21,154 nucleotides of DNA from a virus. This document shows positions 1 through 21,154 of the stretch, one piece after another. The DNA lies in IMG/VR virus record IMGVR_UViG_3300046007_004036, positions 1 through 21,154 of that record; one strand, 5' to 3'. The notes beneath the pieces were generated by a model, which made no database searches, was not told the DNA's origin, and worked only from the letters and a program-made list of their open reading frames with translations. Every line of letters begins with the position of its first letter. Position 1 is the first letter of the stretch. Made by a program: the position numbers and the translations under genes.

Positions 1-522
1 AACTAGTGTATCATCAACATTCACATTCTTTTGAGTCAACAAACCAGTTCCATTCGATAATGGTTTTGTTAAAATCTGTCTAATGTTATCAGATATATTA
101 CCATCATATCTTTTTACAACTCTACTTTGTTCATTTGCAAAGTATTCTCTTGGTGCAAAGTCAATTGAATAAAGATCTTTTTGTGTTCCAGGATCTATAT
201 CACGAACCCGATTAATATAAAAAGATTTTTCAGTTTTGAATTCTAATTTGTTTGGTTTTGGTTGGTTATCTTCAACAACAATGGTTGACAATTCTCCACC
301 ACGAAGAGGAAGACCATCAACTATTCCAACATTACCAAGTTTACTATCAGTAAAACCAGTATCAATAACAGTTGCGGTCATTGATATTGAGTTAGATAGT
401 ATATTTTCATAGTAATTTAACTCAACAACACCAGCAGAAATGTCTATGGCTTTGGTGCCATCAGTAGATTGAATATCAAACTTGGTTATATTACCTGCTC
501 TTGTTGCCTGATTATCTGCCAT
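1..522 (-). CDS. Baseplate hub protein, gp27-like (N-terminal 174 residues; cut by window edge)
   Basis: The gene starts at the ATG at 522-520, which shares one base with the TAA stop of the gene before it, and runs off the left edge with no stop. The visible part is a beta-rich domain that begins MADNQATRAGN and contains the phrases ISAGVVELNYYENIL and FYINRVRDIDPG. Order and fold impression resemble the first tube-like domain of T4 gp27, the trimeric hub ring at the centre of the baseplate. In T4 gene 27 follows 26 and 51, and here this gene follows gp26 and a gp51-position ORF with two extra genes in between. The pattern of hydrophobic strands and the gene order are seen directly; the gp27 name is inference. 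It could be another virion structural protein. Confidence 0.5.
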   Translation of the reverse strand, partial: MADNQATRAGNITKFDIQSTDGTKAIDISAGVVELNYYENILSNSISMTATVIDTGFTDSKLGNVGIVDGLPLRGGELSTIVVEDNQPKPNKLEFKTEKSFYINRVRDIDPGTQKDLYSIDFAPREYFANEQSRVVKRYDGNISDNIRQILTKPLSNGTGLLTQKNVNVDDTLV

Positions 523-2297
523 TATCCTTGTTTGTATAAGAACCCAATAAGTTGAGTTTGATAATAACTATTTAATAGTTCTTGTTTAGACATACCAATA
601 GGAACCACTCTTGTTCCTCCACCGCCCATCATCATCGGTGAAGAACTACCACCGATAGGTATTGGAAGTATTGTGGATGATGGAGTACCACCAGGAATCT
701 CATAATCTGCTTGTTGCATAATCTGAGGAACACTTGCAGATACTGCTGGTGGTGCTTGTGTTGATGAGACTTGTGCTTGTGCTGGTGCTGCTGCTTGCGA
801 TGATGGTGCTGCTGCAGATGCCTGCTGTGGTGAAGGTAATGTGGGAGCAGGTGGTGCTTGAGTTTGTGCTGGTGCAGCTGCTTGTTGTGCTGCTTGTTGG
901 GCAGTCGTATCTGCTTGCTGTTGTCTATAAGATGGTGATCTTTTAAATGCTTCTCTCAGTGCATTGCTGTATTTTGTTCCCGAAGTCCCAAATCCATCTT
1001 TACCTACCTTCCCAGTTCTCATCCATTTTGATGCTCCACCAGCACCCTGATTGTGAGCGTATCCAAGAACTTGTAGTTTTTGTTCTACTGTTTGTTTTGA
1101 TTGATAATTTCTATCAGAAGAAAGGTATCCGTGATTTGCAAGAGTATATGCTGCAAACATTCTTTCCTGAAGTTCTGGATTCTTTCTGAAAGCCACTCTT
1201 CTTGGATCATTAGGATTATCCGAATGTCCAGGATCTGGTATTCCTAAAATTCTTGCAGCATCAGTTTTTGCAGGTCCACCCATTTGATATCTTCCATCAT
1301 AATATTTTCCACTACCACCAGCAACATCATATCTTCCACCAGATTCTATCTGTGCGATTGTATTTCTATAGGTATCCCACTGTTGTTTATTTGCACCGAT
1401 TTTAGAAGCAATGTCATATGCTCCTGCCTTTGATCCAACAGCAGGAGAAACATAACCACCACCATCACCTCCTCCACCACCAGCATTTGGTTGAGAAGAC
1501 TCTCCACCACCACGAAGACTATCAATAGTGCTTTGAATACCTTTAAATAAGTTCTCTAAGAATGGAATCTTCTTGGCGATCTCATCAATATTTTTTTTGA
1601 TGTCTTTACTATCAAGATTCTCTGAAGGAACACCAAGTAATTTTCCAACTAACTTTGTTCCTTCTCCAGTAATCCATTTCAATCCATCCCAAACAGGACT
1701 AAAGAACTCACCAACTTTCGTAATGAAATCTTTAATGGTTTGAAAAACATTTTTTAGAGTCTCTATAATCTGTTCAAGATTATTGAAGATCGCAAGAGCA
1801 AGAGATCCAAGTAAAACATTACCAAAGAATCTCATAAGATTAAACTTATCCTCAGGTGCCTTTATGTTAGGCATCTTGAATGGTTTTTTCTTTGCATCCT
1901 TTTCTAACTTTTCTTCTTTTTCCTTTTTCTCATCTACCTTTGCCTGTTGTTTCTTATTAGTCTCTTCTTCTTTTTGAGTTTGATTTCTGTTACTCAATAC
2001 ATCAATAATACCTTGAAGAGTCTCACCAACTCTATCAAAAATATCATCTAGTCTGCCAGTCTTTACATCTTTCTTAACTTCAGCAGCAGGAGGAAGTGCT
2101 TTAATTTCTGCTGGAGGAAGAAGTAAATTAGTCGATACGGTTTTCTTTTGAACCGTTGGTTGTTTTACTACAGCACTCTCATCATCAATCTTTTGAATAG
2201 AGGATGCTTTCTTCTTCTCAAAGAACTTATCCTTATCAACTTTCTTTTCTGATGGTAGTAATGCCTTTGCGGCAAATCCGACGAGTGCTGGTAACAT
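522..2297 (-). CDS. Tail protein with lytic transglycosylase-like domain, candidate tape-measure part
   Basis: A 591-aa protein. Residues 1-140 are charged and lysine-rich with a coiled-coil look (about 105-140). Residues 156-171 read RFFGNVLLGSLALAIF, a hydrophobic segment nearly shared with the gene upstream. After a Gly-rich linker (262-281), residues about 305-430 look like a lysozyme-fold transglycosylase: IAQIESGG with candidate catalytic Glu318, GRYQMG at 335-340, and YAHNQG at 413-418. A long Gln/Ala/Pro-rich linker follows (about 455-525). Such domains cleave peptidoglycan and let tail tips cross the cell wall. The start ATG overlaps the upstream TAA (TAATG), so the pair is translationally coupled. 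The domain is seen in the sequence. A tail location follows from the neighbours. A tape-measure role is inference. Confidence 0.7.
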   Translation of the reverse strand: MLPALVGFAAKALLPSEKKVDKDKFFEKKKASSIQKIDDESAVVKQPTVQKKTVSTNLLLPPAEIKALPPAAEVKKDVKTGRLDDIFDRVGETLQGIIDVLSNRNQTQKEEETNKKQQAKVDEKKEKEEKLEKDAKKKPFKMPNIKAPEDKFNLMRFFGNVLLGSLALAIFNNLEQIIETLKNVFQTIKDFITKVGEFFSPVWDGLKWITGEGTKLVGKLLGVPSENLDSKDIKKNIDEIAKKIPFLENLFKGIQSTIDSLRGGGESSQPNAGGGGGDGGGYVSPAVGSKAGAYDIASKIGANKQQWDTYRNTIAQIESGGRYDVAGGSGKYYDGRYQMGGPAKTDAARILGIPDPGHSDNPNDPRRVAFRKNPELQERMFAAYTLANHGYLSSDRNYQSKQTVEQKLQVLGYAHNQGAGGASKWMRTGKVGKDGFGTSGTKYSNALREAFKRSPSYRQQQADTTAQQAAQQAAAPAQTQAPPAPTLPSPQQASAAAPSSQAAAPAQAQVSSTQAPPAVSASVPQIMQQADYEIPGGTPSSTILPIPIGGSSSPMMMGGGGTRVVPIGMSKQELLNSYYQTQLIGFLYKQG

Positions 2298-4477
2298 TAT
2301 CCTACGATGTTATAGATTGCTCTGACAACCATAGTAGTTGTGTTGTTTGGATCCTCGGAGGAGAATCTTGGAACTGGTGCTTGATTAGGTGCAGTTCCAC
2401 TTGATGCCTGTTGTGCTCCACCTCCAGTTGGTATTGGTATAGGCACAATATTACCTCTACCAGTTGGTGATGGTATTGATGGTGTAGGTGCTGCTGTTTG
2501 TGCTACTTGTGCTGCTGGAGACTGTGTTACTTGAGTTTGCGTAGTTGGATTTCCTAAAAATGCTATAGGATCTAATGTTCCAGCAAATCCAAAAGTTGTT
2601 GCTTTACCTTTTCTTATTTCATAATGAAAAACTCCAGTAGTATTTGTTCCCTTAGCAACTGGAGTTCCTGGAGAAACTTTTTGTCCTTTTCTAACTAAAA
2701 TGGTATCACCTTCAGCAATTCTTTCAGTGACATTAAGTTCTGGGTTGTATATATCAACATATTTGTAATACCCACCAGAATCATTACCTATATTAGTAAC
2801 TTCACCACCTATTCTACTATAGAATGAATCATTAGCACCAGCATCAAAATCTACACCAGCGTGTTTTCTCCCTCCTCCTCTATCTGCACCATAGTGCTGT
2901 TTTCCTGGAAGAGTATTTGTTGGAGGTAATGATGGCAATCCTTTTTGGGATGGTGGTGCTCCAGGAACTGCTGGAGTTTGTGGTTGAACTGATGGTTGTT
3001 CTGGTTGAAATACTTTTAATGCTTTTTGATTATAAGATTCTCTAATTTCTTGTATTTTTCTTTCACCCTCTTTACTCAAAACTCTAGCAGATCTGGGAGA
3101 TTTTTGTGTATAATACTTTGGATCTAACTCAATATTTCTTATTTTAACATCTCTTTCCTCTTTTAATTTTTTTAATTCATTTCTTTTTCCTTGTATTTCT
3201 TCATACATTTTTTGTTGGGATGCCGACAACTTTTGTTGTTTTCTAGATCCTTTTTTATAAGTCATTCCAGTTTCAGTTATACCATATCCTGCAAGTTTAT
3301 TTCTCAACTGCTCATCAACTTTGGCAAAATCTCCACCACCTGCTATCTGACCTCTTATTAAATCATAAGTTCCTTTCATAGCTAAAGTGACTCCAACAGC
3401 AGCAGCTCCACTTGCTGCTATTGCTCCAGCAACAGGACCTGCTGCTGCGGCAGCTGCCCCTAGTCCAGGTATTTTTAATAATAGTCCACCAAGTCCACCA
3501 AGTGCTCCACTAAGAAGACCAACACCACCTAGTAGTGTTTTGGTTAACCCCAACAACATTGGAGCAATAGGCAGTAAAGCAATCGCAAGTAATCCGCCAA
3601 GTATTAACCCAGCATTATTCTGTAAGAAGTTAGCAAACCCATCAATTGCTTTTTGATTTGCTGGATCCTTCAACCACCTAAACATTCCAAGAACAACAGA
3701 ACCCAAAAGAACATTCGTAAAGAATCTCTTAATCGCACCAAAGAAATCATCAACAGGTTTAGTGAGTGCGTTAAGTATAGGTGACTTTGGTTTCTTCTTT
3801 TCTAATATTGATTCTCTTTCCTTCTTCTTTTTCTTTTCTGTTTCTTTTCTATCTTCTTGTGCTGCTTTTTGTTCCGTCTTACTTTGACTTGACAATAAAG
3901 TTCTGATGGTAATCAAAGACTCTAAAATATTACCAATACCATCAATAAGATCTCCCTGTAAATTCTCAGTATCAACTACAGGTTTTTTCTCTTGCTCGGG
4001 TGCTACCTCTGCTGCTTGTGGTATAAGTTTCTGTGCCTTTACAATCGCACCAGGAGGAGTTGGTTGTTTACGATCTAATACTTTATTAATATCAATCTTC
4101 TTTGGTTTAACTTTAAACCTACCAGTCTTATTCCTTACTCTCTTGAGTTCATTTGTAACTAACTCAATACTCTCAGTTGTCATCTGAGAGTCTGGCATTC
4201 TTCCTTTAACTGCTGCTTCCTTTAAGAGAGAAGCATACTCTTCATAAGTTAAATCAAAGACTTCTTCCAACCCTAAGATAGAAAGAATCTGAGAGTCTAT
4301 ATCTTCTTCTACTAAATCATCTGGTTTTTTTGGTATAACAGCAAGTGCGGAAGATGATTGAGGTACATCCTCGTTTTTAATACTTTCCAACAGATCATCC
4401 AAACCAGGGATGTTATCATCATCCTCTTCTTGAATGCTCTTAAGTAGATCGTCTAAACTGGGGATGTTATCAGCCAT
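2297..4477 (-). CDS. Tail protein with M23 peptidase-like domain, candidate tape measure
   Basis: A 726-aa protein. Residues 4-15 and 22-33 are a tandem repeat (NIPSLDDLLKSI and NIPGLDDLLESI). A Lys/Glu coiled-coil-like stretch covers about 200-230. Residues 251-266, RFFTNVLLGSVVLGMF, match a segment of the next gene. Residues 288-365 are strongly hydrophobic, Gly/Ala-rich and membrane-like, and 420-490 look like coiled coil. Residues about 527-640 resemble a lysostaphin-type M23 endopeptidase: His539-x3-Asp543 supplies two zinc ligands and GVFHYEIR supplies His618. The usual HxH pair has Val616 at its first position, so activity is uncertain. Being directly downstream of the tail chaperone pair is the standard place for a tape-measure protein. 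The start is the ATG that overlaps the end of the small ORF by 8 bases. Confidence 0.7.
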   Translation of the reverse strand: MADNIPSLDDLLKSIQEEDDDNIPGLDDLLESIKNEDVPQSSSALAVIPKKPDDLVEEDIDSQILSILGLEEVFDLTYEEYASLLKEAAVKGRMPDSQMTTESIELVTNELKRVRNKTGRFKVKPKKIDINKVLDRKQPTPPGAIVKAQKLIPQAAEVAPEQEKKPVVDTENLQGDLIDGIGNILESLITIRTLLSSQSKTEQKAAQEDRKETEKKKKKERESILEKKKPKSPILNALTKPVDDFFGAIKRFFTNVLLGSVVLGMFRWLKDPANQKAIDGFANFLQNNAGLILGGLLAIALLPIAPMLLGLTKTLLGGVGLLSGALGGLGGLLLKIPGLGAAAAAAGPVAGAIAASGAAAVGVTLAMKGTYDLIRGQIAGGGDFAKVDEQLRNKLAGYGITETGMTYKKGSRKQQKLSASQQKMYEEIQGKRNELKKLKEERDVKIRNIELDPKYYTQKSPRSARVLSKEGERKIQEIRESYNQKALKVFQPEQPSVQPQTPAVPGAPPSQKGLPSLPPTNTLPGKQHYGADRGGGRKHAGVDFDAGANDSFYSRIGGEVTNIGNDSGGYYKYVDIYNPELNVTERIAEGDTILVRKGQKVSPGTPVAKGTNTTGVFHYEIRKGKATTFGFAGTLDPIAFLGNPTTQTQVTQSPAAQVAQTAAPTPSIPSPTGRGNIVPIPIPTGGGAQQASSGTAPNQAPVPRFSSEDPNNTTTMVVRAIYNIVG

Positions 4478-4634
4478 TCTGCTGTTGTCTTAGTTTTTCA
4501 TCTTCCAGATGTTGTTGTAATAAACCAATATAGACATCTCGTTCCCAAGGAATCAAATTTTCAACCTCTGTTAATGAATATTTATGGAACTGCATCAAGG
4601 CAAAGTTAATCTTGTAGTAGTTCTCAAGGTCCAT
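4470..4634 (-). CDS. Small tail-assembly chaperone ORF in the gp51 position
   Basis: A 54-aa ORF beginning MDLENYYKIN and ending in an acidic/glutamine-rich tail. The phrase IPWERDVYIGLLQQHLEDE resembles the short second ORF of lambda-type tail-assembly chaperone pairs. It sits in the place of T4 gene 51 (hub assembly factor) but is far shorter than the T4 protein. I chose the second ATG because AGGA lies at good spacing upstream; an alternative ATG at 4643 adds three residues. The reading frame is open upstream to a slippery site in gp26, so it may also or only be made as a gp26 extension by -1 frameshifting. It overlaps the 726-aa gene by 8 bases. Too short for confident family assignment by eye. 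Confidence 0.6.
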   Translation of the reverse strand: MDLENYYKINFALMQFHKYSLTEVENLIPWERDVYIGLLQQHLEDEKLRQQQNG

Positions 4635-4673
4635 ATGGACCATTCCTATGCGAAAAAACTTGATAACCCTTCT
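4628..4673 (-). promoter_or_regulatory. Candidate programmed -1 ribosomal frameshift signal at the gp26 end
   Basis: Read on the minus strand there are three elements in order. AGAAGGG (4673-4667) is Shine-Dalgarno-like and lies 8 nt before the next element. TTTTTTC (4658-4652) is read in frame as T TTT TTC, a canonical X-XXY-YYZ slippery heptamer. GGTCCATATGGACC (4641-4628) is a perfect palindrome able to form a 5-bp GC-rich hairpin, starting 10 nt after the heptamer. The gp26 stop (4648-4646) is the second codon after the heptamer. In the -1 frame translation continues as CGC ATA GGA ATG into the small ORF with no stop, giving a fusion of about 298 residues. Confidence 0.65.
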
Positions 4674-5365
4674 AATACTACAGTGCTTTCTACTTTTGTC
4701 TTTGGATTTGTAAAGGTAATTTCATGAGACAACTTGGGCATTGTCTCAAAGAACTTTTCAACTTGCTTGAATTGAATAGAATTCATCTGCTCTAAGAAAT
4801 CAACCAGTTCTTTCTTAGTTACATCAGCAGCAACCCAAACTTCTTCTTCACTGTAAATTTTATCTACACAAGAAGCAATCAAATCAAAAGATTGATCAAT
4901 ACCAACATTACCTGACATGTCAAAGTTGTTCTTGATGAACTGATCAAGTGATGGATACTTCATTTCCATCATCAAACTATCATCAAGTTTAATCTTATTT
5001 GTATGATCTTCTGCTTTCTGAACTTTAATTTCATCAATATTAATTGTTACAGGCACCGATGTTTCTCCATCATCAGGTGCAATAAGATTTACTTGAATCT
5101 CTTCACCAACGGACTTACCACGAATGTTCAAGAACAAGTATTCAATATCAAAGGTTGGTAGTGCCTCTACCTTAATACCTTTTGTTTGGATACAATTCTT
5201 GAGTACTGCCTTGATGGCATTTGAGATTTCTTTAGTATCTTCTGTCTCAAGTGCTAAGACCAGTAGTTTCTCTTCTTTAACTAAGAAAGGTCGGTACTTG
5301 ATTGGTTTTCCTGTAGATGGCAACTCAAGTTCATAAGTTGGTGTTGCAATAGTCGGTAAAGGCAT
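4646..5365 (-). CDS. 26: Baseplate hub subunit gp26 (T4_baseplate family)
   Basis: A 239-aa protein, against about 208 aa for T4 gp26. It begins MPLPTIATPTYELELPSTG and contains KYRPFLVKEEKLLVLALE and FDIEYLFLNIRGKSVGE, which are hallmarks of the T4 baseplate hub/chaperone family. Family members act in hub assembly. The similarity in size and order to siphophage tail chaperones suggests it chaperones the tape measure. AGG lies five bases before the ATG, and a T4-type late promoter (5400-5393) lies just upstream, overlapping the previous stop codon. The last codons contain a -1 slippery sequence that could extend the product into the next ORF. The family call is strong; the chaperone role is inference. 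Confidence 0.85.
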   Translation of the reverse strand: MPLPTIATPTYELELPSTGKPIKYRPFLVKEEKLLVLALETEDTKEISNAIKAVLKNCIQTKGIKVEALPTFDIEYLFLNIRGKSVGEEIQVNLIAPDDGETSVPVTINIDEIKVQKAEDHTNKIKLDDSLMMEMKYPSLDQFIKNNFDMSGNVGIDQSFDLIASCVDKIYSEEEVWVAADVTKKELVDFLEQMNSIQFKQVEKFFETMPKLSHEITFTNPKTKVESTVVLEGLSSFFA

Positions 5366-5392
5366 AATGACCTATAGAAGTTTCAGTAATGA

Positions 5393-5400
5393 TATTTATC
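5393..5400 (-). promoter_or_regulatory. T4-type late promoter for gp26
   Basis: The minus strand reads GATAAATA, one base from the T4 late consensus TATAAATA, 28 bases before the gp26 ATG. Its TAA is also the stop codon of the upstream 284-aa gene (5398-5396). Confidence 0.5.
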
Positions 5401-6250
5401 CAACTCTAAAGAAGTTTGCTGTGTTCGTTGCGTCTTGAGCATTTTGACCGAAATTAACATAATATTCATTGGTAAGTGTTCTAGTCATTTTTGAAGTATT
5501 AAATTCTGATGCTGGGGTTTCAGATATTCCAAACTCAGGACTTATGAATTCATTTTTGGGATCAAACTGTCCAAGTTCACTGATTCCAGGAGCATTTTGA
5601 TTTTTAACAACCGAAACATCAGAAGAACCACTTCTCTGCATTACATAACGAATGAATGAAAAAGATACATTACACTTTAATATTTGACTTTGATCATATG
5701 AAACTGGCATTGCTGTAATACTGACAGGAAATCCATATACAAAAGTATAATCAAGAGTTCTAGTGGATCCATTGAAGTGATGATCTCTTTCAAACTTTGA
5801 GAGGTAAAAATTTATCTTATAATTATCAGCATATTCTACACGATGATGAACATATGGACTTTTGAATTGTTCTCTATTGAAAACATCTCCAACTCCAGTA
5901 ATATAATCTATCCAACTCTCAAAGAATTCAACAACTTTATATTCCCTATCCACATAAAAGGTCATATCAGCAGTCTCATCATAGAGTCTGCGATAAACCA
6001 TCTTCTCACTTACACCATGATAATCATTTGTGACATCATGAGTTGCCAAAGTTGATCCAGGAAGACTTGCTTCTGTACACAACAAAGAAATATTATCAAT
6101 ATCTAAGGTACTAATTCCTCTCTGAGATACAAAGGTCCTAACCCCAGCAGGAACTGGTATTGTCAAACGATATAATGAAGTTTGAGCAACGTTTAACAAT
6201 CTAGATTTGATATCACTTACCGATAATCTGTCTGGGCGGATACCTGCCAT
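5396..6250 (-). CDS. Tail-tube-like virion protein, candidate gp54 baseplate tube initiator
   Basis: A 284-aa protein. Residues about 25-210 have features of the phage tail-tube fold: SLYRLTIPVP, then LLCTEASLPGSTLATHDV, then MTFYVDREYKVVEFFESWIDYITG, then FVYGFPVSITAMPVSY and FSFIRYV. These match the pattern of T4 gp19 and the related tube-like proteins gp48 and gp54. At 284 residues it is longer than gp19 (163) and closer to gp54 (320). Together with gp48 in the facing operon, a gp54-type role (starting the tube on the baseplate) fits best. It is divergent from gp4, 32 bases away. The tube-fold impression is seen in the sequence; the specific name is inference. Confidence 0.55.
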   Translation of the reverse strand: MAGIRPDRLSVSDIKSRLLNVAQTSLYRLTIPVPAGVRTFVSQRGISTLDIDNISLLCTEASLPGSTLATHDVTNDYHGVSEKMVYRRLYDETADMTFYVDREYKVVEFFESWIDYITGVGDVFNREQFKSPYVHHRVEYADNYKINFYLSKFERDHHFNGSTRTLDYTFVYGFPVSITAMPVSYDQSQILKCNVSFSFIRYVMQRSGSSDVSVVKNQNAPGISELGQFDPKNEFISPEFGISETPASEFNTSKMTRTLTNEYYVNFGQNAQDATNTANFFRVG

Positions 6251-6251
6251 C

Positions 6252-6259
6252 TATAAATA
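6252..6259 (+). promoter_or_regulatory. T4 late promoter for the gp4-gp48-gp53 operon
   Basis: An exact TATAAATA on the plus strand, followed by C, 24 bases before the gp4 ATG. It lies in a 32-bp divergent gap. I see no equally good late box facing left in this gap. Confidence 0.75.
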
Positions 6260-6282
6260 CTTCTACCGATATATTATGTATA

Positions 6283-6729
6283 ATGGCAGAAAGCATTAAG
6301 AGTCGTTATAAACCCGAGTATCCGAAAAAGTATAAAGGTGATCCAAATAATATCATCTGTCGTAGCAGTTGGGAACGCCGTTTCTGTCGGTGGTGTGACT
6401 TAAATGAGAACATTTTAGAATGGGGATCAGAAGAGTTCTTCATTCCTTATTTTGATCCTACCACTAGTAGAGTCAGAAGATACTTTCCAGATTTCATTAT
6501 CAAAGTTCGTGAACAGTCTGGTGAGATCAAAAAGTATGTGATTGAAATTAAACCAAAGAGACAAACAATGCCTCCTGTTCAAACAAGCAAAAAGAGAACA
6601 AGAACATTCATCAACGAAGTTAAAACTTATGCAGTGAATGAAGCAAAGTGGAAAGCTGCTAAAGAATTTTGTGCTGACAGAATGCTTGAGTTTCGTATTA
6701 TAACCGAAAACGAACTAGGGTTAGGATAA
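6283..6729 (+). CDS. 4: Head completion protein gp4 (nuclease-like fold)
   Basis: A 148-aa protein, almost the same length as T4 gp4 (150). It contains ICRSSWERRFCRWCDLNENILEWGSEEFFIPY and ends in an IEIKPK strand followed by a basic helix. The Glu/Asp-x-Lys arrangement (PDFIIKV, VIEIKP) resembles the TnsA/PD-(D/E)XK-type fold seen in this family. In T4, gp4 completes DNA-filled heads before tail joining and particles lacking it have unfinished DNA ends. It is the first gene of the plus-strand late operon, behind an exact late promoter. Its TAA shares a base with the next ATG (TAATG), so translation is coupled. The call rests on conserved phrases and size and is strong. Confidence 0.9.
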   Translation: MAESIKSRYKPEYPKKYKGDPNNIICRSSWERRFCRWCDLNENILEWGSEEFFIPYFDPTTSRVRRYFPDFIIKVREQSGEIKKYVIEIKPKRQTMPPVQTSKKRTRTFINEVKTYAVNEAKWKAAKEFCADRMLEFRIITENELGLG

Positions 6730-7109
6730 TGGCACAGGGTTTTGGACAAAATGTTCAGAAACAATCACCAAGAATATCACAACTGAAAAGAAAGTTGGAT
6801 GGATCTGAAGATGCAGACCTGATTATGATGAGTATCATGGAGGTATTCAGAGAAATAGAATATGTTCCTGATCCTGGAAACTACTATACCTTTATATACA
6901 TACCAAAAACTCCAGAGATTACTTATGATGAACATCCCTTAGTTGCTGTGACTGAAGTACAACGATGGGGATTCAAAGGTTTCAACTATCATTGGAGAAT
7001 GATGAGAAACTATACCTGGCAAGAAGTAGCAGGAGCACTTCATCTAGTAAAATCAAATGAGATTGATTATCTCCGTTCTTTACCTTATGGGAAAATCAGG
7101 ACTAAATAA
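6729..7109 (+). CDS. Conserved small protein between gp4 and gp48, function unknown
   Basis: A 126-aa protein with a short basic N-terminus, a helix around DADLIMMSIMEVFREI, and a compact aromatic-rich domain (PGNYYTFIYIPKTPEITYDEHPL, WGFKGFNYHW, YTWQEV). The pattern of aromatic residues suggests a conserved structural fold, and its place between head completion and baseplate genes in a late operon suggests a virion or assembly role. I do not recognise a named family. It starts at an ATG overlapping the gp4 stop. It ends 14 bases before gp48, and its stop codon sits inside ACTAAATAAC, a weak late-promoter-like sequence. Confidence 0.75.
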   Translation: MAQGFGQNVQKQSPRISQLKRKLDGSEDADLIMMSIMEVFREIEYVPDPGNYYTFIYIPKTPEITYDEHPLVAVTEVQRWGFKGFNYHWRMMRNYTWQEVAGALHLVKSNEIDYLRSLPYGKIRTK

Positions 7110-7123
7110 CTAAAAAGTGTCTG

Positions 7124-8350
7124 ATGGCAACCAGTAAACCTTACATATTAGGTGGACAATCATTTCAAACTGAAGTTAATGAAGATGCTTCCACCGTAAA
7201 AAGACTTCCGGTTGTTCCTTACACACAACAAGAAGTTAACTCAGCAACCGCAACGGGAAATTTAAATTCCGATGGGTCAATAAGTTATGCCAATGTGTAT
7301 GGCAAAGGAAACTATGAACAATTAGCTGCTCCAGATGAGTGGATGAATTCATTATCTAATGATGCAACTTATTGGAACACAATTAATCAATCAATAGGTG
7401 GAGAGAATCTTAATCTATCTTTTGATCCAAATTTAAATCTTACTGGTGGAGTATTGTCAACAAACACAGATACTAATGGAGGAAGCACTTCAGCAGATGC
7501 TTCAGGTGATTTAAGATACCCTTTAAGTAATGATGGTAGTTATGATTACTTAAAGATAAGCACTCACGAATTGAATAGATTTGAAAGTTTACTTGGAGAA
7601 GGTCAACAAGGATTTAAATTACAAAGTCCAGATGAAAGACTTAGTGGGTCAATAGGACCCACTATTGTTTTACCAATGCAACCAGGAATATCGGACAGCA
7701 ATTCTGTTGATTGGGGATCAGATCAATTAAATCCACTTCAATTAGCTGGTGCAAGATTGGGTGCTGGTTTAATAGAAAATCTTTCAAAATTTAACTTTGG
7801 TGCTGCAGGATCCGATGCTCTAGAAAGTATAAGATCAAGTCTAAGTCAAGCTGGATTATCAATAGACCCTAGTGATATTATCACATACTTCGCAGGACAA
7901 GCAGTAGGAGCAAATATTTTTACTCGTTCTACAGGTAAAGTGATAAACCCCAACCTCGAATTGCTATTCAGAGGACCTCAACTTAGATCATTCAATTATA
8001 ACTATACATTTACCCCTAGAAGTAGTAAAGAAGCTGTTGTAGTTAAAAAAATAATAAGGCATCTGAAAAAATACATGGCAGTAAGAAAAGAAGATCCAGG
8101 ACTATTTTTAAAAACTCCACATGTTTTCAAATTGAGTTACATATATTCTGAGGGTGGACAGCATCCATTCTTAAATAAAATTAAACCATGTGCTCTCACA
8201 AACTTGAATGTAGAATATACTCCAGATGGAAGTTATATGACATATAAAGATGGTTCAATGACATCTTACACCGTATCAATGCAATTCTCCGAACTGACTC
8301 CAATTTACGAAAGTGATTATCAAGATTCAGATAACGATATGGGATTCTAA
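7124..8350 (+). CDS. 48: Baseplate tail-tube cap gp48
   Basis: A 408-aa protein, similar in size to T4 gp48 (364). The C-terminal half carries the signature NLELLFRGPQLRSFNYNYTFTPR followed by a basic helix (VVKKIIRHLKKYM), then FKLSYIYSEGG, CALTNLNVEYTPDGSYMTY and TVSMQFSELTPIY. These define the tube-like domain shared by gp48 and related proteins. In T4, gp48 caps the hub and forms the platform on which the tail tube polymerises. The N-terminal 150 residues are Asn/Gly/Ser-rich and probably specific to cyanophages. The predicted ribosome-binding site is weak. The gene is followed after 2 bases by gp53, so both come from the same late message. Confidence 0.88.
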   Translation: MATSKPYILGGQSFQTEVNEDASTVKRLPVVPYTQQEVNSATATGNLNSDGSISYANVYGKGNYEQLAAPDEWMNSLSNDATYWNTINQSIGGENLNLSFDPNLNLTGGVLSTNTDTNGGSTSADASGDLRYPLSNDGSYDYLKISTHELNRFESLLGEGQQGFKLQSPDERLSGSIGPTIVLPMQPGISDSNSVDWGSDQLNPLQLAGARLGAGLIENLSKFNFGAAGSDALESIRSSLSQAGLSIDPSDIITYFAGQAVGANIFTRSTGKVINPNLELLFRGPQLRSFNYNYTFTPRSSKEAVVVKKIIRHLKKYMAVRKEDPGLFLKTPHVFKLSYIYSEGGQHPFLNKIKPCALTNLNVEYTPDGSYMTYKDGSMTSYTVSMQFSELTPIYESDYQDSDNDMGF

Positions 8351-8352
8351 AA

Positions 8353-9366
8353 ATGGCAAGACCTTACTTCAGACAAGTACCTAACTTTGAATATGTCAAT
8401 CGTAATGCAGATAATCTTGACATCTCAAATTATATTGAAGTAAAGAACCTTTTCAAGAAGGGAAAACTTCGTGAAGATATTTTTGGTAATCTAAACTTCT
8501 TCACAAAGTATAAGATCGTTGGTGATGAAAGACCTGATAATATTGCATATAAACTTTACAATGATTCAACATTAGATTGGGTTGTTCTTTTATCAAACAA
8601 CATTCTCAATATTCAAACTGAATGGCCGATGTCACAATCGGTATTCGATAAAGTAATGTTAGAAAAGTATGGTTCTTATGAGGAACTCTATTCAGGAGTT
8701 CATCACTATGAAACTATAGAAGTTAAGAACTCTAGAGGTATTACAGTTCTTCCTGGTGGATTAAGAACACCAAGCACATGGAGGACAAATGGAAACTTCA
8801 TTCAAGCAACAAGAACAAATATATCACAAATTTTTGCAGGAAGTGCTGGCATTCCATCCACAACTGTCACTGTAACTTTAAATAATGGTATTCAAGGACT
8901 AAGAGTTGGAGATCAAGTAAGTGTAAACAACGTATCGGAGTTTGTATTCAATGGTAGATTTATAGTAACTTCAGTTATTGCTCCATTCGATGATATTGCT
9001 GTCGTATTTACTTATGAACTACCATCTATTCCAGCAGTTGCAGATCCAACGATCAATGAAACAGAAGAAGTTATATTTACTATTGAAGGAAACATTGGAG
9101 TTGGTAACGCATATTACTATGAATACTATGATGATGGTCTTGGTTATTATGTAACCTTACCTTCTACGGAAATTGTTACTGCGGTGACCAATCACGAGTA
9201 TGAATATCAAATCGAAGATGCTAAAAGAAATATTTTTGCACTGAAACCACAATATCTAAATGTAGTCTTTAATGACCTTGATGATATCATGCCATACAAA
9301 AAAGGTGGTGATCAATTTGTGACCACCACCCTGAAGAAAGGAGATAATATTAGACTGTTTGAGTAA
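8353..9366 (+). CDS. 53: Baseplate wedge subunit gp53, with extra beta-rich insert
   Basis: A 337-aa protein. Residues about 1-120 match T4 gp53: FFTKYKIVGDERPDNIAYKLYNDSTLDWVVLLSNNI then EWPMSQSVFDKVMLEKYGS. The C-terminus (EDAKRNIFALKPQYLNVVFNDLDDIM) matches the family's final helical region. T4 gp53 has only 196 residues. The difference is a beta-strand-rich insert at about 130-250 (TVTVTLNNGIQGLRVGDQVSVNN and onward) that looks like a small sandwich or OB-type domain. In T4, gp53 joins wedges around the hub. Its stop (TAA, 9364-9366) directly touches the gp32 stop on the other strand. The coding sequence near the end also encodes an antisense terminator for gp32 at 9298-9330. Confidence 0.88.
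   Translation: MARPYFRQVPNFEYVNRNADNLDISNYIEVKNLFKKGKLREDIFGNLNFFTKYKIVGDERPDNIAYKLYNDSTLDWVVLLSNNILNIQTEWPMSQSVFDKVMLEKYGSYEELYSGVHHYETIEVKNSRGITVLPGGLRTPSTWRTNGNFIQATRTNISQIFAGSAGIPSTTVTVTLNNGIQGLRVGDQVSVNNVSEFVFNGRFIVTSVIAPFDDIAVVFTYELPSIPAVADPTINETEEVIFTIEGNIGVGNAYYYEYYDDGLGYYVTLPSTEIVTAVTNHEYEYQIEDAKRNIFALKPQYLNVVFNDLDDIMPYKKGGDQFVTTTLKKGDNIRLFE
9298..9330 (-). terminator. Intrinsic terminator of gp32, embedded in the gp53 coding region
   Basis: On the minus strand an 11-bp stem (GGTGGTGGTCA with TGATCACCACC, one G-U pair) encloses a 5-base loop and is followed at once by six T. On the plus strand the wobble pair becomes an A-C mismatch and no T run follows, so it works leftward. It lies 37 bp beyond the gp32 stop codon. 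Confidence 0.85.
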
Positions 9367-10302
9367 TCAGTCTTCTGCCAACCTCTGGAAATAACTCAGA
9401 GCATCATCTTCATCTTCATCAGAAGTCTCAATCTTAGGAAGTGAAGGAGACTTACTGCGAGCAAAAGACTGCTCCAGTTCTGCGATTACACTCTCTTCCT
9501 TAGAAGGAGTTTGAGTGTAAGAGTCATACTCATCTTCCTGTTCTTGGACAGCGGCACGAGCAGACTTCTGACCCAGAACATACTTCAGACGCTTTTCAAG
9601 ATCTTCATACGATTTGAATTGATCAGGAGCAACGATTGCAGAGAGAGAATACTCTTTCTTCCACAGTGCTTCCAGTGCGTCATCATCATCCATAAGTGCA
9701 GAAGGAGAATCGAACTCAGACTTATCGTAATTCCAGTAACCTTCTACCTTACGAATCTTCAGACGGAAGTTAGCACCACCCCAGAAGTCAAAAGGATTGA
9801 TGGGTTCTTCATCTTCAAACTCGGGTTGCATAGCATTCAGAATCTTATCAAAGATCTTCTTACCGAACTTGAACAGGAAGACTTTACCTTCGTTCTCAGG
9901 ATGAGCAGGATCTTTGATCACATAGATGTTGCTATAGTAAGACAGTTTACGCTTCTGCTTACGGACAGTCTCTTTGTCCTTATCACTACCACTGTTCCAG
10001 AGTTCACGATTGTGCTCAGACACAGGATCTTTCTGACCAATTGTAGTCAGAGAGTTCTCAATGTACCAACCACCATTGCCTTGGAAAGCATGTGAATACA
10101 TTTTTACCCAGGGAAGTTCTTCACCTTCAGGTGCAGGAAGAAAACGGATGATTGCAGAACCAACACCGGTCTTATCCATTTCTGGTTTCCAGAAACGTTC
10201 ATCAGCACCACCAGAACCAGTGTTCATTTTCTCTACTTCCTTCACCAGTTTCTCGGTGAGAGAACCCAGTTTGGATTGCTTTTTCAGATTTTCAAAAGAC
10301 AT
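9367..10302 (-). CDS. 32: Single-stranded DNA-binding protein gp32, without zinc cysteines
   Basis: A 311-aa protein (T4 gp32 is 301). It has a basic N-terminus (MSFENLKKQSKLGSL, the cooperativity domain), core phrases IIRFLPAPEGEELPWVKMYSHAF, SYYSNIYVIKDPAHPENEGKVFLFKFGKKIFDKI and FWGGANFRLKI, and an acidic tail (ETSDEDEDDALSYF). It coats single-stranded DNA in replication, recombination and repair. T4 gp32 binds zinc through one His and three Cys; here the aligned stretch TTIGQKDPVSEHNREL has no Cys, and the whole protein has none. The start has GAGG with good spacing. It ends against the gp53 stop with no intergenic base; its terminator lies within gp53. Confidence 0.95.
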   Translation of the reverse strand: MSFENLKKQSKLGSLTEKLVKEVEKMNTGSGGADERFWKPEMDKTGVGSAIIRFLPAPEGEELPWVKMYSHAFQGNGGWYIENSLTTIGQKDPVSEHNRELWNSGSDKDKETVRKQKRKLSYYSNIYVIKDPAHPENEGKVFLFKFGKKIFDKILNAMQPEFEDEEPINPFDFWGGANFRLKIRKVEGYWNYDKSEFDSPSALMDDDDALEALWKKEYSLSAIVAPDQFKSYEDLEKRLKYVLGQKSARAAVQEQEDEYDSYTQTPSKEESVIAELEQSFARSKSPSLPKIETSDEDEDDALSYFQRLAED

Positions 10303-10350
10303 TTGTATACCTCGGATTGTTTGGATTTGGCCTTTGTGTACCCCATCAGT

Positions 10351-10695
10351 TTACAGGTCGGAACCCGTATTGTCAATGCGTTCCTTCATGGTTTCAAGAA
10401 GTTTTTCCATGTTATTAAAGATGATACTCATATCAACATGAGGAGGAAGACCCATCATTTGTGCTGACTCTTTGATTCTTTCTTTCATCTTGATTGCTTC
10501 AGGATCATCAGAAAGTTTCAAACGAGTATAAAGAATCTGCTGTTTGTTCAGCAGTTTCTCTAAGAGAGCAACATGAAACAATTTTTCCTCTTTAGACATA
10601 CGAGGAAATTCAAAAACATTTCTATAAACATCTTCCTGAAGTTCAGAAATTTCAGCCATCTCAGCACGGACGACTTCAGAATCAAAAAAACTCAT
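10351..10695 (-). CDS. DUF1825-like helical protein between gp59 and gp32
   Basis: A 114-aa, mostly helical protein beginning MSFFDSEVVRAEMAEISELQ, with MSKEEKLFHVALLEKLLNKQQILYTRLKLSDDPEA in the middle. This resembles what I recall of the cyanobacterial family DUF1825 (FFDSEIV start, LSDD motif), also present in cyanophages. The function of the family is not known to me. It overlaps the gp59 stop by 4 bases (ATGA) and is followed after 48 bases by gp32, so it is part of the replication operon. A host-derived origin is inference. I do not see a DNA-binding motif. The family name is from memory and should be treated as provisional. Confidence 0.6.
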   Translation of the reverse strand: MSFFDSEVVRAEMAEISELQEDVYRNVFEFPRMSKEEKLFHVALLEKLLNKQQILYTRLKLSDDPEAIKMKERIKESAQMMGLPPHVDMSIIFNNMEKLLETMKERIDNTGSDL

Positions 10696-11282
10696 GTTCC
10701 TCCAACAATTTGTTTGAGTATCTTTTTATAATGGAATACATCTATATGTAGGAACGGAGAATATTTTTTCATTTTTAAACTGACGGTTTCCCACACAGGA
10801 TCTTTTAATTTCTTATCAAAATCTTTCCCGAACAGGAATATTTTGTCATATATCACCATTGTTTCCAGACTAATTTTACCGATCAGGAAACTTTTTAGAA
10901 GTTGTGGATGTCCTTTTGAACAGTCAAACACTTCTTCAAATTTATTTTCAAATAATTGTTGCGACTCTTCCTTAAACAAGTAAGAAAGAGACTGTATTCT
11001 TTTTTGCCAAGACTTATATCTTGTTTCTCCTTCTTTAATCAGTTCACCAATCCATACCGTCTGAGGATCAGTGCAACTAATAAAGTTTGCAACAAAAAAA
11101 TCTATGACTTCTTTATCTTCTTTTTGTCTGGATAACTTCTCAAACCAGTATCGATCCTTTCGTTTATAAAAGGATTGAAGAGATGCACGACTTTTACCTT
11201 GATACTTGTGATAATCATAAGAATCTTTCGTAAAGTGATTCTTCAGAGCAAGGTAAGTCTTATAGGTATCAAAAGGCACCAT
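10692..11282 (-). CDS. 59: Helicase loader gp59
   Basis: A 196-aa protein (T4 gp59 is 217). It is all-helical by composition and keeps the family layout: YKTYLALKNHF near the start, FYKRKDRYWFEKLSRQKEDKEVIDFFVANFISC, VWIGEL, and a C-terminal KISLETMVIYDKIF then DPVWETVSLKMKKYSPFLHID. In T4, gp59 binds forked DNA and gp32 and loads the gp41 helicase onto gp32-coated strands, linking recombination to replication start. It lies between gp33 and gp32, close to the T4 order. The ATG at 11282 has no clear Shine-Dalgarno sequence, only a T run just upstream. It overlaps the next gene by 4 bases. Confidence 0.88.
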   Translation of the reverse strand: MVPFDTYKTYLALKNHFTKDSYDYHKYQGKSRASLQSFYKRKDRYWFEKLSRQKEDKEVIDFFVANFISCTDPQTVWIGELIKEGETRYKSWQKRIQSLSYLFKEESQQLFENKFEEVFDCSKGHPQLLKSFLIGKISLETMVIYDKIFLFGKDFDKKLKDPVWETVSLKMKKYSPFLHIDVFHYKKILKQIVGGT

Positions 11283-11338
11283 TCAAAAAAAGTAATATAA
11301 GGATTTTTACCGGGAAAATTTTTCCACCTAAAATGGAA

Positions 11339-11596
11339 TCAAAACACTAATCTAGCACGAGAAGTTTTCTTCAAGAAGTTTAACTCCATAGCCTCATACT
11401 TAATCTTTTCCTTCAATGGTTTTGAAATAAGTTTTGGAACAGACTCTACATCGATACTATTCTTCTCACAGAAGTGAACGATAGCATCAATGTAATTCAT
11501 GTCTTCATTATGTTGCACGAGATTCTCAATCTCTTGGGCAAACCGAGAAGGGCAGAAAAACTTATTCTCTAATGCTTTTTCTAATTCATTCTCCAT
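11339..11596 (-). CDS. 33: Late promoter transcription coactivator gp33
   Basis: An 85-aa protein from the chosen ATG. The C-terminal half, DAIVHFCEKNSIDVESVPKLISKP followed by LKEKIKYEAMELNFL, lines up with T4 gp33 (112 aa). In T4, gp33 bridges host RNA polymerase to the gp45 sliding clamp and, with sigma-like gp55, drives transcription from TATAAATA promoters. Such boxes occur in this window, so the pieces fit. I chose the ATG at 11596 with AGG four bases upstream. A TTG at 11620 with GAGG at good spacing is an alternative and would add eight residues. The preceding gene ends 71 bases upstream; there is no obvious dedicated promoter in the gap. Confidence 0.85.
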   Translation of the reverse strand: MENELEKALENKFFCPSRFAQEIENLVQHNEDMNYIDAIVHFCEKNSIDVESVPKLISKPLKEKIKYEAMELNFLKKTSRARLVF

Positions 11597-11666
11597 TTGA
11601 CCTAACACAGTGATGTACAATCTTTTTCCTCAACTTTTATTCATTCTAACACAAAGAAATTTAAAG

Positions 11667-12341
11667 TCAAGAAACTTGTTCTAGTTTATCGTTGACAAAT
11701 TTCTTGATGTATTGTGTAAGTAGTCTGATGTATTTTGTTTTGTCGTATTCTTCGTAGACTTCTACTTCTCCGTTTTCGCAAGTCATGATAATCACAAACT
11801 TCTTTACGGATAATCCAGTGAGTTCATGAAGCATACATGCATACGCACAACACTGAACGAAGTATCCATCAATCCACTCTCGTGGTTTTGGTTGTTTAGA
11901 AGTCTTAAAATCGATGATTGAAAGTTCCCCGTCAAATTCTGCAATACAATCTACAGTACCAGCAACACCTAAGTATTGACTATAAAGAGAACCTTCAAGA
12001 GCATAAATGTTATTTATACGATCAAGAGCAGGTTTCGCAATCTTAAACAAGTGTTCTGAGATTGGTTGAACAGTTGGAAGATCTAAGTTCTTAAGGTGAT
12101 GTTCAATTAAAGTATGAGCATCAGTTCCACGACTTGTTGCCTTACGAGTAATCTTATCTGCTTCCTCGTTCCCAACTCTTTCACGCCAAGCAGCAAACTT
12201 TTCTTTATTGAAGTGACTGATGACAGAGGTGATAGAAACAAACTTTTGCAGTTCATCACTATCACCTACTTTATAATAACGAACTCCATCAATCATTTCC
12301 CTCTCAAGAGAAGGGAGATTCAATTCAACATGATTAAACAT
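11667..12341 (-). CDS. PD-(D/E)XK family exonuclease
   Basis: A 224-aa protein with a RecB/Cas4/MGME1-type nuclease core. A helix with RGTDAHTLIEHHL (about 71-83) is followed by GTVDCIAEF (Asp131), SIIDFKTSKQPK (Asp144, Lys146) and YFVQCCAYACML, the usual conserved Gln helix. Such enzymes cleave DNA with Mg2+ at Asp/Glu/Lys centres and often process ends in recombination or degrade host DNA. It lies directly downstream of phoH, whose TGA shares a base with this ATG (TGATG), so the two are coupled. The fold and active site are seen in the sequence; the exact substrate cannot be read from it. A TATAAATA occurs inside the gene at 12018-12011. Confidence 0.85.
   Translation of the reverse strand: MFNHVELNLPSLEREMIDGVRYYKVGDSDELQKFVSITSVISHFNKEKFAAWRERVGNEEADKITRKATSRGTDAHTLIEHHLKNLDLPTVQPISEHLFKIAKPALDRINNIYALEGSLYSQYLGVAGTVDCIAEFDGELSIIDFKTSKQPKPREWIDGYFVQCCAYACMLHELTGLSVKKFVIIMTCENGEVEVYEEYDKTKYIRLLTQYIKKFVNDKLEQVS
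12011..12018 (-). promoter_or_regulatory. Possible internal late promoter
   Basis: An exact TATAAATA on the minus strand, inside the nuclease gene, about 415 bases upstream of gp33. It may be chance within coding sequence, but it is a full match and faces gp33, gp59 and gp32. Confidence 0.25.
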
Positions 12342-13090
12342 CAGAGATTCAATTCCATTTTTGCGATGATGTATTCTTTACACAGTCCAGAACGAACAAT
12401 ATCTTCTGCTCCAAATTCAATCATATCAAAAGAAGGCATGACTCTCAGAATTCTCATAAAGTCAACGATACCATTACGTTCGTTAGTCTTTACAAGGTCT
12501 GACTGAGTTGCATCACCACAGAACATAATTTTAGAGTTCTCACCAACACGAGTAATAATACTATCGAGTTCGTGGAAATTCAAGTTTTGGAATTCATCTA
12601 CAAGAATAATTGCATTGTCCAGAGTAGTTCCCCGAATAAAAGAAGTACTCCAAAAACTAATCGTTCCTTGAGTTTTGAGGTTTCCATAGAGCATTTCGAA
12701 AGCAGAATCGTCTGGCATCTCAAACATGTATTTCACCATGTTCTTATAAGGAATCTGATAAAGACTTGACTTGTCCTCATGATCTCCAGGTAGGAATCCA
12801 ATCTCACGAGTTGCTACCAGAGAACGGACAAGATAGATTTTTTCATAAGGAGTTTTCTCATCAAGAACATCACGTAGAGCATTATAAAGTGTGATGAAAG
12901 TCTTACCAGTACCTGCGGCACCATAAGCAACTAAGTTCTGTTCAAGTTTATATGCCTTAAATAATGCTTCCTGATTGTCAGTAAGAGGCTCAATCGTCTT
13001 CATTATATCGAGATTGATTGGCTTCTTGCGTTTCATTTGTCTGTTACTCATTCCAAATGGTACAGGATTCGGTGCTCTTTTACGTGCCAT
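12341..13090 (-). CDS. phoH: PhoH-like P-loop ATPase
   Basis: A 249-aa protein. After a basic N-terminal tail it has Walker A GAAGTGKT (57-64), Walker B AIILVDEFQN, and a sensor-like motif KIMFCGDATQSD, the standard PhoH order. It also has VRSLVATREIGFLPGDHEDK, matching the conserved PhoH phrase VRPAVEAGEKLGFLPGD. PhoH family proteins are ATPases with helicase-like or RNA-linked activity. The gene is common in cyanophages, where it is linked to host phosphate status, though its job in infection is not settled. It precedes the nuclease gene with overlapping stop and start. No PHO-box-like repeat is evident upstream. Confidence 0.93.
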   Translation of the reverse strand: MARKRAPNPVPFGMSNRQMKRKKPINLDIMKTIEPLTDNQEALFKAYKLEQNLVAYGAAGTGKTFITLYNALRDVLDEKTPYEKIYLVRSLVATREIGFLPGDHEDKSSLYQIPYKNMVKYMFEMPDDSAFEMLYGNLKTQGTISFWSTSFIRGTTLDNAIILVDEFQNLNFHELDSIITRVGENSKIMFCGDATQSDLVKTNERNGIVDFMRILRVMPSFDMIEFGAEDIVRSGLCKEYIIAKMELNL

Positions 13091-13093
13091 ATA

Positions 13094-13342
13094 TTAAATT
13101 TTAAAAGGTTTTACAGTTGCTCCAGGCATTTTTGAAGCTTTACGAAGAACTTCATTCCACCCTGGATTTTTCTTTACAAGTTTCTCTTGCCACTCACCAA
13201 CTTCACCAACTCCTGCACATCCCTGAGACCAATCTTTGTCCCAATCTGGATTATCTTTTCTCCATTGTTCATAGTCAGCAACTGACATGACAAGTTCTTG
13301 TGTATCACCTGTCTTTAAATTTTTAACTGGATATACTGGCAT
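13094..13342 (-). CDS. Small conserved protein, FmdB-like N-terminus without cysteines
   Basis: An 82-aa protein from the ATG at 13342. An upstream extension in the same frame exists, but it reads as hydrophobic shadow translation antiparallel to nothing known and overlaps thyX, so it is rejected. It begins MPVYPVKNLKTGDTQELVMS and continues ADYEQWRKDNPDWDKDW, ending basic (GATVKPFKI). The start resembles FmdB-type zinc ribbons (MPxYxY) but the metal-binding Cys pairs are missing. Function unknown. It follows thyX by 25 bases. A late-type box (AATAAATA) overlapping the thyX stop lies just upstream, so it may be made late. Confidence 0.7.
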   Translation of the reverse strand: MPVYPVKNLKTGDTQELVMSVADYEQWRKDNPDWDKDWSQGCAGVGEVGEWQEKLVKKNPGWNEVLRKASKMPGATVKPFKI

Positions 13343-13364
13343 TGTTAAGAATAATGTATAGGGA

Positions 13365-13372
13365 TATTTATT
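13365..13372 (-). promoter_or_regulatory. Late-type promoter overlapping the thyX stop codon
   Basis: The minus strand reads AATAAATA; the TAA within it (13370-13368) is the thyX stop. It lies 22 bases before the ATG of the 82-aa gene, the same arrangement as at gp26. Confidence 0.4.
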
Positions 13373-14087
13373 CGATAGTAATAGAAGGTGCATCAGAACA
13401 CTCAGAGCATCCTTCACGAGTCCAACCAAGTGCTTCAGATACAGAAGGGAACTGACAAGTGAAGATACAACGAACCAGTTCAGCAATCTCCATGTGTTCC
13501 TTCTGTGTACCGTGAGCAGAACGCAGATCGATGTAGTGTATCCATGACCTTACAGAACCGGTCATATAGAGTCTTGTAGGAGTCGCCAAGGGCAGTACGA
13601 ACCTTGCACACTCCTTTGCCACACCTTTCTCCAGAAGACGATTGTAGAGTCTCAGACCCTGCTCAAAATGAACACGAATATCTTCTGTCAGAGTCAGTTT
13701 CAAATAATCAGGAATATCATCAATACTGTTCTGACGATTCTTAGTATCCTGACGACGAAGTTCAGGAAGAGGAATAGTCTTGTTCAGAAGATTTGCATCA
13801 GCATACCGTTGCGAAAATTCTTGATATGTGAAAGAACGGTGCCGAAGGATTTGAGCTGCTAGACCACGAGTAGTATTAATTTCTACTGTCATACTTGCTT
13901 GCTCAAAGATGCTCCAGTGTTGGTGTTGAATACAATACTTAAGTAGTCCAGAGAACTTTTCGTTCTCCTGATTTGCAGGGTTACTTACACGAGCACAATA
14001 TGCCATGTGCTTTTCTGCGTCAGGAGTAACACTGATTAATTTTACTTCTGGTTTCATAAACTCAAATTCTTCAATCTGGGTATCCAT
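13368..14087 (-). CDS. thyX: Flavin-dependent thymidylate synthase ThyX
   Basis: A 239-aa protein with the ThyX signature RHRSFTYQEFSQRYA (residues 82 onward; RHRxxSxxxxSxR type with Thr-Tyr in the middle), plus QHWSIFEQASMTVEI and CARFVLPLATPTRLYMTGSVRSWIHYIDLR near the C-terminus. It makes dTMP from dUMP with FAD and methylene-tetrahydrofolate, supporting phage DNA synthesis. I chose the ATG at 14087 because GAGG lies 6 bases before it; a later ATG at 14057 (MKPEVKLISV) fits the shortest family members but has no good ribosome site. The start overlaps the end of the 56-aa gene by 17 bases. The last 25 residues are Cys/Ser-rich (GCSECSDAPS). Confidence 0.95.
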   Translation of the reverse strand: MDTQIEEFEFMKPEVKLISVTPDAEKHMAYCARVSNPANQENEKFSGLLKYCIQHQHWSIFEQASMTVEINTTRGLAAQILRHRSFTYQEFSQRYADANLLNKTIPLPELRRQDTKNRQNSIDDIPDYLKLTLTEDIRVHFEQGLRLYNRLLEKGVAKECARFVLPLATPTRLYMTGSVRSWIHYIDLRSAHGTQKEHMEIAELVRCIFTCQFPSVSEALGWTREGCSECSDAPSITIE

Positions 14088-14241
14088 CATCGTCCTCAAA
14101 GATTTCATCGTAGTCGGTAAGGTGAGGAGCAACGTCCTCATAGTTTAAATAGGAATCTGTATCAGAATAAACTTCTGACTTAAGACAATCAACAAGAGAT
14201 TCCAGATTCCTAATGATTAACTTTAGTTTTTCTTTGTCCAT
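14071..14241 (-). CDS. Small acidic protein, unknown
   Basis: A 56-aa protein starting MDKEKLKLIIRNLESLVDCL and ending with a very acidic stretch (DYDEIFEDDDGYPD). GGAGG lies 8 bases before the chosen ATG (14241). Longer readings from upstream starts are less likely because they cross the T run of the terminator at 14273-14300. The N-terminal part looks helical. It overlaps thyX by 17 bases and is probably co-transcribed with it. No family recognised. Confidence 0.65.
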   Translation of the reverse strand: MDKEKLKLIIRNLESLVDCLKSEVYSDTDSYLNYEDVAPHLTDYDEIFEDDDGYPD

Positions 14242-14272
14242 CTCATGAACCTCCACAAAGGTAATTATAAGC

Positions 14273-14300
14273 AAAAAAAAGAGGGGAGTCAAGTCCCCTC
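14273..14300 (-). terminator. Intrinsic terminator after the riboswitch peptide operon
   Basis: On the minus strand GAGGGGA and TCCCCTC form a 7-bp GC-rich stem with a 6-base loop, followed by eight T. It lies 5 bases after the stop of the 28-aa ORF. Confidence 0.9.
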
Positions 14301-14304
14301 TGAT

Positions 14305-14391
14305 TCATTTCTTCAATAATAAAATCTCAAAGTAAATTAAAAAAATGAATGCCGTCGATGCTCCAGTGATTGCAGCAATAGTAGCAATCAT
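14305..14391 (-). CDS. Tiny single-span membrane peptide (28 aa)
   Basis: Encodes MIATIAAITGASTAFIFL and ten more residues ending in LLLKK: one hydrophobic helix with a short basic end. AGGAG lies 7 bases before the ATG, and the ATG overlaps the stop of the 32-aa ORF (ATGA). The size and topology are like small photosystem or cytochrome b6f subunits, but I see no match to any of them. The Shine-Dalgarno sequence, the overlap and the terminator directly afterwards support a real gene. Function unknown. Confidence 0.55.
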   Translation of the reverse strand: MIATIAAITGASTAFIFLIYFEILLLKK

Positions 14392-14486
14392 TTTCCTGCT
14401 CCTGCATTTACAAGAAGTGCCTGGTGACGGCGTTGTTCCTTTTGCTTCTGCTCTTTAATGAGTTGAAGTGCATTAAGTTTTTTCAC
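14388..14486 (-). CDS. Small basic helical peptide (32 aa), GTG start
   Basis: Starts at GTG, which overlaps the TGA of the DUF4278-like gene (GTGA), with AGGAGG 7 bases upstream. The product begins MKKLNALQLIKEQKQKEQRR and is a Lys/Gln/Arg-rich helix ending NAGAGK. The ribosome site is the strongest in this small operon, and it is coupled to both neighbours by 4-base overlaps. No family recognised. A purely regulatory or coupling role cannot be excluded. Confidence 0.5.
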   Translation of the reverse strand: MKKLNALQLIKEQKQKEQRRHQALLVNAGAGK

Positions 14487-14620
14487 TTGTGCCCCTCCTT
14501 TACAAACTTAATACCACGATAAGTTTCGTTGTATTGTTGAGGTTGCTGCATCATCTGCTGTTGATACTCAATACGTTTTTGAGTATCATATTCTACACCA
14601 CGATATACGACTTTAGACAT
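14483..14620 (-). CDS. DUF4278-like small protein under a candidate glutamine riboswitch
   Basis: A 45-aa protein beginning MSKVVYRGVEYDTQKR and ending ETYRGIKFVKEGHK. The pair YRGVxY and YRGxxF flanking a Gln-rich middle is the pattern I recall for DUF4278, a cyanobacterial family of unknown function. AGGAG lies 7 bases upstream of the ATG; part of that site can be trapped in a hairpin of the upstream riboswitch candidate. It is the first of three small coupled ORFs that end at an intrinsic terminator. Short ORFs in this position gave the Downstream-peptide RNA class its name. The family name is from memory. Confidence 0.7.
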   Translation of the reverse strand: MSKVVYRGVEYDTQKRIEYQQQMMQQPQQYNETYRGIKFVKEGHK

Positions 14621-14627
14621 TAGGTTG

Positions 14628-14696
14628 CTCCTTTACTGAGTGTAAAGTGCGTTCCTTCGGTTTCCCTACTTCCGTCCCTTAGGATGAACGTGCTTT
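14628..14696 (-). promoter_or_regulatory. Candidate glutamine riboswitch (Downstream-peptide/glnA class) with SD-sequestering switch
   Basis: The aptamer lies at 14696-14644 on the minus strand. It has an outer stem AAAGCACGTTC with GAACGCACTTT, which has an internal mismatched step, and the core strings GGACGGAAGTAGG and CCGAAGGAACGC, which I recall as hallmarks of the glnA/Downstream-peptide RNAs. Next, CTTTAC (14647-14642) can pair with GTAAAG (14636-14631). This hairpin contains half of the Shine-Dalgarno sequence AAGGAG (14633-14628), and its CTTT is also needed by the outer aptamer stem. The two structures exclude each other, so ligand binding should free the ribosome site and turn translation on. 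Read by eye, without a covariance search. Confidence 0.75.
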
Positions 14697-14731
14697 ATAT
14701 AGAAATTATTTTTTGTATTTTCTGCTACAGT

Positions 14732-15049
14732 TTAATCTCGCTGTCTCCAATCGTCTGGTTTATCTCCAGTAAAGAAATCAATAATATCATCAGCACCATT
14801 AAATCCAGTGCGATGATTTGATGGGTCAGGATCTCCAAGGTCCAACGCATTCATAAATCCATCAAGACTATCTTCAGTCATTTCAGGATTCGCAGCACGT
14901 CTTCTTGCTTGCCTTAAAATAGTTGCGGCAGATCTATTTGACTTTGCTAATTTTTCTGCCCAGATCATTTCACTTAACTCTACGGATTCGCCTTTCACAA
15001 TTCTCTCGCAGATTGCTTCAAGGCGTAAACGATATTGGGTAGAGAGCAT
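14732..15049 (-). CDS. Conserved hypothetical protein (105 aa)
   Basis: Starts MLSTQYRLRLEAICERIVKG, with GGAG six bases before the ATG. The N-terminal 60 residues look helical and charged (SEMIWAEKLAKSNRSAATILRQARRRA); the rest is acidic and Asp/Gly/Asn-rich, ending DDIIDFFTGDKPDDWRQRD. The Arg-rich helix followed by an acidic tail would suit nucleic acid or protein binding, but I recognise no family. It follows speD after 27 bases that contain a CTAAATAC late-type box. It ends 36 bases before the putative riboswitch, with an AT-rich gap between. Confidence 0.7.
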   Translation of the reverse strand: MLSTQYRLRLEAICERIVKGESVELSEMIWAEKLAKSNRSAATILRQARRRAANPEMTEDSLDGFMNALDLGDPDPSNHRTGFNGADDIIDFFTGDKPDDWRQRD

Positions 15050-15068
15050 AGACTTCTCCAGATATAGT

Positions 15069-15076
15069 GTATTTAG
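15069..15076 (-). promoter_or_regulatory. Weak late-type promoter CTAAATAC
   Basis: The minus strand reads CTAAATAC directly after the speD stop and 20 bases before the next ATG. The same octamer occurs on the plus strand at 20264-20271 before another small gene. It departs from TATAAATA at its start, so the call is tentative. Confidence 0.3.
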
Positions 15077-15403
15077 TTAACGCTCAATATAACTCAAAGT
15101 ATGTTCTTGAGCATAAAGTTGTTGGATGATAATATCACATCCAATTTTAGGATTACAATCTCCACAAGTATATACATCTACTGCTGCCTTCCCTTCTTCT
15201 GGCCAAGTATGAATACTAATATGACTCTCAGACAACAAACAAATTACAGTGACTCCCTGTGGTTCAAACTTCTTAGAAATAGTCTGAACCACAGTAGCAC
15301 CACTAGCAGATGCAGCATTTTCTAATAAGTCAATAAGACATTTTTCATCGTCCAAAAGAACAAATGAACATCCGTAAAGATTTAAAAGATAGTGCTTACC
15401 CAT
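15077..15403 (-). CDS. speD: S-adenosylmethionine decarboxylase (SpeD), pyruvoyl enzyme
   Basis: A 108-aa protein of the short bacterial type (the B. subtilis enzyme is 126 aa). The processing site is Glu59-Ser60 within SESHISIHTWPE; Ser60 becomes the pyruvoyl group after self-cleavage. His65 and Cys80 (in DVYTCGD) match the processing and proton-donor residues. KFEPQGVTV precedes the site as in the family. It makes decarboxylated SAM for spermidine synthesis; polyamines can neutralise packaged DNA or aid host physiology. The gene is a known auxiliary gene of cyanophages. AAGGA lies 8 bases upstream of the ATG. It overlaps the upstream 60-aa gene by 8 bases. Confidence 0.95.
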   Translation of the reverse strand: MGKHYLLNLYGCSFVLLDDEKCLIDLLENAASASGATVVQTISKKFEPQGVTVICLLSESHISIHTWPEEGKAAVDVYTCGDCNPKIGCDIIIQQLYAQEHTLSYIER

Positions 15404-15578
15404 TTTCTACGTCCTTCAGTAGTTCACTGACAATCTTCTCAGTTCCATCTAAGTTTTTGACAGTAAACACTGGAGACCGCATGTATTTTTTAATCTTCTT
15501 ATATTTCTTAAGAAGATTTTTTACTTCATTTTTGTTGATTGATACATCAATCTTTTCTTCACTAAATCCTTCACTCAT
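15396..15578 (-). CDS. Small hypothetical protein (60 aa)
   Basis: Begins MSEGFSEEKIDVSINKNEVK and then has a lysine-rich helix (NLLKKYKKIKKYM) followed by VFTVKNLDGTEKIVSELLKD. It overlaps the upstream gene's TGA by 4 bases (ATGA) and overlaps speD by 8 bases. This tight coupling is the main support for a real gene. No family recognised; the charged helical composition suggests a small binding protein. Confidence 0.65.
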   Translation of the reverse strand: MSEGFSEEKIDVSINKNEVKNLLKKYKKIKKYMRSPVFTVKNLDGTEKIVSELLKDVENG

Positions 15579-15883
15579 CTCTTTTTCTTTTTTTCTGGTG
15601 CTTTATATCCCCATAACTTTGGGTTTACTCTTCCGTATCCAAAATCAATCTTACGAACTGATCCTGGACCATACTTATCATAATAGAAATCAAACAGATC
15701 AACTCTCTTTCTGCAACGGGTTACATCCAAGAAAGTTTCACCATCTACATTATACCAAATAAGATATGCATCATTTGGAAGTGATGAATCTTTTGCCTGA
15801 ACCATCGTTGCTCTTTCAAAGAGAATCTCACATCCATATTCATGAGGCAGATATCTTGTCTTTTCCTTTTTAGATTCTGCCAT
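15575..15883 (-). CDS. Conserved hypothetical protein (102 aa)
   Basis: The chosen ATG at 15883 has GGAG 6 bases upstream; a longer in-frame reading to 15922 overlaps the upstream gene and lacks such a site. The protein begins MAESKKEKTRYLPHEYGCEI and has a folded, aromatic-rich middle (AYLIWYNVDGETFLDVTRCRKR, LFDFYYDKYGPGSVRKIDFG) and a very basic end (APEKKKKR). Function unknown. It sits in the chain of overlapping small genes between the 178-aa-range gene and speD. Confidence 0.7.
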   Translation of the reverse strand: MAESKKEKTRYLPHEYGCEILFERATMVQAKDSSLPNDAYLIWYNVDGETFLDVTRCRKRVDLFDFYYDKYGPGSVRKIDFGYGRVNPKLWGYKAPEKKKKR

Positions 15884-15903
15884 TTTTCTCTCCGCAACTA
15901 CAC

Positions 15904-16434
15904 TCACGAACGATTGCCCCATTGAATATCAGGATATGCTTTTTGTACAATATCAAATGAGATATCGTATTTATTCTCCAAGTTTTTATCTTTTACAAGA
16001 ACAAGAATATCTGCCTCAAGAGGATGAAGAGATTCGAGAATCTGAATAAAAATTGTCTCTCTACGAACTTTGGAAAGAGAATCATTACCACCTTTCACAA
16101 AGTTATAAAGATTCTTGTAATCTCTACGCAAAGATGAGTGATCCGTACCTAGTGGATTTTCATTAGGACGATAAGGAACTTCACCCTCAGGAAGAAGAGA
16201 AATAATACTCTCATCAAAGTTCCAAATGAGAAGAGTCTTCAGAGCATCATTTGCATACTCTTGAAGGATTTTAATCTTATCTTCTTCAGTCTCTTGCTCT
16301 TGAATGAGATCTAAAATCTCATTCATAAAAGGATTAGGAGGAAGTTTTTTAATCTCCTTTGGTTGAGTAGAGGTTGCTGTAGGTTTTTTTGCTCTACTAG
16401 TCGTCCTCTTCTTCGTCGTCGTATTCGTAGTCAT
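15904..16434 (-). CDS. Conserved cyanophage protein, DUF6433-like
   Basis: A 176-aa protein from the ATG at 16434. The first 25 residues are Thr/Lys-rich (TTNTTTKKRTTSRAKK) and look disordered. Then a helical region NPFMNEILDLIQEQ leads to ALKTLLIWNFDESIISLLPEGEVPY, GTDHSSLRRDYKNLYNFVKGG and a C-terminal DIQWGNRS. I recall this pattern from a family widespread in T4-like cyanophages, possibly DUF6433; its function is not known to me. The 5' end overlaps the acidic tail of the upstream membrane gene by 38 bases in another frame, so its Thr-rich start is constrained by that overlap. The conserved core is strong evidence of a real gene. Confidence 0.75.
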   Translation of the reverse strand: MTTNTTTKKRTTSRAKKPTATSTQPKEIKKLPPNPFMNEILDLIQEQETEEDKIKILQEYANDALKTLLIWNFDESIISLLPEGEVPYRPNENPLGTDHSSLRRDYKNLYNFVKGGNDSLSKVRRETIFIQILESLHPLEADILVLVKDKNLENKYDISFDIVQKAYPDIQWGNRS

Positions 16435-16621
16435 TTTCAAATCTCACTGCTAAAATTTCGTCTGGAATTAAGTTTCCATTTTGATCAAACATTTCTGGGT
16501 GCGTATAAGAGGGATATGAGCTCTCATAGAAATGTTGCTTGGCCATCCATCCAATTACTCCACCAACAAAAAAGAACATCACTGAAACAAGAGTGCCGAT
16601 GGTGAGTGTTACTGCTAACAT
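16397..16621 (-). CDS. Small membrane protein with acidic tail (74 aa)
   Basis: Residues about 3-26 form one transmembrane helix (LAVTLTIGTLVSVMFFFVGG and on), followed by a soluble tail with HPEMFDQNGNLIPDEILAVRFE and a run of acidic residues (YDDEEEDD). GGAG lies 8 bases before the ATG. The tail is probably cytoplasmic. The NGNLIPDEI segment looks conserved rather than random. Function unknown. The acidic end is encoded by the same DNA, in another frame, as the start of the next gene. Confidence 0.7.
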   Translation of the reverse strand: MLAVTLTIGTLVSVMFFFVGGVIGWMAKQHFYESSYPSYTHPEMFDQNGNLIPDEILAVRFENDYEYDDEEEDD

Positions 16622-16638
16622 TTTTCTTTCTCCGAGAG

Positions 16639-16845
16639 TTACTTTTTCCGAATGTCCAAATGAAATTCGAATTGTATGTGTATCTCTCGTCGAAAGAGAG
16701 AAATCATCTTACCAAATCTCATTTGGAATGTCTTTGGTTCTTCAGATTTCCTCCTCCGTTTTCTTAACAATAATTCCACACCCCGATTGATCTCGGGTTC
16801 AGAGTTATTTAGTTTCTTTTTTGCGTCTCCCCTTTCTTTTGTCAT
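16639..16845 (-). CDS. Small very basic protein (68 aa)
   Basis: The ATG at 16845 has GGAAG 8 bases upstream. The product has a disordered charged N-terminus (MTKERGDAKKKLNNSEPEIN), an Arg-rich segment (LLLRKRRRKSEEP) and a C-terminus KTFQMRFGKMISLFRREIH ending DIRKK. That last part looks like a conserved amphipathic strand and helix. It begins inside the end of the 119-aa gene (41-base overlap). No named family; nucleic acid binding is possible from charge alone. Confidence 0.6.
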   Translation of the reverse strand: MTKERGDAKKKLNNSEPEINRGVELLLRKRRRKSEEPKTFQMRFGKMISLFRREIHIQFEFHLDIRKK

Positions 16846-17164
16846 GATTATACTTCCAAGCATCTTCAAGGATGCCGTACAAATAGTTTCTTATTTTTCG
16901 TGCTTCTGGTTTAGGGATGTGACCATAAGCTTCACGAAGTTGTTTATGAATCTCATCAGCACCACCTTCAAGATAATCATCAAGATCCATTACTACATTA
17001 CTGATGTTTGAAGCAGTAGAACTTTCAATAAACTCTTCAACCTCAAACTTTCTAATACCTTTTACTTTAAGGTAATCGTAAAATTTGAGAACAAATTTTC
17101 CCTGAAATGCATAGTCAATTGCCTTTTCAACATCGTTATAAACTTCGTGAAAATTAGTTTCCAT
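16805..17164 (-). CDS. Conserved hypothetical protein (119 aa)
   Basis: Begins METNFHEVYNDVEKAIDYAF. It is largely helical, with FIESSTASNISNVVMDLDDYLEGGADEIHKQL, then AYGHIPKPEARKIRNYLYGILED and a basic tail (DKRKGRRKKETK). It starts at the ATG that overlaps the glutaredoxin stop (TAATG), so it is translated from the same message. Function unknown. The even helix periodicity and clear domain end support a real protein. Confidence 0.7.
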   Translation of the reverse strand: METNFHEVYNDVEKAIDYAFQGKFVLKFYDYLKVKGIRKFEVEEFIESSTASNISNVVMDLDDYLEGGADEIHKQLREAYGHIPKPEARKIRNYLYGILEDAWKYNHDKRKGRRKKETK

Positions 17165-17400
17165 TAAACTAAGTTTTGCTCCTTAAGGTATTGAACTGTA
17201 TCGGTACAACCACCGATGTGTTGATCATTTGCAATTACTTGAGGGAATGTAGAACCCTCACCAAATTCTGCATAGAATTCTTCTTTAGTAAAATCAGTAT
17301 TCAGTTTGTACACTACATGTTGCAGGTCTGCTAATTGTAGCACCTGCTGCACTTTTGTGCAATATGGGCAACCGTCTTTTGAATAAACTGTAAACTTCAT
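17164..17400 (-). CDS. Glutaredoxin
   Basis: A 78-aa protein with the thioredoxin fold: MKFTVYSKDGCPYCTKV (active-site CPYC, Cys11 and Cys14), TFPQV (cis-proline loop) and GGCTDTVQYL (glutathione-binding end). It reduces disulphides, for example in ribonucleotide reductase, with glutathione. The ATG at 17400 gives the standard family length but lacks a clear Shine-Dalgarno sequence. The frame stays open upstream for 33 codons to an ATG at 17499, right beside the psbD terminator, and that stretch (ETPYKLAEIIRDTWPQLYP) looks like real helix, so a longer form is possible. Its extra Cys residue near the C-terminus is common in the family. Confidence 0.88.
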   Translation of the reverse strand: MKFTVYSKDGCPYCTKVQQVLQLADLQHVVYKLNTDFTKEEFYAEFGEGSTFPQVIANDQHIGGCTDTVQYLKEQNLV

Positions 17401-17500
17401 ATTATTTGTTAAGTTTTGAAAATTATTTAGTGGGTATAACTGAGGCCAAGTATCTCGGATAATCTCAGCAAGTTTATATGGTGTCTCAGAACTGATCATT

Positions 17501-17522
17501 AAAAAAGGAGGGTTTCCCCTCC
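17501..17522 (-). terminator. Intrinsic terminator of psbD
   Basis: On the minus strand GGAGGG and CCCTCC form a 6-bp GC stem with a 4-base loop, followed by six T. It begins 7 bases after the psbD stop codon. Confidence 0.9.
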
Positions 17523-17529
17523 GAGTATA

Positions 17530-18591
17530 TCATAGAGCATTGCCTCGGGGCAATACTTCCTCTGGAAATACAAAGTTTTCATGAGGTTGATCTACAGGAG
17601 CCATCCAGGCACGAAGACCTTCGTTCAGAAGAATGTTCTTCGTGTAGAAGGTCTCGAACTCTGGATCTTCTGCTGCTCTAATCTCCTGACTTACGAAGTC
17701 GTAAGCACGTAGATTAAGGGCAAGACCAATAATCCCAATACTAGATGTCCAAAGACCCATAACGGGAACAAAAAGCATAAAGAAATGAAGCCAACGCTTA
17801 TTGCTAAAAGCAATCCCAAAGATTTGAGACCAGAATCTATTAGCAGTAACCATCGAGTAAGTCTCTTCTTCTTGCGTAGGTTCAAATGCTTTAAACGTAT
17901 TTGCTTGGTCACCATCTTCAAACAAGGTATTTTCTACAGTAGCACCGTGAATTGCACAGAGAAGTGCTCCACCCAGTATACCAGCAACTCCCATCATATG
18001 GAAGGGGTTGAGAGTCCAGTTGTGGAAACCCTGAAGGAACAATAGGAACCTGAAGATAGCAGCAACACCAAAGGAAGGTGCAAAGAACCAACTGGATTGT
18101 CCCAGAGGATACATCAGAAATACACTGACGAACACTGCGATAGGACCAGAGAATGCGATTGCGTTGTAAGGACGGATGCCAACCAGTCGAGCAATCTCAA
18201 ACTGCCTGAGCATGAATCCTATAAGACTGAGGGCTCCGTGAAGTGCCACGAAAGTCCAGAGTCCCCCAAGTTGGATCCAACGGACGAAATCTCCCTGAGC
18301 CTCAGGACCCCAAAGGAGTAAAAGGCTATGTCCGAGAGCATCAGCAGGAGTAGATACAGCAGCAGTAAGAAAGTTACACCCCTCAAGATATGAACTCGCA
18401 ATTCCATGGGTGTACCACGAAGTTGCGAAGGTGGTCCCTGTAAGCCACCCGCCAAGAGCGAGATAAGCAGTCGGGAATAGTAGTAAGCCAGACCAACCGA
18501 CAAAAACAAACCGATCACGCTTAATCCAGTCATCGAGAACATCGAACCACCCTCTCTGTTGAATAGGTTGAGAAATTGTAGATGAAACCAT
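17530..18591 (-). CDS. psbD: Photosystem II D2 protein PsbD
   Basis: A 353-aa full-length D2 protein, against 352-353 in cyanobacteria. It starts [20 protein letters not shown], has five membrane helices, and keeps Tyr161 (the redox-active TyrD), the iron and chlorophyll ligand histidines in [12 protein letters not shown] and [13 protein letters not shown], and the C-terminus [14 protein letters not shown]. With D1 it forms the PSII reaction centre; phage copies keep electron flow going as host proteins turn over. AGGAGG lies five bases before the ATG, an ideal ribosome site. It has its own terminator. An HNH gene on the other strand separates it from psbA. Confidence 0.98.
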
Positions 18592-18632
18592 TTATTCCTC
18601 CTAAATAAGTATGGAAAATACGCATTACAAAT

Positions 18633-19004
18633 ATGAAACTCTGCAGTGTATGTAATAGAACTCTTTCTTTTAATCATTTTCATAAGAGAACTTTAAAAAC
18701 TGGGAAAATATCCCACCAATCAAAATGCAAAGAATGTTCTACATCAGTAAGAAAAAAATATTATAAACCCCATGAATACATGAGAAGAAAATTTAATCTT
18801 TCTGAGACAGAGTATCAAGAATTAATGAAGCACGATAGTTGTCAAGTATGTGGCAGAGACATTACAGAAAAGAAATGTATTGACCACTGCCATACTACAG
18901 AAAAAATCCGAGGAGTGTTGTGTAATAATTGCAACACTGCTCTCGGATTAGTAGGTGATAATGTTCAGATTTTATCTAAACTCATCCAATACTTGGAGCA
19001 GTAA
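18633..19004 (+). CDS. Endonuclease VII-like HNH endonuclease, likely homing
   Basis: A 123-aa protein on the strand opposite psbA and psbD. It has two zinc-ribbon pairs at the N-terminus (Cys4/Cys7 and Cys32/Cys35), then a recombination endonuclease VII-type core: CQVC (70-73), [20 protein letters not shown] (82-101) with catalytic Asp84-His85 and His87, and LGLVGDN. Similar freestanding enzymes beside psbA in other cyanophages act as homing endonucleases that spread their gene and flanking psbA region. Its 3' end overlaps the psbA 3' end by 23 bases, and it carries the psbA terminator in antisense. A CTAAATAA box at 18601 and a weak ribosome site are all I see upstream. Confidence 0.88.
18901..18949 (-). 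terminator. Intrinsic terminator of psbA, embedded in the HNH gene
   Basis: On the minus strand AATCCGAG pairs with CTCGGATT (8 bp), and inside it AGTGTTG pairs with CAACACT (7 bp), with a small asymmetric bulge between. The stem is followed by a T run. It lies 33 bp beyond the psbA stop. The plus strand has no T run on its side. Confidence 0.85.
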
Positions 19005-20061
19005 GAGCAACTGGAGTCGCTTCTGCAGCTGCCAAGTCCAGAGGGAAGTTATGGGCGTTGCGCTCATGCATCACCTCTAGGCCAAGACCAGCACGGTTCA
19101 GCACATCAGCCCAAGTGTTGATCACTTTACCTTGAGAATCAACGATAGACTGGTTGAAGTTGAAACCGTTCAGGTTGAATGCCATCGTGCTAACTCCCAG
19201 AGCAGTGAACCAAATACCAACGACAGGCCAAGCAGCCAGGAAGAAATGTAGACTGCGAGAGTTGTTGAAGGACGCATACTGGAAGATGAGTCGTCCGAAG
19301 TATCCGTGAGCGGCAACGATGTTGTAGGTCTCTTCTTCTTGTCCGAACTTGTATCCATAGTTTTGCGATTCGTTTTCAGTTGTTTCACGAACGAGTGAAG
19401 ACGTGACCAGACTTCCGTGCATAGCACTAAAGAGAGAGCCACCAAATACCCCAGCAACCCCAAGCATGTGGAACGGATGCATAAGGATATTGTGTTCTGC
19501 TTGGAAGACGAGCATGTAGTTAAACGTGCCCGAGATTCCGAGAGGCATTGCGTCAGAGAAGGAACCTTGACCGAAAGGATAAACAAGGAACACCGCAGAA
19601 GCAGCAGCAACAGGAGCGGAATAAGCAACACAGATCCAAGGACGCATACCAAGACGGTATGAAAGTTCCCATTCACGACCCATGTAAGCATAGATACCAA
19701 TCAAGAAGTGGAAGACGATCAGTTGGAACGGACCACCATTATATAGCCATTCGTCGAGAGAGGCAGCTTCCCAGATGGGATAGAAGTGCAGTCCAATAGC
19801 ATTGGACGAAGGGATAACAGCACCAGAGATGATGTTGTTTCCATACATGAGTGAACCAGCAACGGGTTCACGAATGCCATCAATGTCTACAGGAGGTGCA
19901 GCAATGAAGGCAACGATGAAGCAAATAGTAGCAGCAAGCAGGGTAGGAATCATAAGAGTTCCAAACCAACCAACATATAGACGATTGTTAGTTGAAGTAA
20001 CCCACTCGCAGAACTGTTGCCAAGTGTTTGATTGTTGTTGACGTGAAATTGTAGCAGTCAT
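18982..20061 (-). CDS. psbA: Photosystem II D1 protein PsbA
   Basis: A 359-aa full-length D1 protein with no intron. Residue numbering follows host D1: Tyr-side and manganese ligands Asp170, Glu189, His332, Glu333, His337, Asp342 and Ala344 are all present, as are His190, His198, His215 and Ser264. Residue 130 is Glu, the form linked to high-light D1 in cyanobacteria. The C-terminal extension after Ala344 is 15 residues. Phage D1 replaces photodamaged host D1 to sustain energy supply. No Shine-Dalgarno sequence lies within 20 bases of the ATG, unlike psbD. Control appears to come from a promoter at 20259-20226 and a structured leader. Its terminator lies in the HNH gene. Confidence 0.98.
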
Positions 20062-20084
20062 TTTTCGTTAAAGGGTAAGTAATA

Positions 20085-20217
20085 GTTCGGGGGTACGAAC
20101 AAATACATTATATCCCACACCACCCTCCAGTGTGGGTATGAGAGACGTTTTTATACTCCCCATAGGTCTCGGTTAGTGGGAGTCGCAAACATTAATGAAC
20201 TGTAACATTCCTTAATG
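20085..20217 (-). promoter_or_regulatory. Structured psbA 5' leader (possible PhotoRC-II-type RNA)
   Basis: Four inverted repeats occur between the promoter and psbA: 20190-20217 (CATTAAGGAA with TTCATTAATG, one mismatch), 20155-20183 (ACTCCC with GGGAGT), 20114-20136 (CCCACAC with GTGTGGG, loop TGGAGGGTG) and 20085-20100 (GTTCG with CGAAC). Conserved RNAs named PhotoRC-I and -II are known in psbA leaders of cyanobacteria and cyanophages; whether this matches their consensus I cannot check. The only GGAGG in the leader sits in the third loop, over 50 bases from the start codon. The whole gap (20062-20293) holds no ORF I can support. Confidence 0.6.
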
Positions 20218-20225
20218 TGTTGATG

Positions 20226-20233
20226 TATTTATC
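20226..20233 (-). promoter_or_regulatory. Late-type promoter for psbA
   Basis: The minus strand reads GATAAATA followed by C, one base from the T4 late consensus. It overlaps the sigma-70 -10 box by three bases. Confidence 0.55.
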
Positions 20234-20259
20234 ATACCACTTTCCTAGAATGGTGTCAA
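20231..20259 (-). promoter_or_regulatory. Sigma-70 promoter for psbA
   Basis: A perfect -35 TTGACA (20259-20254), a 17-bp spacer and a near-perfect -10 TATGAT (20236-20231) on the minus strand. The predicted start is near 20224, about 160 bases before the psbA ATG. It is the best sigma-70 match I found in the window. Confidence 0.85.
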
Positions 20260-20263
20260 GGAC

Positions 20264-20271
20264 CTAAATAC
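20264..20271 (+). promoter_or_regulatory. Weak late-type promoter for the small plus-strand operon
   Basis: CTAAATAC, 23 bases before the ATG at 20294, divergent from the psbA promoter. Same octamer as at 15076-15069. Tentative. Confidence 0.35.
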
Positions 20272-20293
20272 TCTTGTGTCATAAGGACTGCTA

Positions 20294-20395
20294 ATGGCTA
20301 AGTCGCCTAACAAGAAGGGCAAGAAAGGACCTTCAAAACAAAATCAAGGTAATGCGACTGCGAAAAAAGCAAAGAATGGTGGCAAGAAGAAGTGA
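20294..20395 (+). CDS. Tiny lysine-rich peptide (33 aa)
   Basis: Encodes MAKSPNKKGKKGPSKQNQ and 15 more residues ending GGKKK; over a third of the residues are Lys, with Gly, Asn and Pro and no hydrophobic core, so it is probably disordered. AAGGA lies 6 bases before the ATG. It is too short to appear in usual gene lists. The next gene starts 6 bases after its stop, with GAGG spanning the stop, so they share a message. Charge suggests DNA or RNA binding or neutralisation, but this is inference only. Confidence 0.6.
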   Translation: MAKSPNKKGKKGPSKQNQGNATAKKAKNGGKKK

Positions 20396-20401
20396 GGAAT
20401 T

Positions 20402-20593
20402 ATGCCACGAGAGTGGAATACTCCAAAACGTGAGCCTTGGAACGCACCGATACACAATATTCTAAAAGCAATTGATAATCACACTCAAGAGTACTTCAAG
20501 AGTGGTGATTTGTGGCATCTAGAAAAAGCAGATATATTAAGACAATATCTTCACGAACTTAAGACTTGGATTCATAAGCAGGAAGGAAGATGA
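20402..20593 (+). CDS. Small hypothetical protein (63 aa)
   Basis: Begins MPREWNTPKREPWNAPIHNI and continues with amphipathic helices (LKAIDNHTQEYFKSGD, LWHLEKADILRQYLHELKTW) and a basic end. GAGG lies 4 bases before the ATG. The stop overlaps the next ATG (ATGA). It looks like a compact helical hairpin. No family recognised. Confidence 0.7.
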   Translation: MPREWNTPKREPWNAPIHNILKAIDNHTQEYFKSGDLWHLEKADILRQYLHELKTWIHKQEGR

Positions 20594-20832
20594 AAAATAT
20601 CAGTTCATTCACCGCAATTAGATTAATCATTCTTGGATGGTCTGCTACCTTATTGACTCTTAATTATATGGATTACTTAAAAAAAATGGATGCTACTTTC
20701 ATAGCATCCGTCTTTACTTCTGCTTTGGCAACTTTTGGTGTTGATGCTGCAAATAAGAAATCAAAGTCCAGCCTTGATAAACCTGTAGATTGTGATACCT
20801 GCGGATCCAAGAGTAGCAAAGACAGCACCTAA
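20590..20832 (+). CDS. Small membrane protein with cysteine-containing tail (80 aa)
   Basis: Residues about 8-27 (TAIRLIILGWSATLLTLNYM) and 34-53 (ATFIASVFTSALATFGVDAA) are two hydrophobic segments, followed by a charged tail with CDTC. Topology could be two spans. A holin-like role is conceivable from size and shape but nothing proves it. AGGAAGG precedes the ATG, which overlaps the upstream stop. The last 72 bases overlap the C-terminal end of the opposing gene, and the middle carries that gene's terminator in antisense. Confidence 0.65.
   Translation: MKNISSFTAIRLIILGWSATLLTLNYMDYLKKMDATFIASVFTSALATFGVDAANKKSKSSLDKPVDCDTCGSKSSKDST
20679..20709 (-). terminator. Intrinsic terminator of the rightmost minus-strand gene, embedded in the 80-aa gene
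   Basis: On the minus strand GGATGCTA and TAGCATCC form a perfect 8-bp stem with a 6-base loop, then one A and eight T. It lies 52 bp beyond the stop at 20761. No comparable T run follows on the plus strand. Confidence 0.85.
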
Positions 20833-21154
20833 ACTACTGAAAAATTTAGATACTTGTTCTTCTAAAGATTCTTTCTCTACATGAAATAAATCTTTATTAT
20901 CATAAATCCATTTCCACATAGGTATTCTCATATCCTCTGGAACTAAAGGATCAATCCAAGAACTTACTTCATTATCTCTATCATCCACAAGAAAACCATT
21001 TTTATTATAAGTTCTAACTCTTTGTATATTATATTCTCCAGTATAATCTACTTTCTTATCAGCAATCTCATCAGTAACCCAGAAATCTACATCTGCTTGA
21101 ACTCTTTCCCAATGTGTTCTCATAAAGGTGATGTCTAACTCAATCCCTTTCTTC
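20761..21154 (-). CDS. Unknown protein, C-terminal part (cut by window edge)
   Basis: The frame is open from the right edge to a TGA at 20761, about 130 residues. An internal ATG at 21123 exists, but the upstream codons (KKGIELDITF) read as protein, so the gene probably continues beyond the window. The visible part has VQADVDFWVTDEIADKK, VRTYNKNGFLVDDRDNEVSS, DPLVPEDMRIPMWKWIYDN and a hydrophobic C-terminal helix (FFSSLGAVFATLGSAGITIY) with a short basic end, which could be a membrane anchor. No family recognised. It overlaps the opposing 80-aa gene by 72 bases, and an intrinsic terminator lies beyond its stop. Confidence 0.65.
   Translation of the reverse strand, partial: KKGIELDITFMRTHWERVQADVDFWVTDEIADKKVDYTGEYNIQRVRTYNKNGFLVDDRDNEVSSWIDPLVPEDMRIPMWKWIYDNKDLFHVEKESLEEQVSKFFSSLGAVFATLGSAGITIYRFIKAGL

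Follow-up and report, generated by a model that had tools for sequence, protein, structure and literature searches.

The window, that is, the whole stretch of DNA analysed, is an IMG/VR virus record of 21,154 bases from a marine T4-like cyanophage, and includes two photosystem reaction-centre genes and speD. An Endonuclease VII-like open reading frame (ORF; 18633-19004, plus strand; PF02945, E 2e-16) lies on the opposite strand between the two reaction-centre genes, and its last 23 nt overlap the 3' end of the psbA-like gene. In this respect it is similar to free-standing homing endonucleases that have been reported close to psbA in cyanophages. The gp26 region includes the following features, listed in the direction of transcription.

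5396..6250, minus strand: tail tube protein, upstream neighbour (PF23849, E 1.5e-14; phrog_45, E 8.5e-36)
4646..5365, minus strand: gp26 homologue, putative short isoform (TAC-N) of a tail assembly chaperone, 239 aa (PF12322, E 8e-74; phrog_150, E 3e-79; AlphaFold2 model with pLDDT 87)
4667..4673, minus strand: Shine-Dalgarno (SD)-like AGAAGGG 8 nt 5' of the heptamer, probable internal stimulator (GAGG or AAGGG in 77/80 clade members)
4652..4658, minus strand: slippery heptamer T TTT TTC, two codons upstream of the gp26 stop (U6 heptamer kept in 223/223 distinct relatives)
4646..4648, minus strand: gp26 0-frame stop TAG
4628..4641, minus strand: hairpin GGTCC-ATAT-GGACC beginning 10 nt 3' of the heptamer, possible stimulator (stem enrichment against a synonymous-codon null, and covarying pairs)
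4470..4652, minus strand: -1 frame C-terminal extension (TAC-C; 'gp51' in the annotation of relatives), 60 aa, RIGMVHMDLENYYKINF...QQQNG (phrog_634, E 5e-26; -1 frame open in all readable relatives)
4472-4470, minus strand: TGA ending the -1 frame
2297..4477, minus strand: 726-aa protein with an M23 peptidase domain, probable tape-measure protein, downstream neighbour (tape-measure matches weak)

The tail tube gene upstream of gp26 is clear, and the 726-aa neighbour, whose gene shares 8 nt with the end of TAC-C, is only weakly recognised as a tape-measure protein. In HTVC008M and Cr30, a gene annotated as tape measure directly follows gp26, gp51 and one small ORF.

The original prediction for this locus was a programmed -1 frameshift that fuses gp26 to a small ORF at the position of gp51, and re-derivation of the coordinates reproduced each of its elements exactly. 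In the 0 frame, gp26 ends with AGT TTT TTC GCA TAG, and TTTTTTC (4658-4652) is in the X XXY YYZ phase two codons before the stop. AGAAGGG (4673-4667) is located 8 nt upstream of the heptamer and GGTCC-ATAT-GGACC (4641-4628) starts 10 nt downstream of it. Beyond the heptamer, the -1 frame continues without a stop as far as the TGA, with a predicted product of 238 + 60 = 298 aa.

Relatives were drawn from four IMG/VR scans, one scan with a KVP40-type gene, and seven phage records, among which T4 and 44RR were left out of the count. A readable gp26 end was present in 224 distinct loci. One of these (L170) was set aside to give 223; near position 1986, it has an early in-frame stop in a gp26 gene that is 99% identical to that of HTVC008M, which is likely an assembly or sequencing error. 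The 223 relatives take in proteins as little as 30-40% identical to the queries, and all of them have a U6 heptamer that is in phase and 0-24 nt upstream of the gp26 stop (TTTTTTC in 188, TTTTTTA in 21 and TTTTTTT in 14). The -1 frame is likewise open through the same domain in 223/223, with a few contigs ending before the domain does. A search of this set for members lacking the heptamer or having a stop in the -1 frame, as had been proposed with the prediction, found neither. The same design is found in cultured phages of several families, namely P-HM2, P-SSM2, HTVC008M, Melnitz, phiM12 and ValKK3, and Cr30, YB07, PhiW-14, Aeromonas 65, Asswx_1 and IC12.

At six loci (L184, L210, L229, L230, L232 and L244), the slippery site is located 24 nt upstream of the 0-frame stop rather than 3 nt, and the short isoform would therefore include several extra residues. 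In the Vibrio phages VP-1 (Ackermannviridae; L267 1192-2120) and D504 (L269 1051-1970), the -1 frame is open at the gp26 end and runs on into an extension of similar type. The gp26 ends of these two phages have no canonical heptamer and include GTTTTTC- or CTTTTC-like runs instead, and a non-canonical slip is possible there.

The choice of codons at the slippery site differs from that in the remainder of the gene. Among the 80 sequences of the window's clade, Phe codons elsewhere in gp26 are TTT (71%) or TTC (29%), compared with TTT at the first and TTC at the second position of the slippery site in 80/80. The codon before the Phe pair always ends in T, as the heptamer needs. A chance heptamer is ruled out by the 223/223 conservation and the frozen Phe codons. 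A requirement for two Phe residues is insufficient by itself: other pairs of Phe codons would meet it, and T4 gp26 has TTC TTT. The slippery site is under codon-level selection, and the comparisons point to a real and ancient slip signal conserved far beyond chance.

In 62 of the 223 relatives, all of which belong to clades other than the window's own, the -1 frame has no ATG, GTG or TTG within its first 18 codons, and 91/223 have no ATG ahead of the conserved core. Since the 62 lack any of these start codons before the 'gp51' domain, the extension in these phages is obtainable by frameshifting only. In close pairs, nucleotide differences in the start-less linker at -1-frame codon positions 1, 2 and 3 number 84, 83 and 211, respectively; the linker thus evolves as a protein read in the -1 frame. 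The annotated gp51 of P-HM2 begins mid-domain (L085 1588-1680), because there is no start codon upstream. Truncated gp51 calls are also found in Sf-CH8, HTVC008M and Melnitz. The prediction's label of a 'gp51-position ORF' is misleading, as in at least many relatives this small ORF is a C-terminal extension and not a gene. This corrects a common annotation error in the cyanophage-type records examined, where 'gp51' appears as a separate protein and the evidence indicates the tail of a frameshift fusion.

The Glu-Gly codons upstream of the heptamer spell GAGG or AAGGG in 77/80 members of the window's clade, as compared with 29 expected from the codon usage of the gene and 66 from the codon frequencies of the site itself, and GAA is paired with GGG in 16/19 cases. 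This pattern indicates selection of the SD-like element at the codon level. The full 5-bp stem downstream is present in 62% of the same clade, compared with 34% (maximum 50%) under -1-frame synonymous-codon randomisation. The stem pairs covary (C-G to U-A, G-C to A-U), with a mean of 4.27 pairs versus 3.94 when the arms were shuffled (sd 0.04). With RNAalifold, no consensus structure was obtained for the window's clade, and support for the hairpin in this clade therefore derives from the targeted pair test. As sequence kinship was also only partly controlled in the stem statistics, the hairpin is considered a probable stimulator. The P-HM2 clade includes a different stem, GCCCUC/GAGGGC, that is complete in 79% versus 8%; there the stem varies little, and the support comes from codon choice, not covariation. 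The comparisons thus favour a downstream hairpin in two clades. A hairpin was not found in all clades, and a universal hairpin was rejected, given that the window's register scored below the null in a mixed group (mean 1.59 versus 1.90).

The T4 genes clarify the relationship between gp26 and the extension. PF12322 matches gp26 of the window (8e-74), T4 gp26 (9e-64) and T4 gp51 (4e-52), and in the last, a protein of 249 aa, the domain covers residues 1-201. In addition, phrog_634 matches both the window's extension (5e-26) and residues 147-246 of T4 gp51 (1e-23). T4 gp51 is accordingly a full-length gp26 paralogue carrying the extension, to which the -1 fusion is equivalent, and T4 gp26 is the short form. 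In T4 and 44RR, gp26 and gp51 are separate genes on opposite strands. The T4 gp26 gene is not followed by an extension; it retains the residues EFF with the codons GAG TTC TTT and lacks the heptamer. Hence, the T4 proteins are the counterparts of the short and long products in phages that frameshift, and a single chaperone pair is obtained by two routes, via frameshifting in many T4-like lineages and via two genes in T4.

The prediction further assigned gp26 and its fusion to chaperones of the lambda G/GT type, a reading that, together with the frameshift, draws strong support from the comparative evidence. Two nested isoforms and the gene order of tail tube, gp26, extension and probable tape measure appear to match tail assembly chaperones, and TAC-N and TAC-NC proteins are the best reading of gp26 and its -1 fusion. 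The AlphaFold2 model of gp26 matched the HK97 chaperone (2ob9) and YqbN (3klu) below significance only (E 2-4), and a sequence search of the PDB found no relatives of known function.

An alternative is that two separate genes are present, in which case gp51 would be translated from its own ATG (4643 or 4634) through coupling or through reinitiation once ribosomes reach the gp26 stop, and the heptamer would be incidental. An ATG does occur in the -1 lead of 132/223 relatives, including the window, and gp51 has its own CDS in GenBank records. However, 62 relatives have no start codon there and 91 have no ATG, the annotated gp51 of P-HM2 is forced to begin within a domain, the heptamer is codon-frozen, and in T4 the extension is fused to a gp26-like domain. 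The SD-like AGAAGGG is also separated from the ATG by >20 nt, too great a distance for initiation there. The start-less relatives rule out an independent gp51 gene as the general case, and the alternative is considered very improbable. A separately initiated short protein is possible in the phage of the window, which has -1-frame ATGs. A homopolymeric run could also permit slippage by RNA polymerase on the U6 stretch, which would yield the same fusion without ribosomal slippage. However, the run is short and capped at six T, being TTTTTTC or TTTTTTA in most members; these are canonical tandem-slippage heptamers, no member departs from the phase, and the accompanying elements, SD-like and hairpin, are of the type that stimulates translational slips. 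Polymerase slippage is therefore regarded as extremely improbable.

A further alternative accepts the frameshift and takes its product as a structural subunit of the baseplate hub, in keeping with the old name of gp26, rather than a tape-measure chaperone. Records label gp26 'baseplate hub subunit', and genetic studies, as quoted in PMC3004832, placed T4 gp26 in the hub. The same source, however, lists T4 gp26 and gp51 as hub assembly chaperones, with gp51 absent from the final particle, and the gene position and pattern of short and long isoforms fit tail assembly chaperones. A structural role is thus unlikely, and strongly so.

It is therefore very probable that the cyanophage makes a short and a long chaperone by programmed -1 ribosomal frameshifting on U UUU UUC close to the 3' end of gp26. 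At the TAG, most ribosomes would terminate to give the 239-aa TAC-N. A minority would slip back by one base, with tandem re-pairing of tRNA-Phe from UUU, UUC to UUU, UUU, aided by the upstream SD-like sequence and, in the window's clade, probably also by the downstream hairpin, and would continue to give the 298-aa TAC-NC. The analogy of lambda G and GT suggests that both forms coat the tape-measure protein and act as its chaperones in tail assembly. The sequence comparisons establish the arrangement of the elements and their deep conservation; the occurrence and efficiency of slipping, the isoform ratio and the chaperone role are inferred. More tentatively, and at rather less than even weight, the slip in marine T4-like phages may be tuned by a clade-specific set of cis elements, namely the codon-selected internal SD-like element and a covarying stem-loop, which in the window's clade also holds the nearest AUGs. 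Besides promoting slipping, the stem-loop may prevent a separate start of the extension, and the balance between the two elements appears to differ among clades.

Vladimirov, Gautam and Davidson (Virology 2022, 566:9-15) reportedly identified the T4-like chaperone genes, and their abstract is said to describe frameshifting as conserved in several T4-like groups, with T4 using genes 26 and 51. Hence, the suggestion in the original prediction that such a frameshift had not been described for T4 gene 26 falls away: the mechanism is established and, according to citing papers, the T4-like case is already published (Vladimirov, Gautam and Davidson 2022), making the finding a correct rediscovery. 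According to the passages that cite this work, poly-T slippery sequences are known in T4-like TAC-N genes (PMC12846349), and some T4-like phages do not frameshift and have one short and one long fused gene (PMC10885494). A search of the literature on gp26/gp51 frameshifting and cyanophage ribosomal frameshifting found no direct report, and none was found, the full text of Vladimirov 2022 aside, of start-less extensions or of codon-level evidence for the SD-like element and hairpins.

Lambda G/GT consists of two overlapping ORFs between the tail tube and tape measure, an arrangement that the locus described here probably shares. In lambda, the extended form arises through a -1 slip close to the 3' end of the first ORF, and the slippery sequence differs from T TTT TTC. 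The T4-like chaperones, represented by T4 genes 26 and 51, share with the window's phage the PF12322 family and the short and long isoforms, and the members that frameshift have poly-T slippery sites as here, as cited in PMC12846349. T4 itself, unlike the window's phage, uses two genes and no frameshift. The TAC locus of the Vandenendeviridae and Andersonviridae, as in phage Adele (PMC12846349), also has a -1 frameshift that is conserved where TAC-N ends and relatives with no stop in the -1 frame, but belongs to different phage families and uses the slippery motif GTTTTT, not T TTT TTN.

What the first reader, a model, noticed from the sequence alone, without database searches (positions are those of the whole stretch)
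14628..14696. Glutamine-type riboswitch in a phage with a visible on-switch over a small ORF
Seen: the strings GGACGGAAGTAGG and CCGAAGGAACGC inside a stem, then CTTTAC and GTAAAG able to form a hairpin that covers part of the Shine-Dalgarno sequence. The CTTT is shared with the outer aptamer stem, so the two folds compete. Known: glnA and Downstream-peptide RNAs bind glutamine and occur in cyanobacteria and cyanophages. Inference: the phage senses nitrogen status through glutamine and turns on a DUF4278-like peptide when it is plentiful.
Basis: partly seen in the sequence, partly recalled or inferred. Interest (0 to 1): 0.82.

Follow-up and report, generated by a model that had tools for sequence, protein, structure and literature searches.

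The report
Cyanophage glutamine riboswitch above tiny genes
A virus of cyanobacteria carries a standard RNA glutamine sensor in front of a tiny gene, which is a known kind of thing; but in many related viruses the same sensor is doubled back to back and has whole small genes tucked inside it, which I could not find described.

Summary
Rfam's glutamine riboswitch model (RF01739) hits window 14692-14646, minus strand, at 53.6 bits (cut-off 35). It lies in a T4-like cyanophage contig, upstream of a 45-aa DUF4278-like ORF and two coupled tiny ORFs. Type-1 glutamine riboswitches, their link to DUF4278 genes, their ON action and their presence in cyanophages are all published, so the window element is a new member of a known kind. 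The AAAG/CUUU outer stem is not conserved. The better-supported OFF stem takes P1's last G (14650) and the next C (14649), both glutamine-site bases, to cover the Shine-Dalgarno; the same geometry recurs in most of 71 distinct viral platforms. Relatives of the same gene gave the surprise. All 80 viral loci found by the downstream protein alone carry a glutamine-aptamer element; 13 are single like the window, while about 60 are two interlocked aptamers sharing their P3 helix. In many of these, conserved 49-73-aa ORFs sit entirely inside the aptamer loops. Covariation of P2, P3 and the 23:60 ligand-site pair supports this; I found no earlier description. The window is the reduced single form. 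Glutamine binding and translation remain untested.

The parts
14646..14692 (-). type-1 glutamine (glnA) aptamer, full length
   Evidence: RF01739 53.6 bits, cut-off 35, model 1-53/53; same from the own-genome search
14686..14690 (-). P1 5' strand CGUUC
   Evidence: pairs with GAACG 14654-14650 (alignment); relatives such as L308 and L313 have the compensated CGUUG/CAACG
14650..14654 (-). P1 3' strand GAACG; G14650 is the ligand-contacting G59 of the glutamine-I structure
   Evidence: ligand contacts from PMC6698751, numbering mapped from the construct in PMC5393176
14675..14684 (-). P2 hairpin UCC-UAAG-GGA; in related phages whole genes sit in this loop
14659..14666 (-). P3 GG-GAAA-CC; in related phages this helix is shared with a second, inner aptamer
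14672..14674 (-). C21-G22-G23 of the glutamine site; G23 pairs with C60
   Evidence: sequence plus PMC6698751; the 23:60 pair covaries in relatives
14649..14649 (-). C60, first base after P1; shared by aptamer (G23:C60) and OFF stem (C:G14628)
   Evidence: sequence; folds
14627..14650 (-). predicted OFF stem (GC)A(CUUUAC)ACUCA(GUAAAG)GA(GC) covering the SD
   Evidence: MFE of the whole leader contains it; conserved in near relatives
14628..14634 (-). Shine-Dalgarno AAAGGAG
   Evidence: sequence, 7 nt before the ATG
14483..14620 (-). ORF1, 45 aa, YRG/DUF4278-like small protein
   Evidence: phrog_5049 E 1e-10; DUF4278 E 0.0013; 93% identical to an annotated CDS of phage DSL-LC02
14388..14486 (-). 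ORF2, 32 aa (GTG start overlapping the ORF1 stop), MKKLNALQLIKEQKQKEQRRHQALLVNAGAGK
   Evidence: sequence; resembles the direct riboswitch target in L097
14305..14391 (-). ORF3, 28 aa hydrophobic (ATG overlapping the ORF2 stop), MIATIAAITGASTAFIFLIYFEILLLKK
   Evidence: sequence

Best explanation
The element is a type-1 (glnA) glutamine riboswitch of a T4-like cyanophage. It controls translation of a small operon of three overlapping tiny ORFs (45, 32 and 28 aa), the first related to DUF4278. Without glutamine, the last G of P1 and the next C pair with GC just after GGA, extending the CUUUAC/GUAAAG hairpin so that the Shine-Dalgarno lies inside a stem: translation is low. With glutamine, those two bases are held in the C1:G59 and G23:C60 pairs of the binding site, the base of the OFF stem is lost and the ribosome site is freed: translation rises. 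Shown: the aptamer, its conserved ligand-site bases, the hairpin and the ORF arrangement. Inferred: binding, direction of switching, translational mechanism. By comparison with relatives, the window aptamer equals the outer aptamer of an interlocked double aptamer common in cyanophages, with the inner aptamer and any nested gene absent.
For: RF01739 hit of 53.6 bits. Every ligand-site base of the glutamine-I structure is present (PMC6698751). 6-bp hairpin on the SD with invariant arms and variable loop in near relatives, 373/20000 in shuffles; the MFE contains the extended OFF stem. Across 71 distinct viral platforms the SD-side stem usually starts exactly at P1's last G or the next C with different sequences (CACC..GGUG, CAUCU..AGAUG, CGCACUU..AAGUGCG); SD occupancy exceeds shuffles in four families (0.88 vs 0.62, 0.81 vs 0.51, 0.79 vs 0.61, 0.67 vs 0.40). 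For tails leading to YRG genes, own arms fold better than swapped arms (-5.81 vs -4.95, lowest swap -5.32). All 80 viral loci found by the YRG protein alone carry a glutamine-aptamer element. Published: glutamine riboswitches mostly precede DUF4278 genes and turn them on (PMC6316151).
Against: SD occupancy for the YRG group as a whole is no higher than in shuffles (0.54 vs 0.53) and for the window itself only 0.50 vs 0.45; swapping arms does not lower SD occupancy (0.71 vs 0.70). The 6-bp hairpin alone can coexist with the aptamer; exclusion rests on two G-C pairs. Folding energies ignore ligand and tertiary contacts. DUF4278 membership of the window ORF is below the curated cut-off.
Confidence: 0.8

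Rival explanations
1. One reading: the CUUU of the hairpin is shared with an outer aptamer stem AAAG/CUUU, and this 4-bp extension is what competes with the SD hairpin.
For: The pairs exist in the window and add about 2 kcal/mol to the aptamer.
Against: L010 and L122 have AAAU; other YRG loci such as L001, L002 and the CGCUCUUUAA..UUAAGGAG group have no such outer stem; the general platform geometry starts at P1's edge.
Confidence: 0.12
2. The aptamer is real but acts on transcription termination or mRNA stability, or is an OFF switch.
For: Glutamine riboswitch direction was not measured here; platform evidence in the YRG group is moderate.
Against: No terminator-like site on the minus strand between aptamer and ORF1; the SD lies 12 nt after the aptamer; published type-1 and type-2 examples are ON switches, thought to act on translation (PMC6316151, PMC6698751).
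Confidence: 0.12
3. A decayed riboswitch: aptamer kept by descent, no longer regulating.
For: No functional data.
Against: All contact bases intact, 53.6 bits; element present in all 80 loci found by the downstream protein alone; arms invariant, loop free.
Confidence: 0.05

Closest known systems
Type-1 glutamine (glnA) riboswitch, RF01739, of cyanobacteria (gifB leader of Synechocystis; PMC6316151)
   Same: Aptamer model above cut-off, contact bases, gene of the DUF4278 kind downstream, SD just after the aptamer
   Different: Phage-borne; target is a 45-aa two-YRG protein followed by two overlapping tiny ORFs, without the C-terminal inhibitory part of IF17; own platform sequence
Glutamine riboswitches reported in T4-like cyanophages and marine myophages (PMC9964418, PMC9602691, PMC9004378)
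   Same: Same family in the same kind of virus
   Different: In the passages I read they list the RNA (or place it at tmRNA) and do not describe platform, interlocked doubles or nested genes
Glutamine-II (Downstream-peptide) riboswitch, RF01704
   Same: Near-identical glutamine site; precedes small-peptide ORFs in marine picocyanobacteria
   Different: Pseudoknot fold; no hit in the window; only sub-threshold hits in related phages (26.4 bits, cut-off 33)
Tandem glutamine riboswitches (PMC9481103: 157 doublets, 4 triplets; PMC2864571)
   Same: Two aptamers in one leader
   Different: Described as tandem pairs; the cyanophage doubles here fit an interlocked fold sharing P3, some with genes inside

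Membership tests
Type-1 glutamine riboswitch (RF01739) | Covariance-model score above the curated cut-off over the full model | tested here: met
   53.6 vs 35 bits, 1-53/53
Type-1 glutamine riboswitch (RF01739) | Three-way junction P1/P2/P3 with loop-E sequence (GAAGUA / GAAG) and conserved site bases C1:G59, G22, C58, G23:C60 | tested here: met
   Alignment; site definition from PMC6698751 and PMC5393176
Type-1 glutamine riboswitch (RF01739) | Selective L-glutamine binding | not testable with these tools
   needs in-line probing or ITC
Type-1 glutamine riboswitch (RF01739) | Expression platform exclusive with the aptamer | tested here: inconclusive
   OFF stem takes 14649-14650; family-wide geometry supports it but SD occupancy in the YRG group is not above shuffles
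Glutamine-II riboswitch (RF01704) | Covariance-model score above cut-off | tested here: not met
   no hit in the window
DUF4278 (PF14105) | Score above Pfam gathering cut-off 25.3 bits | tested here: not met
   19.5 bits, E 0.0013
DUF4278 (PF14105) | YRG-type motif and homology of the protein family | tested here: met
   two YRG motifs; 7/7 phage relatives match, best E 5.4e-7; so homologous, but the window ORF is not a formal member
Glutamine synthetase inactivating factor IF17 (gifB) | C-terminal inhibitory region | tested here: not met
   the 45-aa ORF matches only the DUF4278 part, which PMC6316151 reports as disposable for IF17 function

The most novel reading that the evidence does not exclude
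In many relatives of this phage the leader of the same gene is not one aptamer but two interlocked ones: an outer type-1 aptamer made of the first 5' half and the last 3' half, closed on its P3 by an inner, circularly permuted aptamer, so that two glutamine sites stand back to back on one shared helix. Whole small protein genes (66-73 aa in the outer P2, mostly 49-65 aa in the inner P2) are nested inside, with the start codon at a fixed place by the P2 5' strand; the inner gene's stop codon lies in the aptamer core, the outer gene's at or just before it. Translating a nested gene and folding the sensor should exclude each other, so one RNA could switch the nested genes and the downstream gene in opposite directions (this last step is a guess). 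The window is the reduced, single form of this system.
Probability: 0.72. Interest if true: 0.82.

Novelty: new member of a known kind. Interest (0 to 1): 0.52.

Why it matters
The window adds a clean phage example of glutamine sensing, suggesting that a cyanophage ties a small-protein operon to host nitrogen state, with a specific, mutable switch. Its relatives matter more: a ligand-binding RNA that houses conserved genes in its loops would be, to my knowledge, a new way to build a riboswitch. It makes directly testable whether translation of a nested gene and ligand sensing compete, and what several hypothetical small-protein families of well-studied phages (P-SSM2, P-SSM4, P-SSM7, Syn19, S-SSM7) are for.

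Tried and rejected
AAAG/CUUU outer stem: not conserved. Plain side-by-side tandem of aptamers A and B in relatives: fails at the 23:60 pair in about half of the loci and cannot explain the A-B covariation of P3. 'CGUUC before the nested ORF is only an anti-P1 of aptamer A': would not explain the P2 complementarity across the ORF, the ORF-less loci with a normal short P2, or the kept 3' half. Ascertainment by my DNA pattern: checked by finding loci through proteins only. Glutamine synthetase inhibition by the 45-aa protein: only the dispensable part of IF17 is matched. Terminator control: nothing on the minus strand. A host origin of the nested arrangement: one genome scan found only 3 contigs with the motif, two in Prochlorococcus assemblies and one in an Acidimicrobiia MAG; I did not establish whether these contigs are phage. 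The original papers on the glutamine riboswitches (10.1093/nar/gky709, PubMed 21282981) were not held, so an earlier mention in them or in supplements cannot be excluded; [quoted passage not shown]

Full report
OBSERVATION. The contig also carries psbA and psbD (named here from their translations), thyX and a SAM decarboxylase, and DNA matches at this locus are all cyanophages, mostly of Synechococcus, so it is a T4-like cyanophage.

SURROUNDINGS. The aptamer lies about 40 nt after the end of ORF 15049-14732 (phrog_507). The SD AAAGGAG (14634-14628) and the ATG (14620) of a 45-aa ORF follow. That ORF is followed by two further tiny ORFs in overlapping start/stop arrangement (GTG at 14486, 32 aa; ATG at 14391, 28 aa), read directly from the sequence. 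The 45-aa protein has two YRG motifs. It scores 19.5 bits against DUF4278 (cut-off 25.3), but all seven phage family members match DUF4278, best E 5.4e-7. Published work reports that glutamine riboswitches in cyanobacteria mainly precede DUF4278 genes, that DUF4278 is the N-terminal part of the glutamine synthetase inactivating factor IF17, that this part is disposable for IF17 function, and that the switches activate expression (PMC6316151). Glutamine riboswitches in T4-like cyanophages are mentioned in PMC9964418 and PMC9602691 and in a marine methylophage in PMC9004378.

THE SWITCH. CUUUAC/GUAAAG is a perfect 6-bp stem over the SD; 373 of 20000 shuffles do as well. In the whole-leader MFE it is extended by two G-C pairs: G14650 and C14649 with C14627 and G14628. 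From the glutamine-I structure (PMC6698751, numbering from the construct in PMC5393176) G14650 is G59, which contacts the ligand in the C1:G59 pair, and C14649 is C60, which I take to be the partner in the long-range pair at the foot of P1. The OFF stem and the occupied site therefore want the same two bases. This is also the general geometry: in 71 distinct viral platforms the stem on the SD side usually starts at P1's last G or the next C, with different sequences. Support is strong in four of the target families and moderate at best in the YRG family. Direction (ON) and translational action are inferred.

RELATIVES. Their targets are diverse tiny proteins (YRG, WxxYCR, TKYQ, FTHLF, RHLR types), and many are tandem, as known for this family (PMC9481103; PMC2864571).

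THE UNEXPECTED PART. The closest isolate, Synechococcus phage DSL-LC02, encodes the same 45-aa protein (93%) after the same upstream gene, but its leader reads: aptamer 5' half and core, GGAACGGAUCGUUCAUCU, ATG of a 50-aa ORF, then AUAGACGCAAAAGUUGACUGAAGGAACG, platform, YRG gene. The same layout is in S-SRM01, P-SSM2, P-SSM7 and S-SZBM1. Two more pattern scans gave 51 and at least 120 further viral contigs. Several loci without an ORF have an ordinary short P2 at the same place, and the second element alone passes the Rfam cut-off in L208, L129 and L171. The gap between CGUUC and GACG is sharply bimodal: 276 short and 52 of 200-260 nt for the first P2 (this count includes single aptamers), 29 short and 156 of 140-200 nt for the second. 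Of the long ones, 52 of 52 and 154 of 156 hold an ORF starting 9-13 nt from CGUUC; 153 of 154 second-loop ORFs stop at the same core position. The ORFs are under purifying selection (pN/pS 0.23-0.30 in the larger groups, 0.55 in one small group) and are annotated as hypothetical proteins in the isolates. P2 remains complementary across the ORF and varies in concert (UCUAU/AUAGA, UCCCA/UGGGA, UCUUU/AAAGA, UCCUU/AAGGA): mean stem 5.96 against 4.33 for swapped partners, maximum 5.37 in 500 permutations. For first-loop ORFs there are too few types for that test (5.38 vs 4.81, maximum 5.62), though P-SSM4, Syn19 and S-TIM4 each pair with different sequences.

INTERLOCKED FOLD. The pair at positions 23:60 distinguishes two ways of joining the halves. 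First-half 23 with second-half 60 pairs in 144 of 144 distinct tandem loci and second 23 with first 60 in 132, against 71 and 66 for the in-register pairs; over distinct cores 1.00 and 0.88 against 0.61 and 0.53. The stretch after GUA in the first element and the stretch before GAAGG in the second pair with each other: 0.99 at P3 positions 1, 2, 4 and 5, at most 0.47 when slid by 1-3, none of 1000 permutations as good, with A-U/G-C/C-G at position 1, G-C/U-A at 2, G-C/A-U at 5 and U-A/G-C/A-U at 8. Position 3 is usually a mismatch. cmscan itself aligns L218 this way, joining the first 5' half to the last 3' half over a 47-nt P3 insert at 51.3 bits; L331, whose in-register 23:60 pairs are intact, is instead matched as two separate aptamers. 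So the outer aptamer is a type-1 aptamer; the inner one is the same junction in circular permutation and is less strictly kept (its 23:60 pair fails in 6 of 49 cores). The two folds could also exchange, because all P1 strands are alike.

ASCERTAINMENT. Thirteen isolate loci found by protein similarity to the nested ORF all have the halves around it; five also have an ORF in the first P2. Eighty viral loci found by the YRG protein alone all have a glutamine-aptamer element: 40 double without genes, 13 single like the window, 12 with a gene in the second P2, 5 in the first, 4 in both, and 6 incomplete or odd. These are the 80 closest to the query of at least 398. Related sequences are not independent, so permutation counts are not exact probabilities; but compensatory changes recur in isolates of different genera.

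WHAT THE WINDOW IS. Its aptamer equals the outer aptamer with P3 capped by GAAA. Whether the single form is ancestral or a collapse is not settled. In a subset of leaders a TATAAATA motif, a T4-type late promoter by my own knowledge, sits just upstream of the first aptamer (37 of 420 leaders against 38 of 8400 background windows); the window has only TATATAAA there.

VERDICT. The window feature is a real glutamine riboswitch and a new member of a known kind, with a revised switch model. The architecture in its relatives, interlocked aptamers with nested genes, is the part a specialist would find surprising; I found no description in the papers I could search, but key original papers and supplements were not available.

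Noticed in passing
L001-L005, L126-L296, L300-L392: Small ORFs nested inside glutamine aptamers of cyanophages: mostly 49-65 aa (..DAK(V/A)D ending, phrog_504) in the inner P2 and 66-73 aa (MTKALLLLAWVPLL.. or phrog_6471) in the outer P2, with the two aptamers interlocked through a shared P3.
   Followed up: yes
L007, L009, L019, L027, L028 and others: Further tandem glutamine aptamers of another layout upstream of WxxYCR and TKYQ type tiny proteins; whether they are also interlocked was not tested.
   Followed up: no
L026, L049, L087, L033, L011, L118: YRG genes whose leader has a hairpin right after the aptamer that does not touch the SD (for example CAUUGAUGAAGUUUAUCAAU); a different platform, perhaps another mechanism.
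   Followed up: no
window 20100-20195 (-): PhotoRC-II RNA (RF01717, 78.8 bits) directly upstream of psbA; a known cyanophage motif.
   Followed up: no
window 18633-19004 (+): ORF that looks like an HNH-type endonuclease, on the opposite strand between psbD and psbA, its 3' end overlapping the psbA 3' end by 23 nt (called by eye, not scanned).
   Followed up: no
leaders of 420 distinct aptamers: TATAAATA lies mostly 5-10 nt upstream of the first aptamer in 37 leaders against 38 of 8400 background windows, as if transcription from a phage late promoter began at the aptamer.
   Followed up: partly
L310, L349, L351: Loci with only the second half-element left upstream of the YRG gene; its 23:60 pair is C-C, so probably a broken aptamer.
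   Followed up: no
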